Assembly: GCF_013375555.1 (NCBI RefSeq)
Contig: NZ_JABXWB010000002.1
Location: 1-64,000 of the forward strand
Length of the DNA: 64,000 nucleotides
Reading direction: 5' to 3'
Source of the DNA: Sphingobium sp. EM0848
Lineage (GTDB): Bacteria > Pseudomonadota > Alphaproteobacteria > Sphingomonadales > Sphingomonadaceae
Of the stretch, positions 1-64,000 are shown piece by piece. A program made the translations under genes and the position numbers. Position 1 is the first letter of the stretch. Every line of letters starts with the position of its first letter. The notes beneath the pieces were generated by a model. That model was not told the DNA's origin. It did not search any database and saw only the letters and a program-made list of their open reading frames with translations.

Positions 1-546
1 ATGTACGATCCAACATCGATCCTCGCCCAATTGCTGGAGGCGGCACCCGCCCGCCTTGAGACGGTTCCGCAGGGCCAGGGCATATACGCGCTCTACGATC
101 ATGAGGGCCATGCGCGCTACATTGGCATTACCGCCAAATGCCTGACCGACAGGATTTTCAAGCGCCATGTGGGCGGTGATAACAACAGCCACAAATTTTC
201 GACCGTCTACAATGCTGGCCGGATGTTTCACGCTCGCAAGGCAGCGGCCTCCTGCCCGAGGGATGGCAAAATCGCCAAGGAATTGCGCCGTCTCTTCGTC
301 AGGGAACATTGCCGTGCGGTAGCGATTGCGCTTCCTGGCCTTTCTTGGGCCGAGCTGCTTTCGCTTGAAGCCAATGTCCTGGCAGCGGTCCCTGCAGACG
401 CGAAGCGTTGGAATGATGCCCGCGTGCTCAGCGCCGCTGAACCTATAGATCAGCTCAATGCCTTTCTGGCGACGATTGAATGGCCGCCTGAAAAGCACTT
501 GGCCGTCAATCGGCAGGCAGAGCGTTGGCAATCTCTTGCGCGTTAG
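1..546 (+). CDS. GIY-YIG nuclease-like protein
   Basis: A 181-residue protein whose N-terminal half carries a GIY-YIG-type fold: GIYALYD at about residues 27-33, RYIGIT at about 39-44, then an RIFKRH helix and a later LEANVL that could supply the conserved acidic residue. GIY-YIG domains cut one DNA strand in homing, repair and restriction enzymes. No second domain is obvious, so the target is unknown. The ATG is the first base of the window, so the true start could lie upstream. The next gene is convergent. Nuclease activity is inferred from the motif only. Confidence 0.7.
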   Translation: MYDPTSILAQLLEAAPARLETVPQGQGIYALYDHEGHARYIGITAKCLTDRIFKRHVGGDNNSHKFSTVYNAGRMFHARKAAASCPRDGKIAKELRRLFVREHCRAVAIALPGLSWAELLSLEANVLAAVPADAKRWNDARVLSAAEPIDQLNAFLATIEWPPEKHLAVNRQAERWQSLAR

Positions 547-652
547 GCGGGAACCGCGCGGCAGGGATCGCCACCCGAATGGGCTGAGACTTGGAAAGCC
601 AAGGCTCAGGGCGAAGCCTAGAGCCCGGTCCGGCATCGCCGGAGCCGCCCCT

Positions 653-1174
653 TCAGCTCTTAACGGTTCGCCGAAAATTACCGAGAACGGAGCACAGCTT
701 CCGACTTTTGCGTTTCAGATCGGTAAGACGTTCTTCCGCTTCGGCTTGTTCGAAAAGCAGCATCAGGCGTTCAGCCTGCTGTCCGCGGATCGAGACATGG
801 CGCAAGATCACGATCCATTTGCCGGTTCGCTCAAGCGCGATCTTCGCCTGACCATGCGCAAGAAACGACCGTAGGCCCTCGAGCGCGCGGAGATCCGAAA
901 GGGCCTTAGCGGCCGCCTTGCCTTCCTTAGCAAAAATGCCTTCTTCCTCAATGAGCTTGCTGAGATCGTCGAACCGCTGACCGATCAAATGCCGCAACCG
1001 TACTGCCTCCCCTCTGCCCGGGATGGCCTTGAGAAGGAGGAGCGTTTCGGTGACGGCAGCTTCTGCCGCCGAGAAATGCTGCAGACATGCGCCGCGCCAC
1101 GCGTTCACATCGTGGATCGCCTGGTTCCACAACGGATCGTCGTTCACAATCTCGATCGGGGCGTCTTCATCCAT
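653..1174 (-). CDS. Hypothetical protein with HEPN-like Rx4H motif
   Basis: A 173-residue, mostly helical, charged protein. The segment RSFLAHG at residues 102-108 fits the R-x4-H signature of HEPN domains, which are often RNases in toxin-antitoxin and defence systems; the RNxxAH type is the commonest form. No nucleotidyltransferase (MNT) partner lies next to it, which is unusual for a HEPN toxin. It is convergent with the GIY-YIG gene. The start has no strong Shine-Dalgarno sequence. The HEPN assignment is an inference from one motif and the helical character; the gene itself looks real from length and composition. Confidence 0.6.
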   Translation of the reverse strand: MDEDAPIEIVNDDPLWNQAIHDVNAWRGACLQHFSAAEAAVTETLLLLKAIPGRGEAVRLRHLIGQRFDDLSKLIEEEGIFAKEGKAAAKALSDLRALEGLRSFLAHGQAKIALERTGKWIVILRHVSIRGQQAERLMLLFEQAEAEERLTDLKRKSRKLCSVLGNFRRTVKS

Positions 1175-1274
1175 GAAGAGCGCCTAGCGCCGCTGTCTTT
1201 ATTTTCGTTGAATCGAACACCACGCCGCGCGCCGTCTCGGCAAAACGTGAGCCCATAGACTCCCGGTGAAGCAG

Positions 1275-1439
1275 TCAGGAAAAGGGGTCGAACTCGGCCA
1301 CCAAGGCAACGCTGCCGTCCGCATCCTCCGCGGTGATGACCCCATATTGCTGCCCGATCGCGATGACGAAGGTGACCACCATGAGGCTGCGCGAGAGACT
1401 GAAGGCGTGACGACGAGCGGTTGCAATGTCGGTGAACAT
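1275..1439 (-). CDS. Small 54-residue membrane-associated protein
   Basis: The ATG at 1439 has a good AGGAG site about 8 bases upstream, which decides this start over longer upstream starts in the same frame. The product has one hydrophobic stretch (SLMVVTFVIAIGQQYGVI, residues about 18-35) and an acidic tail ending in EFDPFS. It may be a single-pass membrane peptide. I do not recognise the family. It sits alone between the HEPN-like gene and the thermonuclease-like gene. Confidence 0.5.
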   Translation of the reverse strand: MFTDIATARRHAFSLSRSLMVVTFVIAIGQQYGVITAEDADGSVALVAEFDPFS

Positions 1440-1706
1440 GTCGGGGCTCCTTTGCGCGCCGGCGGGTCCGTCCCGCTCGACTGGCGCCCGACGTGTCCGG
1501 CCGGCGGCCGCGATCACTTTTTTGGCGCAGCCCAAAAAGCCGTAGCGCAGCGACCGGACCCCCTTGCGGGTTGATCGTAAAAGGCCGGCCGGACCAAGGA
1601 TCGCGCCTGATTGAGAGCGGGTGGACCCGCCGGCCAGGCCCCATGATCCCGCCGATTTTTGCTCGGCGGTCACCCCCGCCCCGCCGGTCTGACTGATGGC
1701 ATACCC

Positions 1707-2177
1707 ATGACAAGCACGAGCCTCTCGGATAGCGTCGCCGCGATGCTGTTCGCACTCCTGCTTGCCGCCACCGTCATTCCCGATGGCCAGGTCTTCACCT
1801 GCACGCCGACGCGCGTCTGGGATGGAGATGGGCCGATCTGGTGCCGTGAAGGCATGCATGTCCGTCTCGCCGGAATTGCCGCCCGAGAGATGGACGGGAG
1901 TTGCCGGCCAGGTCAGCCCTGCCCCGAGGCAAGCGCCCTCGCCGCCCGTGATGCTCTTGTTAACCTGCTCGGCGACGCACAGGGGCGCACCAGCACGAGC
2001 CACATTCTGGTCGATGGTCCCACCATGCGCTGCCTTTCAACCGGCAACGCGCGCGGCAACAGGACCGGCGCCTGGTGCGCCGCGCCCTCTATCGGCGACC
2101 TGAGCTGCGCCATGATCCGCACCGGCACCGTGCTGCGCTGGGATCGCTATGCCCAAGGGCGATGCCGATCCCGCTGA
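1707..2177 (+). CDS. Secreted thermonuclease-like (SNase fold) protein, degenerate active site
   Basis: A 156-residue protein from the ATG at 1707, beginning with a hydrophobic signal-like stretch (MLFALLLAATVIP). The SNase-type core follows: RVWDGDGPIWC, then VRLAGIAAREMDG. In classical thermonucleases the latter reads RLxGIDAPE; here the catalytic Asp and the Pro are replaced (IAARE), and the C-terminal RYGR-like segment is RYAQGR at the very end. Several cysteines suggest a disulphide-bonded periplasmic form. Activity is therefore doubtful. A second, intact family member lies at 31148-31498. Confidence 0.7.
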   Translation: MTSTSLSDSVAAMLFALLLAATVIPDGQVFTCTPTRVWDGDGPIWCREGMHVRLAGIAAREMDGSCRPGQPCPEASALAARDALVNLLGDAQGRTSTSHILVDGPTMRCLSTGNARGNRTGAWCAAPSIGDLSCAMIRTGTVLRWDRYAQGRCRSR

Positions 2178-2185
2178 TCCGCTTG

Positions 2186-2238
2186 CCTCCTTTCCCGCCT
2201 GAGCAGGAAAGGAGGCCCGGCGGCGACGCCGCCGGGCC
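2186..2238. terminator. Tandem hairpins between convergent genes
   Basis: Two perfect hairpins lie back to back: arms 2186-2195/2206-2215 (10 bp), then 2214-2224/2228-2238 (11 bp, 3-base loop). They sit between the 3' ends of the thermonuclease-like gene and ssb, so they probably end transcription from both sides. There is no clear T-run. Confidence 0.6.
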
Positions 2239-2252
2239 TGATGGGACCGATT

Positions 2253-2660
2253 TCAGAAAGGGATTTCATCGTCCTCGGGCTCATGGCCGCCGCCTGCATT
2301 GTCGTTCGCCTTGGCGCGGGTGAGGAAGGTCACTTCATCGGCGATGATCTCGACGCCGTAACGCTCGATATTCTCGTTGTCGGTCCAGCGGGTGTAGTGA
2401 ATGCGGCCCCGGACCATGACCTTCATGCCCTTGTCGACATACTGCTCGACCGTCTTGCCGACCCCGTTGAAGCAGGTGATCCGGTGCCATTCGGTGTCCT
2501 CGAGCCGACGGTTATTGTCGTCGCGGAGGACCTTGCCGTTGCTGTCGCGCTTCGGGCGCGAGGTGGCGAGGCTGAAATGCGTGATACGGGTGCCGCCCTG
2601 AGTGGTGCGGGCTTCGGGCGTGGCGCCGACATTGCCGGCGAGGATGACGAGATTCTGCAT
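2253..2660 (-). CDS. ssb: Single-stranded DNA-binding protein
   Basis: A 135-residue SSB with one OB fold: it starts MQNLVILAGNVGATPEAR, has the TEWHRITCFN strand, the KGMKVMVRGRIHYTRW segment, and ends in the acidic tip EPEDDEIPF that binds partner proteins in bacterial SSBs. It coats single-stranded DNA in replication, repair and plasmid entry. The ATG at 2660 has an AAGGA site upstream. It is shorter than chromosomal SSBs (about 170 residues), mainly in the linker, as is common for plasmid copies. A structured leader (2764-2805) precedes it. Confidence 0.92.
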   Translation of the reverse strand: MQNLVILAGNVGATPEARTTQGGTRITHFSLATSRPKRDSNGKVLRDDNNRRLEDTEWHRITCFNGVGKTVEQYVDKGMKVMVRGRIHYTRWTDNENIERYGVEIIADEVTFLTRAKANDNAGGGHEPEDDEIPF

Positions 2661-2763
2661 GGCTGGAGTTCCTTCGAACTGGGTCCAAGGGACCGTCCCT
2701 TCGACTGATCCCCGGCCAAGGCGGACAGGACGGATCATCCACCGGCAGGCGCAGCGCCGGAAA

Positions 2764-2805
2764 ACCCCGAGACAAGGGGTGGTGCGGGCAGCCGTGGCAC
2801 ACGGC
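2764..2805 (-). promoter_or_regulatory. Structured leader motif upstream of ssb
   Basis: Read on the minus strand this is a GC-rich hairpin, then TGCCCGCACC, then a second hairpin (ACCCC/GGGGT) whose loop contains TTGTC. The same arrangement with different stem bases occurs at 4895-4945 in front of the DUF2493 gene. It lies about 100 bases before the ssb start. It could be an RNA regulatory element. The rest of the 435-base gap 2661-3095 shows no convincing gene. Confidence 0.4.
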
Positions 2806-3095
2806 AACTCGGCCCGAAGGCTCGCGGGTTGGATGGGCCGGGCGGCCGACTTAGGGGTCAGATGAGGAGAAGGACGGATCGTCGCTTGGCCGTGCCAGGA
2901 ACCCCTCCATGGTAATCATGGGCATCCCCGACCTATAGCGCCACGCCGGTCCAACACCTTGGCGAACGTCAGGCTCGTCTTTGCCCCACCCGCCGCCTCA
3001 AGCCGCCCGGCATAACCGACCATGTTCCGCGCCGCCGTCCGGCGGAAGCCAAACCATGGCATGCCCATGCGAAGGGGACGGGCAAGGCGAACCGG

Positions 3096-3731
3096 TTACC
3101 GCGCCGGCATCGGCAGGTTCAGTCCGGCCGCCACGGCATCGAGGAGCGAGCCAGTCGCGCGCAGCACGGCCGCGAAGTCGCAAACATAACCATCCGCCAC
3201 CAACGCGTCGATGCGATGCGCAGCATAGGCGGGACCGAGGCTTGTAAGCAAATCGACGAGAATACGGCCCGGGGTGGGCAGGCCAAGCCGCCGTGCCTCG
3301 TCGAGGGCGACGAGAAGGTCGTGACGAATATCGTGCGCGACCTCATCGTGCGACCAGCCCCGGCTCATAAGATAGGCTTTGAGCCCCAGCTCGCAGGATA
3401 TCGCTAGCAGGTGCAGCGCGGGGGCAAGGGAAACGGTAGCGCCGAGACGTGCCCCGCCGTGAAACTCGCGCGCGCGATCAAGGAACATCAAGGCGGTTTG
3501 CCGATCGCCGGGCTCCGCCAGTCTCTCGATCGCGCGCCAGCGGTATGGCGACAGCTGGCTGAGCCACGCTGGGCCGGCCTGGTTGCGCAACTGGCGCAGG
3601 CAGGCACCATCGGCCTCTTCTACATCGCGGCCGGTCGACCACAAGAACAGCAGCTTCGCTTTCCAGCAGCGGCCACGCGCCGTGCGAAAAGCAAGGAGCG
3701 CGCGCGCCGTGGGGTGATCGGGCATGAACAT
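3096..3731 (-). CDS. Conserved hypothetical, helical protein (possibly HEPN-like)
   Basis: A 211-residue protein. The start at 3731 is chosen because GGAGG lies 8 bases upstream. The middle (SCELGLKAYLMSRGW followed by HDIRHDLLVALDEARRLGL) resembles the helical HEPN/SAV2148-like segment often seen as ELALKAxLL...HDLxxL. It has no signal peptide or membrane segment. The function is unknown. It sits between ssb and the DUF2493 gene on the same strand, a typical plasmid accessory position. Confidence 0.55.
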   Translation of the reverse strand: MFMPDHPTARALLAFRTARGRCWKAKLLFLWSTGRDVEEADGACLRQLRNQAGPAWLSQLSPYRWRAIERLAEPGDRQTALMFLDRAREFHGGARLGATVSLAPALHLLAISCELGLKAYLMSRGWSHDEVAHDIRHDLLVALDEARRLGLPTPGRILVDLLTSLGPAYAAHRIDALVADGYVCDFAAVLRATGSLLDAVAAGLNLPMPAR

Positions 3732-3811
3732 GATGCAAACCTCCGGGAAAACGGGATGCACCCGCCCTGCCCTCCTCCCCTCCGGCATCGCAGCATTTTG
3801 AACCGGGGAAA

Positions 3812-3835
3812 GCCGGCCGCCGGAAGGCGGCCGGC
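3812..3835. terminator. GC-rich hairpin after the DUF2493 gene
   Basis: A perfect 10-bp stem (GCCGGCCGCC / GGCGGCCGGC) with a GGAA loop lies just downstream of the stop of the minus-strand DUF2493 gene. It is probably a terminator or mRNA-stabilising hairpin. Confidence 0.5.
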
Positions 3836-3843
3836 GCTGCGGA

Positions 3844-4785
3844 TCAGCCGCAGGGTCGCGACGCTGGTGGCGTGCCAAGCGGTCCGCGGCGATCGACGAC
3901 GTGGATGCCGCGCGCCTTGGCCTCGATCACCAGCCTTTCGGTGACACCATTGCCTTGGAAGGCGATGACGTAGCGCGGCTTGACCGAAAGCATCTGCTCA
4001 TTGCGGCGGAACCCGGCGCGATCGCCGAGCTTGCGATCGAGTCCGAACCGCAGCTGCTGGATACCGTTCTGCTCGGCCCAAGACGCGGCCAAGCGCTCAA
4101 TGCCCTTCATGTCACCGCCATGAACGAGATACATGTCGCCCACCCGCTCGCGGACGGCATTGAGCGTTCGCAGCAGGTTATCTGCGAACTGCTTGGCTTC
4201 GTCGTCGCTGGCGAAACGCAGCCGCCCGCCGGCGAAGATCACGGGCGTGCCATGGACCATATTGGCATCGCGCACCCGGTCTCGTCGCGCCTGGAGATAG
4301 GACCGGCCATCGACGATCGCCGCAGTCGTGCCGAGCGAAATGCGGTTGCCCGACGCTGGCACCCAGGAACGGCCCGTCTCGTGCAGATAATGACGGGCTG
4401 CCGTGTCACGCATCGTCTCATAGGCCTCGGCGGACTGCTCGATCTTGCGGGCGAGATCGATTTTGTCCTCGAGGTCGGCGGTCGCGACTTCTGAGCCATC
4501 TTGCTCGGCGAGCAGAAGCCGAATCTCGTCCGTCAGCCGGTCGATCATCTGGTGCTTCTTGGCGGCGGCGCGGTGGAAGAGATTGACCAGGCCCCAGCCC
4601 AGATCCTCGATGTCGCGTTCGAGCGCGCTGAAGGGAAAAAGCGCGAAAAGATCGCTCCAGACAGCGCTGACGGTTTGTTCCATGGCTTCGGCGGGGGGCG
4701 GCGCCTCTAAGGTGCGCGGGTCGCCAGTGTGATCAAGATGACCGAGTTCGAGGGCGGAGAGTATCGCCGAGAGAGTGCTGGTCAT
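3844..4785 (-). CDS. DUF2493 (YspA-type SLOG fold) protein
   Basis: A 313-residue protein from the ATG at 4785 (AAAGG upstream). The N-terminal two thirds are helical and charged. The C-terminal part, from about residue 185, is a Rossmann-like SLOG domain: PVIFAGGR, YLVHGGDMKGIERLAASWAE, a stretch of basic residues, then VIAFQGNGVTERLVIEAKARGI. DUF2493/SLOG domains are thought to bind nucleotide-derived ligands; such genes are common on alphaproteobacterial plasmids. The substrate is unknown. It shares its leader type with ssb. Confidence 0.75.
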   Translation of the reverse strand: MTSTLSAILSALELGHLDHTGDPRTLEAPPPAEAMEQTVSAVWSDLFALFPFSALERDIEDLGWGLVNLFHRAAAKKHQMIDRLTDEIRLLLAEQDGSEVATADLEDKIDLARKIEQSAEAYETMRDTAARHYLHETGRSWVPASGNRISLGTTAAIVDGRSYLQARRDRVRDANMVHGTPVIFAGGRLRFASDDEAKQFADNLLRTLNAVRERVGDMYLVHGGDMKGIERLAASWAEQNGIQQLRFGLDRKLGDRAGFRRNEQMLSVKPRYVIAFQGNGVTERLVIEAKARGIHVVDRRGPLGTPPASRPCG

Positions 4786-4894
4786 GAGCTTTGCCTTTCG
4801 TTCCACTTGGGACCGGCGGCCCATCCGCCGGATGCGCAGCCTCCGGGCCATCGAAGGAAGCGGCGGCGGCACCGCCGGGCAAAGCCCAAGGGAA

Positions 4895-4945
4895 ACCCGG
4901 GACAATGCCGGGTGGTGCGGGCAGGCGCGCGAGCGCCAACACGGC
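4895..4945 (-). promoter_or_regulatory. Structured leader motif upstream of the DUF2493 gene
   Basis: This is the second copy of the motif at 2764-2805. On the minus strand it has a first GC hairpin, the conserved TGCCCGCACC, and then ACCCGG/CCGGGT closing a loop that again contains TTGTC. The stems differ in sequence but pair in both copies, as expected of a conserved RNA structure. Confidence 0.4.
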
Positions 4946-5328
4946 CGGATTGGCCCCGGGTTGCGGCCGCCAGCGCGATGGCCCAAGCATGCGCATCCTC
5001 TGGCGAAGGGCTGAGGCCTCATGGAATCAGGTAGCGTCGCCTTTCCAGCGATCGCATAAAATCTCAGATGTTGAATCTCGTGACATCATGATCGACGCGT
5101 CCCGAACAGCAAAGTTTGGGACGCCGCCGTGGTTCGCAGGCTTAGCGGCGAAGGTGGGCTTCTTGCGGAAGCGGACGTCGAGGCGCATCCGGCATTTGGT
5201 GCGATCAACGAACAGACGGACTTGTTGAGCGCCGCAGACACGGCGGCCGAGCAGGACCAGTTGACCGGGCCAGCAAGGCGACTACGGTTTCCCCAGCGGC
5301 ATAGAACGCACTGCTAAGAGGAAATTAG
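4946..5328. other. Gap without a recognisable gene
   Basis: Between the DUF2493 leader and the EcsC gene I see only short open frames with no family resemblance or ribosome sites, and no clear repeats. It probably holds the divergent promoters of the two genes. Confidence 0.4.
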
Positions 5329-6261
5329 ATGATTGCATTATCGCCGTATGAGCGAAAAGCGTTGATTGCTATAGAGGAATGGAAAAGTCCTGAGCACAGT
5401 TTTTTCAGTCGCGCCATGAACTATGTTGATATTCCTTTGGATTTCGTCGGCGACTTTGTTCTCAAAACACCTTGGTTAGGCGATGCTCTTCAGAAATCTG
5501 TGAAGGGGGTACTTTCAGTTGCGAACGACACTGCGCAATACACAGTTCGGTCTAGGGCCATCATTGCGGAGTTTAGTGCGGCAGGTCATCAGGTTTCCAC
5601 CCTACAGGATATTCGGAGCCTCGATCTTGAAGACGTGGACACCATGGTTGGATGGCTCTCTGCAAAGTATAAGGCCCTGGCAGCAGCAGAGGGAGTAGGC
5701 ACAGGCCTCATGGGTGCGCCTGGGATCGCGATTGATGTCCCCGCGCTGCTGAGTATCAATTTTCGGGCGATTGGCGAGTTTGCGACATACTACGGGTTCG
5801 AGATCGGGCGACAAGAGGAGAGAATCTTCGCCCTTGCGATCTTGCATTACGCGGCCTCCCCGAAAGATGCGTCAAAGGGACTGCTGATGGCTGAGATTGC
5901 AAAAGTCACAAAGCAGGCAGCATCGAAAAAGACTTGGGAAAAGCTCAACCAAAGTGCCTTGGTAAAAATAGTCGAGGCAATAGCCACCAAGATCGGAATT
6001 AAACTAACCAAAGGGAAGCTTGCGCAAAGCATTCCCCTTGTGGGAGCAGGGGTGGGCGGGAGCTTTAATGCTTATTTCACGGCGAAGGTCTGTGACGCGG
6101 CCTATTATTATTATAGAGAGCGATTTATCAAAGACAAAGAGCGTCGACAGAAAGAAAGCTCGCCTCAATCGGTCATGCAGTCGGGTTCAAACGACGAAAT
6201 TGAGGATGCGGAATTCACAGAAGTGGAGGTTGAAAATGTGGGCTCAAGCAAAGCAGACTAG
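5329..6261 (+). CDS. EcsC family protein
   Basis: A 310-residue protein preceded by GAGGAAATTAG. EcsC features include the start LSPYERKALIAIEEWK, a central Gly/Ala-rich segment (AEGVGTGLMGAPGIAIDVPALLSINFRAIGEFATYYGF) and a second glycine-rich helix (SIPLVGAGVGGSFNAYF). The acidic C-terminus (DEIEDAEFTEVEVENVG) is probably disordered. EcsC proteins are found across bacteria and often sit near defence or secretion genes; their role is not established. Its base composition is more AT-rich than its neighbours, suggesting separate acquisition. Confidence 0.8.
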   Translation: MIALSPYERKALIAIEEWKSPEHSFFSRAMNYVDIPLDFVGDFVLKTPWLGDALQKSVKGVLSVANDTAQYTVRSRAIIAEFSAAGHQVSTLQDIRSLDLEDVDTMVGWLSAKYKALAAAEGVGTGLMGAPGIAIDVPALLSINFRAIGEFATYYGFEIGRQEERIFALAILHYAASPKDASKGLLMAEIAKVTKQAASKKTWEKLNQSALVKIVEAIATKIGIKLTKGKLAQSIPLVGAGVGGSFNAYFTAKVCDAAYYYYRERFIKDKERRQKESSPQSVMQSGSNDEIEDAEFTEVEVENVGSSKAD

Positions 6262-6324
6262 TATGCTGCCCTTGTTAAATCGTTTCGTGGTGCGGCCTAA
6301 GAACGCTGTTCATGCAGAAGCCGA

Positions 6325-6615
6325 TCACTGCCCGGTAATCGCTACTTCCTCCAAAATGGCCTGGGTGAGCAGGGGCGAAGATCTGACAAGCTGCTGCAGT
6401 TCACGTATCGCACCATCTTCTAGCCCATGCGCATATTCACCGTCTGCCCAAGGACGACCGATGTGACCGGGAGAAGGTACGAAAAAACATATCGCACCGC
6501 TGTCGTTAGTCAAAATTTGCACACCATAATGTGCGAGCCTTTCCATAAGGAGACTGGCAAGCGTCTTGTGCGTTTCTGCGCTTTGTCCGAAGTTGTTCAC
6601 GTTCTGTTTACTCAT
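6325..6615 (-). CDS. Small hypothetical protein
   Basis: A protein of about 96 residues if it starts at MSKQN (6615); an in-frame extension to 6723 is possible because no start has a strong ribosome site. It contains LLMERLAHYGVQILTNDSGA and a C-terminal helix (LTQAILEEVAIT). It is convergent with the EcsC gene. I do not recognise the family and see no membrane segment. Confidence 0.45.
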   Translation of the reverse strand: MSKQNVNNFGQSAETHKTLASLLMERLAHYGVQILTNDSGAICFFVPSPGHIGRPWADGEYAHGLEDGAIRELQQLVRSSPLLTQAILEEVAITGQ

Positions 6616-6753
6616 TGATTCTGCACCAATATCTTCTCCGCTGGATCTGAATAGGCGGCGCGACAAATTTGGACGCAGCAGAATTCTTCCGAGCCCCTGT
6701 CCAATGCTCGGCATTCCCATCACACCCCGAGAGCAAAGCGGGCAAGCAAACGA

Positions 6754-6782
6754 AAGGGCGCGCCGAAACCGCCGCGCCCTTC
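6754..6782 (-). terminator. Terminator of the autotransporter gene
   Basis: A 9-10 bp GC-rich stem (AAGGGCGCG / CGCGCCCTT) lies 20-50 bases beyond the stop of the autotransporter. Read on the minus strand it is followed by a short T-containing stretch, consistent with a rho-independent terminator. Confidence 0.6.
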
Positions 6783-6800
6783 CTTTGTTAGTGCGTTGTG

Positions 6801-9800
6801 TCAGAAGCCGAAGCTAATGCCACCCCGAACTTGGCCGAGCGTGTTGTGGCCACCGAAGCCGTAACCGCCAGAGAGGAACAGGTTGACGCGCTTGTTGACC
6901 GAGGCATCGACGCCCAGTTCGATCAGCCCGCTTCCATCCGGATCAACACCCTTCAGGCGGAAGGCATCGCCGCCGCCCAGATACTGGACCGTGCGGTCGC
7001 TGCCGATATTGCCCTGGAAGCTGTACTGCACCTTGGCATAGGGACGGTAGGCCATCCCATCGGCATCACCCAGCAGAGCTCCCGCCTTGACGCCCAGCAC
7101 CGGCGAGAAGACCGTCTTCGACGCGTCGTCGACCCGCAGGCCAATGCCCGCACCGCCTTCTTCGGTGAAGCCGTTCATCGACCAGCGACGCAGCGCCAGC
7201 TTGCCGTAAGGCGTCACGACCAGATTGCCACCGGCAGCAAGGTCGTAGCCCAGCTCCAGGCTCGCATCCAGCTGCTTACCCTTGAAGTCGCCTTCGATCG
7301 TGCGAGCCAGCAGGGTGAGGTCCCGTTCGACTTCAAACTTCGAGAAGCCGTAGGCGACCTGGAAGCTCCCGTAGAAGGGGCCGAAGCCTTGGGTCGCATA
7401 GGCACCGATGGTGTAGGTGCGAACCTGCGCTTCTTCCGGCGAACCCTGAGCGGTCACATCATGCTGACCGTAGCCGAAACCGATGCCGAACGCGCCGTTG
7501 TCCTGGTAGGCAACGTCGATACCGAAGGCGCCACCGTAGCTGTTGGTCTTGATCTTCGACGCGCCCGACTTGGTGCCGCCCATCTTGGCGAAGTTCGCCG
7601 AGGGGTTGAACCAGATCTGGGTGCCCAGCGCCTCGCCATAGCCGCGGCGAGCGGCCAGGCGATTGACGGTTGTGTTGAAGACCGCGTTCTGATCGACAGC
7701 GGCAAGCGAACCGTAGATCTCAGCCGAGGAAAGCTCGTTGAAGACCTGCGCTGCCTGTGCGCTGTTCAGACGCCAATCAAGCCCAGCCGCGATGTTGGCG
7801 ATATCCTGAGCATTGGCGATCTCAGTCACCGTCGCAAAGCCGTTGCCGCCAGCGGCATCCGTCTTCACCCGGGCGATGACATCGGCCAGCGCGCTGTCCA
7901 GTCCTACCGCAGCCGACGCCGCATTGGCATTGGTTGCGCCGGTGGCGTAGCTCTTGCGGGTCGCTTCGATCGATACGGTCTTGGCCGTCGCGTCATGCTT
8001 CAGGCCGAAGCTGACGAAAGGCGAAGCGAGCGATGAAGCGGCCGTCGCCGTGACATCGCCGGTGCCGGTGTAGGTGAAGAGCGTATAGCCGTCGCCCGTC
8101 GAATAGAGGCTGTCCTTCGACACCGTCACCGCGACCTTGCCGGCCAGGTTCAGGTTGCCGTCCACCGAGACCGAAGACGGGGTCGAGAAGACGCCGGCAT
8201 TGGTCGGAGTGGTGAAGTAAGGGACGTTCACCCCACCGGTGATCGGGCCCAACACCTCAGGCGAGGAACCGGCATTGCCGACCGACAGGTTGCCGAAACG
8301 AACCAGCGAGGGGTTGACGCCCACCACCGTCGTGCCGCTGGCGCTCTGGTTGTAGTTGCCCTGCTGGTGGATTTCGATGCCCTTGATCGCTTCCGGACCC
8401 GGAGTGACGATGCTGTTGCCAACCGTCTGAACGAAGGTCGGTGCACGACGCCCCAAGACAAGGGTGGCATCGTTATTGATGTTGCCCTTGATGCCGAACA
8501 CGGCGTCGTCCGAACCCACGACATCCAGCTGAACTTCACCCGCCTTCACGTTGAAGTTGTTGACATCGAGCGTCCAGGCAGCCGGAGTCGCGCCTTCCGC
8601 CGGGACATATTCGGCGCCGGTGACGACGAAAGTGCCGGTGCCGGTCTTGTTCAGTTCGTTGACGCCCAGCACGCGGACGCCGGTCGGAGAGAACAGACCT
8701 TCAGCTTCTTCGGGCAATTCGGCCACGGGGCTGTAGTTCGCAACCCCAGGAGCCGCCGGCTTGAACTCGCTCGCGCCTAGGAAGCCGCTGCCGTTCAGGT
8801 TGACGGTGGTGTTGGTCAGGTAAGCGCCGCTGTCATCGCGCTGGGCGTCAATTTCACCAAGCGTGATCGAGCCGTTGTTGAGGTTGACCGTCGCATTGAT
8901 GTCAGCCGTCTTGACCGCTGCCTGGCCGTTCACCGTGAGGTTGAACGTCGCCGGGTCAACCAGCGACGCATCGAGCGGCACCAGCGGAGACAGCTGCGAG
9001 GCCAAGGCCGAGGTGACCTCATCCTGCGAGATGGTGGCGCCCGTCACGACGAAGCCGCGCGACACGCCATTCTGGTCGACCGTATAGCTCTGGGTGGCCA
9101 GCACCGGATCGACGCTGACGTCGGTGGTGTTGATCGTCGCGTTGACCGTTGCCGAGCCACTGAACTGCGCTTCACCAAGCGTGGTCGTACCGGCGAGAAC
9201 GCCATTGTTGGTGACCGCGCCAGTGAGGCCAGCGATTTCGACATCACCAAGGGCCACGCCGCTGTTGGTGAAGCTGGCATTGCCACCGACCGGCGAAGCA
9301 TTGACCGTAGCGATGATCGTGCGCGAACCGGCATCGGTCGGATTCGTGTCGGTGATCGTGATGCTCGCTTCGGAGTCCAGAGCCGAAACACTGAACAGGT
9401 TTCCGCCCGAGCCCAGCACGCCGTTGTTGACGAGCGAGGCAGAGGTCAGCCCCTCAACTTCCACATCGCCAATGGCTGTGCCATCGTTGGTGACCGAAGC
9501 CGCGCCACCCACGGAGCCGAAGCTAGTCGTGGAGACCTGGCTGGCGGGCGTGAAGCCATTAGCCGCAAAAGTGGTGACGGTCTCTTCCGAGATGCTTTCG
9601 CCAAGGCTGCTGGCGAACAGATTGCCGCCGCTGCTCAGATCGGCATTGCCGACAACGCTGCCTGCACCAATGGCAATCGAGGCGCCGCCGATGCCCGAAG
9701 CATTCACATCGCCTGCGACGCTCGGCACGCCCTTGCCTTGCAGCGCGGCCGCCGTATCGACAACAACGCTAGCCGTACCGCCCACATCTTCCGAATTCTC

Positions 9801-11660
9801 GCGGAAGGTTGCAGTGGTCTGAGTGCCGATTCCGCCATCGAGCGTGAACTCAGAAATGTTTTCGGTGCTACCGATGGTGGTGCGGGCGAAAGCGTTTACC
9901 GAACCGCCTACGGTGCCCGTGATGGTGGCGGCCGCATTGCCGAAGCTCGCACCGACCGTGGCATCGCCGTCCACCCGTCCGGCATTGGTGAGCGTCGCGT
10001 TGCCTGCATTGGCAGCGGCTGTCGAGCTGGAGAGAGTGGAGCTGACAGCCGTGCCGTCACCCGCAGCGTCCGTGGTGCTGGAGTTGGAAGAGGCGAAGGA
10101 CTGGTCGCCCGACACGAAGCTGTTGACGAAAACATTCTGTTCAACGGTCGCCGCCGAACCGATCGTCGCGGTGGCGGAAGTCACGCCACTGACGTTGACA
10201 TTGCCGCCGACCAGGCTCGTTCCTTGGAGCGTGACCGAGGCATCGCCACCTGCCTGGCTCTGCGTGAACTCGAAACCGCTGCTCGAGCTGGAGCCCTGAA
10301 ACACGCCGGCATCATAATTGTCGGTCGTTTCCGAGCTGAACTCGAAACCGCTGGTCAGGCCCTGGCTGGTCGAGGAGACGTTCCCCGACACCTTGCCACC
10401 GTTCAGAGCAACGCTGCTGCCAGCATTGCCGAAGGAAGTGACATTTCCGTTCCGGCCGGAATCGCCAGGAGCCACCGTGCCGCTGATGTTCACCGTGCTC
10501 GTGCCGCCGGTGGCGACCGTCTGCTGCGTGTTGGTGCTGCTGCTGATGACGGAACCGGTGCCTGCGGCATCGCGCGAGTCGGTGACAACCGAGACGTTTT
10601 CGCCAGTGGTCGAGAAGCCCTGGGCGGTCGAAGAGAGATCGCCATAGACCGCTCCGCTCACCGTGGCAGTGCTGTTCCCCCCGGTGAACTGGCTGACGCT
10701 GCCGTCATTGCCCGTGCCGAAGTTCAGCGAGCCGTTGATGCCGGCATAGGTCCCGTCGATATCTCCGCCGACCGTCTGCTGAGAGAAGCTCGACTGGGTC
10801 GTCGTGGTCGTGCCGGAAACCGTGGTGGTCGGGCCCGTCGAAGTGAACACCGTGTCCTGGCTTACCGCATTGGTCTGACCGAGCACCTGGCCGTTGTTGG
10901 CGATGCTGATCGCTCCCTGATCCGAACCGGCAAAGACATCGCCGCTGATGCGGCCGGTGCTCGCGTTCGCGATGGAGATCGCGCCTTCCGTCGTGACGGC
11001 ATCAACATCGCCCGCAATATCGCCGTTGTTAACGATACCGACGGTGCCGGTCGAGGCCGAGCCGAACACATCATCGTCGACTGCACCATCATTGGTGATC
11101 TGCACCGTGCCCGCGCCGAGACCCTGGCCGTTCAGGCTGTCGACCTGGCCCGCGACGCCGTTGGCGAGCGTAACGCTGCCGAACGCGGAGCCGGTGATGC
11201 TGCCGCCAACCAGATTGTTGTTGGTGACGGAAACTGCGCCGCCGAAGTTGGAGGCGCTGATGCCGCCCGCCACTTCGCCGTTGTTGGTCGCCGTGAAGCT
11301 GTTGGACGCACTGGCCGCGCCGACGCCGCCGAAGCTCAGGCCGGTCACATTGCCATCATTGTTGACGATGACCGCGCCATCGCCTTCGCCTGCTGCAAAG
11401 CCGCCCGCAACGAAGTCGAAACCGATATTCGCGCCGCTAATGTCCGCGCCGCTCGCGATCGTTACCGTCAGATCGGGATTGGCCAGCGTCGTAATGGCCG
11501 TGGCAATGTCGGCATTTACCGCCGCGCCGGTCCCCGCGCCGCTCGGTACGTTCACGGTGGCGGGAGCCGCCAACGCGCCACCGGCGTTTGCGAGCAATGC
11601 CGCCGCCGGTATGGAAGCTGACAACAGCAGCATCCGGTTGAACCTCGAATTCTTATTCAT
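6801..11660 (-). CDS. Large autotransporter (type V secretion) outer-membrane protein
   Basis: A 1619-residue protein with a signal peptide (MNKNSRFNRMLLLSASIPAAA to ALA, about residues 1-32). A long Gly/Ser/Thr/Asn/Val-rich passenger follows, full of short NNGxVxGxV-like units, as in right-handed beta-helix passengers. A C-terminal autotransporter beta-barrel of about 270 residues ends in the aromatic GGISFGF. It would be exported by Sec, inserted by the Bam machinery, and display or release its passenger at the surface, usually for adhesion or biofilm. AGGGG lies 6 bases before the ATG. It is divergent from an S24-type repressor across an operator-rich gap, so it is probably repressed by it. 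Confidence 0.9.
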   Translation of the reverse strand: MNKNSRFNRMLLLSASIPAAALLANAGGALAAPATVNVPSGAGTGAAVNADIATAITTLANPDLTVTIASGADISGANIGFDFVAGGFAAGEGDGAVIVNNDGNVTGLSFGGVGAASASNSFTATNNGEVAGGISASNFGGAVSVTNNNLVGGSITGSAFGSVTLANGVAGQVDSLNGQGLGAGTVQITNDGAVDDDVFGSASTGTVGIVNNGDIAGDVDAVTTEGAISIANASTGRISGDVFAGSDQGAISIANNGQVLGQTNAVSQDTVFTSTGPTTTVSGTTTTTQSSFSQQTVGGDIDGTYAGINGSLNFGTGNDGSVSQFTGGNSTATVSGAVYGDLSSTAQGFSTTGENVSVVTDSRDAAGTGSVISSSTNTQQTVATGGTSTVNISGTVAPGDSGRNGNVTSFGNAGSSVALNGGKVSGNVSSTSQGLTSGFEFSSETTDNYDAGVFQGSSSSSGFEFTQSQAGGDASVTLQGTSLVGGNVNVSGVTSATATIGSAATVEQNVFVNSFVSGDQSFASSNSSTTDAAGDGTAVSSTLSSSTAAANAGNATLTNAGRVDGDATVGASFGNAAATITGTVGGSVNAFARTTIGSTENISEFTLDGGIGTQTTATFRENSEDVGGTASVVVDTAAALQGKGVPSVAGDVNASGIGGASIAIGAGSVVGNADLSSGGNLFASSLGESISEETVTTFAANGFTPASQVSTTSFGSVGGAASVTNDGTAIGDVEVEGLTSASLVNNGVLGSGGNLFSVSALDSEASITITDTNPTDAGSRTIIATVNASPVGGNASFTNSGVALGDVEIAGLTGAVTNNGVLAGTTTLGEAQFSGSATVNATINTTDVSVDPVLATQSYTVDQNGVSRGFVVTGATISQDEVTSALASQLSPLVPLDASLVDPATFNLTVNGQAAVKTADINATVNLNNGSITLGEIDAQRDDSGAYLTNTTVNLNGSGFLGASEFKPAAPGVANYSPVAELPEEAEGLFSPTGVRVLGVNELNKTGTGTFVVTGAEYVPAEGATPAAWTLDVNNFNVKAGEVQLDVVGSDDAVFGIKGNINNDATLVLGRRAPTFVQTVGNSIVTPGPEAIKGIEIHQQGNYNQSASGTTVVGVNPSLVRFGNLSVGNAGSSPEVLGPITGGVNVPYFTTPTNAGVFSTPSSVSVDGNLNLAGKVAVTVSKDSLYSTGDGYTLFTYTGTGDVTATAASSLASPFVSFGLKHDATAKTVSIEATRKSYATGATNANAASAAVGLDSALADVIARVKTDAAGGNGFATVTEIANAQDIANIAAGLDWRLNSAQAAQVFNELSSAEIYGSLAAVDQNAVFNTTVNRLAARRGYGEALGTQIWFNPSANFAKMGGTKSGASKIKTNSYGGAFGIDVAYQDNGAFGIGFGYGQHDVTAQGSPEEAQVRTYTIGAYATQGFGPFYGSFQVAYGFSKFEVERDLTLLARTIEGDFKGKQLDASLELGYDLAAGGNLVVTPYGKLALRRWSMNGFTEEGGAGIGLRVDDASKTVFSPVLGVKAGALLGDADGMAYRPYAKVQYSFQGNIGSDRTVQYLGGGDAFRLKGVDPDGSGLIELGVDASVNKRVNLFLSGGYGFGGHNTLGQVRGGISFGF

Positions 11661-11783
11661 TCAAAACCCCTATTGCCTGCGCTTCTCAGGTGGGTTGGGT
11701 GGTGAAACGACGAGCAGCAGCGCTGTACGGACGCAACCGGCCGCGCATCGATGCTGTTTGGAACGCCCCCCAAACACCTGCCG

Positions 11784-11976
11784 TTGCGCAAATGTGCGCA
11801 ACATTCGCAAATACCTATTCACTGAAAGCAAACCGCGCAAATCTTTTTTGCAGCGCAATGGCGCATAAAATGACAGAACCGGTCGTATATAAGTTTTGTC
11901 CGCTGCGCAGGTGCGCCATTTTGTGAAATTTTGCGCAAATATGCACTTGATTATTTGCGCTATTATTATTTGCGCC
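11784..11976. promoter_or_regulatory. Operator array of GCGCAAA/TTTGCGC sites
   Basis: The 416-base gap between the divergent autotransporter and S24-like gene holds at least eight copies of GCGCAA or its complement. Three are in tandem about 10 bp apart (starting 11786, 11796, 11805 with one mismatch); others are at 11835, 11853, 11861 (GCGCAT), 11931 (palindromic TTGCGCAA), 11954 and 11969. Helical phasing and position suggest binding sites for the neighbouring repressor controlling both genes. The sites are seen directly; the partner is inferred. Confidence 0.6.
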
Positions 11977-12076
11977 GATGTGCCGGAAGCGCATAATGAT
12001 GCGGGTGCGGCGGGAGGGCGCCCGGATCAACCGGCCGCCGTCGAATGTCGCGCTAAAAAAATGCGGGCGCAAACAC

Positions 12077-12805
12077 ATGTCTTCTGTCGATGAATGGGAT
12101 CAGGATAGAGCCCGCCAGCTGGTTGGCTGCCTGGTCAAAGAAACTGGGTTTTCAGCAAGCCAAATTGCACGCCGTTCTGGCCTGGCGCCCTCTACCCTAA
12201 CCCGAATCTATCCTAATCCTACCGTCGGCTATTCGCTATCAGACAGAAGTGTCGCCAAGCTCAAGGCCACATTTCCAGACGCATTTTCCACCTGTGAAAC
12301 TGGAGCGTTGCCACTGCCGTCTCCGGTATCCGAGATCACCGCTAAGGACGATCCCATCTTCGCCGGACTGCCGAAGAAACTTATTCCCGTTTACGCCGTC
12401 AGTCTGCACTTCCCCGAGGAAAGCGCGACATCCTTTGCCGATGAGCTTGAATTCTGGGAAGGGGATCTTTCGCGCCCTGCTGCCTATATGGCAGCACCGT
12501 TCGGCTTGGGCGACGCCGAGCGCTACTTTGCAATCTATATCCCTGGCGAAGCCATGGAACCACGTTTCCGCGCCGGCGAGCGGGTAATTCTTGATCGCAT
12601 CAAACCCGCGTCGATCAATGCGGACGTCGTGGTTCAGCTGCGAGAGGATACGGGTCACTCACTCTGGACCATCGGCCGACTGAGTGCACGGGACCGCAGC
12701 CTCATTGAGCTGATGCAATATCGCGACCGCGTGACGTCATCGATCCCACACAACAAGATCAAGCAAATTTACCCGATCATCGGGATGGTCGATGACGACG
12801 CATGA
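12077..12805 (+). CDS. S24/LexA-like repressor with inactive peptidase site
   Basis: A 242-residue regulator. The N-terminal HTH (GFSASQIARRSGLAPSTLTRI, about residues 23-43) is of the Xre/Cro type. The C-terminal half has the LexA/CI fold: FAIYIPGEAMEPRFRAGERV, then VVVQLR and LWTIGRL. In active S24 proteins the first motif is GxSMxP and the last contains the catalytic Lys; here Ser is Ala and no Lys is present at TIGRL, so self-cleavage should be lost. The fold may still serve for dimerisation. The start is uncertain: no clear ribosome site, and an upstream ATG at 11978 is open. Confidence 0.8.
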   Translation: MSSVDEWDQDRARQLVGCLVKETGFSASQIARRSGLAPSTLTRIYPNPTVGYSLSDRSVAKLKATFPDAFSTCETGALPLPSPVSEITAKDDPIFAGLPKKLIPVYAVSLHFPEESATSFADELEFWEGDLSRPAAYMAAPFGLGDAERYFAIYIPGEAMEPRFRAGERVILDRIKPASINADVVVQLREDTGHSLWTIGRLSARDRSLIELMQYRDRVTSSIPHNKIKQIYPIIGMVDDDA

Positions 12806-12878
12806 TCGGCTGAAAGCGATCGACGCAGCTTCTAAGCATCGGGATGCACGTTAGAGCAGGGGGCCAGATCTCGGATTG

Positions 12879-13529
12879 TCATCCACGGGTGGTCACGGCG
12901 CACATGGCCTTTTCTATTCCGGCCCACTCATGCTCATGTTTGCCGCCATGATTTTCCATGCCCGGCCTCGTCAAACATCCTTTCGGACTCGTGTAACTGT
13001 GGATGGTTCTGGCGGGCTGTTCGAACCAGGATATGTTGAAAGCCCAGTATTTGGGGAAAAAATAGAGACTGGAATAGGGCAGATGATCATGGATCCACCA
13101 TGCGAGCTTTTGCCAATCCCCCTCCTCCTGAAAGGCATCCCAGAAAGACGGAACGACGATACAGGCAGTCGCGCCCATCAAGCCATCACGCCTACGATCC
13201 CAGATATGACTGGCGTAATTGCTCTCATTCGAAGCGCAGCTGTAGCCGGCTTTGCCAGCCGCCTGCATTTCGGCGCCAAACCCATTCACCTCGGCCGACC
13301 GGAAAGCTGACCGAATAGCGATCCTGCCAAAATGATCCTGCAGCGGCTCCAACAGATCCTGACACAAACGGCTGCCTGCCGCTATCGCAAGCTCCGGGTC
13401 ATCCGGAACGTTTGCGAACCCATGGATCGATGCGATGTCCGAGAACAGAAAGTCGCGCATAAAAAACGACTTTGACAGCCTCACTCTTCCAAAATCGCTC
13501 AGACTCGCGACGCTTACTGGCTTTTTCAT
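12879..13529 (-). CDS. Conserved hypothetical, peptidase M15-like fold
   Basis: A 216-residue protein. The first half (LSKSFFMRDFLFSDIA, then a long helix, IAIRSAFRSAEVNGFG) resembles the N-terminal part of M15 D-Ala-D-Ala peptidase domains, where a similar RSxYRSxEVN segment leads to the first metal ligands. A conserved HIWDRR follows, then a WWIHDHLPYSSLYFFPKYWAFNI segment. The full zinc-ligand set cannot be confirmed by eye, so peptidase activity is uncertain. It has no signal peptide. It is convergent with the repressor gene. Confidence 0.55.
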   Translation of the reverse strand: MKKPVSVASLSDFGRVRLSKSFFMRDFLFSDIASIHGFANVPDDPELAIAAGSRLCQDLLEPLQDHFGRIAIRSAFRSAEVNGFGAEMQAAGKAGYSCASNESNYASHIWDRRRDGLMGATACIVVPSFWDAFQEEGDWQKLAWWIHDHLPYSSLYFFPKYWAFNISWFEQPARTIHSYTSPKGCLTRPGMENHGGKHEHEWAGIEKAMCAVTTRG

Positions 13530-13665
13530 GATGCCCCCTTTGTCATCTTAGTTCCAGTCTAGAACGACATTTTCGGTCGCAAATCCTGGATGAAGCAAAT
13601 GAGGCAGCTTGCGCAATATGACGTAACCTCGCAATAGCGCGCACTCCTCAAGTCAACCGGATGCT

Positions 13666-14109
13666 ATGCGACCCCAATTCACCAATAAGGAAATTGCCCA
13701 ACGCGTTTTTGCTCGAGCCGCTTGGGTTATGCATCAGTCATGGGAAGAAAACTGGCGGCATTCACGCCTGTTGGATGAACCATTAATCCCCAATCACATC
13801 ATAATGGTCGGTCGCTCACGGGCAGCAGCAGAACATCGTGAACATGTTGTGCCATTAGCACTTATTCGAGATCAGTGCGAAAAGATGTTTTCTCTTGGAG
13901 CGAATGTAGCTGCCGTCGCGAAATTGTTGGAACGGCATCTAAAAATAGTGATGATCTCCAAGGCTGAACGCCTGCGGCTCGACTTCGATCTTGGACTTAA
14001 GGTGAGCATGCCCAAAGGTTGGTCTTTTGACGATGAGAATGCGGACCCCTTTGCGAGATTGAAGGCTGCCGGGATCGAATGGGATCAGATCGAATCGAAC
14101 GTCGCCTGA
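13666..14109 (+). CDS. Conserved hypothetical protein with an HNH-like EHVVPL segment
   Basis: A 147-residue protein. It contains EHREHVVPLALIRDQCEKM (about residues 57-75), in which EHVVPL resembles the HNH core where a His-Val-Pro pattern holds the metal, but no second His/Asn set is evident. The C-terminus (AGIEWDQIES) is acidic. The start has no strong ribosome site. Composition is AT-richer than the flanks. The function is unknown. Confidence 0.5.
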   Translation: MRPQFTNKEIAQRVFARAAWVMHQSWEENWRHSRLLDEPLIPNHIIMVGRSRAAAEHREHVVPLALIRDQCEKMFSLGANVAAVAKLLERHLKIVMISKAERLRLDFDLGLKVSMPKGWSFDDENADPFARLKAAGIEWDQIESNVA

Positions 14110-14302
14110 GGCTTACAGCAGCCCTACAACGCGCTGGCTCTTGGCCGTTGGGATGGCGCTTGCTCCGACTTCCCCATTGCTCAGGGCTCACCAAGCCTCG
14201 TGCAATCTCCTGACAGGATCACAAAGCACATCTTATAGACATTTTCAGAAATCAGCTTATATTTCGGACATCGGATAGTCCGGAGGAAGAAAGGAGATCA
14301 CA

Positions 14303-14710
14303 GTGGCGCAAGCCTTGGCTAAGACCGCTCCTGCAAGGAAGCCGGATCTCTCCGGCTCTGGCCTCCGGACATTCTCGAACATCGCCGAGCGCTGGTCGCT
14401 AAGCGAACAACAGCAGATGAAGATTCTCGGCGTTGAAAGCCGCTCCACCCTTCACAGTTGGAAGTCGAAGGCGAAAGCGCGCCAACAGATCAAGCTCGGC
14501 CGCGATACGCTTGAGCGGATCAGCTACGTTCTGGGCATCTACAAGGCTATCAATATTCTTCTGCCGATCGCCGAGCGGGCTGACCGCTGGATGCACGCGC
14601 CCAACGACGCTCCCATCTTCGGCGGCAAAAGCGCACTCGATCGGCTGACGTCCGGCAATGTGTCGGACCTCTTCATTGTCCGCCAGTATCTCGACGCAGA
14701 ACGGGGCTAG
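14303..14710 (+). CDS. Xre/MbcA/ParS-type antitoxin (DUF2384) of RES system 1
   Basis: A 135-residue protein starting at GTG 14303 with AAGGAG 6 bases upstream. The N-terminal helix-turn-helix (WSLSEQQQMKILGVESRSTLHSW) is followed by the C-terminal toxin-binding part with RISYVLGIYKAINILL and MHAPNDAPIFGGKSALDRL, which matches the Xre/MbcA/ParS antitoxins with their conserved PNxxxxGxxP/SALD motif. It neutralises the RES toxin encoded 2 bases downstream and probably represses its own operon. Confidence 0.85.
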   Translation: MAQALAKTAPARKPDLSGSGLRTFSNIAERWSLSEQQQMKILGVESRSTLHSWKSKAKARQQIKLGRDTLERISYVLGIYKAINILLPIAERADRWMHAPNDAPIFGGKSALDRLTSGNVSDLFIVRQYLDAERG

Positions 14711-14712
14711 GC

Positions 14713-15411
14713 ATGACCAACGGTGCTGTGATGCCGCCTCTCGCGGCCACGGATCAACGCGTGTATCGCCTGATCGCCTCGATTTATCCGACCATCCTTC
14801 TCTTCGAACAGGTGACCGAACCTGAGGATCTGGATGATATCTACGCCCTTGAGGCCATGACAAACGAGCGCCTTCGTCAGGAGGCCGGCGACATCTCGTT
14901 GGTCCCCCTTGAAGATCGCGTTGTCGGACCCGGCTCCTCCCCCATCATGGCGGCCTTCACGCATCTCAATCGTGACGGCGCCCGCTTCTCCGACGCCAGC
15001 TTCGGCGCCTATTACGCGGGCTTTGAAACTACGACCGCGATTGAAGAAACGAAGCACCACCGAGAAGCCTTCCTCCGCCGCACGAAGGAGGGGCCGATCG
15101 ATATCGATATGCGCTGCTATGTCGCCCGGCTCCGCGCGGATCTTCATGACCTACGCCCTTGGCATGACGACCATCCCGAGTTTTTCCACCCAACCGACTA
15201 TGGCGCCAGCCAAGCACTCGCGCGCGCCCTACGGACAAAGCGTTCCATGGGGATCATCTATCCCAGCGTTCGCGCTGCCAGCGGCACCTGCGTTGCTGTC
15301 CTCCGGCCGATCTGCCTCTCCAACTGTCGCGAGAAAACCCATCTCACTTACCGATGGGACGGCAAGAGCATTACCGACATTTACGAAAAGAAGGCTTTCA
15401 TTCCGAAATAA
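14713..15411 (+). CDS. RES-domain toxin, system 1
   Basis: A 232-residue protein, 2 bases after its antitoxin. RES features include PIMAAFTHLNRDGARFSDASFG (Arg-containing), the YYAGFETTTAIEETKHHREAFL segment with the conserved Tyr and Glu, and a C-terminal strand region (GIIYPSVRAASGTCVAVLRP). RES toxins consume NAD+ by phosphorolysis or hydrolysis, or ADP-ribosylate targets, halting growth. It is longer than the system 2 toxin (172 residues) and of a different subgroup. Confidence 0.85.
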   Translation: MTNGAVMPPLAATDQRVYRLIASIYPTILLFEQVTEPEDLDDIYALEAMTNERLRQEAGDISLVPLEDRVVGPGSSPIMAAFTHLNRDGARFSDASFGAYYAGFETTTAIEETKHHREAFLRRTKEGPIDIDMRCYVARLRADLHDLRPWHDDHPEFFHPTDYGASQALARALRTKRSMGIIYPSVRAASGTCVAVLRPICLSNCREKTHLTYRWDGKSITDIYEKKAFIPK

Positions 15412-15598
15412 AATGATCCGTGGCATCGCCTACTGTGCGTGAATCTCGTAATTGAAGCCCAACAAGAACATACCATGAACTAATGGCTCGGAGCAATAAC
15501 AACTGCCTCTCTTCGTAGCTCTGAGACTCTTTTGCGACCCATTCTGTCGTATCGGAATGTTTCTATGATCTCAGAAAGATCATTGGGGAATATCTAGA

Positions 15599-16003
15599 GT
15601 GAGTGAGAAGGGCACGCATTGTTGTTCATGGTCAGCAGAGGAAGAGTGGCTGGCCCTCAAGAGTATAGCCAAGCGGCTACTCAAGAACGCCGTTTCAGAA
15701 AAGAAGGCATGGAAGCGGAAAGTCGAATCCCTCAAAACGATCCTCTCTCTGTGTGACAAAATGGCGAGCGCCGATGGGACAGACGCTCCCGAAAAAATTG
15801 ACGGCGCATTGTACGAACAAGCTTTTGAGCTCGTTTGCGCTCATCAAAACGCGTCTATCGCTTGGTTACACAGACGTCTTCGGGTGAGTTATCGGACCGC
15901 AACTCAATTGATTGAAGAATTGGAAAAGCACAATGTTGTAGGACCTCCAAATCACGTGGGCTTCCGTGATGTACTGCGTGACCCATTGGGCCGGCGAATA
16001 TGA
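15599..16003 (+). CDS. Standalone FtsK gamma-like winged-helix protein, copy 1
   Basis: A 134-residue protein with a GTG start (GGGGAA upstream). A basic helical N-terminus leads to a C-terminal winged helix: YEQAFELVCAHQNASIAWLHRRLRVSYRTATQLIEELEKHNVVGPP (about residues 77-122), which matches the FtsK gamma domain that reads KOPS sequences in the terminus region. There is no ATPase motor. It could act as a small DNA-binding regulator. A similar standalone domain is at 30749-30958. Confidence 0.65.
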   Translation: MSEKGTHCCSWSAEEEWLALKSIAKRLLKNAVSEKKAWKRKVESLKTILSLCDKMASADGTDAPEKIDGALYEQAFELVCAHQNASIAWLHRRLRVSYRTATQLIEELEKHNVVGPPNHVGFRDVLRDPLGRRI

Positions 16004-16262
16004 AGCGCAGGCACTGAATTATGCGGCGGCCGTTTCCATCCCCAAGCCGCCAGCAAATCAGAACGCTGGTCTCCGGCCGACAAGCCGCGATGTGCGGGTC
16101 AAGAACTCGGACAAACGCGAGAAGCGGGCGCATTCTCCTGCGCCGAGTTGCAGCATCAACAGTTCCCCAGATGAATGGCGAGTCCTTCCTATCCGAATCG
16201 GTCGGGTTCCGAGCAGTCTCAGTCTGCGACCCGAAGGCTTGGCTTATCCAAGTTCTTCTACT

Positions 16263-16290
16263 GGGGCCGGCTAAGCCGGCCCCACTTTTT
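16263..16290 (+). terminator. Rho-independent terminator
   Basis: A perfect 9-bp stem (GGGGCCGGC / GCCGGCCCC) with a TAA loop is followed by ACTTTTT on the plus strand. It ends transcription of the plus-strand gene upstream and sits next to the stop of the minus-strand recombinase. Confidence 0.8.
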
Positions 16291-16294
16291 CACA

Positions 16295-18256
16295 TCAAGC
16301 AGCCTCCCAGACCCGGTTTAGAATTTGCGCGGCCATCGCCGCTTTATCCTGCGGAAGGAACCGCCCATAATGCTTGGCAACCATGTCGGGTGTATCCTGG
16401 ATGGCATAGCTTGCCTGCTCGTAGGAGCCGGTATGCTTAAGGATGTGGGTGGCTAGAACATCCCGCACATTGTGCGGCCCGTGCGGCAGCAATCCCTTGA
16501 TCGCACCTCGACCGGTGTAAGGATTGAAGACACCGTAACGCTGGATCACGAGCCTCCACGCCTCGTAGAATGTGGTCTGGTTATATGATGCGTCCCGACT
16601 GGTCGTCTTGACCGTTTTGACAAAAAAGGTGCCGGGGTCCTTCGCTCCGTTGAGCAGCGCAGGACGATGCCGCTCAATGTAGGCGCTGATATGCCCATAT
16701 AGGCCGCCGAGATCGGGAAGGACCAGCCGGAAGGGCTTGCCAGCGAAGAAAGATGAGTGGGCATTTTTGAACGCAACGGCAGGCACGAACACTTCCCAGC
16801 CCTCGTCGCGCTCGCTCCAGCGAATTTCGCCGCGCTTCAAAGCCTCAAGCTGCCGCTCTGAGCGCGGCAGATGCCCACGCGGACAGACCATCAGTTGACG
16901 AAGGTTCTTCTGCCGCAATCCGAGATGTAGGCCAAAGCGAATGAGGAGATAGGAGCGCGCCACTTCCGCCGCCGCACGAGGGTACCGCCGCGCGTCCGGA
17001 CGAACCTTCAATATCTCGTCGGCAATCTTCAGATACTCCGCGACCGGGCTCGATGCCTCAAGGATCGGCAATATCGGCTCGAACGGATCGCGATGGATAC
17101 GCGCTACCCGTTCCACTTCCTTGACGCGTGCTCCAGCATGCGCATGAAGAAAGTCGCAAGCTCCTTGCCAATCGGCGCGGGCAGCTTCGATTTCCTCGGC
17201 CGATATGAGGCCTGCAACGGGGACAAGGCGTGAAGCGATTTCTGGGTGCTGACGCAGCCAGCCGGTCTCGGAACGAACCAGCGCCATCGCATTGCGCAGC
17301 ATGTCGCATTCCCAGCGTGTGAAGAAGCCGCGCCGCCGCTCGCGCCATTGAACGTACCAGTCCCAAACGCGGGGAAAGATGAGCATGGCGAACGACATGT
17401 CCTTGAGCGGCACGCCATGCCCACAGACAGCCCCTTTCGAAGAGGCCGCCAAGGCACCGAACATGAGCCCAAAATGCTCGATCTTCTGGGCCGTGGTCTC
17501 CTCGTTCCAGACGCCAATGCGCTGGAAGCCGATATCGGTAAGGGTGGCAGTCTTGAAGCGGATAAGCTCGGTCAGTTCCGACACGAGCTGAGGCGGCGCG
17601 TCCACCACGCCGATATGGTCAGCTTGGTCATCGAGATCGTAGGGTTCGTCGCTAGATAGCGAAGCTCTCTGCGGCCTGCCCGTCAGAGAAGGGAAGCGGA
17701 TCGCATAGCGCAGCTTCATGGCCTGGGCCTGAAAGCGACGATATTCGGTGGCGCCAGAGATCACCACGTTCTGAACCCAATCCAGAATGTTCGCCTGCTC
17801 CTCAAGTGACCTTGAGTTGAAATCATCGGGCAGGTGCCAAGCCAGCCGCCGCTGCTCGGCTTTGGAGATGCCCTTCACCAGCAGACCTGAGGCGGCGCGC
17901 GCAGGATTTGGGAGCTTCGACTTGAAGTAGCCCAAAGGCAAATCGTAGCGCCGCTCGATCCGTGTAAGCAGCTCTAGGCTGGCCGCGCTTTGGGGGGCGC
18001 GACGTCCCTCGGTCCACGATTGCAGAGTGGCGCGATCAAACTTCTCCTCAGGCCGGACGATAGATCGGTGGAGTTGATAATAGCTCTCGGAAAAGCGCCC
18101 CAGATGCAGAACGAGCGCTTCGCGAAATGAGGGAGGATCAACCCAATCTGTAAATTTTGGAACCGGGCGTTCGACGATCGGCAGAGGCTTGCGACCCCGC
18201 TTCGACGAGGCAGAATTATCCGTGTCGCCGCTACTCCGGCGTGTTGTTTTTGGCAT
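16295..18256 (-). CDS. Large tyrosine-recombinase-like protein
   Basis: A 653-residue protein. The C-terminal third has the tyrosine recombinase pattern: an Arg-containing helix (LLIRFGLHLGLRQKNLRQLMV), HGPHNVRDVLATHILKHTG as the His-x-x-Arg box, and MVAKHYGRFLP with the candidate catalytic Tyr near residue 633. The N-terminal part holds a putative HTH (KFDRATLQSWTEGRRAPQSAASLELLTRIERRY). It is far longer than a phage integrase (about 400), as in the large recombinase-like proteins of genomic islands. It is divergent from the AddB-like gene and may mobilise or mark the edge of that cargo. Confidence 0.75.
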   Translation of the reverse strand: MPKTTRRSSGDTDNSASSKRGRKPLPIVERPVPKFTDWVDPPSFREALVLHLGRFSESYYQLHRSIVRPEEKFDRATLQSWTEGRRAPQSAASLELLTRIERRYDLPLGYFKSKLPNPARAASGLLVKGISKAEQRRLAWHLPDDFNSRSLEEQANILDWVQNVVISGATEYRRFQAQAMKLRYAIRFPSLTGRPQRASLSSDEPYDLDDQADHIGVVDAPPQLVSELTELIRFKTATLTDIGFQRIGVWNEETTAQKIEHFGLMFGALAASSKGAVCGHGVPLKDMSFAMLIFPRVWDWYVQWRERRRGFFTRWECDMLRNAMALVRSETGWLRQHPEIASRLVPVAGLISAEEIEAARADWQGACDFLHAHAGARVKEVERVARIHRDPFEPILPILEASSPVAEYLKIADEILKVRPDARRYPRAAAEVARSYLLIRFGLHLGLRQKNLRQLMVCPRGHLPRSERQLEALKRGEIRWSERDEGWEVFVPAVAFKNAHSSFFAGKPFRLVLPDLGGLYGHISAYIERHRPALLNGAKDPGTFFVKTVKTTSRDASYNQTTFYEAWRLVIQRYGVFNPYTGRGAIKGLLPHGPHNVRDVLATHILKHTGSYEQASYAIQDTPDMVAKHYGRFLPQDKAAMAAQILNRVWEAA

Positions 18257-18423
18257 TGTAGAAAATCCCAGATTTGATGGTCATGATCCAGCTTGGGCTG
18301 GGCACGCCTGGGATGCAGGCGCGCAAGCATGACGCCAGAACTTCGACTTCAACGTATCCCGGATCAGCGAGACCCCACCTCCTATACGCGAGCCGCGTGG
18401 GAGACGCCGCCGACGAGTCTACG

Positions 18424-18473
18424 CCCAATGGGCAAAGGCATGACTTGCCATGCCGATGCCATTCACCATTGGG
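18424..18473. repeat. Nested inverted repeats upstream of the recombinase
   Basis: Within the 526-base gap 18257-18782, CCCAATGG (18424-18431) and CCATTGGG (18466-18473) flank a smaller inverted pair GGCATG/CATGCC (18437-18442/18449-18454). A cruciform or recombinase-binding site is possible. The rest of the gap shows no convincing gene. Confidence 0.4.
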
Positions 18474-18782
18474 TTAGATGCCGCAGCGGCCATTCGCCTA
18501 GATCAACGGCCGATACCCGCCGTCAACCTCCCAAACATCCTGCTCCTGCAGCCGCCTTGCGGGATTGATTCCTGCGACAGCGTCACCGGCCGCATATCGG
18601 CGCGATAAGGCGCAGCTTGGCGACACTTGGACCAGACACCAAGGCCATGTTTTGGTTCGCCAAAAGTGTAACGACCGACATTGTCGTAGGCGCATTCATT
18701 AATGACATGACAAAGCATTTCAGCTTACGGGCCAGCGATACCGGCGCTGGCGAGGCAGCTGCCGGTTGGGGGATAGTTGAGA

Positions 18783-21470
18783 ATGAAGCTTATCTTCGGC
18801 CTTTCATGCGATGGCCCTTCTTTTCCGGATTTTCCGGGGCCGAATGAAGGCGTCTTCAATGCCGCCGTTGTAGGGCCTCAAGGCCTGATAGAGATGCTCG
18901 AAGTGCAGTTGGGCCTCACTGCTCCCCGCGTGGCACATGCTGTTCGAGTCTCGAGCTATGCTTCTAAACTGCGTGCTGCGCTGGCCACCGCCCCCCAACT
19001 GTTCTTCGCTCAGTCGTTCGCCCTTGATCCCTGGGCCACTGCCGCCTCCTTGCTTGAATGGCGAGATCAGCTGGTCGCTGGCGGCTGGTCTGGCGCCATC
19101 GTCGGCGCGGCGCGACTCGATGCTTTTGCGAAGATTGAAGGGGCAGCCCCCATGCTGCCGCTCGGCATCGCGGACCGCGCGCGGAGGCTCTGCGATGTGG
19201 TCAAAGCCCGCGCCAGCTTACCACTCGCCTCAATCGAGCTAGTCGAACCGAGAGATTTGCTGCCACCTCTCTGGCAGGCCCTCATCGAAGCCCTCGAAAC
19301 ATCGGCTATCAAAATCTCGCAAGTTTCGGCTTCTGAAACTGCCGTCAATGATCTGAGCCACGTGCAAGCGTTTCTCGAGGACGGATCGCCCGCGACATTA
19401 GCAGGCGATGGAAGCTTTGTGATCGTGGAGGCGGACACCGCCCTGACGGCAGCCGAAGCCGCCGCAGAGTGGCTCGCCCATTGTTCAGAAACTGAGCTGC
19501 ATGGCACGGTCATCGTGAACCCAGACGGAGATACGGCACTCCTGGACGGCGCGCTGCAGGCTCGCGGTCTTCCGGCTCTGGGCTTGTCTGCCTCATCCCC
19601 TTGGCGTGGAGCGCTACAGGTGCTGCCGCTCGCCTTCGCCGCTTCTTGGGCCCCCTTCAACGCCAAGGCGATGCTCGATTTGCTCATGCTACCGCGCCCT
19701 CCGATCCCCCGAAGCGCGGCCCACAAGCTCGCCTATGCACTTAGCCGGGAACCTGGCACGGGCGGTGCCGCGTGGCTCGCCGCATGGGCCTCTATCGAAT
19801 CAGATCTCGCCGATCGAACGCCCGAAGAGCCACAGGAAAGGCGCGACGCAAAACTCGCCACGTGGAGGCAATGGACGTCCGGGACGTTATACCAGCGGCA
19901 CGAAGGGATGCCTGCGGAGGCAGCAAAGGCGATTGCATCTCGTGTCGCGCAATGGGCGCTTGAGACAAATGGGGGGACCGCGGATCCGCTTTTCCTCACG
20001 CTGGTTGGTGCCGCGACGGCCCTGACGCAAGCGATCGACGTGCTTAATATCGGCATTCTTTCCCCGCTGCTGCTCGGACGAATGATCGATCAGGTGCTCG
20101 CGGACGGCGCTAAGAATCCCAACCACGTCGCAACATCGGGCGGGTTGCGTGCCGTGCGTCATCCTGGGGCGATCTGGGACCAAGCCAAGCATGTCCTTTG
20201 GTGGGATTTCAAAGGTCCCGGAGAACGCGTGGCGCCCCTCCCATGGAGCAGGGAGGAGATCGCCGTCCTGAATGCTACCGGCTGCAACATCGAATCGCCG
20301 GCCGCGACGGCCGCGCGAATCGGGTGGAGCAACGCCAACGCCGTGCATCGCGCTGGCGAGCGCCTCATCCTTTTCTCACCGGCACTGTCGGCTGGAGAAG
20401 AGACGACCAGCCATCCCCTCGCCCATCAGTTAAACCCATTGACGGCACCCGCTGGCGACATGGTTCGATGGTCGGCAGAGCAGCTTCTGCAGGGACCGAC
20501 TCATGAGCTAGCGGGACGCAGGCTTCTCCGAGAAGCCATCACTTCAACATGCCCGCCAATGCCGCGGGCGCACTGGCCGCTGCCCGCATCTGTGGTCGCC
20601 AAACTCGACGATCGTGTCGAAAGTGCTACCAGCTTTGAGCACCTGGCGGATTGCCAAATTCGTTGGCTTCTACTTGACGTCTTGCGTCTCTCCCGTGGAC
20701 GAGTTGCGGAGATACCGGGCACGAACCAGCTGCTTGGCAACCTCGCCCATGAGCTCGCCAACCGCGTCTTCCCCGCAGATTCGGTACCAGATCCAGACAC
20801 AGTTTTCTCGCAAGCCAGCAATCTGTTTGATGAGTTGCTCAGTGCGATCGCGACGCCGCTTCAGCAGCCCGAATATGCGGGCGAGCTGGCAGCCGCCCGC
20901 GTCAAAGTCCCAGCTGCTCTGGCCCAGCTGGCACGGCTCCTGAAGGCGATGGACGCCAAGGTGATCGGCACGGAAATCGAACGCGAGAGAAAGTTCGTCG
21001 ATGGGCCTTATGTGAAGGGCCGGATTGACATGCTGGTGGAGCACCCTGCTCACAGAACAGGCGTGATCGACCTGAAATGGTCAAGGAGTGTAAAACACCG
21101 CCGCAACGAGCTGGCCGAGGGACGCTCTATCCAACTCGCGACATACGGCGCGATAGCAAACCCCAACAGTTCCACGCCTACTCCAGGCGCATTCTACATG
21201 CTGAACCAGCGGCAAATGATCGGTCTCAATGGCACATTCCTCGCCGAGGAAGTCGTTGAATCCGAGCATAGTCTGCCAGATACATGGACCAATCTCGTTG
21301 CTACCTGGCAGGTATGGCGCGATCTGGCACGAAGCGGGACTGCAGTGGCAGCAGGCGTCCACGAGGCTGAAGCTCATATCCCTGCCGATCTACCAATCGA
21401 ACCTGGAACCGAACCATGTCGCTATTGCGAACTAACGGCTCTGTGTCGCGTGGGCGTGGAGGCCAACTGA
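18783..21470 (+). CDS. AddB-like PD-(D/E)XK nuclease with iron-sulphur staple
   Basis: An 895-residue protein from the ATG at 18783 (GGGGGA upstream). The N-terminal and central parts look like a degenerate helicase fold without a Walker A motif. The C-terminal RecB-type nuclease shows GRIDMLVEH (Asp near residue 749) and GVIDLKWS (D-x-K near 763). Four cysteines (about 624 in LADCQIRW, and 879, 882, 888 in CRYCELTALC) fit the AddB 4Fe-4S staple. With the next gene it should form an AddAB-type end-resecting helicase-nuclease. The genes are 2 bases apart. Confidence 0.82.
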   Translation: MKLIFGLSCDGPSFPDFPGPNEGVFNAAVVGPQGLIEMLEVQLGLTAPRVAHAVRVSSYASKLRAALATAPQLFFAQSFALDPWATAASLLEWRDQLVAGGWSGAIVGAARLDAFAKIEGAAPMLPLGIADRARRLCDVVKARASLPLASIELVEPRDLLPPLWQALIEALETSAIKISQVSASETAVNDLSHVQAFLEDGSPATLAGDGSFVIVEADTALTAAEAAAEWLAHCSETELHGTVIVNPDGDTALLDGALQARGLPALGLSASSPWRGALQVLPLAFAASWAPFNAKAMLDLLMLPRPPIPRSAAHKLAYALSREPGTGGAAWLAAWASIESDLADRTPEEPQERRDAKLATWRQWTSGTLYQRHEGMPAEAAKAIASRVAQWALETNGGTADPLFLTLVGAATALTQAIDVLNIGILSPLLLGRMIDQVLADGAKNPNHVATSGGLRAVRHPGAIWDQAKHVLWWDFKGPGERVAPLPWSREEIAVLNATGCNIESPAATAARIGWSNANAVHRAGERLILFSPALSAGEETTSHPLAHQLNPLTAPAGDMVRWSAEQLLQGPTHELAGRRLLREAITSTCPPMPRAHWPLPASVVAKLDDRVESATSFEHLADCQIRWLLLDVLRLSRGRVAEIPGTNQLLGNLAHELANRVFPADSVPDPDTVFSQASNLFDELLSAIATPLQQPEYAGELAAARVKVPAALAQLARLLKAMDAKVIGTEIERERKFVDGPYVKGRIDMLVEHPAHRTGVIDLKWSRSVKHRRNELAEGRSIQLATYGAIANPNSSTPTPGAFYMLNQRQMIGLNGTFLAEEVVESEHSLPDTWTNLVATWQVWRDLARSGTAVAAGVHEAEAHIPADLPIEPGTEPCRYCELTALCRVGVEAN

Positions 21471-21472
21471 AG

Positions 21473-24400
21473 ATGACTGCCCCCAATATCGCAACCGTTG
21501 TCGCCTCTGCCGGTGCCGGCAAAACGACGCGCATCGTTGGAAACATTGCTACGGAGGTTGCGTCCCGCGATCCCGAAACCATCGTAGCCACCACGTTCAC
21601 CGTGAAGGCCGCTGACGAGTTGATCGAACGCTCGCGCGCCAAGCTGTTCGAATTGGGCATGCCGGACAAGGCAGCACGGCTGCTCGGCGCCCGCTTCGGA
21701 ACAGTGAATGCCATTTGCGGTCAGATCGTGTCGGAGAACGCCATCGCTCTTGGACGATCGCCCCGGGCCGAGGTCATTCCCGAAAGCAGCGTACCGCGGA
21801 TCTTTGCGATCGCCGCCGATGCGGCGATTGAAACTCACGCGCCCGCGTTGAACGAACTGGCCGAAATCATGGGTTTCTTCGAACCTAAGCGAGCGGCTGA
21901 TGCTGGACGAAGTGATTGGCGGGCGACCGTCAGACGCTTGATCGAGCTCGCTCGAGCGAATGGAATTCCAGCCAGCGAACTAGCCATTTCTGCGGAACGA
22001 TCCGTGGAGACATTTCTTGAATTGCTCCCGGCGGCTTCGACCCGCAGCAGTGACGAGTTCGATGCAGATTTACGAGCGGCCGTACGATCGGCAGTGACTG
22101 CGGTGCCCACTGAATTTAGCGCAACAGCCAAACCGCATGTGGCGTTGCTCCGTCAGATCGATGCCGAAATCCGTCGAGGTGGACGGGTCTCCTGGCCGAA
22201 TTGGGTCCGCCTGTCGAAGGTCGGCTGCGCCAAGAAGGACGGTCAAGCCTTTATCGACGCTCTTGAGGCCGTTGCACAAGCGGCTGGTCGACACCCTGAA
22301 CACCCGCGGCTTCGTGAGGATTGCAGTCGGTTCATCAGATCGGTCTTCGCCTGCGCAGGCGAAGCGCTCGCAGCGTTCCAAGCCTATAAGGCAGAGCGCG
22401 GATTATTGGACTTCACTGATCAAGAGGCGCTCGCGCTAGAAGTCCTTCGTGACCCGATGATGTCCGCTGGCCTTGGTGAACGCATCGGCCGGTTGTTTGT
22501 CGATGAATTTCAGGATTCCAGCCCGCTACAGGTGGCCATCTTCACCGCCATGTCAGGCCTGGTCGATGCAAGCACCTGGGTCGGAGATCCCAAGCAGGCC
22601 ATTTATGGCTTCCGCAATGCTGACAGTGCCCTGACCCAAGCTGCGTTCGCAGGTGTCGCCGCATCATCCAGCGAACCTCAAGATGTGCTGGCAACCTCCT
22701 ATCGCAGCCGCGAGGGCATCATAAACCTTGTCAATGCTGCCTTCCCACCAGCCTTGATCGCAATGGGCCTGAAAGCTGAAGAACATGCTTTTACCGGGAC
22801 GGGTCGCAACGAAGACGGCTTCACGCAAGCCCCGCTGGCGGTGTGGTGGCTCGAAGGCAAGCTTGAGCTCCAATATGCCGCACTGGCCGCCGAAATCCGC
22901 GATCTGGTAAAATCCGACTCCCCCTGGGAAGTCGCGGCAAAGCCAAATGGCGTGCGGGCCCTCCGCGCTGGGGACATAGTTGTCCTGTGTCGCAGCAAGG
23001 CGGACATTGCGAAAGTATCGGCTGCGCTCAGCCAACAAGGCATAAAGGCCGCAGTCGAGCGAGAGGGCCTTGCGCAAACGCCGCATGTCCAACTTGTTAT
23101 GGCGGCATTTCGATGGGTCGCAGATCCCACCGATCGTCTCGCGCTTGCTGAACTCGCTCGCTTCTTCGCCGACGACCCGGACTCGGACTCTTGGCTTGAG
23201 GCACTCGGCGCAGAAAATTCCTCAGAGGCGATGCTCGCCGCCGTTCCTATTTCCTCAGATCTTTCCGCGATCCGTGAGGGCAGTCTCTCGTTGACGCCGG
23301 CGGATCTCGTCGATGCGATCATTCTTCTCCCGGAGCTTAATCGCCGTCTAGAAAGTTGGGGTGACGTCGCGGCCCGAGTCGACGATCTCGAAGCCCTTCG
23401 AGGTTTCGCGCGGAGCTACGAGGAAAGCTGCGCAAGCGAGGGATCCCCGGCAACACCTTCCGGCTTGGCGCTCGCTTTGGCTGCGGAAAATCCGGCGCGC
23501 CCACGGAGCCTGCAGGACAATGCCGTCAAGGTCATGACCTATCATGGGGCGAAGGGACTTGAATGGCCCGTCGTCATCCTGACTGGACTCGGCAAGGAAA
23601 CAGAGCCGAGGCTGTTCGAGCCAACGGCCGAAGCCGACGGTGAGATAGACTGGCAGAATCCACTCACCGGGCGCTGGATCCGCTACTGGCCTTGGCCCTA
23701 CGCCAGCCAAAAGAAGGACGTATATCTCGATGCTTCAGCACCCAGTTCGGCGCTAGGGCAAAAAGCCGCGATTCGAACGAGGGATGAAGAGGCCCGCCTT
23801 CTTTATGTCGGCATGACACGCGCTCGCGATCATCTCGTGTTTGCGCCTCCGGCTAAGGGCACACTCCATTGGTTGAAAGTTCTCGATGTAGACCAATCGG
23901 AGCATTTCTCTCTGCTAGGTGTCGGCGGCGATGGGATTCGGGCTGGGATGGAGACTTTTCCAGCCAGGATCGCAGCGTTGGCGAGCGACGAAGGTGTCGA
24001 CGCCCAACCTCCGACCGTCGCATTCGGACGCGTCGCACGCCCAATGATGCAGCGGGCACCGCTGCATCGCCGCCCGAGCGAGGCATCAAGAAGCGAAACC
24101 TTCACAATCGTGGAGAAGGCGACAATTGGACCGCGCTTACCGTTTGCAGGCACTCCAGACATGACCCTGCTCGGCGAAGCCGTTCACGCCATCATTGCCG
24201 CAGATCAGCACCAAGATCCGCTGGATCGGCGCTTGGCTCAAGCACAGGCGATCCTCGATCGCTGGGGGGTACATCAGGTTGCCGCAAAGGATGTCGTGGA
24301 AGCCAACGAGCGGCTGCTCAGCGAGATCTCGAGGCGTTGGCGTGGTGCTACAATTCACCGCGAAACCCCGATTTCAGCACATATAGGAAACCAGCTGGTC

Positions 24401-24637
24401 ACCGGACGCATCGATCTGCTGGTTGAGCATGACGAGGGCTTTGCCATTATCGACCATAAATCCTTTCCGGGCTCTCCTAACAGCTGGGACGCACGAGCCA
24501 TTGGACACGGCCCGCAAATCCAACTTTACGCTGACGCGCTAGATAAGGCTCGGCCTGGTGCCACATGCGAACTTTTCATCCATATGCCTATTGTCGGAGG
24601 TTTTCTGCAAGTGAGATGCGTGCAGGAAGATGATTGA
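21473..24637 (+). CDS. AddA-like UvrD helicase with C-terminal RecB nuclease
   Basis: A 1054-residue protein. The start at 21473 follows GGAGG and lies 2 bases after the AddB-like stop. UvrD/AddA motifs in order: Walker A ASAGAGKTT (11-19), TTFTVKAADEL, FVDEFQDSSPLQ (about 342-353), GDPKQAIYGFR, MTYHGAKGLEWPVV, and RLLYVGMTRARDHLV (about 776-790). The C-terminal nuclease has GRIDLLVEH and AIIDHKSFPG with the downstream QIQLYADAL. It unwinds and degrades double-strand ends with its partner. No chromosomal addAB context is seen; it lies beside a dGTPase, which suggests an accessory, possibly antiviral, copy. Confidence 0.9.
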   Translation: MTAPNIATVVASAGAGKTTRIVGNIATEVASRDPETIVATTFTVKAADELIERSRAKLFELGMPDKAARLLGARFGTVNAICGQIVSENAIALGRSPRAEVIPESSVPRIFAIAADAAIETHAPALNELAEIMGFFEPKRAADAGRSDWRATVRRLIELARANGIPASELAISAERSVETFLELLPAASTRSSDEFDADLRAAVRSAVTAVPTEFSATAKPHVALLRQIDAEIRRGGRVSWPNWVRLSKVGCAKKDGQAFIDALEAVAQAAGRHPEHPRLREDCSRFIRSVFACAGEALAAFQAYKAERGLLDFTDQEALALEVLRDPMMSAGLGERIGRLFVDEFQDSSPLQVAIFTAMSGLVDASTWVGDPKQAIYGFRNADSALTQAAFAGVAASSSEPQDVLATSYRSREGIINLVNAAFPPALIAMGLKAEEHAFTGTGRNEDGFTQAPLAVWWLEGKLELQYAALAAEIRDLVKSDSPWEVAAKPNGVRALRAGDIVVLCRSKADIAKVSAALSQQGIKAAVEREGLAQTPHVQLVMAAFRWVADPTDRLALAELARFFADDPDSDSWLEALGAENSSEAMLAAVPISSDLSAIREGSLSLTPADLVDAIILLPELNRRLESWGDVAARVDDLEALRGFARSYEESCASEGSPATPSGLALALAAENPARPRSLQDNAVKVMTYHGAKGLEWPVVILTGLGKETEPRLFEPTAEADGEIDWQNPLTGRWIRYWPWPYASQKKDVYLDASAPSSALGQKAAIRTRDEEARLLYVGMTRARDHLVFAPPAKGTLHWLKVLDVDQSEHFSLLGVGGDGIRAGMETFPARIAALASDEGVDAQPPTVAFGRVARPMMQRAPLHRRPSEASRSETFTIVEKATIGPRLPFAGTPDMTLLGEAVHAIIAADQHQDPLDRRLAQAQAILDRWGVHQVAAKDVVEANERLLSEISRRWRGATIHRETPISAHIGNQLVTGRIDLLVEHDEGFAIIDHKSFPGSPNSWDARAIGHGPQIQLYADALDKARPGATCELFIHMPIVGGFLQVRCVQEDD

Positions 24638-24675
24638 TGCGCTAAACCAAAAAAGGGAATGGCGCATTGAGTTGC

Positions 24676-25206
24676 TCAAACAAAAACGGGCAGTTGCCTC
24701 CGATCGACCGCCCAGCCTTCCCAGAACATGAGTTTATCGAGCAATCGGCGTTCAATGAAGTGGTCTGGCACCTTATTACGGCTCATCTCACATCCTTGTA
24801 CTGCGAAGTATGCAAGTAAATCAGTCACTGCTTGCTGGAAATCAGGCTGCTGCTTTTCATCTTCACGCGCGCTAGCACATGCTGCATGAAACGCAGCGTA
24901 GTCATGTTCCTTTCCATTTCGATAAACATCCAAATCGGTACCTGCTGCCTCATCCCCACGCTCCCTAGCCCGAAGCCTCGCGGACTTGGTCGCAAGAGCA
25001 TCCCAGATGTACACCTCGCTCGAAGGATGCACGAACGTGGCGATTTTGGAGGCCGCCGATGTCTGGCGGGCTTTCCGTTTGTTCAAAGCCTGCAATCGCT
25101 TAGCAAACGCCGGTATATCGGCCGTGGGAGCGAACTCTGGAAGAGACGCTAGGCTTCGGATCTCGGTCGCGACGGAGTCCGTTTCCCAGCTCGCGCGAAT
25201 GAGCAT
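24676..25206 (-). CDS. Hypothetical protein, C-terminal part of a frameshifted gene
   Basis: The open frame from an internal ATG at 25206 gives 176 residues, ending MFWEGWAVDRRQLPVFV. The frame stays open upstream to 25338 and reads as convincing protein (GEIVEGRKPSDQHWLRKFGAEIQ), but has no start codon there; the start lies in another frame at 25409. Contents are mostly charged helices (LQALNKRKARQTSAASKIATF). The family is unknown. It is convergent with the AddA-like gene. It may be a real shorter protein or a broken one. Confidence 0.6.
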   Translation of the reverse strand: MLIRASWETDSVATEIRSLASLPEFAPTADIPAFAKRLQALNKRKARQTSAASKIATFVHPSSEVYIWDALATKSARLRARERGDEAAGTDLDVYRNGKEHDYAAFHAACASAREDEKQQPDFQQAVTDLLAYFAVQGCEMSRNKVPDHFIERRLLDKLMFWEGWAVDRRQLPVFV

Positions 25207-25241
25207 AAAGGTAATGAGAAATAGCCGAGCGTCCTCACCAT

Positions 25242-25409
25242 TTACGCTCTGAATTTCAGCACCAAATTTTCGGAGCCAGTGCTGATCCGATGGTTTACGC
25301 CCTTCGACAATCTCACCTGCGGGTGCGCACCACTTTTAACATCGGCGACTGCATGGGACAGAAAAAGGCTGCGGTGGGCGCGCAGGGCGGCATACGATTC
25401 AAAACCCAT
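25242..25409 (-). pseudogene. 5' piece of the frameshifted gene at 24676-25206
   Basis: The ATG at 25409 has GGAG 5 bases upstream and opens 55 codons (MGFESYAALRAHRSLFLSHA...). The sensible reading is VADVKSGAHP, then a one-base shift near 25320 into GEIVEGRKPSDQHW of the downstream frame. Together they would make a protein of about 244 residues. The cause may be mutation, sequencing error or programmed frameshifting. Confidence 0.5.
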
Positions 25410-25471
25410 GAGAACTCCGATGGATAGCTTCTATTGGCTCTCCTTGAAACTGTACCGTTAAAATCCAGTCA

Positions 25472-25654
25472 ATGATCGCGATTTGTGAGGTCCGAGTTGA
25501 TTTGGCTGCTCCACAATCATTTACAACTCAATGGGACAGGCGGCACCTGATCAGCGAGTTGATCATCTATCGGTTTGGAAATTCATCACTTGGTTCCCGC
25601 GACCTGCTCTCCGTGCTAGCGGACAAATATCTCGCCGACGAAATGGGGGTATGA
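25472..25654 (+). CDS. Possible small protein overlapping the dGTPase start
   Basis: This is a 60-codon frame ending LISELIIYRFGNSSLGSRDLLSVLADKYLADEMGV in part. Its stop overlaps the dGTPase start as ATGA (25651-25654), a typical sign of translational coupling. Its own start has only a weak ribosome site. It is divergent from the frameshifted gene. The family is unknown. Confidence 0.35.
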   Translation: MIAICEVRVDLAAPQSFTTQWDRRHLISELIIYRFGNSSLGSRDLLSVLADKYLADEMGV

Positions 25655-26994
25655 TGCACTGGCTAGATCGCAGAACACCGGAGTCACGCAAATCTTTCGA
25701 TGCCCGGTCTGCTGGCGATGTCGACTATGGCCGCGTGGTCCACTCAGCCTCCTTCCGGCGATTGCAGGGCAAGACCCAGATTCTCAATCTTGGCGATAGC
25801 GATTTTTATCGCACCCGGCTCACGCACTCCTTGGAAGTGGCGCAGATTGCTGGCGGCTTGGTCAAGCAGCTCGTGCACAATCTTCCTGGCCACCCCGCGC
25901 TGGCCTACCTACCAGAACATGCTCTCATCCAGGCCATTGCCTGCACCCATGATCTGGGCCATCCCCCATTTGGGCATGGCGGCGAAATCGCTCTGAATTA
26001 CTGCATGAGAGATCATGGCGGTTTCGAAGGGAACGGCCAGACGCTCCGCATCCTGTCGAGATTGGAGAAATTCTCGGAGTCTGCTGGTTCGAACCTAACC
26101 CGCGAAACGCTGCTGGGCGTTCTCAAATACCCTGTTGCTTTTAGCCAGGCGGCAAACCCTGATCTCCGACCGGGCATGCTTTCCGACACCAGCGGCACGC
26201 CGCTGCTCGACCGCAATGCTTCCGAGCCCCCAAAATGCTTCTTGGATTGTGAGCAGGACGTCGTGGACTGGATCCTCTCCCCGCTCTCCAAGGGTGATAA
26301 GGAGGCCTTTCGGCAGTTTGATCTCAGGCTAGGAAAGCATACAAAGGCGCGCCACAAGGCGTTCGCATGCTCGATCATGGACCTCGCGGACGATATCAGT
26401 TTTGGTATCCACGATCTGGAGGATGCGCTCGCCCTCAAGCTGATAGATGAGCAGCAGTTTCATACACATGTGCCTGCATCGGCTTGCCAGGGCCTGCTCG
26501 ATTATCTGAACAGCCAATACCGCGGCCAATATGGCAATGACGTGTATGGTGGCCTGCTCAACCGCCTGTTTGGCGATGGCAACGACCGCAAGCATCAGAT
26601 CAACCGGATTCTCAATTTCGTCATCCCAAGCATTCAGATCCGAGAGGAAGCCGAGTTTGAGGAGCCAAGACTCAGATATCGAGCCGAGGTTCCAAAACCC
26701 GTGGCGGACTTCTTGGCCGCCGTGACGAAGCTGGTTTACGAAGAGGTGATCTGTAGCCCGAGCGTCCAGCATCTCGAGTTCAAAGGGCAAATGATGGTGA
26801 TCGCCGTTTTCGAGGTGATGAAGTCCGAACCGAAGCGATTCCTCCCCAACGACGTTTACGTCAAATTCGGCGCCTCTGCCGATCCTATGAGGGTCATCTG
26901 TGATTATGTTTCAGGCATGACCGACGCTCATCTCTTGCGGACCTATGAACGCCTCTTTGCTCCGCGGATGGGATCAGTGTTCGACAAGCTCTGA
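25651..26994 (+). CDS. dgt: Deoxyguanosinetriphosphate triphosphohydrolase (dGTPase)
   Basis: A 447-residue HD-superfamily enzyme that converts dGTP to deoxyguanosine and triphosphate. It has the dGTPase start (DRRTPESRKSFDARSAGDVDYGRVVHSASFRRLQGKTQI), RLTHSLEVAQIAGGL (about 55-69), the metal motif ACTHDLGHPPFGHGGE (about 97-112) and DLADDISFGIHDLED for the last Asp. GGGGG precedes the ATG at 25651. Bacterial dGTPases lower dGTP; some act as antiviral enzymes by starving phage replication. Location beside an AddAB-like nuclease suggests a defence role here, which is inference. Confidence 0.9.
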   Translation: MMHWLDRRTPESRKSFDARSAGDVDYGRVVHSASFRRLQGKTQILNLGDSDFYRTRLTHSLEVAQIAGGLVKQLVHNLPGHPALAYLPEHALIQAIACTHDLGHPPFGHGGEIALNYCMRDHGGFEGNGQTLRILSRLEKFSESAGSNLTRETLLGVLKYPVAFSQAANPDLRPGMLSDTSGTPLLDRNASEPPKCFLDCEQDVVDWILSPLSKGDKEAFRQFDLRLGKHTKARHKAFACSIMDLADDISFGIHDLEDALALKLIDEQQFHTHVPASACQGLLDYLNSQYRGQYGNDVYGGLLNRLFGDGNDRKHQINRILNFVIPSIQIREEAEFEEPRLRYRAEVPKPVADFLAAVTKLVYEEVICSPSVQHLEFKGQMMVIAVFEVMKSEPKRFLPNDVYVKFGASADPMRVICDYVSGMTDAHLLRTYERLFAPRMGSVFDKL

Positions 26995-27093
26995 CATCCA
27001 AAAACGTTAGAATAAGGGACGCGCCTCCAAAATTATGACCGTTTTTGACGCACAATAAATTTAACAGGCTCCCATCGAAAGCAGGGAGTGAAT

Positions 27094-27606
27094 GTGACGG
27101 AGCGTGAGGACAGCCTTCTAGGTTGGGTGGGCGCGGGCATCGTCTTCGCATTGATGATGCAAGTGACTCCATTCCGTTGGGCCGTTTACGCGCTCACTGC
27201 CTGGCTCGGCTTCTTGTTCGTACAAGATTGGTGGAGCGAACGTGAGTTGCCGGTGGGCTCTCCTGATGCAGAATGGCAGATCGAAGCACAGGACATCCAA
27301 TCCAATGCCAACGATCAGCAACTTCGCTACTCGGTGCAGGGATGGTTTCACAATCGCGGCAATGAGGCGCTCGAAAGCGCGCTGCTGGTCGGTCTCCTTT
27401 ACGAATGCGTTTCGCCCGACGAACCAATTGATCGATGCACCCCCGTCAGCGAAAGCCATGACAATCTGACGCTTGATCTGAAGCCAGGTTTCCGCACGCA
27501 CTTTACGGCTTACCCACAGTTCAGCGGCGCAGGAGGCCCCAATCCGCGGGTAGTTTGGAATATGCGGAACGTCATTGCCGATAACGACTGGAAGCTGGAT
27601 GAATGA
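27094..27606 (+). CDS. Hypothetical membrane-anchored protein
   Basis: About 170 residues. GTG 27094 is preferred (GGGA 6 bases upstream) over GTG 27088. Two hydrophobic segments near the N-terminus (LLGWVGAGIVFALMMQV, WAVYALTAWLGFLFVQDWW) anchor a soluble part with a beta-rich pattern (LRYSVQGWFHNRGNEALESALLVGLLYEC, FRTHFTAYPQFSGAGG) that resembles a small immunoglobulin-like domain. The role is unknown. Confidence 0.6.
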   Translation: MTEREDSLLGWVGAGIVFALMMQVTPFRWAVYALTAWLGFLFVQDWWSERELPVGSPDAEWQIEAQDIQSNANDQQLRYSVQGWFHNRGNEALESALLVGLLYECVSPDEPIDRCTPVSESHDNLTLDLKPGFRTHFTAYPQFSGAGGPNPRVVWNMRNVIADNDWKLDE

Positions 27607-27657
27607 GGCGAATTCTCAACGTCACCAACTTGGCGGCACACCCATGAAGGCGAGTCG

Positions 27658-27846
27658 ATGACCAACGATCAAATCGCGTTGGGTGCGGCCGTGATGATGC
27701 TGAGACGACATGGTGACCAAGCCCCCACCAAGGTAGCCGAGCGGATTGGCGAGCTTGCTGTCGAAGGAGACTGGGAGGGATTAGCGTTCTGGAAGGCAAT
27801 AGCATCCAAAATGGATCAGATATTGCGCGCGGGTTCGGTTCAATAA
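27658..27846 (+). CDS. DUF6961-like small protein
   Basis: A 62-residue protein (MTNDQIALGAAVMMLRRHGD, then VAERIGELAVEGDWEGLAFWKAIASKMD). The pattern of an aromatic or hydrophobic N-terminal helix, a short linker, and GDxxGxAxWxxIAxxxD matches the DUF6961 proteins that are frequent in sphingomonads. The function is unknown. Confidence 0.65.
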   Translation: MTNDQIALGAAVMMLRRHGDQAPTKVAERIGELAVEGDWEGLAFWKAIASKMDQILRAGSVQ

Positions 27847-27964
27847 TGGCCACGCGCTTTTAAGATGACGAACTGCAACTACTGCCCCGACCGCTTGACA
27901 TCTCGGTCGGCGCCCTACAACAGATTCACTGGCCTTGGGGAAGGCCAAATATGGGGGTATTTCA

Positions 27965-28594
27965 ATGAGATTCATGTACGCGATGCTCGCCTGCGCGATC
28001 GCCTCGTCGACGCTTGCTCAGACTCAGGTCCAGTCGCCTGCGCTGGCTGTTGGCCCCGCAGCCAACAATGTTCTTCGCACGGGCACAGAGATCCAACTCA
28101 AGACGGAAGAGCCGCTGACGACCGAAGGCAAGAAACTACGTGTGGGTCAGCATTTCAGGCTCTCGGTGATTGAGCCTGTATCTGTCGGTGGTCAGATCGT
28201 CATTCCGGTCGGTTCGCCTGCTGTCGGGGAGATAACCGAAGTTCGTAACAAAGGGATGTGGGGCAAATCCGGCCATCTGACCGCCTCTCTCCTCAATGTG
28301 AGCGTAAACGGCCGCCAAATCCGGCTTACCGGTACATTTGACGACAAGGGTGTCACCGGCACGGCAGGGGTCGTCGCCGCTGTTGCCTTCGTTCCGGTCG
28401 TAGGCTTCTTCACCACGGGTACGAGCGCCAAAATCGCTGCTGGATCGCAGGTAAAGGGTTTCATCGGCGAAGATGTGCCGTTGGTTTTCGCCGAAGCCAA
28501 ACCGGCTGAACCTGTGACCGTTCCTGTCGCAGCCGGCACCGCTATTGCTGCCGCAGTGGAGACGGCTCCGGCGGTTGCCCCTTCTACAAAGTGA
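27965..28594 (+). CDS. Secreted hypothetical protein, paralogue of 29021-29590
   Basis: A 209-residue protein from the ATG at 27965. The signal peptide is MRFMYAMLACAIASSTLAQ. The central beta-rich domain reads GTEIQLKTEEPLTTEGKKLRVGQHFRLSVIEPV, IPVGSPAVGEITEVRNKG, then a glycine-rich hydrophobic hairpin (TAGVVAAVAFVPVVGFFTTG) and QVKGFIGED. The third gene of this cluster has the same domain order. The hydrophobic hairpin may insert into a membrane. It is the first gene of a three-gene run of secreted proteins. Confidence 0.7.
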   Translation: MRFMYAMLACAIASSTLAQTQVQSPALAVGPAANNVLRTGTEIQLKTEEPLTTEGKKLRVGQHFRLSVIEPVSVGGQIVIPVGSPAVGEITEVRNKGMWGKSGHLTASLLNVSVNGRQIRLTGTFDDKGVTGTAGVVAAVAFVPVVGFFTTGTSAKIAAGSQVKGFIGEDVPLVFAEAKPAEPVTVPVAAGTAIAAAVETAPAVAPSTK

Positions 28595-28623
28595 TCCGAC
28601 TTTAACACGGAGCTTAAATTCTC

Positions 28624-29016
28624 ATGCGTTTCGTTCTGATTGCCGCCTTTTCGGTGGCTATTGCATCGCCTGCCCTTGCCCAACCAACCCAGGCTCAGCC
28701 GCTCGTGAATGAGGAAGTCGGCGTCCCCGTTTTCCCATACGATATCACCGACCGCCCCTATGAGGTGCTGGGTGAGGTCAAGGCTGGGGTTCGCAAGGCG
28801 ACCGTCTTCAGCAAATCGCCTTCGCAGGACAAAATCTACAAAGAGCTGTGGGAACGTGCACAAAAGCTGGGTGCTGATGCCGTGATCAAAGCGCAATATG
28901 GTGATGCTCATGTGTCGGCATTCAGCTGGGGCAAAGCGAACGCGACCGGCACGGCGGTTCGCTTCTTGCCGGCTGGCAGCGCTACTGCGGCAGCGGCACC
29001 TGCTGGCTCCCACTAA
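28624..29016 (+). CDS. Secreted YbjQ-like small protein
   Basis: A 130-residue protein with a clear signal peptide (MRFVLIAAFSVAIASPALAQ). The mature part, YEVLGEVKAGVRKATVFSK to KLGADAVIKAQYGD, follows the YbjQ/UPF0145 pattern (a GxVxxG start, a helix ending in GADAVI, then a strand). The Ala/Pro-rich tail is probably flexible. It lies between two paralogous secreted proteins on the same strand; the trio may form one periplasmic or envelope unit. Confidence 0.65.
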   Translation: MRFVLIAAFSVAIASPALAQPTQAQPLVNEEVGVPVFPYDITDRPYEVLGEVKAGVRKATVFSKSPSQDKIYKELWERAQKLGADAVIKAQYGDAHVSAFSWGKANATGTAVRFLPAGSATAAAAPAGSH

Positions 29017-29020
29017 CTTA

Positions 29021-29590
29021 ATGTTGCGCGCAGCCTTTATCGCAGGCGCCCTTCTGGCCAGCAGTCAGGCAATGGCTGCTCAGGACGCTACCGCTTCAGA
29101 AACTATCATCGCCCCTGCCCCTTCACCCACTCCTCGCTGGGTGAAGGGTACAGATGTTGAACTGATGGTGGTTCGCGAAGTGAACAGTCGATCCGCCAAG
29201 GCCGGCGAGCGTTTCAGGCTGCGCGTTAATTCACCCGTCACCGTGGACGGAGCCATCGCCGTCCCGATCGGGGCTGTCGCCTGGGGAGAAATTGTTGCCG
29301 TCTCGGGCACAAGCGCGGCGGGTGGCAAAGGGCAGCTAAGCCTCCGCTTGCTTCACCTCGACACCCCGTGGGGGCCGGTCGCGTTGACCGGCACGAAAGG
29401 TACTGAAGGCGCCTCGAACACCGGCGGGGTCATTTTGGGCGTGTTGGGCTTTGGCATTTTCGGCCTGCTGAACAAGGGCGGTAATGCAACCTTCAAGGCC
29501 GGCGATATCATTCATGGGTATATCGCCGATGGCGAGGAGCCAGCTCCCGCGCCTCTCCTCATCTCGAATCAAGACGGGTCGCATTCATGA
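29021..29590 (+). CDS. Secreted hypothetical protein, paralogue of 27965-28594
   Basis: A 189-residue protein starting 4 bases after the previous stop. The signal peptide is MLRAAFIAGALLASSQAMAA. It has the same domain as the first gene of the run: GTDVELMVVREVNSRSAKAGERFRLRVNSPV, VPIGAVAWGEIVAVSGTS, a hydrophobic glycine-rich segment (GGVILGVLGFGIFGLLNKG) and FKAGDIIHGYIADG. The duplication on either side of the YbjQ-like gene suggests the two act together. Confidence 0.7.
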   Translation: MLRAAFIAGALLASSQAMAAQDATASETIIAPAPSPTPRWVKGTDVELMVVREVNSRSAKAGERFRLRVNSPVTVDGAIAVPIGAVAWGEIVAVSGTSAAGGKGQLSLRLLHLDTPWGPVALTGTKGTEGASNTGGVILGVLGFGIFGLLNKGGNATFKAGDIIHGYIADGEEPAPAPLLISNQDGSHS

Positions 29591-29645
29591 AAATGGTACG
29601 GCTCGAATTGTGATTTAGGCATTCGAGAAAGCGAGGCTCGACTAT

Positions 29646-30458
29646 ATGTCTTTTCGTTACCCAACCACTAGTCCACTGCATCCTGAAGCGCTCAAGCGGA
29701 AACAACGTAGCCTTCGCGAGGGCTTCGCTATGCCTCTCACCCTTCGAGTTCACCGAGCGCTTTCTTGGCTACGCAGGGCGGAAGCCGACGAGGGTGACGA
29801 GGACGTACGTTTCATCCTGTTGTGGATCGGTTTTAACGCGGCCTATGCCGGCGACGTTGGATTAGCTCTGGGTGGCGAGAGTCAGCGCGAGCGCGACGCC
29901 TTCGCCCGCTTTTTCTCCACTCTGGTCAGTTTCGATGGCAAGCATCGGATTTATGACATGGTCTGGCAGCGATTCAGCCAGGAAATCAGGGTCCTGCTCG
30001 ACAACCGCCTCTACAACGCGTCGCGGGACGTCCTGCTTGCAATATGGGTGCGGACAATATTCCAACTGTTACGCAACTGCAGGCGGCGGCTGTCGATTTC
30101 CTCCCGCGCGCGCTGTGCGATCCGTTCAAGGTCGACCACCAGCTCATCAGCGAGGCAGCGTCGCTCGGAGGGGGCAGCGTCCTTCATCAGTGCCGCTGCG
30201 GTTGACACCGCTTCCGGGACCGTGCGGGAGATGAATGTAGAACAGTCAACGACGCTCCATTCGACTGATTCCTCGCTCACCAACTCCAGCACCCGAGCAC
30301 AGCTATGCCGAGCTAAAGAAAGACGCTGCGCGTATTCTGGCGCAAGTTCTCCAGCGATTTTCCAAGCTTCAGCGATATGTGGATCCGCCTCGGGCTCCAA
30401 GGCTTCCTCGACGACCGCAGAGGACATCGTCGACTCCTCTTCCATCGCCAGCAGCTGA
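29646..30458 (+). pseudogene. Truncated HEPN-domain gene with antisense read-through
   Basis: Residues 1 to about 128 read as a HEPN-type protein: PLTLRVHRALSWLRRAEADE, VRFILLWIGFNAAYA, and HRIYDMVWQRFSQEIRVLLDN. After about 30010 the frame changes to Ser/Arg/Ala-rich low-complexity sequence that is antisense to the real minus-strand gene 30011-30679. The family normally continues with a second half holding the RxxxxH motif, which is missing. So the 3' half was lost by a deletion or rearrangement near 30010-30060, and the rest of the frame is accidental. The start has GAGG 9 bases upstream. Confidence 0.65.
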
Positions 30459-30679
30459 CGATCAGCAAGTCCCTCACGGCGTCCGAATTTTCTCAGACAC
30501 AGGACGAACACCAGGATCGCAACGCCAGATACAGCAATTCCGAACCAATCACCCACAAGAGCGACGGGCAGAACAACGAAGGCAATAAGGCCAGCAAGCG
30601 CCGCCACCATTGCGGCGCCCGCAACTTTCCCAAGGACAAGAGCCGCATTGACGAGGCCTTGTAGACCCTTGCGCAGCAC
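30011..30679 (-). CDS. Hypothetical membrane protein with helical cytoplasmic part
   Basis: 222 residues from a GTG at 30679; the frame is open back to 30749 but has no better start. Two membrane helices (ALVLGKVAGAAMVAALAGLIAF, VVLPVALVGDWFGIAVSGVAILVFVL) lead to a long acidic helical region (EEALEPEADPHIAEAWKIAGEL). The C-terminus (SWNIVRTHIASRTSRDAL) runs into the broken HEPN gene and may itself be altered by the same rearrangement. It is probably the last gene of the small minus-strand operon starting at 31498. Confidence 0.55.
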   Translation of the reverse strand: MLRKGLQGLVNAALVLGKVAGAAMVAALAGLIAFVVLPVALVGDWFGIAVSGVAILVFVLCLRKFGRREGLADRQLLAMEEESTMSSAVVEEALEPEADPHIAEAWKIAGELAPEYAQRLSLARHSCARVLELVSEESVEWSVVDCSTFISRTVPEAVSTAAALMKDAAPSERRCLADELVVDLERIAQRAREEIDSRRLQLRNSWNIVRTHIASRTSRDAL

Positions 30680-30748
30680 CTCCCAATTCGGCGCAGGAGA
30701 ACGACGCTCACGAACAACAAAAGCGCGAAAAAAATCAGCCGGCCCAAT

Positions 30749-30958
30749 CTAGATGTTCCCCACGCAAATGCCTGATGCAACCCTTCGCGCACCGTTCTTG
30801 TCTGGAGCGCTTACCAATCCGGAAGGTTCTATCTCGTCCATAATTCGGCGAGCATAAGCATATTGAACCCCCAACTCTCTGGCTAACCGGTTTGTCGAAC
30901 CAGATCGCGATTTTCTTATCAGATCGCACGCCATTTGGACGCGATCAGCATGGGTCAT
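30749..30958 (-). CDS. Standalone FtsK gamma-like winged-helix protein, copy 2
   Basis: A 69-residue protein (start 30958) made almost entirely of one winged helix: ACDLIRKSRSGSTNRLARE, LGVQYAYARRIMDEIEPSGLV, SAPDKNGARRV. The pattern resembles the FtsK gamma domain, as in the gene at 15599-16003. It is too small to be anything but a DNA-binding module. It lies in a minus-strand run with a 52-residue membrane protein and a thermonuclease. Confidence 0.55.
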   Translation of the reverse strand: MTHADRVQMACDLIRKSRSGSTNRLARELGVQYAYARRIMDEIEPSGLVSAPDKNGARRVASGICVGNI

Positions 30959-30989
30959 CGGGCCATCCCCGTTGATGGGTGGCATGCGA

Positions 30990-31148
30990 TTACTCGAACA
31001 GCCCAATGAGCCGCCGGACAACCGATGCGAGCATCATACCCGTGCCGAGCAGGAGAAGACCTCCGATGATAATCGCTTCTAGAGCAACCAGATAGGGGAA
31101 GGGCGAACCATCAGCTTCTCTATCCCGCTCATCCCAGCGACGTGACAT
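30990..31148 (-). CDS. 52-residue single-pass membrane protein
   Basis: The ATG at 31148 overlaps the stop of the upstream thermonuclease gene (TGATG), with GCAGG just before it, which argues for coupled translation. Product: a charged N-terminus MSRRWDERDREADG, one membrane helix (YLVALEAIIIGGLLLLGTGM) and a basic tail ending RRLIGLFE. I do not recognise it. The overlap is the main evidence that it is real. Confidence 0.55.
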   Translation of the reverse strand: MSRRWDERDREADGSPFPYLVALEAIIIGGLLLLGTGMMLASVVRRLIGLFE

Positions 31149-31498
31149 CACCTGCACTCCCGCGCCAGCTCAAGCCCATTATCCCAGTTTCTCTTATAGA
31201 TCGCCTGACCGCGCCCGATCTGCTCACAGGCAACATTGACGCCATTCACATAAACATGGGCGAGCGTACGACCATAGCGGTCGCGTCCCACGCGGCGGAT
31301 GCTGACGGAACCACTCATGAGATTTTGCAGGCTCTGCTTACTGGCCTGCCCGTCGCCCGGAGCGCATGCGCGCCCCGCCGCGCATCCATGGATTTCAGGC
31401 GCGTCGATGCCAACTAGGCGCACGCGTTCTCCATCCAAACGGATGGTATCGCCATCGACGACGGTTACGGCAGCCGCCAGCAAGAATATTCCGATCAT
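31148..31498 (-). CDS. Thermonuclease family (SNase-like) protein
   Basis: A 116-residue protein with a short hydrophobic N-terminus (MIGIFLLAAAVTVV) that may be a signal. It has the complete SNase active site: VDGDTIRLDGERVRLVGIDAPE with the first Arg, Asp and Glu, and DRYGRTLAHVYVNG with the second Arg. It would cut DNA and RNA with Ca2+ outside the cytoplasm. It heads a minus-strand run with overlapping genes. Unlike the copy at 1707-2177, its key residues are intact. Confidence 0.82.
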   Translation of the reverse strand: MIGIFLLAAAVTVVDGDTIRLDGERVRLVGIDAPEIHGCAAGRACAPGDGQASKQSLQNLMSGSVSIRRVGRDRYGRTLAHVYVNGVNVACEQIGRGQAIYKRNWDNGLELARECR

Positions 31499-31618
31499 CC
31501 TGAATTCCGTTTACCGAGTTTCACCGGCCCAGCAGTAGCGAACGCGCCGGACCACCCATTGGTGAACCAAGCCTTTGGGGCCAAAGGCCATTGGTTGCAT
31601 TCTGTTTCGAGTTGGAGC

Positions 31619-31867
31619 TTACTGACCTGACTTGATGTTCTTCGCTAAGACGGAAATCGCGCCGCCGATCAACAGGCCTGCCCCAACTGTGACGAACGGC
31701 ACGACCGCAGCGATAGCGGCACCGGCCGCAGCGCCAGTGATGGCCGTGCGACCCATCTCGGTGCCCCAAGCCTTCTTCACCCCATCGACAGTCTTCTCAC
31801 CGATTTTCTGGCCGACCTTCGCCGCGCTGGTTCCCGCCTCTTTCAACGTATCTCGATCAATCTTCAT
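31619..31867 (-). CDS. Small protein with glycine-rich membrane hairpin
   Basis: An 82-residue protein from the ATG at 31867 (GGGG upstream). A charged helix (MKIDRDTLKEAGTSAAKVGQ) precedes a Gly/Ala-rich hydrophobic hairpin (AITGAAAGAAIAAVVPFVTV, GAGLLIGGAISVLAK), which resembles glycine-zipper proteins. It may insert in a membrane. The function is unknown. Confidence 0.5.
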   Translation of the reverse strand: MKIDRDTLKEAGTSAAKVGQKIGEKTVDGVKKAWGTEMGRTAITGAAAGAAIAAVVPFVTVGAGLLIGGAISVLAKNIKSGQ

Positions 31868-32038
31868 GCTAATTCCCCTGTTTGATGCTTTCACCACCCC
31901 ATCCTGTCTGCTGGGTCAAGGTAGTTCGGCCTTTCAGAGACCACGAGGAGGTAAGTACGACCACATCTGTCAGATTCGGTCGTAATAGCTCTCGCCAACT
32001 TCAAGCTGGCGCCATGAAGATGGCCTGAAAGGACAAGA

Positions 32039-33439
32039 ATGGACCAAAGAGACGCTGCTAATGTGCTCCGCACCAGTGCGAGCCATCCGTTGAAGATCGC
32101 GTTCGTCCCAGCCGGCGTCCGCGGCGGCAGAATAGGGATCACATTCTGCCCGGGTAAGAAGCAGCAAGATGCTCTGACGGGCGCGTGGAACCGTGACCTC
32201 TGCGCAGACCTAGACGCCATTCAAGCCACTGGCGCGGCCGCAGTAGTTTCCCTGATCGAAAGCGAAGAATTCCTTAGCCTCGGCGTGGAACGGCTCGGCG
32301 AGGAAGTGCGCGCACGTCACATGGACTGGTTTCATCTGCCCATCAGGGATGTCAGCATTCCCTCCCCGGTGTTCGAGCAGGCATGGGCCGTCACTGGCGC
32401 CAATCTACGCTCCCGCCTACGCCAGGGCTTCGATATCGTGCTCCATTGCAAGGGCGGCTTGGGGCGCGCCGGAATGATAGCCGCGCGACTGCTCGCTGAA
32501 CTGGGGAGCGAGCCAATGGCTGCCATAGAGCAGGTGCGGACGGCTCGCCCCGGAGCGATCGAGACACACGACCAACTCACCTATGTGCAGCGAAGGGCCA
32601 CAGTCGAAGAGGCTCATCCCCCCACGACCTCCGCGGCGGTGCGTGCTCGCGGCCGAGGCGCTTTGATCGGCTTGGCTGTAGGTGACGCCCTCGGAACGAC
32701 ATTGGAGTTTGCACGCAGGGACAGCTATCCCCTTCTAACCGACATGATCGGGGGCGGCCCGTTCGGCTTGAGGCCTGGCGAATGGACAGACGATACGTCG
32801 ATGGCCCTCGCCCTGGCGGATAGTCTTTTGACCCGCAACATCGGCATGACCGTCAGCGCAGCATTGGCCCGCTGGGAGCAATCGGGAAACCCCATCGCCG
32901 GATCCACAGATCCCGCCACCGCGGGGAACGGCAGCTTGATGCGCCTCGCGCCAGTAGCTCTTCGATATCATGACGACATCCCAGCACTTGATGATGCCGC
33001 AGCACGTCAAGGTCGGACCACACACGCAGCGCCTGAGGCAGTGGAGGCTTGCGTCCTCTATGCGCGAATGATCGCGAGCGCGATTTCCGGCAGCAACCTG
33101 GACGATGTTCTCAACATCAGGGGCGAGGGCCTGACCAGGAAGATCGCGGACATCGTTGGTGGCTCCTGGCGAGGTAAGCCGAGGCAAGACATTCACGCGT
33201 CGGGCTATGTCGCGCATTCGCTGGAAGCCGCACTCTGGTGCATCGGTCGAACCGGCAGTTTCACAGAAGCCGTCCTAACTGCCGCCAATCTCGGACAGGA
33301 TGCCGACACCACCGCTGCAATCACCGGCCAGCTCGCCGGCGCCCTCTATGGTGAGGCCGGCATCCCACAAGCATGGCGGGATCGGATCGTCGGTTATGAG
33401 CGAATTAGCGATATGGCCGATCAACTCTTATCCCGGTAA
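32039..33439 (+). CDS. Dual-specificity phosphatase/ADP-ribosylglycohydrolase fusion
   Basis: A 466-residue two-domain enzyme (AAAGGA 6 bases before the ATG). Residues about 15-190 are a cysteine phosphatase: the P-loop HCKGGLGRAG (about 135-144) fits HCxxGxxR, with an upstream general-acid Asp in LPIRDVSIP. Residues about 203-466 are an ADP-ribosylglycohydrolase of the DraG/ARH type: RGALIGLAVGDALGTTLEF, GEWTDDTSMALALADSLL and LGQDADTTAAITGQLAGALYG carry the metal-binding Asp residues. It would remove ADP-ribose (or a related group) and phosphate from the same or related targets. It heads a co-directional run of nuclease genes. Confidence 0.85.
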   Translation: MDQRDAANVLRTSASHPLKIAFVPAGVRGGRIGITFCPGKKQQDALTGAWNRDLCADLDAIQATGAAAVVSLIESEEFLSLGVERLGEEVRARHMDWFHLPIRDVSIPSPVFEQAWAVTGANLRSRLRQGFDIVLHCKGGLGRAGMIAARLLAELGSEPMAAIEQVRTARPGAIETHDQLTYVQRRATVEEAHPPTTSAAVRARGRGALIGLAVGDALGTTLEFARRDSYPLLTDMIGGGPFGLRPGEWTDDTSMALALADSLLTRNIGMTVSAALARWEQSGNPIAGSTDPATAGNGSLMRLAPVALRYHDDIPALDDAAARQGRTTHAAPEAVEACVLYARMIASAISGSNLDDVLNIRGEGLTRKIADIVGGSWRGKPRQDIHASGYVAHSLEAALWCIGRTGSFTEAVLTAANLGQDADTTAAITGQLAGALYGEAGIPQAWRDRIVGYERISDMADQLLSR

Positions 33440-33579
33440 GCCGTAGAAGCGCCCCCTTTCACTCTAGGCAGCCTAGCCTGCGCCCCATCCCGGCATCGGG
33501 AACCTCGATTTCCTTCATTAGGCTCTTGAAAGAGCGGCGAAAGCGGTCGTAGTTGGGCACGAATGGGGGGTAGTGCAGC

Positions 33580-34620
33580 ATGACCGATCGTATGGCCAAA
33601 TTGGACCGATTATTGGCGCTCGTACACGCGCTATCGGAATCGACCGAGGGCCTGACACTCGATGAAATGGCTGAAACACTGGGGGTCAATCGAAGGACCG
33701 CCGAGCGGATGCGCGACGTCATCGCGCGGCACTTCGACCTTGAGGAAGTAACCGAGGATCGCCGTAAGCGCTTTCTCATCAGAGACAGCCTTAGGCGCGT
33801 CTATACCCGTCCCACTGCGGCTGAAGTTGCAGCACTTACGGCCGAGGCAGATGGGCGACGAGGGGCTGGCCAAACAGTTCGTGCCGACCAATTGGCGAGC
33901 CTCCTCGCCAAGGTAAAGGGCGCGTTTGACGATCGCGAGAAGCGCCGCATTGACCCTGATCTTGAGGCTCTCACCCGGCTTCAGCGGACGATGGTCACCG
34001 CCGGCCCCGTCGCTACCGTGCCGCCTGAGACGATTGCAGTCGTCCAAGCGGCGATATTGTCCGGTTGCTGCCTTGAATTCAGCTATGCCGCGGTACAGCA
34101 GCAAGAACCGCGCTGGCGACGGGTGATACCCTTTGGCATTGTTCACGGCCCTCTGTCCTATCTGGTAGGAAAGATGCCCGATCGAGAAAATGACCCGGTC
34201 TATTATCGACTGGATCGTATGATCGAACCCAGGCTTAGCGAAAAGCTCGGGTGTGCGCCCGATGACTGGGACATTGATGCTTGGCTGGCCGATAGTTTCG
34301 GGGTCTGGCGAGATGAAAAGCAAGACATCGTGCTTCGCGTTCATGCATCTGCAACCTCACGAGCTCGCGAATGGCGGTTCCACCGCAACCAGCAGGTAGA
34401 GGCACTCGAAAACGGAGACCTTCTTATCCGCTTCACGAGCGGCGGGATGCGAGAGCTGGCAGAGCATCTATTCACCTGGGGCAATGAGCTCATCATCGAG
34501 CAGCCTGCCGCGCTCATTGAGATGATGCGCCAGCGCATCCTGGCTGCGCTGACGATGCTGCCGCCGGAAGCCGCCTCGCCTAACACGACCACTTTTGTCG
34601 CGCCCACGATGCATGGTTGA
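33580..34620 (+). CDS. WYL-domain transcriptional regulator
   Basis: A 346-residue regulator. The N-terminal winged HTH (LTLDEMAETLGVNRRTAERMRDVI) is followed by the WYL domain (about residues 145-230: AAILSGCCLEFSYAAVQ, RRVIPFGIVHGPLSYLVGKM) and a C-terminal extension (VLRVHASATSRAREWRFHRNQQ). WYL proteins bind ligands or nucleic acids and often control defence islands. It sits 140 bases after the ARH fusion and 66 bases before the DUF2779 gene, so it probably controls this run. Confidence 0.85.
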   Translation: MTDRMAKLDRLLALVHALSESTEGLTLDEMAETLGVNRRTAERMRDVIARHFDLEEVTEDRRKRFLIRDSLRRVYTRPTAAEVAALTAEADGRRGAGQTVRADQLASLLAKVKGAFDDREKRRIDPDLEALTRLQRTMVTAGPVATVPPETIAVVQAAILSGCCLEFSYAAVQQQEPRWRRVIPFGIVHGPLSYLVGKMPDRENDPVYYRLDRMIEPRLSEKLGCAPDDWDIDAWLADSFGVWRDEKQDIVLRVHASATSRAREWRFHRNQQVEALENGDLLIRFTSGGMRELAEHLFTWGNELIIEQPAALIEMMRQRILAALTMLPPEAASPNTTTFVAPTMHG

Positions 34621-34686
34621 AGACATGACGATCAACGCTTCGGTTTTCCGCCTCACCCTTGCCCGCCTCTCAGTAAAGGTGGCGGC

Positions 34687-36162
34687 ATGAGTGTAGCGCC
34701 CCGCGCCTTTGGACTTTCCAAGTCCAGGATCACTTATTTCGAGCAGTGCCCGAAGCGACTGTGGTTATCGGTTCATCGCCCCGAACTGGCTGAAACCGAT
34801 GAAGGCGCAGAGGCGCGATTCGCTATCGGGCATGAGGTTGGCGCCGCCGCCTGCTCACTCTTGCCGGGCGGGGTCATGGTCGAGGCTAAACCCGATCTTT
34901 CCGCTGCGCTCGCCACAACGAAGGCTTTGCTCGAAAGCGGTCACGAGGATCCGATCTTCGAAGCCACGTTTCAGCATGATGGCGTTCTGGTAAGAGTCGA
35001 TATTCTCGAGCCGAATGGTATCGGCGGCTGGCACATGGCTGAGGTCAAAAGTTCGACCAAGCCCAAGGATTATCACGTAAATGACCTGGCCACTCAGGTC
35101 TGGGTCGCCCGTGAAGCCGGTGTGCCAATCGAGAGCGCAGCGATCCGCCATCTAGACACCGACTTCGTTCTCGAAGGAGATGGTTCGCTCGACGGCCTGT
35201 TTTTCGACAGCGATCTGACTTCCAACATCAAGGACCGGGTCGAAACACGGGCCGAGGTTGTAGCCGCAGCGCGCGAAACGCTCGCCGGTGAGGAACCCAG
35301 CATCCTCCCTGGATCACATTGCGACGGCCTACCGTGTAATTTCGCGGCATATTGCGAGGGAGCACTTCCGCCAGGCCCGCAATGGCCGGTCACCGTTCTT
35401 CCATATGGCGGCGGGAATCATTGGCTGAGACGCGGGGTTGAAGATCTTTTCGAGATTGACCCCACGATGCTGACGAACCCCACCCATCAACGGGTTTACA
35501 AGGCTACCATTACAGGCGAACCCGATCATAGCATCGAGGGCGCTAGATCCGCGATGGCGGATTGGCGCTTCCCCCGGACATGGTTGGACTTTGAGACAAT
35601 CGCATTCGCCATTCCGCGCTGGGTTGGCACACGTCCGTATCAACAGGTGCCTTTCCAATTTTCCGCTCATGTCGAAGCGGAAGACGGAAGCCTCCAACAC
35701 CATGAATTTCTGAGCCTGGACGGTGCTGACCCGCGAAGGGCTTGCGCCGAGGCGCTGGTAACGATGATTCCCAGTTCAGGCGCGGTAGTCGCCTACAATG
35801 CTGGCTTCGAGAAAGCCCGCCTTCGCGAGCTCTGTGAATTTTTTCCCGATCTAGCAGACGATCTCAATTCGATCATCGACCGGGTGGTTGATCTGCTGCC
35901 GGTCACTCGCGCCAACTGGTATCACCGCGACCAACGAGGCAGTTGGTCAATCAAGGCCGTGTTGCCGACCGTTGCCCCAGATCTCGATTATACAGAGCTT
36001 GAGGTCAAAGACGGTGGTAACGCCCAGGCTGCCTATCTGGAGGCTATCTCCCCTACCACGACGGACGATCGTCGGGCTGCCCTAGATGTGGCACTGCGAA
36101 CTTATTGTGGCCGAGACACCGAGGCGATGATCGTCTTGGCCAGGCACCTCACTCAAAACTGA
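34687..36162 (+). CDS. DUF2779 protein: RecB-type nuclease plus exonuclease-like domain
   Basis: A 491-residue protein. The N-terminal Cas4/RecB-like nuclease starts LSKSRITYFEQCPKRLWLS (Cys 21), with RVDILEP and MAEVKSSTK (D and E-x-K, about residues 103-127), and a cysteine trio near 212, 217 and 223 that could complete an iron-sulphur cluster with Cys 21. The C-terminal DUF2779 part begins TWLDFETIAF (about 299), followed by VVAYNAGFEKARLREL and YCGRDTEAM, in the order of a DEDD exonuclease. It therefore appears to join two nucleases. The neighbour genes suggest DNA processing linked to defence or repair. Confidence 0.8.
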   Translation: MSVAPRAFGLSKSRITYFEQCPKRLWLSVHRPELAETDEGAEARFAIGHEVGAAACSLLPGGVMVEAKPDLSAALATTKALLESGHEDPIFEATFQHDGVLVRVDILEPNGIGGWHMAEVKSSTKPKDYHVNDLATQVWVAREAGVPIESAAIRHLDTDFVLEGDGSLDGLFFDSDLTSNIKDRVETRAEVVAAARETLAGEEPSILPGSHCDGLPCNFAAYCEGALPPGPQWPVTVLPYGGGNHWLRRGVEDLFEIDPTMLTNPTHQRVYKATITGEPDHSIEGARSAMADWRFPRTWLDFETIAFAIPRWVGTRPYQQVPFQFSAHVEAEDGSLQHHEFLSLDGADPRRACAEALVTMIPSSGAVVAYNAGFEKARLRELCEFFPDLADDLNSIIDRVVDLLPVTRANWYHRDQRGSWSIKAVLPTVAPDLDYTELEVKDGGNAQAAYLEAISPTTTDDRRAALDVALRTYCGRDTEAMIVLARHLTQN

Positions 36163-36244
36163 TATCGCTGCTCTGGGCAGCGCTGGCCAGACCCATGGTC
36201 GAAATTACGTCCATTTCTGTCGCCAATTCCGCAAAGCTTAAGCC

Positions 36245-36952
36245 ATGACCGAATCAAGACCCGCCTTCCGACTGATCCATAGTTCTGACTGGTATATTGG
36301 GCATGAGCTGTTCAGCCATGAACGAAAGGCGGAGCATGAAGCGTTTCTGTCCTGGCTCCTCGACCGCCTCGTCTCCGAAAAGGCGGATCTGCTGCTCGTC
36401 ACGGGCGACATATACGACGTCGCGAACCCTCCAGTGTCAGCGATGGCACACCTTTATGCGTTCCTTCGGGCCGCGACGACGCGCTGCCCCAATTTGCAGA
36501 TCGTCGTCGTCGGCGGGAACCACGACAGCGCAGCAAGAATTAATCTGCCCGCCGCACTCCTCGGTCCTGAACGAATCCACCTTATCGGCTCTCTCCCCCG
36601 TGTGAACGGCATACCCGATTTCGAGAGGATGCTGGTCCCACTCAAGGACCGGACGGGCACGATGGTGGCGTGGTTAGCAGCGGTGCCCTACTGCCGGCCG
36701 GGTGACATGGGGTCCGGCGGGCTTCCAGAATTATATGAGAATGTTCTGACTGTCGGGGCCGAACGTGCGAACGGGCTTCCGCTGATCGTGACCGGGCACC
36801 TCCACGTAGCGGAAGGGGATGTCTCCGAACATTCAGAGCGTCGGATCGGCGTGATCAGCCACGTCGAGGAAATCAAAGAACGGATACCTGTGAAGATCGA
36901 GGTGACGCCCGTCGCCCGAGGCCGCAGCGAACTATCGGTGATTAGCGGTTAG
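36245..36952 (+). pseudogene. sbcD-sbcC deletion remnant (SbcD N-terminus fused to SbcC C-terminus)
   Basis: 235 codons. Residues 1 to about 199 are SbcD/Mre11-like: IHSSDWYIGHEL, VTGDIYD, VVGGNHDSAARI and IVTGHLHVAEGDVSEHSERR. From about 200 the sequence becomes IGVISHVEEIKERIPVKIEV, which is the typical SbcC C-terminus after the ABC signature half. SbcD is normally about 400 residues and SbcC over 1000, so an in-frame deletion of several kb has joined the two genes. In addition the first metal motif, usually SDWHxG, has Tyr in place of His (residue 17). The product should be inactive as an SbcCD nuclease. Confidence 0.75.
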
Positions 36953-37101
36953 GGTAACCCGAATTAAGTCCCGCACACTCCAATGCATTCCCGTGTGACG
37001 GGACGGCAGGGAAATGGTTGAAAATCCGCGATTTCAAACTTAGTGGCAGCGCCTTGAACGCCCCTCGCCAAACAGAAATTTCCAAGGAAGGTATTCGCTC
37101 A

Positions 37102-38766
37102 ATGCAGCTTAACCCGCAACATGTGACAATCGATGAATTGCTCAGCGGAAGGCTGTTCAGGATACCGGATTATCAACGCGCATATTCATGGCAAACCAAG
37201 CAGCGTGCCGACCTATTCAATGATATTGAAGAAGTCGCGCAGTCCGGCTTTGACCATTTCATGGCAACGGTGGTGGGCCTTGGACGCGAATCCTGCAACA
37301 TCGGGTCTAAACGGTATAAAGTCGTTGATCTGGTTGACGGGCAGCAGCGTATCACCACCATCGTTATTCTTCTAAAGGCGATCGAGCAAGCCCTGGATAA
37401 TGAACATACCGAGCGCGATAAGCGCGATTTGGGCGAATTGCTTGTTAAGGATGACGAACATTCTGTTGTCCTACTACAGACCAATCACGACAGCAGCGAC
37501 GTGTTTCTTCAGTATGTGCGGACAGGCCGCGCTGCGGACACGAAAGCTCCGACCGCATCAGATCAGAACGTCATAGACGCTATCGCAGAGTGCAAGGCTT
37601 TCGTCGCGAACTGGGCAGAAAGTCGCCCGCTGGTCGATCTCCTTTCGACCATTAGGAACAAGCTTTCTCTGATCTACCATGAAATCGCCGATGAAGCTGT
37701 AGTGTACCGGGTCTTCGAGGTTCTCAATAGCCGTGGACTCGACGTTAAGTGGTTAGACAAAACAAAAAGCCGACTCATGGCTCTGATCTACGAACACGTG
37801 CCTGATAGCGTGCGTCAGGAAGGCTTGCATGAGATGCATACCATCTGGAAAGACGTCTATCGCACGTTAGGGTTGGACGTACGTCTCGGGGATGAAGCGC
37901 TTGCCTTCGCTGGCACATGGAGGCTTCCTACGACGCCGCGGCGGGTGCTCAGCGAAGAAGACGCATCAATCGAAATCGCCAACGCCGCGGGCAACGCCAT
38001 TCGTACGATCATGGACGCAGCTCGATGGCTGCGCCGTGTTGTCAACAAGGTTGTCTCATTGGACAATGACCAGCGCCGCTCGGCCGTCGCCCGCGTTCGG
38101 CAGGCCCGTTTCGTCGCCGTCGCTATCCTCTTGCGTGGCTTCGAGGAAGAAACCGAACGAGATCTTCTCGCAGCTTGGGAACGCGTGACTTTCCGGATAT
38201 ACACGCTGGGCGGTGCAGACACGAGAAAGCGTGTCGGGGAATATGTCGAGCTTGGATATGAGATCATCAACGCCACCCTTGAGCCCGCTGCGATTAAACA
38301 GCGACTGTTAGATATCGGCCATGGTTATTCGATCGATGAGGTGATCGAAGAAGACGGCAGCACCTGGGAAGAGTGGTATGGTGGCTGGTCAGCCGAAGTG
38401 CGCTACCTGCTATTCCGCTATGAGGAGCACTTAGCCAGGGAGAAGGGCGAGCATATCGATCCTCTGGCGTGGGAGAAGATCTGGGCAACTGATCCTGCAA
38501 AATCGATTGAGCACATAACGCCGCGGAGTAGTAAGGAGCCGTGGGTGCATCACCTCGGCAATCTTACCATGCTTCCCCCGAGAACGAATTCGAAACTCAG
38601 CGACAAGCCCCCTGCCGAGAAGGCTGGCACCTATGTTGAAGGAGGCGTTAAGGCGACAGCGGCAGTGGGCCGTGCGCTTTTGCAGGGCATAGTGTGGGAT
38701 GAAGAAGCTGCGAAGCGCAGAGCTGCTGATATTGAGAAATTCGTTCGCGTTGAGTGGGGCGAGTAA
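37102..38766 (+). CDS. GmrSD-like DUF262/DUF1524 protein
   Basis: A protein of about 554 residues from the ATG at 37102 (AAGGAAGG upstream; a TTG at 37018 would add 28 residues). The N-terminal DUF262 has IPDYQRAYSW and VDLVDGQQRITTIVILLKA, a ParB-like nucleotide-binding and cleavage core. The C-terminal DUF1524 HNH part has SIEHITPRSSKEPWVHHLGNLTML. This is the architecture of single-chain GmrSD/type IV restriction and related defence enzymes that cut modified phage DNA. It is the last gene of the 32-38.8 kb run. Confidence 0.85.
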   Translation: MQLNPQHVTIDELLSGRLFRIPDYQRAYSWQTKQRADLFNDIEEVAQSGFDHFMATVVGLGRESCNIGSKRYKVVDLVDGQQRITTIVILLKAIEQALDNEHTERDKRDLGELLVKDDEHSVVLLQTNHDSSDVFLQYVRTGRAADTKAPTASDQNVIDAIAECKAFVANWAESRPLVDLLSTIRNKLSLIYHEIADEAVVYRVFEVLNSRGLDVKWLDKTKSRLMALIYEHVPDSVRQEGLHEMHTIWKDVYRTLGLDVRLGDEALAFAGTWRLPTTPRRVLSEEDASIEIANAAGNAIRTIMDAARWLRRVVNKVVSLDNDQRRSAVARVRQARFVAVAILLRGFEEETERDLLAAWERVTFRIYTLGGADTRKRVGEYVELGYEIINATLEPAAIKQRLLDIGHGYSIDEVIEEDGSTWEEWYGGWSAEVRYLLFRYEEHLAREKGEHIDPLAWEKIWATDPAKSIEHITPRSSKEPWVHHLGNLTMLPPRTNSKLSDKPPAEKAGTYVEGGVKATAAVGRALLQGIVWDEEAAKRRAADIEKFVRVEWGE

Positions 38767-39316
38767 ACAGCTGGAGTGATGTCGGCGTTCGCTGTGGATG
38801 CGCCGACAGCGATGTCAGGAGTCGCGGGCTCGGCTACTCAGAACGGTTTCGGGAGGCCGACAGATTGTTGCCTCCCGAAGCGCCTGAGGCCAGAGTTCAT
38901 TATCCGTGGCTCGCCACGATCATCGTGAACGCCCTGATCGTTGGGCAGACCGCGCCAGCTGAAGGTCGATGCAGAGACAACCTCCTTCTCTGGCTCGGCC
39001 TTCTGTTGGATCGGCAGGCGGGCTGACGCTGATCGCTCTACAACGGCTTTCTTCGTAGTTGATCGGTAAGCGGGTGTTTCGAGAATCACCGGGTGCCTGG
39101 ATCAACTGCCATGAGACGACGATGCATTTCGGCGCCATGAACCGAACGGCTCAGACGCCATTCCAGGTTCCACGTCCCAACCGCGAAGCTCGCTTTACGT
39201 TCCGTCAAGTGTAAGCGCTGTTTCCCACCCACTGAACTGATGGGGTGGATGCCCCCTTCGCCCGGCATCGTATGATGCCAGACCGGCGCGACATTGCGCT
39301 GGAGAAGGAGGAGCAG
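38767..39316. other. Non-coding or degenerate stretch before IS110 remnant
   Basis: There is no convincing gene. Near 39225-39250 a short hairpin (CCACCC / GGGGTGG) lies upstream of the transposase start, in the position of the left-end non-coding region of an IS110-type element. Confidence 0.35.
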
Positions 39317-39681
39317 ATGACCGACGTCCACATTCTCGCGATCGATCTCGCAAAGCGTAGTTTTCAGGTTTGTGCGACCGCGCCGGGAGGGGCGGTTCTG
39401 CTCAACCGGGTAGTCTCGCGCGCGAAGCTCGAGACGGTTTTGCGCGATCAGGCGCCCTGCATTGTGGCAATGGAAGCATGTGCCACGAGCCACTTCTGGG
39501 GGCGGTTCGCGCAAAGCCTGGGTCACGAGGTGCGTCTCATCCCGCCCATCTACGTGAAGCCGTTTGTCAAACGACAGAAGAACGATGCGGCGGACGCAGC
39601 TGCGATTGCCGAAGCCGCCCTGAGGCCGAACCTGCATTACGTGGCAGTCAAGAGTGCGGAGCATCAGGCGCGGGCCGTACA
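39317..39681 (+). mobile_element. Truncated IS110-family transposase
   Basis: From the ATG at 39317 (GGAGGAG upstream) about 122 codons encode the N-terminal DEDD catalytic domain of an IS110-type transposase: HILAIDLAKRSFQVCATAPG (first Asp), CIVAMEACATSHFWGRFA (Glu) and KRQKNDAADAAAIAEAALRP (two Asp). The frame then leaves the family after EHQARAV. A full enzyme is about 340 residues and includes a C-terminal serine domain, so the 3' two thirds and right end are lost, cut where the GGTCACTTCTC repeats begin. Confidence 0.8.
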
Positions 39682-39685
39682 GGCG

Positions 39686-39720
39686 GGTCACTTCTCGATG
39701 GAAATCCCGGGTCACTTCTC
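39686..39720. repeat. Tandem GGTCACTTCTC repeats at the IS110 break
   Basis: GGTCACTTCTC occurs twice, at 39686-39696 and 39710-39720. Short tandem repeats of this sort are found at the ends of IS21-family elements, so this may be the end of a second element that interrupted the IS110 copy. No transposase of that family is present. Confidence 0.4.
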
Positions 39721-39901
39721 AGCGGCAATCAACACGTCGCGTCTTCGGCGCCGATTTCGACTGGTATCGCCGCCCGGCCAAGGCCGCCACTGTCGGAAGC
39801 AGACATCTAGCGTTTGCCGACTGCCCCTGAAAGACGGCAGGCTGTGGTCATTGGATCCGCCATCGCGACGATCACATAAACAGGCAACACTATCGACCAG
39901 C

Positions 39902-40822
39902 TCAAGCGGCCGCCTGCTCATCCAGATCCTCACCGGCAAGACCCGTCACGCGGAGCAAGTAGCCCGCGGCCTCCTCTGCCCGCGCCGCCGCCGTGAGCAG
40001 GGCACGATTATCCCTGCGCAGGATCTCAAGCCAGGAACCGATATGGGCCGCATGATCGTCGAGATGGGTGGTTGGGAGACCCACATCGGCGCCAACCAGC
40101 GCTGCCGTCAGTTCGGCGACCAACTCCTCGAATGCATATGCCTGATCACCGAAGCGCTTGCCGAAGGATCGGGCAAGCCGGTCTGGATGACCCGTCCAGT
40201 GACCGGCCTCGTGCGCGAGCGTGGCCGCCCATGCAGCACGCGTGTCGAACTGCTCGACGGGCGGCATCGTGACGCGGTCTGCGCGCAGGTCGTAATAGGC
40301 GCGATCGCCTCCGGTCCGCAGCCGCGCCGGCAGACGATCGACGAAGCGTTGTGCCCGTGGATCGAGCCGGTCGCCCGGTGGGACGAGCGATAACGGTTCT
40401 GGATAGAAATCCGACGGCAGCGCGTCGATCTGGTCTGCATTGAAGACCGCATAGGATCGCATCACCCGGCGATGCTCATCAACCCGCTCGCCAGGGCGTT
40501 CGCTGGAATCGACCTTCTTCGAATAGGCCTTGTAGAAGATCGCAAATTGCGCCTGCTCACCGGCACGGACCTGCCCGCCAAGGATCTGCGCCTGGCGGTA
40601 GGTCATCCAATGGCGTGACCGATAGCCGCATTGCTCGGCGGCCAGCCACAGCCAAAAGGTATTCATGCCACGATAAGGCTCGCCATTGGCCCGCAGCGGA
40701 CGTCCCTGCGCCGCACACGAACGCCAGGGCCGCACCCAAGGTCGCACACCGGCCTCAAGCCGGTCGATGATTGCGCACGTGATGGTCTCGGCCGGCGAGG
40801 GCCGGCCCGATGATTGAGTCAT
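39902..40822 (-). CDS. ArdC-like antirestriction protein (ssDNA-binding, zincin-like)
   Basis: A 306-residue protein. The N-terminal domain (ETITCAIIDRLEAGVRPWVRPW, then ANGEPYRGMNTFWLWLAA) is the ArdC-type ssDNA-binding domain. The C-terminal zincin-like part holds AATLAHEAGHWTGH (HExxH) and FEELVAELTAALVG (the downstream Glu). ArdC binds entering single-stranded plasmid DNA and shields it from restriction. It lies at the downstream end of the minus-strand backbone run that begins at 48553. Confidence 0.85.
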   Translation of the reverse strand: MTQSSGRPSPAETITCAIIDRLEAGVRPWVRPWRSCAAQGRPLRANGEPYRGMNTFWLWLAAEQCGYRSRHWMTYRQAQILGGQVRAGEQAQFAIFYKAYSKKVDSSERPGERVDEHRRVMRSYAVFNADQIDALPSDFYPEPLSLVPPGDRLDPRAQRFVDRLPARLRTGGDRAYYDLRADRVTMPPVEQFDTRAAWAATLAHEAGHWTGHPDRLARSFGKRFGDQAYAFEELVAELTAALVGADVGLPTTHLDDHAAHIGSWLEILRRDNRALLTAAARAEEAAGYLLRVTGLAGEDLDEQAAA

Positions 40823-40912
40823 GATGGATACTCCGCGAAAGAGCGGCGGCCAAGTCCGCCGATGAAGGACGGCGGGCGACGCAAAAGCGCCGCCCGCCGT
40901 TAGTCGCTGGCC

Positions 40913-42925
40913 TCAAGCCGCCTGGTCGAGGTCGTCAGCATCGCCATCGGGAGCGATCTCCCCTCCCCCGCCGTTGCAATCATCCTCATCGCTGAGGAAG
41001 GCGGAATAGCTGCGGAAGCTTTCGGGCTTTTCGATCCCGCCGAACCGCATCTCGTCGGGCAGCCAGGAGAGCGCCTTTTCCCGGACTTCGGCCTCGACGA
41101 TGCCCTGCCCCGAACAGAGCGCAGCGCAGGCATTGGCAAGGTCACCCTTCTTGGCGTCCTTGTATCGGCCGCGCAGCACCGGCCCGCCGATCTCGTCGAG
41201 CGCTTCGAGCATGACCTCCTTCTTCACCCGCCCAAAGAAGTTCTGGGCATCAGGCCGCCACCATTGCGCGACATCAATGTCGAGCAGCCGTCCGAGATGA
41301 TCGTGGAAGCCGTTGCGGCGCCCGCCATCGTCGACGTTGAGTGTCGGTTCCAGCGTCTGCGCCATGACATGAGCGAGCCAATCGGCGCGCGCCTGTTCAT
41401 CCAGTTGCCGGAAGGCATCGAAGCGGGACGACAGCGTGTTCCCGCCTGCCCAGCTCACATCGAGCGCCTGGCGCTGTTCGGTCAGGACATTGCTCGCCGC
41501 GCTACCTTCATCGCGGAAGCTGACAATCGGGAAGCTCGCGGCGGTCGCCTGCAGCGTCGAGTGGTCCCGGACATAGCTGCTGGCGAACACCGTCCGGTGC
41601 GCCATCAGGAATATCGTGAGATCGAGCGCTAACCCGGCATCCGAGGCGACATGGGCCGCCAGGATCTGCCGGCGCTGGGTCGCGAGTTCGTCAACCAGCG
41701 TCGCGCTGAGCCGGGAGACCGCAACCTTGCCGGACGGTGCTTCGGGTTCTGCGTCTGCGCCCGCCTGACGAATGGCGCGCTCGCTAAACATGCGGCTGTG
41801 CACCCGCGGACTGCCATCGGGCGCCAAATAGATGAAGGTGCCCAGCTGGTCTTTGATCGCATCGTCGACCATCGTGCGCGACGCCTCGATCGTATCGAGT
41901 TCCCGCTCTATGTCGGCGAGCCGCGCCGAAGCCGCCTCGGCCTCGGGCGTATCGTCCTCAAGTTCGGTTTCCAGCTCTCGGATGAGCGCATCGCCCTCAT
42001 CGGAGAGACTGTCGACGCGCTCCTGCTCGTCCTCGCTCAATTCGCGCAGCGGCGGATGATATTCGTGGAGCTGACACTCCATATCATAGGGCACATGCGT
42101 CGCGAGAACCGGCGTCACGAACGCCAGCTTCTGTTCGGCAGCTAGCGCTGCCGCTGCCGCTTCAAGCTTCTGGGCGGCCAGTTGCTCGATGAGCTCCACG
42201 TCGATCCAGCTCTCGTCCACATCTTCACCGAACAGGTCACGCTCGATCCGGCCGCCCGCGCCGACATAGGCGTCGCGGCCAATGAACCGCGCCTTGGCGT
42301 CGGTCGCCTTGGCCGTCCCGTTGAGGAGCGCACGGCGGATATTGTCGGGATTGTCGCCATAATAGGACCGGCTCATGCTCTCGAACACGCGTGCCTGGCG
42401 ATCGACGTCGGGCGTGACGGCATAAGCCTGGGCGACCCCCAGCGTGATCTCGCCCGCCGCCAGCGCCGCGAAGACGAGAGGAGCCAGTTCGGCAAGCCGG
42501 ACCCGCTGCTCGACGAAGCGGGTCGTGACCCCGAAGCGTTTCGCCACATCCTCGGCGCTCGCGCCCCGGTCGAGGAAGTGCTTGAAGGCCGAGCATTCAT
42601 CTGCCGGGTTCATCGCGACGCGGTGGAAATTCTCGGCAAGGCTCGCTTCGGCCGATCCGGCATCATCCTCGAGCACCAGCACCTGAACCTCATGGTCCCC
42701 GGCAAGCCGACCTGAATCGATCAGGCGCTGGAGCGCCCGCAAACGGCGGCCACCCGCCTTGACGGTGAAATGTCCTGCCTTCTTGAGCGGCGTGACCACG
42801 AGATTCTGCAACAGGCCATGCGCGGCTATATTGTCGGCCAGGCTGTCGAGGTCGGCATCGCGATTGGATTTGCGGACATTGTCCTTCGAGAGCGAGAGGT
42901 TCTTGACCTTCACGGACTGGATCAT
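40913..42925 (-). CDS. Large ParB/Srx-like nuclease-type protein
   Basis: 670 residues from the ATG at 42925 (AAGGAG 7 bases upstream). The N-terminal ParB domain (NVRKSNRDADLDSLADNIAAHGLLQNLVV, KAGGRRLRALQRLI, ASLAENFHRVAMNPADE) is followed by a KorB-like HTH (VAKRFGVTTRFVEQRVRLAELAP). The long C-terminal part is typical of the plasmid ParB-like proteins of about 700 residues found beside strawberry-notch helicases. It is not the partner of the ParA at 50450, which has its own ParB. The role is probably DNA binding during replication or transfer. Confidence 0.85.
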   Translation of the reverse strand: MIQSVKVKNLSLSKDNVRKSNRDADLDSLADNIAAHGLLQNLVVTPLKKAGHFTVKAGGRRLRALQRLIDSGRLAGDHEVQVLVLEDDAGSAEASLAENFHRVAMNPADECSAFKHFLDRGASAEDVAKRFGVTTRFVEQRVRLAELAPLVFAALAAGEITLGVAQAYAVTPDVDRQARVFESMSRSYYGDNPDNIRRALLNGTAKATDAKARFIGRDAYVGAGGRIERDLFGEDVDESWIDVELIEQLAAQKLEAAAAALAAEQKLAFVTPVLATHVPYDMECQLHEYHPPLRELSEDEQERVDSLSDEGDALIRELETELEDDTPEAEAASARLADIERELDTIEASRTMVDDAIKDQLGTFIYLAPDGSPRVHSRMFSERAIRQAGADAEPEAPSGKVAVSRLSATLVDELATQRRQILAAHVASDAGLALDLTIFLMAHRTVFASSYVRDHSTLQATAASFPIVSFRDEGSAASNVLTEQRQALDVSWAGGNTLSSRFDAFRQLDEQARADWLAHVMAQTLEPTLNVDDGGRRNGFHDHLGRLLDIDVAQWWRPDAQNFFGRVKKEVMLEALDEIGGPVLRGRYKDAKKGDLANACAALCSGQGIVEAEVREKALSWLPDEMRFGGIEKPESFRSYSAFLSDEDDCNGGGGEIAPDGDADDLDQAA

Positions 42926-42992
42926 CGGTTGTCTCCTTCGAGGGTTGCGCCGACCTCGTCGGCCGGCTTGAGCCACTCAGGCCCACCCGGCC

Positions 42993-43011
42993 GAAGGCCC
43001 CCTCCCCTCTC
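42993..43011. repeat. 19-bp repeat, copy 1
   Basis: GAAGGCCCCCTCCCCTCTC occurs here and, identically, at 47280-47298. Each copy lies in the leader of a large minus-strand backbone gene (the ParB-like gene and the strawberry-notch gene), which suggests a shared regulatory or mRNA element. Confidence 0.45.
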
Positions 43012-43036
43012 TTCGGTCGCTTGGCGCGGCCGCGGG

Positions 43037-46000
43037 TCAGTCCGTGATCCTGGCGAGGATCTCGAGGGCGCGGCTCGGGGGAACGAACAGCCGCGTGCGG
43101 TGCTGGATGATCTCAGTGAAGCAGCCCGCCGCCTTGAGATGCGGCAGCGCCTCGGGCTTCCAGTCGAGCAATTCGAGGCGTTGATCGCCGGCGACCAAGG
43201 CGCGCTTCAGCCGCAGCGCTCCGATCGGCATGATCTCGCCCGAGGTGCGGACGTGCTCGACCCGCGCGCCGAGGTCGATCTCGACATGGGCCGCGATGCC
43301 GAACGCGCCCGCGATGCGTTCCACAAGCGGCGCCGGAATAAGACGCCCGAGAAGCGACTGGCCGTCATCGCTCGTCAGCCGCCAGACCTGGACATGATCG
43401 TCGGGCAGCTTGCCCCACACCGGGAGCAGCAGGCCGGTGACCAGATAGATGATCTGCGTGCGGGTCTGCGCCGCCATCGCGTCGCATTCGGCCTGCCAGG
43501 CTTCGTCGAAACTCGCGCGGTCCACGTCGGTCCAATGGGTTTCGGCGAAGAGGTCCTGCCGGTGCCGTTCGGTGCGCGTCGGCCGCACCAGTTCGTAGCG
43601 GCGCACGGTCCGCCCCTCTTCGTCCGTCAGCGAGAAGGTCGGCCGGCAAATCGCTGCCTTGCCGGAACGCGGGTTGATCAACCCGCGCGCTTCCGGGTCG
43701 GCCAGAAGCCAATGCGCTCGTTCCAGGGTCAGCGGCCGATATCGTTCCTCGGTTTCGATACGCAGGATCTCGGTTTCGGCCCCGCTCACGGGATCGCGCC
43801 GGATCACCGTGCGGTCGAGGATCGAAATTCGGTCGGCCGCGATCGTTTCGACGCCAAGATCGAGGGTGCCAGCCTCGCGGGCCTTTTCCACCCGTGCTTC
43901 GATCAAGCCCAGATATTCGTCGAAGATCGCGTTCTGCAGGTCGATGCGCAGCGCTAGGATGCGGTTCAACCACCGCTGGATCGTGGGCAAGGTCTCAGTG
44001 AGCCCCCCACCCTCCCCGGCCAGGTTCAAACCGGTGAGCGACTGGAATTGATCAAAGCGCACCGATTGGAGCTTTCCCTGGAACAGTAGGCGAAACCACT
44101 GGTCGAGCGATTCCCGCGCGAAGTCGGACTCCAGATTGTCGCGGGGGTCGAAAAGTCCCTGCCCGCCGGTCTGGCGTTGGCCGCGGGTCAGCGCGCCCAG
44201 ACTGTCGAGGCGCCGGGCGATGGTCGAGATGAACCGCCGTTCGCCGCGGCAATCGGTGGAAACGGGCCGAAACAGGGGTGGGCAGGCTTGGTGGGTGCGG
44301 TGCGTGCGGCCCAGCCCCTGGATCGCCGCGTCCGCGCGCCAACCGGGCTCGAGCAGATAGTGGATGCGGCGGCTCTGATTGGGCGCGTCGAGGCTGGCGT
44401 GGTAGCTCCGCCCCGTGCCGCCGGCGTCGGAGAAGATCAGGATGCGCTTTTCGCCGCGCATGAAGATGTCGGTCTCCGCGAGGTTCGTGCGCGCGCTGCG
44501 CCGTTCGATCCGCTGACGGCCGTCGGCATCGACGATGATCCGCCGGCTGCGACCCGTCACCTCGGCCACTGCCTCCGTCCCGAAATGCCCGATGATGTGA
44601 TCGAGCGCCGAGCCGACCACCGGCAGCGCACAAAGTTGCTCGAGGAGCTGGTCGCGCATGGCGATCGTTTCCCGGCACAGCACCGGCTGCCCGGCTTCGT
44701 CGATCATCGGTTCCGAGCGCACCGTGCCGCTATCGTCGGTATAGGTGCGCATCTGGCGCACCGGAAAGGCGGCCGTCAGATAGTCGACCAGGAATTCGCG
44801 CGGGGACAGCTCGATATCGAGCCAGGCCCGCTCCTCGGGGGACAGGTCGGCAAGGGCACGATCGAGCATCGCTTCCGAGGTCGACACGAGCTGGACGACG
44901 GCGCAGTCGCCGCGCGCGAGATCGGCGGCGATTGCCGGGATCAGCGACGGCAGCTTCATCGACAGCAGGATCTGGCCGAAGAAGCGTTGCTTGGTCGATT
45001 CGAAGATCGACAATGCCGCGGCCTTCGCGCCGCTATTATAGGTGGCACCGCTGAAGCCGTCGGTGACGCGCGTGGCGGCGAGCGCGGCCTGCAGATTGTT
45101 GTGAATGATCGCCCAGGCATCGGCATAGGCATTGTAGACGTCGATCTGTTCTTCGCTGAGCCGATGCTCGAGGATGTCATATTCGACGCCGGCAAAGCTG
45201 AGCGCCCGCGCGGCATAGAGGCCCTGCGCCTTGAGGTCGCGGGCGATCAACTCCATCGCAGCGATGCCGCCGCGGCGAAGCGATTCCACGAAGGCCCGCC
45301 GGTCGGCGAAGGCCGTCTGCGGTCCCCACAATCCGAGGCGTGTCGCATAAGCGAGGTTGTTGACGTCCGAGGCGCCCGTCGCCGAGGCGTAGAGAATCCG
45401 GGCGCGCGGAGCGAGATTTTGCAGGCGGACGCCGGCGATGCCCTGCTCGGACCCTTTCGTGGCGCCGAACCGGCCCTCGCCGCCGGCCACCCCGGCCATT
45501 TCATGCGCCTCGTCGAAGACGATGACGCCGCTGAAATCCTCGCCCATCCATTCGATCAGCTGGCGCAGCCGCGTGCCTTTGTCGCCGCGGTTGGAGCGCA
45601 GGGTGGCATAGGTCAGGAAAAGGATCCCATCGCCCAACTGGATCGGGGTGCCGAGCTTCCACTGGTTGAGATGCTGGATGTCGAGCGGCAAGCCGCCAAG
45701 CGCCGACCAGTCGCGGCGAGCGTCTTCGATCAGCGTCTCGCTCTTGGATATCCAAAGGTGGCGGCGGTTGCCGCGCAACCACTGGTCGAGGATGACGCCC
45801 GCCACCTGCCGCCCCTTGCCGGCGCCCGTGCCATCGCCAAGGAAAAAGCCGGTCCGATAGGCGTTACCGGCCTCTGCCGGCGACAGCGAAAGACCCTCCT
45901 CGCTAGATATGAACCGGCCGGGAAGATCGCGCTCGAACGCCGCGCCAGCGTAGATCAGCGTTTCGAGCTGCGCGTCCGAGAGCAGGCCGTCGTCCAGGAT

Positions 46001-47230
46001 CCTGGCCGGCAGCACGGGTTCATAAGCGACCGGAGGTGCGGCAATCGATCCCATTGCCTGCGATTCGACCAGCGCGCTTGGGTGCTCGCGGGCATCGGCA
46101 ATCAGCAGACGGCTCGGCCGATAGGGCAGGTAAATCCCTTGCGGTTCGCCCGCGGGCGCCGGCGCGTCGAGACGGTGATAAGCGACCGCGCGGGTCGTGG
46201 GCAGGGTCACACGCGAGCTTACGGGGCGGGTCCGCCGCGTGAGGCCCCGGAACAATCCGCTGGGGCGGGAGATCGGCTGCGGCTGCGGCGCGCATGGGGT
46301 CGCCATCGCATCGATGACCGCAAGCGCAGCGCCGAGCGTCGTGCAGGTCTGGCGCGGGACCGAGCCCCCTGCCCCGCCCTTTTCGAGGAGTATGAGCTGG
46401 ACTGCCTGGCCGGTGCCGTGCTTGGCATAGGCATTGGGCGGCAGGTCGAGATGCAGCCGGGCATGCGCGCCCGCGGTGGCGTGCAGCCAATCCTCGTCCC
46501 CAGTCTCGATGCGGTCGGGGAGAATAACGGCGCAGCGCCCGCCTGGAGCAAGCCGCAACAGCGCGGAGCGCAAGTGGCGAAGCGCGGCATGGCGATCGCG
46601 CGCCCGCCCCTGGCTTCGCGAGAAGGGCGGATTGATGAGCACGACGCTCGGCACCAGTTGTGGATCGAGCATATCGTCGATCAGTTCGCCATCATGCGTG
46701 CTCAGCCTGCCTTCGGGAAAGGCGTGACGCAGCAAACGCGCGCGCCAAGCATTGATCTCATTGAGAAGGAGGCGCGCGCCGGCGAGATGGGCGTCTACGG
46801 CAAGGAGGCCCGTCCCGGCCGAGGGCTCGAGCACGATATCGTGTGCCGTGATCGCGGCGGCCTTGGCGGCAAGGAAACCGATCGGCGCCGGTGTCGAGAA
46901 CTGCTGGAACGCGATCTGCGTTTCGCTACGCACGCTTTGCGTGGGAAGCGCCGCCGTCATGGCGATCAGCTGGGCGAGCCGCGCATTCGCATCTGCCGGG
47001 AGCGTCGCGTTCTTCAGATGGAGGACCTGCGCGAGTTCGAGCACATCGTAAGCGTCGCGCAATGACCATAAGCCATCGGCGCTCGATCCACCGAAGGCCG
47101 AGGCCATTTCGGCAAGGAGGTCGTTACGTGCAACCGGACGGCCTTCGGACAGCCGGTCGGCTATGCCTTGAGCAGCGATACGGGCGGGATCATCGAGCAG
47201 CAGCGTGAGCGCGAGGGGTTGTGTGGCCAT
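43037..47230 (-). CDS. Strawberry-notch-type helicase with N-terminal methyltransferase domain
   Basis: A 1397-residue protein. The N-terminal class I methyltransferase-like part has DIVLEPSAGTGLLAVDAHLAG and VVLINPPFSRSQG (an N6-adenine methylase-type NPPF). The SF2 helicase of the strawberry-notch type follows: FFLGDGTGAGKGRQVAGVI (Walker A, about 465-480), VIVFDEAHEMAGV (DEAH), LYASATGASDVNN, and the C-terminal half with HASLDAPNQSRRIHYLLEPG and GLGRTHRTHQ (arginine finger). Such proteins are common on alphaproteobacterial plasmids and ICEs; they may methylate and remodel plasmid DNA during entry. Confidence 0.88.
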   Translation of the reverse strand: MATQPLALTLLLDDPARIAAQGIADRLSEGRPVARNDLLAEMASAFGGSSADGLWSLRDAYDVLELAQVLHLKNATLPADANARLAQLIAMTAALPTQSVRSETQIAFQQFSTPAPIGFLAAKAAAITAHDIVLEPSAGTGLLAVDAHLAGARLLLNEINAWRARLLRHAFPEGRLSTHDGELIDDMLDPQLVPSVVLINPPFSRSQGRARDRHAALRHLRSALLRLAPGGRCAVILPDRIETGDEDWLHATAGAHARLHLDLPPNAYAKHGTGQAVQLILLEKGGAGGSVPRQTCTTLGAALAVIDAMATPCAPQPQPISRPSGLFRGLTRRTRPVSSRVTLPTTRAVAYHRLDAPAPAGEPQGIYLPYRPSRLLIADAREHPSALVESQAMGSIAAPPVAYEPVLPARILDDGLLSDAQLETLIYAGAAFERDLPGRFISSEEGLSLSPAEAGNAYRTGFFLGDGTGAGKGRQVAGVILDQWLRGNRRHLWISKSETLIEDARRDWSALGGLPLDIQHLNQWKLGTPIQLGDGILFLTYATLRSNRGDKGTRLRQLIEWMGEDFSGVIVFDEAHEMAGVAGGEGRFGATKGSEQGIAGVRLQNLAPRARILYASATGASDVNNLAYATRLGLWGPQTAFADRRAFVESLRRGGIAAMELIARDLKAQGLYAARALSFAGVEYDILEHRLSEEQIDVYNAYADAWAIIHNNLQAALAATRVTDGFSGATYNSGAKAAALSIFESTKQRFFGQILLSMKLPSLIPAIAADLARGDCAVVQLVSTSEAMLDRALADLSPEERAWLDIELSPREFLVDYLTAAFPVRQMRTYTDDSGTVRSEPMIDEAGQPVLCRETIAMRDQLLEQLCALPVVGSALDHIIGHFGTEAVAEVTGRSRRIIVDADGRQRIERRSARTNLAETDIFMRGEKRILIFSDAGGTGRSYHASLDAPNQSRRIHYLLEPGWRADAAIQGLGRTHRTHQACPPLFRPVSTDCRGERRFISTIARRLDSLGALTRGQRQTGGQGLFDPRDNLESDFARESLDQWFRLLFQGKLQSVRFDQFQSLTGLNLAGEGGGLTETLPTIQRWLNRILALRIDLQNAIFDEYLGLIEARVEKAREAGTLDLGVETIAADRISILDRTVIRRDPVSGAETEILRIETEERYRPLTLERAHWLLADPEARGLINPRSGKAAICRPTFSLTDEEGRTVRRYELVRPTRTERHRQDLFAETHWTDVDRASFDEAWQAECDAMAAQTRTQIIYLVTGLLLPVWGKLPDDHVQVWRLTSDDGQSLLGRLIPAPLVERIAGAFGIAAHVEIDLGARVEHVRTSGEIMPIGALRLKRALVAGDQRLELLDWKPEALPHLKAAGCFTEIIQHRTRLFVPPSRALEILARITD

Positions 47231-47279
47231 GGGGCATCTCCAGGTCTGACACCTGGCATCAGCGCCAGGTCATCAGTCT

Positions 47280-47298
47280 GAAGGCCCCCTCCCCTCTC
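47280..47298. repeat. 19-bp repeat, copy 2
   Basis: An exact second copy of the sequence at 42993-43011, next to the stop of the Toprim gene and 50 bases before the strawberry-notch start. Confidence 0.45.
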
Positions 47299-48163
47299 AG
47301 GCCGCCTCGGCGGCCTGGCGGACACGCCAAGCATCATTCCAGTCCGCATGCCGTTCCGGCAGCTGAAGCACCAGTTCGCGTCCATTGGCTGTGAGATGCG
47401 GGCGGGCTTTTTTGAGCATGGCGGCAGCGGCGGCACCGCGATCGCCATAGACGATGATACGCTTGACCCGTTCGGGGATGGCGACGAGCCCAAGGCGTTC
47501 GACCCCGCCCAGCGCCCAGGTCGGCGTTCCGAACCAGGCCATTGCTGAAAGGGCGTCCTCGATGCCTTCGGCAAGGCCAAGCTCCTCGTCGGCCGGCGCC
47601 AGACGCATGGCCGCGTCGCCGAGAAGGCCAAGGGCAATCTTCGGTTTTGGCAAGGGTTTGTGCAGGATGTCGGCGAGATCGAGGCAGGTCCGCTGGACGG
47701 CGACAACCCCCAGATCATTCTCGACCGCGGCGATCATCGCCGGAAAGAACCGGCGACGCTCACCGGCACCGACGATGGTGCGCGGATTGTAGCGCAGGCA
47801 ACGCGGATAGGGAGGCGGCAGACCGCGCGCCGCCAGATAATCGGCCGCTGGAGAGTCGGCGATGGGCTGGCTCGCCTTCCATAGGCGAAGTGCAAGTGCG
47901 CGATGGTCCGCGGCCGCCTTCGGGCGCGGCATGGTGAGCGGCTCCGCATCGTGAAGTTTGCGCCGGCGCAAAGCAGCTAGAACATCGCGCGTGTCGCAGC
48001 CGGCAAAGCAGTGGAACAGGATCGCCCGCTCGCCCAGGCGTACCGACAGGCTGGGACCATGATCGTCATGTGCCGGGCAACGGCATTCGCCGCGCGTACC
48101 GCGCCAGATCCCACCCAGGGCTTCGACAATGGCTTTGGCGCGATGGGGAGCAGCTATGGGCAT
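47297..48163 (-). CDS. Toprim-domain primase-like protein
   Basis: A 288-residue protein. The N-terminal zinc-binding part (GECRCPAHDDHGPSLSVRLG, ILFHCFAGCDTRDVLAALR) matches CHC2/DUF7146 primase fingers. The C-terminal Toprim fold has LGLAEGIEDALSAMAWFGTP (catalytic Glu) and RIIVYGDRGAAAAAMLKKA, where the usual D-x-D is reduced to GDRG. Plasmid proteins of this class prime replication or second-strand synthesis. It lies upstream of the strawberry-notch gene in the same run. Confidence 0.82.
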   Translation of the reverse strand: MPIAAPHRAKAIVEALGGIWRGTRGECRCPAHDDHGPSLSVRLGERAILFHCFAGCDTRDVLAALRRRKLHDAEPLTMPRPKAAADHRALALRLWKASQPIADSPAADYLAARGLPPPYPRCLRYNPRTIVGAGERRRFFPAMIAAVENDLGVVAVQRTCLDLADILHKPLPKPKIALGLLGDAAMRLAPADEELGLAEGIEDALSAMAWFGTPTWALGGVERLGLVAIPERVKRIIVYGDRGAAAAAMLKKARPHLTANGRELVLQLPERHADWNDAWRVRQAAEAA

Positions 48164-48226
48164 TGACTAATCCTCGCAAAGTGGCGGAGCGCCGCTGCTG
48201 ATTGCGCCCTCCCCTCCCCGGTATTT

Positions 48227-48553
48227 TCAGCCCGGCATGCCTTTGGGTGCCAGGATCCCGAATTCCTCGACGATGCGATCGGTTGTGTAGTGCGTCGCGC
48301 CGTCGCGCTCATAGGAACTGTCCTTGAGCCGCCCGGCTATGCGCACGAGATCCCCGACTTGGGCTCGGTCGGCAATATGTTTCCGCTGGCCCTCGCTGAA
48401 GACGCTCACGCGGTTCCAGTGACTGTCTTCCTGCCATTCGTTATCGTCACCCTTGCGGCGATAATTCGCGCAGACCGACAGCAGGGTGACTTTCGGCCGC
48501 GCGTCGATTTCTCCGATCCGGCCGATGATCTCGAACTTGGCGAAGTTGATCAT
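48227..48553 (-). CDS. SSB-like OB-fold protein
   Basis: A 108-residue protein from the ATG at 48553 (GGAG upstream). The OB-fold pattern is INFAKFEIIGRIGEIDARPKV, SHWNRVSVFSEGQRKHIADR, AQVGDLVRIAGRLKDSSYERDG. It is shorter than the ssb at 2253 and lacks the acidic DEIPF tip, so it may serve only the plasmid. It is the first gene of the long minus-strand backbone run, divergent from the replication region. Confidence 0.8.
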   Translation of the reverse strand: MINFAKFEIIGRIGEIDARPKVTLLSVCANYRRKGDDNEWQEDSHWNRVSVFSEGQRKHIADRAQVGDLVRIAGRLKDSSYERDGATHYTTDRIVEEFGILAPKGMPG

Positions 48554-48782
48554 GCACTCTCCATGCGCAACGTCATTTGGCTGGCAGCCTATCGTGGGCG
48601 GTCGACTTCGCGTATCCCTCCAGACGGGGGGATTGAACGATTGCATCAGGCGCGACGCGGATCTCTTTCTCAAAAAAAAGAATCAAAACGCCGCTGCTCG
48701 CAGCGGAAGCTTTTCCGATTCAAAAGGATTCAGATTCAGGAGGCCGAAATCGCAGCATTTCTGCGGGTTTGAGCAAGCTTAT

Positions 48783-48883
48783 CCTGACCGGACGGGGGAT
48801 TTTGCCTGTCCTTCCGGGGGCGTTTCCCTGACCGGCCGGGGGATGCAACCTGACCGGTTGGGGCCTTCCTGACCGCATGGGGG
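48783..48883 (+). repeat. Iteron array of the replication origin
   Basis: Five direct repeats of the type CCTGACCGGNNGGGGG start at 48783, 48805, 48827, 48849 and 48868 (the first four exactly 22 bp apart, i.e. two helical turns). A weaker sixth may start at 48888. Such 22-bp-spaced iterons bind Rep_3-type initiators, and the initiator gene is just downstream. The whole gap 48554-49142 is the probable origin. Confidence 0.8.
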
Positions 48884-49031
48884 CCAGCCTTACTTGGGAG
48901 CGATTCGTCCGCCACGCCGCTCGTCAGGGACTTTCTTTGGCCTACGTGCGGCCGTTTGCATGCGTAAGGGCGCCTTGAAACGCGACTCGGCGCACTTCCT
49001 CATGTTTTACCGTTACGGGGCTAAATTCTAT

Positions 49032-49098
49032 CCTGACCTCTTGGGGGCCGAAACCGCCGTTTATCCTGCCCTGACTTGACGCAAGAGGACAGGTCAGG
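49032..49098 (+). promoter_or_regulatory. Iteron copy and inverted half-sites before the initiator gene
   Basis: CCTGACCTCTTGGGGG (49032-49047) is one more iteron. It is followed by an inverted pair CCTGAC (49070-49075) and GTCAGG (49093-49098), ending 45 bases before the initiator ATG. Rep_3 dimers typically bind such inverted half-iterons to repress their own gene. Confidence 0.6.
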
Positions 49099-49142
49099 CA
49101 GATTTCTTCCCACGCCGGACGAATCGGTGCAGACTTCATGGC

Positions 49143-50294
49143 ATGGATGACGAGCAAGCCCTAGACCACGCTGTAACGCCCTCCCCCGCCGGTGATGATG
49201 CTTCTCCGGGGCGGGCGATGCGGGTGGCTGCCGCCCTGCAGGCAAAGGGCGGTGACGAGTTCGCCAAGCCCGGCAGCATCGTCGAGGTCAAGTTCGTCAA
49301 AGGCCAGTCGCTTAGCCTGACCGCTTCGCGTTTGCTTGCGCTGATGATTTTGACTGCGGGCGGTGATGCCTGGGAGGACCGCCCGCACAAGATGCGAAAG
49401 GCGGACATTCGCCGCGGCCACAAGGGCAATGAGCGTATCTCGGATATGCTCGAGGAATTGCACCGCACGCTTTTCGCGGTCGACGACAAGTCCTGGCGCG
49501 GCAAGAAGGCGACGCTGCGTTTTTCGCTTATCTCGTCGTCGCGCGAAGAAGCGGAAGACGAGGAGGGCGCGGACGCGGGGTGGATAGAGTGGGAGTTCAC
49601 GCCCGAGGCCCGAAAACTGATCCAGGAATCGGAGACCTATGCGGTTCTCAACCGCCAGGCGGTGTTGGGCTTTCGTTCGACCTATGCGCTCAAGCTCTAC
49701 GAGATCGGCGCACTAAGGCTGCATCGGCGCCAGTCGAGCTGGAAGGGCGACATGACCGCGTTGCGCGCGCTGCTCGGCATCGCACCGGACGTCTACAAGG
49801 ACTTCGCGCAGCTGCGGCGCAAGGTTCTCGAAAAGGCCAAGGCTGAAATCGACCAGCTCGCTCATTTTTGCGTGGAGTGGCGGGAGAACCGCCAGGGCCG
49901 AACCGTCACCGAGATTGAATTCCGCTTTGAGCCCAAGGATGCGCCTGCGCAGATAGCAACCGTCGATGAGATCGCGCGACATTCGGCAGGGAGGAAGGCG
50001 AGGCGCGAAGACGAGGTCGAGACCATTGAGGCCGTTACACAAGCGGCCGCCTTGGTGTCGAAGGATAAGGCCGGGGCAGGGGAGTTGACCTTTCCGAACG
50101 GCACGATCCGCTTTGGCTCGGACATGCTGGCGGGGATCGCGCGGTCCGTCGGCGGCGGTTGGGATATTGACCTCATTGCCGATGCCTATCGGGAACAGAT
50201 GGGGGAAAGGCTGGCGAAGCTGAAAGGTGCCAAGTTGATCGCCTCATGGACCGGCTTTTGCGAGAGTTTCCTGGCACGACGCGGGCGCCCTTGA
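49143..50294 (+). CDS. repA: Replication initiator protein (Rep_3 type)
   Basis: A 383-residue protein. The two winged-helix domains of Rep_3 initiators are visible: VEVKFVKGQSLSLTASRLLALMILTA to RTLFAVDDKSW, and VLNRQAVLGFRSTYALKLYEIGALRL followed by FAQLRRKVLEKAKAEIDQL and VTEIEFRFEPK. It would bind the iterons at 48783-48883, open the origin and load helicase. The C-terminal extension (about 120 residues) is typical of sphingomonad plasmid RepA proteins. The iteron array, autoregulatory half-sites and the parA/parB genes downstream make plasmid replication secure. Confidence 0.9.
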   Translation: MDDEQALDHAVTPSPAGDDASPGRAMRVAAALQAKGGDEFAKPGSIVEVKFVKGQSLSLTASRLLALMILTAGGDAWEDRPHKMRKADIRRGHKGNERISDMLEELHRTLFAVDDKSWRGKKATLRFSLISSSREEAEDEEGADAGWIEWEFTPEARKLIQESETYAVLNRQAVLGFRSTYALKLYEIGALRLHRRQSSWKGDMTALRALLGIAPDVYKDFAQLRRKVLEKAKAEIDQLAHFCVEWRENRQGRTVTEIEFRFEPKDAPAQIATVDEIARHSAGRKARREDEVETIEAVTQAAALVSKDKAGAGELTFPNGTIRFGSDMLAGIARSVGGGWDIDLIADAYREQMGERLAKLKGAKLIASWTGFCESFLARRGRP

Positions 50295-50296
50295 GC

Positions 50297-50320
50297 CGAA
50301 ATTGCACCGGTGCAATTTCG
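50297..50320. promoter_or_regulatory. parS-like perfect palindrome, copy 1
   Basis: A 24-bp perfect palindrome with the core AATTGCACCGGTGCAATT lies between the initiator gene and parA. The 18-bp core recurs exactly at 51701-51718 between parA and parB. Position and symmetry indicate ParB binding sites (centromere) that may also regulate the par genes. Confidence 0.75.
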
Positions 50321-50329
50321 CGGTAAACG

Positions 50330-50345
50330 CCCCCAAGAGGTCAGG
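50330..50345 (-). repeat. Isolated reverse iteron between repA and parA
   Basis: CCCCCAAGAGGTCAGG is the exact reverse complement of the iteron at 49032-49047. It sits 10 bases after the first parS-like palindrome. Confidence 0.65.
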
Positions 50346-50449
50346 TTACAGTTGCGCGCAAGGGCCGGAAGCGCCAATTGCGGTCAAATCAGCCCGACGG
50401 CTCAGAATGACTTGCGAAAATCAGCCTATGATTGACCTAAAAGTGCAAA

Positions 50450-51691
50450 TTGAGCTATGCCCCCTCTAGTTTCGCAAGGGGGCCTCTGTTGGCTGCATCA
50501 CTCAACATCGAGGGCACGCAGGATCTGCTGTCCGTCTCAACGCTCGCACAACGGACCAGCTCTGTCCTCGAGCGGCTTCGCGACTCTGCGCGGAGTGCTC
50601 GGGCGGACGAGCGGCGTGAGCCGACCTTTCCAATCGGCAAAGCTGCAGAACTGGTGGGCCGAACCGCGGCGGCCATTCGCGAAGCAGAGAAGGACGGCCG
50701 CTTGCCGCCGCCGCCGCGCACCGAAAATAACCGGCGTGTCGGCTATACCCTGGCGCAGCTCAACGACATGCGGGGATTGTTTGGCACCCGGCCCTGGCGG
50801 GCTGCAACGGACCCCTGCTGCGTTATCGCGGTGCAGAACTTCAAGGGCGGAGTGGGGAAATCGACCCTGTCGGTGCACTTGGCCCAGTATCTCGCGATCA
50901 AGGGCTACCGGGTAGCTCTCATAGATTGCGATAGCCAGGCATCGGCAACGACCCTGTTTGGCTATGTTCCCGACCTCGACCTGACCGAGGAGGACACGCT
51001 CTATCCGTTTCTGCGGCATGATGACATGGCGTCGCTCGACTATGCCTTGCGCAAGACTCACTTTGACGGCCTCGAGCTTGTCCCGGCCAATCTCCGGTTG
51101 TTCCAGTCGGAATATGAAATCGCGGCGCGTATGGCGCGGGGGCAGGGGAACCTGATCGACCGCATGGCGCAAGGCATTGCGAGCATTGCCGATCGGTTTG
51201 ATGTTGTCGTTCTCGATCCGCCGCCGGCGCTTGGTGCGATCTCGCTTTCGGTGCTGCGTGCGGCCAATGCGCTCGTCGTGCCGGTGCCGCCGACGGTGAT
51301 GGACTTTTCATCGACCGCGGCTTTCCTCGCTATGCTCGACGAAACCATCGAGACCCTGGCGGATCGCGGCATGGCCCCGACACTCCAGTTTCTGCGCTTC
51401 GTCGCCTCCAAGGTCGACGAGAACAAGTCGATGCAGAAGGAACTGCTCAACCTGATGCGGACCCTTTTTGGCCACGCGATCGTGCGCACGCCCCTCAAGG
51501 ATTCGGCGGAAATCGACAATGCGACGGCGCGGCTGATGACCGTTTATGAGCTGGATGGCCCGGTCACCAGTTCGGCGGTGCGCAACCGCTGCCTCGCCTA
51601 TCTCGACGGCGTGAACAGTGAAATCGAGGTCGACATCCGGTCGATGTGGCCCAGCCATCTGGCGCGCTTGCGCAAGGAGGGCCTCGCCTGA
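50450..51691 (+). CDS. parA: Partition ATPase ParA with N-terminal HTH
   Basis: 413 residues. The start is uncertain: TTG 50450 or TTG 50489, the latter preceded by AAGGGGG. The N-terminal HTH of the MerR type (FPIGKAAELVGRTAAAIREAEKDG, NNRRVGYTLAQLNDMRGLFG) precedes the deviant Walker ATPase: VQNFKGGVGKSTLSVHLAQYL, VALIDCDSQASAT and FDVVVLDPPPALG. It is a type Ia ParA that moves plasmid copies over the nucleoid and probably represses its promoter. It is followed 44 bases later by parB. Confidence 0.93.
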   Translation: MSYAPSSFARGPLLAASLNIEGTQDLLSVSTLAQRTSSVLERLRDSARSARADERREPTFPIGKAAELVGRTAAAIREAEKDGRLPPPPRTENNRRVGYTLAQLNDMRGLFGTRPWRAATDPCCVIAVQNFKGGVGKSTLSVHLAQYLAIKGYRVALIDCDSQASATTLFGYVPDLDLTEEDTLYPFLRHDDMASLDYALRKTHFDGLELVPANLRLFQSEYEIAARMARGQGNLIDRMAQGIASIADRFDVVVLDPPPALGAISLSVLRAANALVVPVPPTVMDFSSTAAFLAMLDETIETLADRGMAPTLQFLRFVASKVDENKSMQKELLNLMRTLFGHAIVRTPLKDSAEIDNATARLMTVYELDGPVTSSAVRNRCLAYLDGVNSEIEVDIRSMWPSHLARLRKEGLA

Positions 51692-51700
51692 TGCGAGCAA

Positions 51701-51718
51701 AATTGCACCGGTGCAATT
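51701..51718. promoter_or_regulatory. parS-like perfect palindrome, copy 2
   Basis: AATTGCACCGGTGCAATT is identical to the core of the palindrome at 50297-50320. It lies in the parA-parB gap. Confidence 0.75.
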
Positions 51719-51735
51719 CCGGGTAGAAGAGGTGT

Positions 51736-52752
51736 ATGATGAGCAAGAAAAACGCCAACTTTGCGGCTGATCTGGTCGCCGGAATCGACCCGGGGGCTCA
51801 AGCTCCAGCGGCCCGACGCTCCGGCATCGGTGCGAGCGTCCTGGCGGGCCGGGAAAGCCGGCTTGCCGAATTGGCGACGGGCAGTGTCGTCTCACGCACC
51901 CATGAACTCGTTGATCCGGCACGCTGCCGGATGTGGGTCGGCCATAACCGCGAATATGCGCTGCTTAACGAGGAGCGGTGCGCCGATCTCATCGAGAGCA
52001 TCAAGGCGCAGGGCAAACAGGAAATGCCCGCCATCGTCCGGCGGGTGAAGGACGATCCTGCCTTCGATTTCGAGGTGATTTGCGGCGCGCGCAGGCATTG
52101 GACGATCAGCTGGCTGCGCGCCCATAACTATCCGGATTTCCGCTTCCTCGTCGATATCCGTAGTTTGACGGACGAGGAGGCGTTCCGGCTTGCGGACCTC
52201 GAGAACCGGGCGCGCGATGATCTTACCGACCTGGAGCGGGCGCGCGACTATTTGCGCGCCCTCGACGCCTATTATGAGGGGCGCCAGAAGGTCATGGCCG
52301 AGCGAATCAATGTGACGGAAAGCTGGCTTAGCCGCTATCTCGACCTTGCTCGGCTGCCGGCAGAACTGATGGCGGCCTTCGCCGTCCCGCAGGATCTGAG
52401 GATCAAGCATGTCACGGCGATCAAACCGCTTCTGAAACCAGAGGATCGGCGTCAGCGTGTATTTACTGAGGCGACGCGGCTCGCGGAGGCGCAGGCCAAT
52501 CGCGGGGTGCCGATGCCGGTTCCGGACGTCATCCGGGCGCTCGCTTTGGCCGCCGATCCCCCCAAGAGGTCAGGTTCCCCCAAGAAGTCAGGAAAGCCCG
52601 AAACGATCATGTCCGAAGGGGGAAAACCACTGCTGAAAGTTGAGGCGGTGGATCGCAAGGGTCTCAAACTGACGTTGCTCCCGCATGCTGGCGGCACGCG
52701 AGTTGAAGCTGAGGCCGCGTTGAAAGTGCTCCTGGATCGGCATTGGGCCTGA
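51736..52752 (+). CDS. parB: Partition protein ParB
   Basis: A 338-residue protein. The ParB/Srx box includes FEVICGARRHWTISWLRAHNY and RLADLENRARDDLTDLERARDY; the HTH is VTESWLSRYLDLARLPAELM. It binds the two parS-like palindromes and, with ParA, partitions the plasmid. Unusually, the segment PPKRSGSPKKSGKPE (about residues 275-289), between the HTH and the C-terminal dimer domain, is encoded by two reverse iteron copies (52559-52592). Confidence 0.92.
   Translation: MMSKKNANFAADLVAGIDPGAQAPAARRSGIGASVLAGRESRLAELATGSVVSRTHELVDPARCRMWVGHNREYALLNEERCADLIESIKAQGKQEMPAIVRRVKDDPAFDFEVICGARRHWTISWLRAHNYPDFRFLVDIRSLTDEEAFRLADLENRARDDLTDLERARDYLRALDAYYEGRQKVMAERINVTESWLSRYLDLARLPAELMAAFAVPQDLRIKHVTAIKPLLKPEDRRQRVFTEATRLAEAQANRGVPMPVPDVIRALALAADPPKRSGSPKKSGKPETIMSEGGKPLLKVEAVDRKGLKLTLLPHAGGTRVEAEAALKVLLDRHWA
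52559..52592 (-). repeat. Two reverse iterons inside the parB coding sequence
   Basis: CCCCCAAGAGGTCAGG (52559-52574) and CCCCCAAGAAGTCAGG (52577-52592), 18 bp apart, match the reverse complement of the origin iterons. They encode the Pro/Lys/Ser linker of ParB. Confidence 0.7.
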
Positions 52753-52871
52753 TTTTCTTCGGCGTGCTGAAACTGTGAGCTCGGCCGCGGAAGCGTGGTG
52801 ATCTGCACAGGCCGATTGATTCATTGAAACGATATGGATTTGGGTGCATATAAGAGGCAAGGAGTGCACTC

Positions 52872-53222
52872 ATGCTTGCCGCATTTTTGGACGATATTCG
52901 TGAGGGGGACATGATCGCGCCGCGCCGCATGGCGGAACGCCTGCGCCTACCGATGACGCGTCTATCGCGACTTGCGCACCTCAATCGCAACACCATGACC
53001 ACACATCCCGGCAGCCCGGCTGTGCAGGCCAAGCTGGGGGAAATTGCCCGGATCATCGCGCGCGCCGCCGATCTGGCCGGGGATGAAGGCAAGGCGATAA
53101 TCTGGTTCAAGCATCAGCCGCTTCCTGGATTTGGCAAGACGGCCGAGGAATTGGTCGAGGATGGGCATGCCGACATCGTGATCGAGGATCTCGATCGCAT
53201 GGCTGCTGGTGTCTATTCCTGA
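52872..53222 (+). CDS. Xre/MbcA/ParS-type antitoxin of RES system 2
   Basis: A 116-residue protein (AAGGAG before the ATG). The HTH part is IAPRRMAERLRLPMTRLSRLAHLNRN; the C-terminal toxin-binding part is ARIIARAADLAGDEGKAIIWFKHQPLPGFGKTAEELVEDG, with the conserved PLPGFGKTA motif of RES antitoxins. It neutralises the RES toxin 66 bases downstream. It sits just behind parB, where it stabilises plasmid inheritance. Confidence 0.87.
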   Translation: MLAAFLDDIREGDMIAPRRMAERLRLPMTRLSRLAHLNRNTMTTHPGSPAVQAKLGEIARIIARAADLAGDEGKAIIWFKHQPLPGFGKTAEELVEDGHADIVIEDLDRMAAGVYS

Positions 53223-53288
53223 CATGGCTCAGCCTGGTTCACAGAATTGACCGTGCCCATGTCTCTTTCCCGCCGGTAGAGCGGTGCC

Positions 53289-53807
53289 ATGACCTATGTG
53301 CTTGCGCCAATGTCACTTCCGCTCTGGCGGATGATCGGGATCCGCCATCAGTTTAGTCCGACGTCGGGGGAGGGCGCGCGACTATATGGCGGTCGCTGGA
53401 ATCGAAAGGGCGTTCCGGCGCTCTACCTGGCTGCAGATGCGGTCACCGCGGTGGCGGAATATTATCAGGGACTGCCGAAACCCGGAACGCTTGTTCCTTA
53501 TTATCTCGACGCCGCAGCTATCGCGGATCTCACTAACAGTACGGCGGAGCCTTGCGACACGCGGGTCGGGGAGGCCCTGGAAACAAACTGGAAAGCCATG
53601 GCGTTTTTTGATCGCCAGACACCGCCGAGCTGGGTGCTGACGGACGAACTGATTGCGGCGGGTGCGCAAGGTGCGTTGGTGCCCTCGGTCCAGAATCTGG
53701 GCGGGCGGAACCTGGTGCTGTGGCACTGGCATGAGAAGGATATGCAAGGGGAGGGTGCCGCGCTGACGGTCCTTGATCCTGACGATGCCTTGAGGCCTCC
53801 CCGTTAG
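53289..53807 (+). CDS. RES-domain toxin, system 2
   Basis: A 172-residue protein with the classic RES pattern: ARLYGGRWNRKGVPALYLAA, then VTAVAEYYQGLPKPG and the C-terminal SVQNLGGRNLVLWHWHE. RES toxins remove cellular NAD+. Together with the gene before it, it forms a plasmid addiction module. It belongs to a different subgroup from the longer RES protein at 14713-15411. Confidence 0.88.
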   Translation: MTYVLAPMSLPLWRMIGIRHQFSPTSGEGARLYGGRWNRKGVPALYLAADAVTAVAEYYQGLPKPGTLVPYYLDAAAIADLTNSTAEPCDTRVGEALETNWKAMAFFDRQTPPSWVLTDELIAAGAQGALVPSVQNLGGRNLVLWHWHEKDMQGEGAALTVLDPDDALRPPR

Positions 53808-53809
53808 GA

Positions 53810-55003
53810 TTAGCCCGAACGATGCTCCAGCAGCCGGTCGATATCGGCCATCGCCGCATCAAATTCGGCCAGCGCCTGGTCGGGGCGGGCGGAAGCCTGG
53901 CCTAGGCCTGCTGACCCCGAAATTGCCCGTGGTTCTTCGGCGACCAGCAGCACCTTGCCCTTGATGCTCTCGCGCCGGGCGAGGCCCGCTGCGGTCAGGG
54001 CGTCGCCGATCGCATAGGTGCCGCGCCGACTGACCCCGAACGCCGAGCTTATCTGATCGAGTCCGAGCGGCGCGAACGCAGTGAGGAATTTCCACACCTG
54101 CGGTGCTCGGGCGCTCGAGCGCAGGTGCCCCAGCTGCCCGCCCACAATCGCCGCGCGCCTCCGCGCCTGGTCGACCAGCGCACAAATCCGCGTAATGCTA
54201 AGATGTAGGCTGCGGACGGCCAGCAGTGCGCGTTCGCCGGGCCACAGCTGCGGCTGAAGCGCCTCAGCCGTCACGGCGCCGGGGCAGGGGAGGGCGTGGA
54301 CCCACGTCCCGCTCGCGCTCAACACGCGCCCCAGCGCCGCATCGACGGCCCAGAGCGGGGTACGTGGGGCTGCCTGCTCGACCGCGACCTCGCGCCCGCC
54401 GAGCGAAAAGCGCCGCACCGCGCGCTCCACCGGCGCGAACAGGGGATCGGCACGCAGCAGGGCGTTGAGACGGGCCAGACCAGCGAAGGGCAGGGCGGAA
54501 TCGTCGTTCATGCTGGCCTGTTTGGTCAGGTCGGCGGCCTTTGCCAGCGCCTCGTCCCCCAGCGCGTCTTCGGCATGGGCTGGACGGTCGGCCCCGAAGC
54601 GAGCGGCCAGAGCGATGGTCTGCGCGGCGTCGGCGAGCGGTTCCCACGGATGATGGCTGAGTTCGCCCAGCAGGGCGCGGACCACGGCATAGGCGGAGCA
54701 GCAAGTGAGGGGCGTCTCTTGGGGGCCGCGGTCGAGCCCGGCGAACCATGCGTGGAAACGCAAGGTCGCGTCGGTGAACCCCGCTTGTGCCAGGGCCGCG
54801 AGCAGCACCTCGCGCAGCAGTCCTACGCAGAACAGCCGTTTTTCGATATCGGTGAGGCCGGCGAGGAGCCCGTCGAGCCGGCCGAGCGCCAGCGCGCATG
54901 CGGCCTGTGCCACGGCAAGCTCCTCGGGCGAAACATCCGCATCGGCGGCGAGGGGATGAATGCACTCCATGTCGAGTGTGTAGTGAATGCTAGAACACTG
55001 CAC
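53810..55003 (-). CDS. Conserved hypothetical plasmid protein with C-terminal winged helix
   Basis: 397 residues from GTG 55003, or about 386 from ATG 54970; neither has a clear ribosome site. It is mostly helical and Ala/Leu-rich. Near the C-terminus, VWKFLTAFAPLGLDQISSAFGVSRRGTYAIGDALTAAGLARRE (about 320-362) is a winged HTH. The organisation resembles the RHE_PE00001/DUF1612 plasmid proteins of rhizobia, but the match is by memory only. It is divergent from the integrase across a palindromic operator. Confidence 0.65.
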   Translation of the reverse strand: MQCSSIHYTLDMECIHPLAADADVSPEELAVAQAACALALGRLDGLLAGLTDIEKRLFCVGLLREVLLAALAQAGFTDATLRFHAWFAGLDRGPQETPLTCCSAYAVVRALLGELSHHPWEPLADAAQTIALAARFGADRPAHAEDALGDEALAKAADLTKQASMNDDSALPFAGLARLNALLRADPLFAPVERAVRRFSLGGREVAVEQAAPRTPLWAVDAALGRVLSASGTWVHALPCPGAVTAEALQPQLWPGERALLAVRSLHLSITRICALVDQARRRAAIVGGQLGHLRSSARAPQVWKFLTAFAPLGLDQISSAFGVSRRGTYAIGDALTAAGLARRESIKGKVLLVAEEPRAISGSAGLGQASARPDQALAEFDAAMADIDRLLEHRSG

Positions 55004-55031
55004 AACTGCTCGGATGGTTGGTAACGGAACA

Positions 55032-55053
55032 TGTGATAATTGCAGTTATCACA
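55032..55053. promoter_or_regulatory. Palindromic operator between divergent genes
   Basis: TGTGATAA and TTATCACA form an 8-bp inverted repeat with a 6-base spacer, in the 94-base gap between the winged-helix protein gene and the integrase. It is a probable site for the neighbouring regulator, controlling both genes. Confidence 0.6.
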
Positions 55054-55097
55054 GAAGCAGATTTGACGATTGTCTATAGGTGCGCTACAGGCGGGCC

Positions 55098-56351
55098 ATG
55101 GACGCGAGCGGGGTAGGCGGGCGCGAAAGCCACAAAAACGGCGGTATGGCCGGACCCGGCAGTGCGATCGTCGCACTGCCGGCTGCAACTATGCCGGAGA
55201 TCGCCTGGACCGTGACCCAGATGCGGGCAGGGAAACGCATCACCGTCAACGAGGAGCTCATCGCGGCCTTCCAGGCCGCCAGCTCGCCGCACTCAATCCG
55301 CGCGCTGAAGTCGGACCTCGAGGCGTTCGATCTCTGGTGCCGGCGTACCAACCGGATCGCGCTCCCCGCAACCCCCGAGGTCGTCGCCGACTATCTCGAC
55401 GCGCGGGCGGGGCAGGGAGCGAAGCCCGCCTCGCTCGGCCGCTACAGGGCATCGATCGCCAAAATCCACCAGTTGCTCGACCTCAAGGACCCGACCCAGG
55501 CCGAGCTGGTCAAGCTGCGGTTACGTGCAGTCCGCCGCGAGAAGGGGACGGCGCAGGCCCAGGCGCGGCCGCTGCGCTTCAAGGGGCCGGTGCGCGATGT
55601 CGCAGTCGACGCGCCGCGCGGGCTCAATGTGCGCGCATTGCTCGAGGCCTGCGCTGACGATCTGCCGGGGCTGCGCGATCGCGCTCTGCTCTCGGTCGCC
55701 TACGATACCGGACTCCGGGCGTCCGAGCTGGTGGCCATCGCGGTCGAGCATATCCTTGATGCCATCGATCCCGAGGCGCGGCTGCTCGCGATCCCACGAA
55801 GTAAGGGCGATCAGGACGGGGAGGGGGCAACCGCGTTTTTGTCACCTCGCTCGGTGCGCGCCATTGCTGCTTGGCAGAAGGCTGCGGGGATCGTGGTAGG
55901 TCCGCTGTTCCGGAGGGTGCAGGTGCGGCGCTACAAGGCTCGCGCCGCTGTGAAACCGCGCCGGATCGAGACGATTTCGGGGCGCGAGGCCTGGGATCTT
56001 CGCAAGCTCATGGGCCGACCCGCGGTTCCCGCGCGGGTAGAATACGATGTGGGCGAGGGGGCACTCCATCCCGGCTCGATCGGTCCGATCTGGCGGACAA
56101 TCATCCAGCGGGCGTTCGATCGCGGGGCGCTCGGCGACTTGACCGCCGATGATCTGGTGCGGCTGCTCAAGGGAATCAGCGCGCATTCGACGCGGGTGGG
56201 ATTGAACCAGGACCTGTTTGTAAGCGGCGAGGACCTTGCCGGCATCATGGATGCGTTGCGCTGGAAAAGTCCGCGCATGCCGCTTGCATACAATCGCAAT
56301 CTCGCCGCGGAGGCTGGGGCGGTCGGTCGCCTTACCAAGCGGCTCGAATGA
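55098..56351 (+). CDS. Tyrosine recombinase/integrase
   Basis: A protein of about 417 residues (ATG 55098; a GTG at 55080 is possible). It has the SAM-like N-terminal core-binding domain (SPHSIRALKSDLEAFDLWCR) and a catalytic domain with Arg (YDTGLRASELVAIAV), His-x-x-Arg (SAHSTRVGLNQDL) and Tyr (PRMPLAYNRNLAAEAG). It may resolve plasmid multimers or mobilise cargo. The next genes on the other strand are the graspetide cluster. Confidence 0.87.
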   Translation: MDASGVGGRESHKNGGMAGPGSAIVALPAATMPEIAWTVTQMRAGKRITVNEELIAAFQAASSPHSIRALKSDLEAFDLWCRRTNRIALPATPEVVADYLDARAGQGAKPASLGRYRASIAKIHQLLDLKDPTQAELVKLRLRAVRREKGTAQAQARPLRFKGPVRDVAVDAPRGLNVRALLEACADDLPGLRDRALLSVAYDTGLRASELVAIAVEHILDAIDPEARLLAIPRSKGDQDGEGATAFLSPRSVRAIAAWQKAAGIVVGPLFRRVQVRRYKARAAVKPRRIETISGREAWDLRKLMGRPAVPARVEYDVGEGALHPGSIGPIWRTIIQRAFDRGALGDLTADDLVRLLKGISAHSTRVGLNQDLFVSGEDLAGIMDALRWKSPRMPLAYNRNLAAEAGAVGRLTKRLE

Positions 56352-56455
56352 CTGTCACATGGATCGTGCGAAATTGCTGCACGAAAAGGCACCTGCGGCA
56401 ACGTTGACCCAAGATGGCGAGCGTTACGTCAGCTGCAGGAAGCCATCGACCAGGC

Positions 56456-57298
56456 CTAGTGTGGCCTCACGCATTCCTTGGCGTGCTCGGGGCAATCGAG
56501 CTGGCGCGCGGGCCCTGGGCTAAGCTTGGTCACTACCGGCTGCTGACTAATGGGCGGTGCGACATGGGACGGCTTGACCGGTGATGGGTTGCCACCGGAA
56601 TCCGGTAGATTTTTACGCGGCGGAAACGCTGGCCGATCGCGCTCTACGACGACCGCCTTCGCCGGCGGCGGCTCTTGCGTCGCATTACGGAAGCCCATCG
56701 CGTAAAATAGCGGATCAAGGAGTAAAAGCAGGACGAATGTACCGAACGCCCGCAGCAGGTGCTCGTGCGTCACACGGATGCGGGTAATCTTCGCATTGAC
56801 TGCGTCTCTCGACCGCCTGGTTGCCAGGAGCGTGCCGCGCGTAAGTTTGCGCAGCGGCTTCTGCGTCTGCCACGCCGCCGCAATTTCCGCCTCCCCCACG
56901 CGTTGAAAGCCAGCCACTTGAAGCGTCTTGAAGGCGTGATAACCGGCCGCCGCAATGTAGATCGTCGCCACCGCCAGCACGAACAGCCGCGCGGCATCGG
57001 GCGCCGGCCCGGCTTTCTTCTCCCAGTTGGCTGCCTGGAGCGTGATGATGACGGGGACGAGTGCGGCCAGGACGGCAAGGTAGGTCGTGGCCTTGCTTTC
57101 AGCGGTCCGAACACGCTCAATCTCGGTGGCCGAGACCTTCTGGGCCTCGTCTAGCGCCCGTTCGTCGTTCAAGGTGTAGTCGGCAGCCTCAATGGCGGCG
57201 ATGTCTCTCTGAAGGCGCTGGTCCTCGACCGCCTGCTCAGCGGGCGTGAGCTTTTCGATGTATGGGAAGATTAGGTCGAGGGCGCGCCAGCCATTCAT
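56456..57298 (-). CDS. Membrane protein of the graspetide cluster
   Basis: A 280-residue protein; its ATG (57298) overlaps the stop of the ATP-grasp gene (ATGA). An N-terminal helical part precedes a hydrophobic segment (TYLAVLAALVPVIITLQAANW), a second (LFVLAVATIYIAAAGYHAF) and a third (LRAFGTFVLLLLLDPLFYAM), followed by a Pro-rich tail with three cysteines near the end. It lacks transporter motifs. The overlap suggests a role with the peptide, such as export, immunity or target; this is inference. Confidence 0.7.
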   Translation of the reverse strand: MNGWRALDLIFPYIEKLTPAEQAVEDQRLQRDIAAIEAADYTLNDERALDEAQKVSATEIERVRTAESKATTYLAVLAALVPVIITLQAANWEKKAGPAPDAARLFVLAVATIYIAAAGYHAFKTLQVAGFQRVGEAEIAAAWQTQKPLRKLTRGTLLATRRSRDAVNAKITRIRVTHEHLLRAFGTFVLLLLLDPLFYAMGFRNATQEPPPAKAVVVERDRPAFPPRKNLPDSGGNPSPVKPSHVAPPISQQPVVTKLSPGPARQLDCPEHAKECVRPH

Positions 57299-58260
57299 TC
57301 GCCGCGGTCGCCAGCGAGAGCATCGACGATGGCGGCGGTTACCGGCGCTCCCGTCCGCTGCTCGATCCAGGCCCACTGCCCATTCGGATTGGCCTCAAGG
57401 AACCAGAAGCGGCCGTCTTCGTCCTCCACAAGATCGATCGCAGCAAATCGCAGGCCGAGGTCCCGGGTCACCGCGATGCAGGCCAAGGCCAGATCCACAG
57501 GCAGCTCCATCGCCTCGTGCGCGAGATCGAGACGAACGCCCTTGCGCCAGTCGACCTGGGTCTCGTCGTGCGCCTGCGACAGGATCCTCGTCGCGAAGAT
57601 CGCGCCGTCGATCACGACCACCCGGACGTCTGACCTTTTGAGGATCTCCCGCTGCAGTATCAGCGGCGCTTGTCGAACGGCCTCCGTGTCGCCAGCCTCA
57701 AGCTCGGCAACCCGACTGGTGAAGATGACGCTGCCGACCTCGCCGTCGTCGATCAGGGCGTGGCGCAACGGCTTCGCCACCATGGAACCTTCGGCGAGGA
57801 AGGCCTGCGCCGCGTCGAAGGAGTTGGTAACGAGCGTATCGGGGATCGCCAGCCCCATGCGGCGCGCGGCGGCGAGCTGCCGCGGCTTGTCCTCCGCCCG
57901 CAGGATCGAAAATGGTGAGTTCAGCCAGCGGCCTTCGAGCACGTTCCAGAGGCTGCGCAGGATCGCCGACCATTCAGCGGTCACATAGGCGGCGGTCGCC
58001 TCCGCGCCTTCCGCCTCGAAGCTACCAGGCCGACGGTAATAGGCGCCGGTGACGTCCGAAAGGGAAAAGCTGCCGCACGGTCCGGTGAGCGTCAGTTCCG
58101 CAGGATCGCCATTTGCCATCACAAGTTCGTGTTGCGGTAGGTCCTCGGTGTTGAGGCGGATGAATGGCAGCCCGCGCCTGCGCATCTCGAGAACGACGAA
58201 GTCCGTCGTGACGTCGCGCTTGTTGGTGACGAGAAGGATCAAGCCGGGTCGTCCGCTCAC
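57295..58260 (-). CDS. MvdD-type ATP-grasp ligase (graspetide maturase)
   Basis: A 321-residue enzyme, GTG start overlapping the precursor stop (GTGA). It has the N-terminal part of ATP-grasp RiPP ligases (ILLVTNKRDVTTDFVVLEMRRRG, VTGAYYRRP), then the ATP-grasp fold: SILRAEDKPRQLAAARRMGLAIPDT, MVAKPLRHALI, ILQREILKRSDVRVVVIDG, and FAAIDLVEDEDGRFWFLEANPNGQW with the metal-binding Asp, Glu and Asn. It would link Thr/Ser or Lys side chains to Glu/Asp side chains in the precursor encoded just before it. Confidence 0.85.
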   Translation of the reverse strand: MSGRPGLILLVTNKRDVTTDFVVLEMRRRGLPFIRLNTEDLPQHELVMANGDPAELTLTGPCGSFSLSDVTGAYYRRPGSFEAEGAEATAAYVTAEWSAILRSLWNVLEGRWLNSPFSILRAEDKPRQLAAARRMGLAIPDTLVTNSFDAAQAFLAEGSMVAKPLRHALIDDGEVGSVIFTSRVAELEAGDTEAVRQAPLILQREILKRSDVRVVVIDGAIFATRILSQAHDETQVDWRKGVRLDLAHEAMELPVDLALACIAVTRDLGLRFAAIDLVEDEDGRFWFLEANPNGQWAWIEQRTGAPVTAAIVDALAGDRGE

Positions 58261-58631
58261 CAGTACGGCGTCACCGCCTCGTCGTCCCGTTCCTGCTGAA
58301 CGTCAGTCTTGGTCGTCAGCTCTGGAAGGCAAAGCGAGGCGTCCTCGTCATCCGCTTCCTGCCTGACTTTGGTAAACGTGCCTGTCTCCATCGACCCGAA
58401 CCGCGTGGGATCGTCGTCATCAACCTCAACATGCGTCATGGTCTTGCTCTGCGTAGCGACCAGTGATCCACCCGCGACCTCAATGATCGGAACTTCGCCA
58501 TCCTCGCTGTCGATGACCCAGACGCCGAGCTCGGGAGAATAGCGGCCAGGCATCTCTGAGTCGGCTGACCGAGGTGTCGCGAAGCGGAGCAGGAATGGAT
58601 CAGTTTTGATGACAGGGGAGAAAAAGGTCAT
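58257..58631 (-). CDS. Graspetide precursor with three core repeats
   Basis: A 124-residue peptide from the ATG at 58631 (a GTG at 58646 would add 5). The leader holds PFLLRFATPRS and PGRYSPELGVWVIDSEDGEVP, the type of recognition segment read by MvdD-like ligases. The C-terminal half has three copies of TxTxVxx(E/D)xDD: TMTHVEVDDDD (64-74), TFTKVRQEADD (85-95) and TKTDVQQERDD (107-117). Thr hydroxyls joined to Glu/Asp carboxyls would give ester-linked macrocycles. The operon is tightly overlapped with the ligase. Length and repeats fit multi-core graspetides. Confidence 0.8.
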   Translation of the reverse strand: MTFFSPVIKTDPFLLRFATPRSADSEMPGRYSPELGVWVIDSEDGEVPIIEVAGGSLVATQSKTMTHVEVDDDDPTRFGSMETGTFTKVRQEADDEDASLCLPELTTKTDVQQERDDEAVTPYW

Positions 58632-58850
58632 TGGCAACAGTCCCACATCGAGGATCGCGTCAGGAACATATAGAGAAAACGAGACGGGAAGGTAAGGGCC
58701 TCAACGATCATTTCGGCATTGGAACTTCCGCAATAGCAACCGCACTCGGCAAGCGGGCATAGGAATCGCTCGCCCCCCGGAGCGAAACTCGTGGTGAAGC
58801 GCGCCAATGTTTCTATTTCGTTCCCATATGGGCGTGCTAGAAACGCCCGT

Positions 58851-59693
58851 ATGAAGCTTACTGAACTCCGCCATCGCGTCGAGCGTTACATCAGCGGCGA
58901 TTGTCGCGTGGCAGATCTCGACCGGATTTTCCTCGGGTTGCGCGATCGCTGTTATGGCCTCGCCTCCATCCGAGAGATTGGTGACTTCGTTGCGCATCGC
59001 GATCAGCGTGAAAAGGGACCTGTCACCGACAAGGTCAAGGACATCCAGCTGAGTTTGGAGTCGTGGCTTGCCCAAGGCGAAGGAAAGATTCCCGATCTCG
59101 CCGCGGCGAAGCGGATCAGCGTCGCTAACCTGCGCACTGCCACTGACGCGCAACTTGACGCGCGGCTGGGTTTGAGGCGTGACGTGGTGAAGGCCGTGCT
59201 CGCCCAGGCCATCAAGAAGATGGAGAGCGACCGCTACGACAAGATGACCTTGCGGGAACAAGCGGTCTTCAACTACTTAGCGGCCGCCTTCATCTGGAAC
59301 CCGGCATTCACGGACGAGCAGGTCGCTCAGGATCTCGCAACCGTTCTCGTCAAGGCCGGCGCGCTTCTCAAGGACGAACGCGCCGCCTTTGATGGCAACA
59401 ATGCTTTCCTAGCCCTCTACGTCACGGCGTTGATGCATGACTCTGCGGTCGTGATGGACGATGGATCTCGGTTCGAACTGGTTGCTGGCTTCGCCAACAA
59501 GGAGAGCCGGATCGAGGTAAAGGCTCGCATCGAACTTGCGGGCTGGGGCAAACCGGTCACCGCGCCAATCTGCGTGTTCTGGACCAGGCTGATCGGCACC
59601 GATCACTGTTCGGAAGATCTGGCTGCGGTGCCTGGCGCTTGGAACGGCGCGATCGAGATCGACGCTTCAGGTCGCCTCGCCAGCTTCGCCTGA
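58851..59693 (+). CDS. Hypothetical protein upstream of the CBASS operon
   Basis: A 280-residue protein from the ATG at 58851. Its N-terminal helical region (LRHRVERYISGDCRVADLDRIFLGLRD, IREIGDFVAHRDQREKGPV) contains an IGDFVAHRD segment; a more beta-rich C-terminal domain (SRFELVAGFANKESRIEVKARI) follows. I do not recognise the family. It is on the same strand as the CBASS genes, 172 bases upstream, so it may be a separate unit or a regulator of it. Confidence 0.6.
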   Translation: MKLTELRHRVERYISGDCRVADLDRIFLGLRDRCYGLASIREIGDFVAHRDQREKGPVTDKVKDIQLSLESWLAQGEGKIPDLAAAKRISVANLRTATDAQLDARLGLRRDVVKAVLAQAIKKMESDRYDKMTLREQAVFNYLAAAFIWNPAFTDEQVAQDLATVLVKAGALLKDERAAFDGNNAFLALYVTALMHDSAVVMDDGSRFELVAGFANKESRIEVKARIELAGWGKPVTAPICVFWTRLIGTDHCSEDLAAVPGAWNGAIEIDASGRLASFA

Positions 59694-59865
59694 GCGCAAC
59701 GCCGGTCTTGAATTCAAGCCGGTTCCAATTCGTCAGCATGGACAGACGGATAAGCAGATTCGTGGCCCGGCGAAGGGCGATTTCTTTTTTGCAAGGATGG
59801 GTGTCCGTTTTTGTCACCCTCATCGCCGATTGTAGTGTTGTGACAACCGAATCGGAGACGACAGG

Positions 59866-60159
59866 ATGAAATGCGTAAGCAGGGCCTCGATCGGCCGCCA
59901 TATCATCGACATCGATGGCTGCCTGCGGGCGACCAATCATTCGTCTGTGTCTGCTGAGGATATTCTCGCACTCGGTGGGTCGGCTACGCGAAACTTAGAG
60001 GTTTGGCTGGAAATCTATGGGGAGAGCTGGCTGCTCGGCCCTTTGGATCGCGTCGAGCTTGATGCGAATACGGTCGCTTTTTTTCGGACGCGCGCCCGCG
60101 CACCGGCAGATTTCGCCTTCAATCGTGCGGAGCGCGCGACCATCGCTCTTGCGGCCTGA
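59866..60159 (+). CDS. Small protein in the CBASS operon
   Basis: A 97-residue protein (GGAG upstream), ending 9 bases before the CD-NTase gene, so almost certainly co-transcribed. Sequence features: a short beta-rich start (IGRHIIDIDGCLRA), an acidic middle (RVELDANTVAFFRTRARAP) and FNRAERATIALAA at the end. It is not one of the usual CBASS ancillary genes (Cap2/Cap3, HORMA/TRIP13, QueC-like). It could be a sensor, regulator or inhibitor of the cyclase. Confidence 0.6.
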   Translation: MKCVSRASIGRHIIDIDGCLRATNHSSVSAEDILALGGSATRNLEVWLEIYGESWLLGPLDRVELDANTVAFFRTRARAPADFAFNRAERATIALAA

Positions 60160-60168
60160 GGCGATATC

Positions 60169-61614
60169 ATGAAGCTGGTTTCTCAGTTTACGTCTTTTCT
60201 CAAAGACACGGTCAACCTCAATCAGACCCGCATCGACCTGCTTGAATCCAACGTGGAAGCGATCAGGAATTTCATCCGCCAGTGCGAATGGTCCCCCCGG
60301 GTCCGTGGATTTGAAGAACAGGGTTCGTGGGCGCACGACACGATTATCAAGCCGGTTGATGGCGGCGAATTCGATGCTGACCTTCTGGTTGTCGTGGATC
60401 CCGTCGATGGCTGGAGCGCGAAGGACTATGTCGCGAAGCTGGGAAAGGCATTCGCTGACAGCTCCGTCTATGGCTCCAAGGCTAAAACCTGGGACTATTG
60501 CGTCACCATCACCTATCCCGGCGAGCGCAAGGTCGATATCGCCCCGCTGGTTCGATCACGGAAATATGACGGAAGCCAGGAGGTCTGCAATCGTGCTGCC
60601 GACCGCTTCGATGCCAGCGAACCGGTGGAATTCACGGCATGGCTCCGTGAGCGCAATGCACTGTCGGGATCAAACAGCTTCCGCAAAGTGACGCGATTGA
60701 TGAAATATCTCCGGGACATCAAGACTACGTTCACCTGCCCCTCGGTTTTGCTCACGACGCTGCTGGGCATGCAGATCCACTGGTACGACAAGGATTCCGA
60801 CGCATTTTCGGATGTCCCTACCACCCTGCGGACAGTCATCGGACGGCTTGATGATTGGCTGCAGGATCGGCCGGCTAAACCGCGGGTGGAGAACCCGAAG
60901 CTTTCGAGCGAGGATTTTGCTGCCAGCTGGACCGATACCCAGTATCTGAACTTCAGGTCGTTCATTCACAAATATCGTGGATGGATTGACGAGGCCTATC
61001 TCGCTGAAGACCGCGCTGCCAGTATTACTGCGTGGCGGCGTGTTTTTGGCGAGGCCTTTGCCAAGGGCGAAGTAGTAGAAGCGTCTAAGGCCAATGGGGA
61101 GGGCGTGTCGCGAGTGCGGGCTCTGCTGACCAGTACCGCCGCTCATCTCGACAGCCTGGTCGAGGTCGTTCGTGATTATGGCGTGTCGGTCCTCCCAGAT
61201 TTCTTCTACCGGCCCCCGCATATGCTCGAGCCCAGTTGGAGCAGGGCGCCGCACGTGTCGCGCGATGTCCATGTCACGGCGACTTGGCATCAAACTCGCA
61301 ATGTGAATGCCATTCGCACGGTAACGCCAGGAGAGGTGCTGTCCCGCCGGGGAGGCTTGTGGTTCGAAGCGAGGATCGGCGGAGGACAGCCGTTGCCCAG
61401 CGGTTTTCGGGTACAGTGGCGCATCACCAATACAGGCGCGGCGGCGCTGTCACTGCGGCAGGGGCGTGGCGACTTCTATACTCCCCAGCAAAATGGACGG
61501 CGGTGGGAGGAGCTGCATTATCGTGGCGTGCATCTCGCCGAGGCCTTCATCATCAGGATGGCCGACGATGTCCTTGTCGGACAAAGTCCGCCGTTCCACG
61601 TGGTGATTGAGTGA
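60169..61614 (+). CDS. CBASS CD-NTase (SMODS nucleotidyltransferase with AGS-C domain)
   Basis: A 481-residue enzyme. The nucleotidyltransferase motif is QGSWAHDTIIKP (G52, S53) with EFDADLLVVV (D69, D71) and KVDIAPLV for the third acidic residue; helical SMODS region from about 170. The C-terminal AGS-C sensor domain appears from about 380: LWFEARIG, GFRVQWRITNTGAAALSLRQGRGDF and ELHYRGVHLAEAFIIR. It would make a cyclic oligonucleotide on phage infection. The effector gene overlaps its stop. Confidence 0.88.
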   Translation: MKLVSQFTSFLKDTVNLNQTRIDLLESNVEAIRNFIRQCEWSPRVRGFEEQGSWAHDTIIKPVDGGEFDADLLVVVDPVDGWSAKDYVAKLGKAFADSSVYGSKAKTWDYCVTITYPGERKVDIAPLVRSRKYDGSQEVCNRAADRFDASEPVEFTAWLRERNALSGSNSFRKVTRLMKYLRDIKTTFTCPSVLLTTLLGMQIHWYDKDSDAFSDVPTTLRTVIGRLDDWLQDRPAKPRVENPKLSSEDFAASWTDTQYLNFRSFIHKYRGWIDEAYLAEDRAASITAWRRVFGEAFAKGEVVEASKANGEGVSRVRALLTSTAAHLDSLVEVVRDYGVSVLPDFFYRPPHMLEPSWSRAPHVSRDVHVTATWHQTRNVNAIRTVTPGEVLSRRGGLWFEARIGGGQPLPSGFRVQWRITNTGAAALSLRQGRGDFYTPQQNGRRWEELHYRGVHLAEAFIIRMADDVLVGQSPPFHVVIE

Positions 61615-62525
61615 CTATGAACGACATAGCTGAGCGTCAAAACGCACCGCATTTCTTGCGCTTGCTGCGCGCCCGATCCGAGATCTATCGGCGCGCCACC
61701 CGCCTGCAGCTGGTGCAGGTCACGTTGACCGTCATTGTCCCGGTCGTGATGGCGATCGTCGCGCTATTCACGCCAGCGATACGCCCGTTCGCTGGCGCAT
61801 TATCGGTCAGCCTCACGCTCATTGACATCGGATTTCTCGACAGAGCTTTGAAGCGCCGCTTGAAGACTGCGGCTCTGATCTGCGAGCGGTTCGACTGCGA
61901 CCTTCTAAGACTGCCATGGAGCAAATTCGCCGCCGGCAAGCCGCTTGAACCGGAGATTATCACCGAGGCGGATCGGCGATGGCCCAAGGGCGATGCAAAG
62001 CTCATCGATTGGTATCCGACCGCCGTCGGACGGGCGCCATTGCATTTAGCACGGATAATCTGCCAGCGAACAAATCTGTGGTATGACGCAAAGCTGCGCG
62101 AAAACTACAGTTTCCTATTGGTCGCCGGGGCCGTCGCAATCGTGCTCGCGTTGGTAGCTGCTGGGCTAGCCCTCAATCTGCCCTTCACTGATTTTGTCGT
62201 CACGGTCCTCGTTCCAGCAACCCCGGTTCTGTCCTGGGCTGTGCGCGATGCCTTTCGGCAGCGTGATGCGGCCGATGCTCAGAAACTGGCCCGCGCAGAG
62301 GCCGAAGCACTATGGGAGCTGGCGCTCGCGGGAGGTTGCGACGACAGCGAATGTGAAAGGCGGTCACGCGAATTTCAGAACAGCATATTCCAGCGCAGAA
62401 CCAGTAATCCGCTGCTCCTGCCTTTCGTCTATCATTGGCTCCGATCTGGGATGGAGCTCGACATGAATCTGGGGGCCGCTGAGTTTCTGCGCCAGGCTGG
62501 GATAGCCGAAGTCAATCAATCCTGA
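61611..62525 (+). CDS. S-4TM family CBASS effector
   Basis: A 304-residue protein whose GTG start overlaps the CD-NTase stop (GTGA). There are two pairs of membrane helices: LVQVTLTVIVPVVMAIVALF with FAGALSVSLTLIDIGFL, and FLLVAGAVAIVLALVAAGLA with FVVTVLVPATPVLSWAV. The soluble parts contain the S-4TM segments ERQNAPHFLRLLRARSEIYRR at the start and RRTSNPLLLPFVYHWLR near the end. On binding the cyclic nucleotide such effectors are predicted to form pores and kill the infected cell. It makes this a type I-like CBASS with no Cap2/Cap3. Confidence 0.87.
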   Translation: MTMNDIAERQNAPHFLRLLRARSEIYRRATRLQLVQVTLTVIVPVVMAIVALFTPAIRPFAGALSVSLTLIDIGFLDRALKRRLKTAALICERFDCDLLRLPWSKFAAGKPLEPEIITEADRRWPKGDAKLIDWYPTAVGRAPLHLARIICQRTNLWYDAKLRENYSFLLVAGAVAIVLALVAAGLALNLPFTDFVVTVLVPATPVLSWAVRDAFRQRDAADAQKLARAEAEALWELALAGGCDDSECERRSREFQNSIFQRRTSNPLLLPFVYHWLRSGMELDMNLGAAEFLRQAGIAEVNQS

Positions 62526-62567
62526 CGGCAATCTAGGTCAGATACCGAAGGCTGGATGCAAGACCGT

Positions 62568-63134
62568 TTATCTCGTGAACGCGAATTCGCTCTGGACCGA
62601 CGCTTTCGGCGCGCGAACCGCCGGGCCGAGAAGACGCGCATCCCCAACCAATGTATAGACGGCATGGCGCTGCCCGCCGCGGTTCCGGTGGTCGACGCGA
62701 TAGCCTTGATAGTGGCGCCGCAGGAATCCTGCATTCACGAGTTCGGAAACCGCGCGGCTGAGATTGCTTTTGCCTGCAGTTCGAATGCGCGCGCACATTT
62801 CCTCGGCGACCGCCCGCTGTGCATCCTCCGCATCGCGCGGGAGCACTCCGCCTCTGGCGAGGTCTCGATGGACGCGCTCGGCCAAGGCCAAGTTACGCGG
62901 GCCGCGTTGGGCCATTGGCGTGAGCGCGTCGCAAAGCCAGTCGCGCAGCGAAACAAGCTCGTTGCCCCGCTTGATCCAGGGACCGGCGCTCCCGTCGGGA
63001 CCGGCGACCTGCGCAATCAGGTTGAGTAGCATGAAGGCGTAGCGGGGGCGGCTTGAGGCCTGCGCCAATCTCTCGAGTACGGCTGCGATATCGCAGCTGC
63101 CGGAAGGTTCGAGAGGAGCCGAGGGTTGAAACAT
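62568..63134 (-). CDS. Conserved hypothetical protein with possible winged helix
   Basis: A 188-residue protein. It has a central Ala-rich helical part (RVHRDLARGGVLPRDAEDAQRAVAEEMCARIRTAGK) and a C-terminal winged-HTH-like segment (SNLSRAVSELVNAGFLRRHYQGYRV) followed by a basic HRNRGGQRHAVYTL wing. It is probably DNA-binding. It is convergent with the CBASS effector and divergent from the LuxR gene across a strong inverted repeat, which it may bind. Confidence 0.6.
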   Translation of the reverse strand: MFQPSAPLEPSGSCDIAAVLERLAQASSRPRYAFMLLNLIAQVAGPDGSAGPWIKRGNELVSLRDWLCDALTPMAQRGPRNLALAERVHRDLARGGVLPRDAEDAQRAVAEEMCARIRTAGKSNLSRAVSELVNAGFLRRHYQGYRVDHRNRGGQRHAVYTLVGDARLLGPAVRAPKASVQSEFAFTR

Positions 63135-63207
63135 AACACGACTGAATCAAGCACAGACGAGGATCAATGTGAATCCGAAATCCGCACCGTTGGACGTCAT
63201 TTGTCGT

Positions 63208-63241
63208 CTATGACACTTTACCGGCGGGCAAAGTGTCATAG
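63208..63241. promoter_or_regulatory. 12-bp inverted repeat operator
   Basis: CTATGACACTTT and AAAGTGTCATAG form a perfect 12-bp inverted repeat with a 10-base spacer, in the gap between the winged-helix gene and the LuxR gene. The flanking CGTCTATGAC (63205-63214) recurs at 63351-63360, over the LuxR start codon. Confidence 0.6.
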
Positions 63242-63355
63242 ATGATTCATTCCTCGAAGCATGTTGCGAATCGTTCTCAACTCGCCGTGATAATCGCCGC
63301 GCTGGCCGCTTAGCGCTGGACGGGGAGGCGTCCTGGCGACGAGCTTCGACCGTCT

Positions 63356-64000
63356 ATGACGAACAGGATAAGAGACTGCGGCCGCCTGGCTGACCTTACA
63401 CGTTTCGCAGAGGAATGTGCGCGTGCTGAAAACCTCGGCGATCTGCAAGGCACCATCGATGCCGCCGTGCGCGAACTTGGCTTCCGCTGGTTCACGCTGC
63501 TTCACAATGTCGATCTTCGGCGCGGAGGCGGGCAGAGCCTGTTCCTCACCACCTATCCGTCGGCTTGGCTCGAGGAGGTGCTCGCGGAGCGCCACTATAT
63601 CGAGGACCCCATCCACGCGGCCTGCGCCCGCACGCCATCGGGGCTCGCCTGGGACCGGGTGGGTGACGTGCTTGAGCTTTCTTCGCGCCAGCGAAGCATC
63701 CTGAAACGCGCCAGGGATCATGACCTTGCGGCGGGCTATAGCTTGCCGATCAGGACGCCGGGTGAGCCTGAGGCGATTTTTACGGTTGCCCGATCGCGCG
63801 ACGAACCGTTGGAGGCGACGGAAATCCTCATCGCCCGGTTGCTGGGTTCGGTCGCCTATGACCGGGCGCGCGAACTGCTCGGCGAAGAAATAAAGGCTAT
63901 GGCTTTCGTTCCCCTCAGTCCGCGCCAGGTCGAGTGCATCGTGCTCGTGGCCCAGGGTAAGAGCGATTGGGAGATTGCCCAGATCCTTGGGCTTAGTCGC
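63356..64000 (+). CDS. LuxR-family regulator, cut by the window end
   Basis: 215 codons to the last base, still open. The N-terminal autoinducer-binding-type domain (LTRFAEECARAENLGDLQGT, GFRWFTLLHNVDL, ERHYIEDPIHAACARTPSGLAWDRV) carries the W/Y/D pattern of TraR/LuxR proteins. The C-terminal HTH begins at FVPLSPRQVECIVLVAQGKS and IAQILGLSR. It may be a plasmid transfer or quorum-type regulator; no luxI is in the window. No strong ribosome site lies near the ATG. Confidence 0.8.
   Translation, partial: MTNRIRDCGRLADLTRFAEECARAENLGDLQGTIDAAVRELGFRWFTLLHNVDLRRGGGQSLFLTTYPSAWLEEVLAERHYIEDPIHAACARTPSGLAWDRVGDVLELSSRQRSILKRARDHDLAAGYSLPIRTPGEPEAIFTVARSRDEPLEATEILIARLLGSVAYDRARELLGEEIKAMAFVPLSPRQVECIVLVAQGKSDWEIAQILGLSR

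Follow-up and report, generated by a model that had tools for sequence, protein, structure and literature searches.

A mobile three-gene cassette of multi-core graspetide, ligase and membrane protein that may protect from phages

Sphingobium sp. EM0848 carries a three-gene cassette on the minus strand of the window (bases 56456-58631; the window is the whole stretch analysed here, i.e. bases 1-64000 of one contig), which raises the question of why a graspetide precursor and its ligase are followed by a membrane protein. Multi-core graspetide clusters have been mined mainly as sources of inhibitors, and the initial annotation of this locus regarded the membrane protein as a candidate new export or immunity factor. 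The comparisons reported here suggest that the trio may protect from phages rather than yield a secreted antibiotic. Successive genes overlap by 4 bases, GTGA between precursor and ligase and ATGA between ligase and membrane gene, and both the overlaps and the coordinates of the precursor, the ATP-grasp ligase and the three-helix membrane protein (Table 1) agree with that annotation. The contig, one of five in a genome of 5.64 Mb, is likely a plasmid, because it is 121,032 bases long and carries a ParB-type gene (SopB HTH). This gene is adjoined by a toxin-antitoxin pair consisting of an Xre/MbcA antitoxin and a RES-domain toxin (52872-53807, plus strand).

Table 1. Features of the cassette and of its surroundings, with positions in the window
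Feature	Position	Strand	Basis or remark
Graspetide precursor, 124 aa	58631 (ATG) to 58257 (stop)	-	Sequence; cores kept in relatives
Leader motif PFLLRFATPR, residues 12-21	58569-58598	-	Resembles PFF/Phhxxh leader motif; similar motif in relatives' precursors
Core 1 SKTMTHVEVDD, residues 62-72, then DD	58416-58448	-	Conserved in relatives
Core 2 TFTKVRQEADD, residues 85-95, extra Thr83 before, Asp97 after	58347-58379	-	
Core 3 TKTDVQQERDD, residues 107-117	58281-58313	-	
ATP-grasp graspetide ligase (macrocyclase), 321 aa	58260 (GTG) to 57295 (stop)	-	Profile matches, catalytic residues
Three-helix membrane protein, 280 aa	57298 (ATG) to 56456 (stop)	-	Probable remote PycTM relative
Tyrosine integrase, outside cassette	55080-56351	+	Pfam Phage_integrase 5.3e-10
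CBASS pair, outside cassette	60169-62525	+	CD-NTase 60169-61614, 4TM effector 61611-62525

The precursor adjoins the ligase and combines a leader motif with cores of Thr/Ser and Glu/Asp, three in number and placed after PFLLRF as first described. Leader motifs of the Phhxxh type are the site bound by graspetide ligases according to Makarova et al. 2022 (PMC8939145). One detail of the initial annotation is wrong, namely an Asp in core 1 at the place where the other cores have Glu. The true register, taken from relatives, is [T/S]KTxxxxExDD, often with further acidic residues behind, and in this register core 1 of the window has Ser at position 1 and Glu69 at position 8, as the Glu of the other cores. 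The reported Asp resulted from a two-residue register slip (TMTHVEVDDDD, a start two residues late), and the equivalents of core 1 in relatives are TKTMTQVEADD (L012, L014) and TKTMQHVEADD (L008), the slipped register costing the latter its second Thr.

A search for the core motif in related precursors, an idea of the same annotation, was made with a regular expression over 85 precursor regions (84 ligase loci and the window), overlapping registers being counted. It gave 255 matches in 77 of the 85 regions, i.e. 3.3 matches per frame (in the regions with any match) against 0.026 in shuffled frames, and the cores are far above chance. Among the 255 matches, Thr is found at position 1 in 244 and at position 3 in 252, Glu at position 8 in 243, and Asp at positions 10 and 11 in 251 and 252, a conservation that arises partly by construction, because the expression admits few letters at these five positions. 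Lys at position 2 (209 of 255) is free of this constraint. Core 2 of the window could possibly form a third ring, since an additional Thr precedes it and an additional Asp follows it. The precursors of L003 and L019 harbor six cores, double the number of the window.

The ligase is an ATP-grasp protein of the MvdC/MvdD/TIGR04187 kind in which the catalytic D, E and N are present. Its bit scores (TIGR04187, 266 with a cut-off of 350; MvdC, 179; MvdD, 150) all lie below the curated cut-offs, and Pfam gives a match to RimK. Its best relatives of solved structure are the ATP-grasp ligases 9bou, 5ig8, 7m4s and 7mgv, which we take to be ligases of graspetide type. Residues D276, E289 and N291 and the stretch FLExNPNGQWAWIE are invariant in all 26 aligned ligases. 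The ligase family and the catalytic residues are shared with the microviridin and plesiocin synthetases, whereas the core spacing of microviridin and plesiocin differs from that of the cassette. With the TIGR04187 match and the conserved cores, there is good support for the prediction, already made in the initial annotation, of a graspetide cluster with several cores on what is probably a plasmid.

The membrane protein has at least 141 homologues at E<=0.001 in the protein collection (8000 candidates scored), and no Pfam domain was found in the 120 homologues listed. An AlphaFold2 model (mean pLDDT 84) has long helices at residues 45-92, 101-127 and 148-200, followed by a loose tail that starts near residue 201; no convincing match was found among solved structures. 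Conserved residues cluster before helix 1 (E59, R62, K69) and before helix 3 (N168, K170), and this conserved face is presumably the inner, cytosolic side of the membrane.

Several comparisons point to PycTM, the membrane effector of the anti-phage system Pycsar. In a PADLOC scan of 54 diverse members of the family, 34, 24 and 21 of them were hit at E<=1 by three models of PycTM (best 4.1e-7), and other models match at most five members each; the membrane protein of the window itself reaches an E of 0.018. For profile comparison, ten of the 13 PycTM matches found in the class of the window were used. The broad alignment A2 is colinear with them over 155 columns, from AExKA/ADxKA through TM1, TM2 and the linker to TM3 (probability 46%; E 3.3e-5, calculated for one comparison), alignment A3 gives a probability of 8% and an E of 0.0011, and the narrow alignment A1 gave no match to PycTM. 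When a PycTM profile was run against 15,751 locus ORFs, the top four were cassette proteins (E 0.013-0.22), two of them near-identical. A score of at least 5 bits against this profile was obtained by 14 of the 54 real members, by 1 of 54 reversed sequences and by 6 of the 518 block-shuffled sequences scored. Of the 106 Pfam families for the 54 members, the 25 listed include no PycTM family. The membrane protein is thus probably a remote relative of PycTM, as far as these profiles tell, homology not being certain. A separate PycTM-like gene lies elsewhere in the genome (contig C1, 205797-206216, L097, E 1.8e-12).

In the profile comparison, Pycsar and the cassette share the ADxKA/AExKA motif before TM1, the succession of TM1, TM2 and linker, and a Lys-bearing helix leading into TM3. 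Both are also sparsely spread, PycTM being present in 12 of 289 genomes of the window's class. In contrast, the cassette has a peptide and a peptide ligase where Pycsar has a pyrimidine cyclase: no uridylate/cytidylate cyclase (PycC) is present among its three genes, nor any sensor or cyclase of another kind. The CD-NTase close by belongs to CBASS, is placed divergently and comes with a 4TM effector of its own; this pair lies 1.5 kb from the cassette and has PADLOC matches of 1.1e-182 (CD-NTase) and 3e-110 (4TM effector) as well as Pfam matches to SMODS and AGS_C. We know of no PycTM-like protein in microviridin or plesiocin clusters. PycTM itself is reported to disrupt the membrane upon phage infection (PMC11224242).

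The initial annotation had staked its reading on the membrane protein being conserved with the precursor and ligase, and this is the case for most of the 84 ligase loci, which comprise the best 80 of 168 relatives found by a genome scan with the ligase plus four from plasmids, near-duplicates included. Directly downstream of the ligase, the membrane profile matches at E<1e-3 in 72 loci and gives no match in 12, and an ORF of at least 150 aa with at least two hydrophobic segments is present in 83. The start of the membrane gene overlaps the ligase stop in 78 of the 84, a count that favours overlap because, of all start codons near the ligase stop, the one giving the longest ORF was taken. TKTxxxxExDD-type cores are found within 1.1 kb upstream in 73 of the 84 loci (at least two cores in 67), and three of the 11 loci where this search found none (L009, L011, L052) do show cores on inspection of the precursor. 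Record titles assign the hosts to Pseudomonadota, Bacteroidota, Bacillota and metagenome genomes of other phyla; no Bacillus record is present among the 40 plasmid matches listed. In the window's order, the ligase is found at E<=1e-30 in six of 246 genomes, one being a weak partial match, and the membrane profile at E<=1e-4 in five, always beside the ligase, so that the cassette is rare and scattered there and inherited as a unit. No orphan membrane protein was found in these 246 genomes at E<=1e-4, with at most ten candidates scored per genome. As read from these genomes, the trio is a mobile cassette inherited together across phyla.

The neighbourhood of the cassettes was scanned with PADLOC at E<=1e-10, taking up to three nearest ORFs (110-800 aa) per locus, which covered 74 of the 84 loci and 213 genes. 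Seven loci had been left out by eye as near-duplicates (L003, L011, L014, L017, L048, L053, L064) and three had no ORF remaining after the filters (L069, L081, L084). The scan matched 235 models in 106 neighbour genes and 196 models in the other 107, compared with 16 models in 106 genes from 19 random stretches and 116 models in 106 of 119 genes from integrase flanks (18 of 20 stretches), both controls coming from the window's class only. The statistic counts models, not genes, with 25 models listed per scan; in the integrase-flank control, the 25 listed correspond to one gene per model. The enrichment in defence genes is soft, because the matched models are about twice those of integrase flanks and the models are redundant.

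Defence genes lie beside 16 of the 74 loci and are of Gabija type (nine), Qat (two), Wadjet (two), Orf5/HEC-06 (two) and PDC-M01A (one), although a lone GajB-type helicase need not imply a Gabija system. The Orf5/HEC-06 genes are presumably GmrSD-like. Single-gene scans back eight of these loci (L002, L006, L009, L027, L031, L033, L034, L042), and the other eight (L028, L030, L037, L039, L056, L058, L065, L076) were added by BLAST clustering with scanned genes, at only 22-28% identity for L056, L065 and L076. The 16 loci are partly dependent, since the helicases of L034 and L037 are 96% identical and the JetA genes of L033 and L039 98% identical, each pair being the same island in near relatives.

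Moreover, cassettes were found on viral contigs. Among the six of 11 such loci that were inspected, five have a membrane homologue, four of these together with at least two TKT cores; L176 lacks TKT cores, and L179 lacks both TKT cores and the membrane homologue. The cassette of L174 is flanked by a tail protein gene (phrog_52, 6.6e-81) with a tape measure gene behind it and by a DNA primase gene on the opposite side, a tail fibre gene lies about 3 kb from the cassette of L175, and a baseplate wedge protein gene lies less than 1 kb from that of L177. In Leptospira phage LE1 (KF114876.1), the gene for a RimK-like ATP-grasp protein is preceded by a short ORF and followed by an overlapping gene for a hypothetical protein. 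Judging from these neighbours, some cassettes ride on phages. The accessory cargo of prophages often protects against other phages, and phage carriage therefore fits defence better than antibiotic export.

Part of this architecture has been described. Thuringinin-type graspetides (groups 3-6 of Lee et al. 2020) resemble the product of the cassette in having repeated Thr/Glu/Asp cores after a Phhxxh leader, and their loci likewise encode one ATP-grasp ligase and an uncharacterised membrane protein, mostly without a transporter (PMC8939145). Makarova et al. 2022 report multi-repeat precursors in groups 3, 5 and 6, thuringinin included, and list two clusters of uncharacterised membrane proteins (18 and 40) from graspetide loci; they suggest transport for the membrane proteins of thuringinin loci, and the available part of their article mentions neither PycTM nor defence (PMC8939145). 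The cassette probably corresponds to their precursor cluster 13 and membrane cluster 18, and its membrane protein has probably been noticed already, which speaks against the newness claimed in the initial annotation. Carter et al. 2026 added 19 graspetide groups to 24 and demonstrated partner-dependent biosynthesis; the word 'phage' is absent from their main text (PMC13097080). Among the open-access literature matches listed, neither a link to PycTM nor a defence proposal was found for such graspetides, and the probable link to PycTM, the location near defence genes and the carriage on phages are new here.

There is about an even chance, in our judgement, that the cassette is a mobile conflict module of three genes, directed most likely against phages, and that a multi-core graspetide inside the cell controls an effector that damages the membrane; control, membrane damage and defence are what we infer for it. 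The ligase would close side-chain esters within each core, the simplest ring pattern being Thr3-Glu8 inside Thr1-Asp10/11, i.e. a hairpin bicycle, and the product would be a single peptide that stays in the cell and displays several knobs of a similar kind. Such a multivalent peptide could bind an oligomeric membrane protein on its conserved cytosolic side and keep it harmless. Infection would halt production of the peptide or destroy it, and the released membrane protein would breach the membrane and stop phage growth. The opposite sign, with effector opening brought about by the finished peptide, is almost as good a fit; the antitoxin-like sign is slightly preferred, because the effector gene comes last in the overlapping operon, after those of the precursor and ligase. 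Ester formation, binding, gating and killing are all predictions. A comparable idea has been put forward for DRT10, a reverse transcriptase with an ncRNA and a SLATT membrane protein, whose product is also repetitive: its authors propose that the repeats may multivalently engage an oligomeric membrane effector and keep it in check (PMC12632851). The product of DRT10 is a tandem-repeat DNA, whereas that of the cassette is a predicted macrocyclic peptide.

The more specific and far-reaching proposal, i.e. a widespread anti-phage system in which an ester-linked multi-bicycle ribosomal peptide, made by its own ligase, is the intracellular ligand that holds or fires a PycTM-like effector, is advanced tentatively and is possible rather than probable. 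If true, a macrocyclic peptide would stand beside cyclic nucleotides as a signal that controls membrane effectors, in the place that these have in Pycsar and CBASS. Should the membrane partner be an immune effector, a large group of RiPP clusters would belong to bacterial immunity. The cassette consists of three small genes and is hence directly testable.

A secreted graspetide that acts as a protease inhibitor or like a bacteriocin, with a membrane protein that exports the peptide or gives immunity to its producer, is an unlikely explanation but one that deserves consideration. Acidic peptides that combine a leader with several cores are characteristic of exported RiPPs. Transport is the published proposal for the thuringinin-locus membrane proteins (PMC8939145), and plesiocin, like other known graspetides with several cores, inhibits serine proteases (PMC13097080). 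However, according to Pfam and NCBIfam none of the three genes encodes a protease or a transporter, of ABC or other type, and the membrane protein of the window matches no transporter family at E<=1; across the 54 members, matches of this kind are weak in the part of the Pfam scan that was listed (25 families of 106), as for MFS_1 in two members with a best E of 0.0025. The PycTM-like sequence and the defence-gene and phage settings also argue against secretion, and with it against the export role first suggested for the membrane protein. Export or immunity is therefore not the best reading of this protein, although a part in immunity is conceivable.

The overlapping genes and near-strict co-occurrence would equally be expected of a biosynthetic partner that anchors or activates the ligase, like the partners required for rosaritide and corallotide, and partner-dependent synthetases do exist (PMC13097080). 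Nevertheless, the partner and tailoring proteins published in the available part of that article are a PPIase-like protein and an oxygenase, none of them a membrane protein, and such a role leaves the PycTM similarity and the defence and phage context unexplained, so that we consider it improbable. Microviridins and plesiocin inhibit serine proteases, the potency of plesiocin growing with the number of cyclised motifs (PMC13097080), which is in line with an intracellular inhibitor of a phage or host protease for which the membrane protein merely serves as a location anchor. The conserved inner-face residues and the similarity to PycTM point instead to an active role of the membrane protein, and an inhibitor with a mere anchor is very improbable.

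Some relatives of the cassette depart from the layout of the window. One or two extra ORFs follow the membrane gene in the close relatives L002 (6847-7961), L007 (6835-7947) and L009 (6853-7965), unlike in the window, where none was seen behind the membrane gene; in L002, the extra ORF again has a 4-base overlap, and no Pfam match was obtained for the extra ORFs of this locus. The membrane gene is split across two frames in L011 (5945-6852) and occupies one frame in the closely similar L009. L067 (3874-4527) is the sole locus lacking a downstream ORF of 150 aa and has a weak match to the membrane profile upstream of the precursor (E 0.0037), so the gene order may be swapped there. Finally, L176 (5795-7628) and L084 (2983-4917) keep the three-gene layout with another precursor core (around THSKT and GDDDPD), and the membrane protein may therefore accompany more than one core type.
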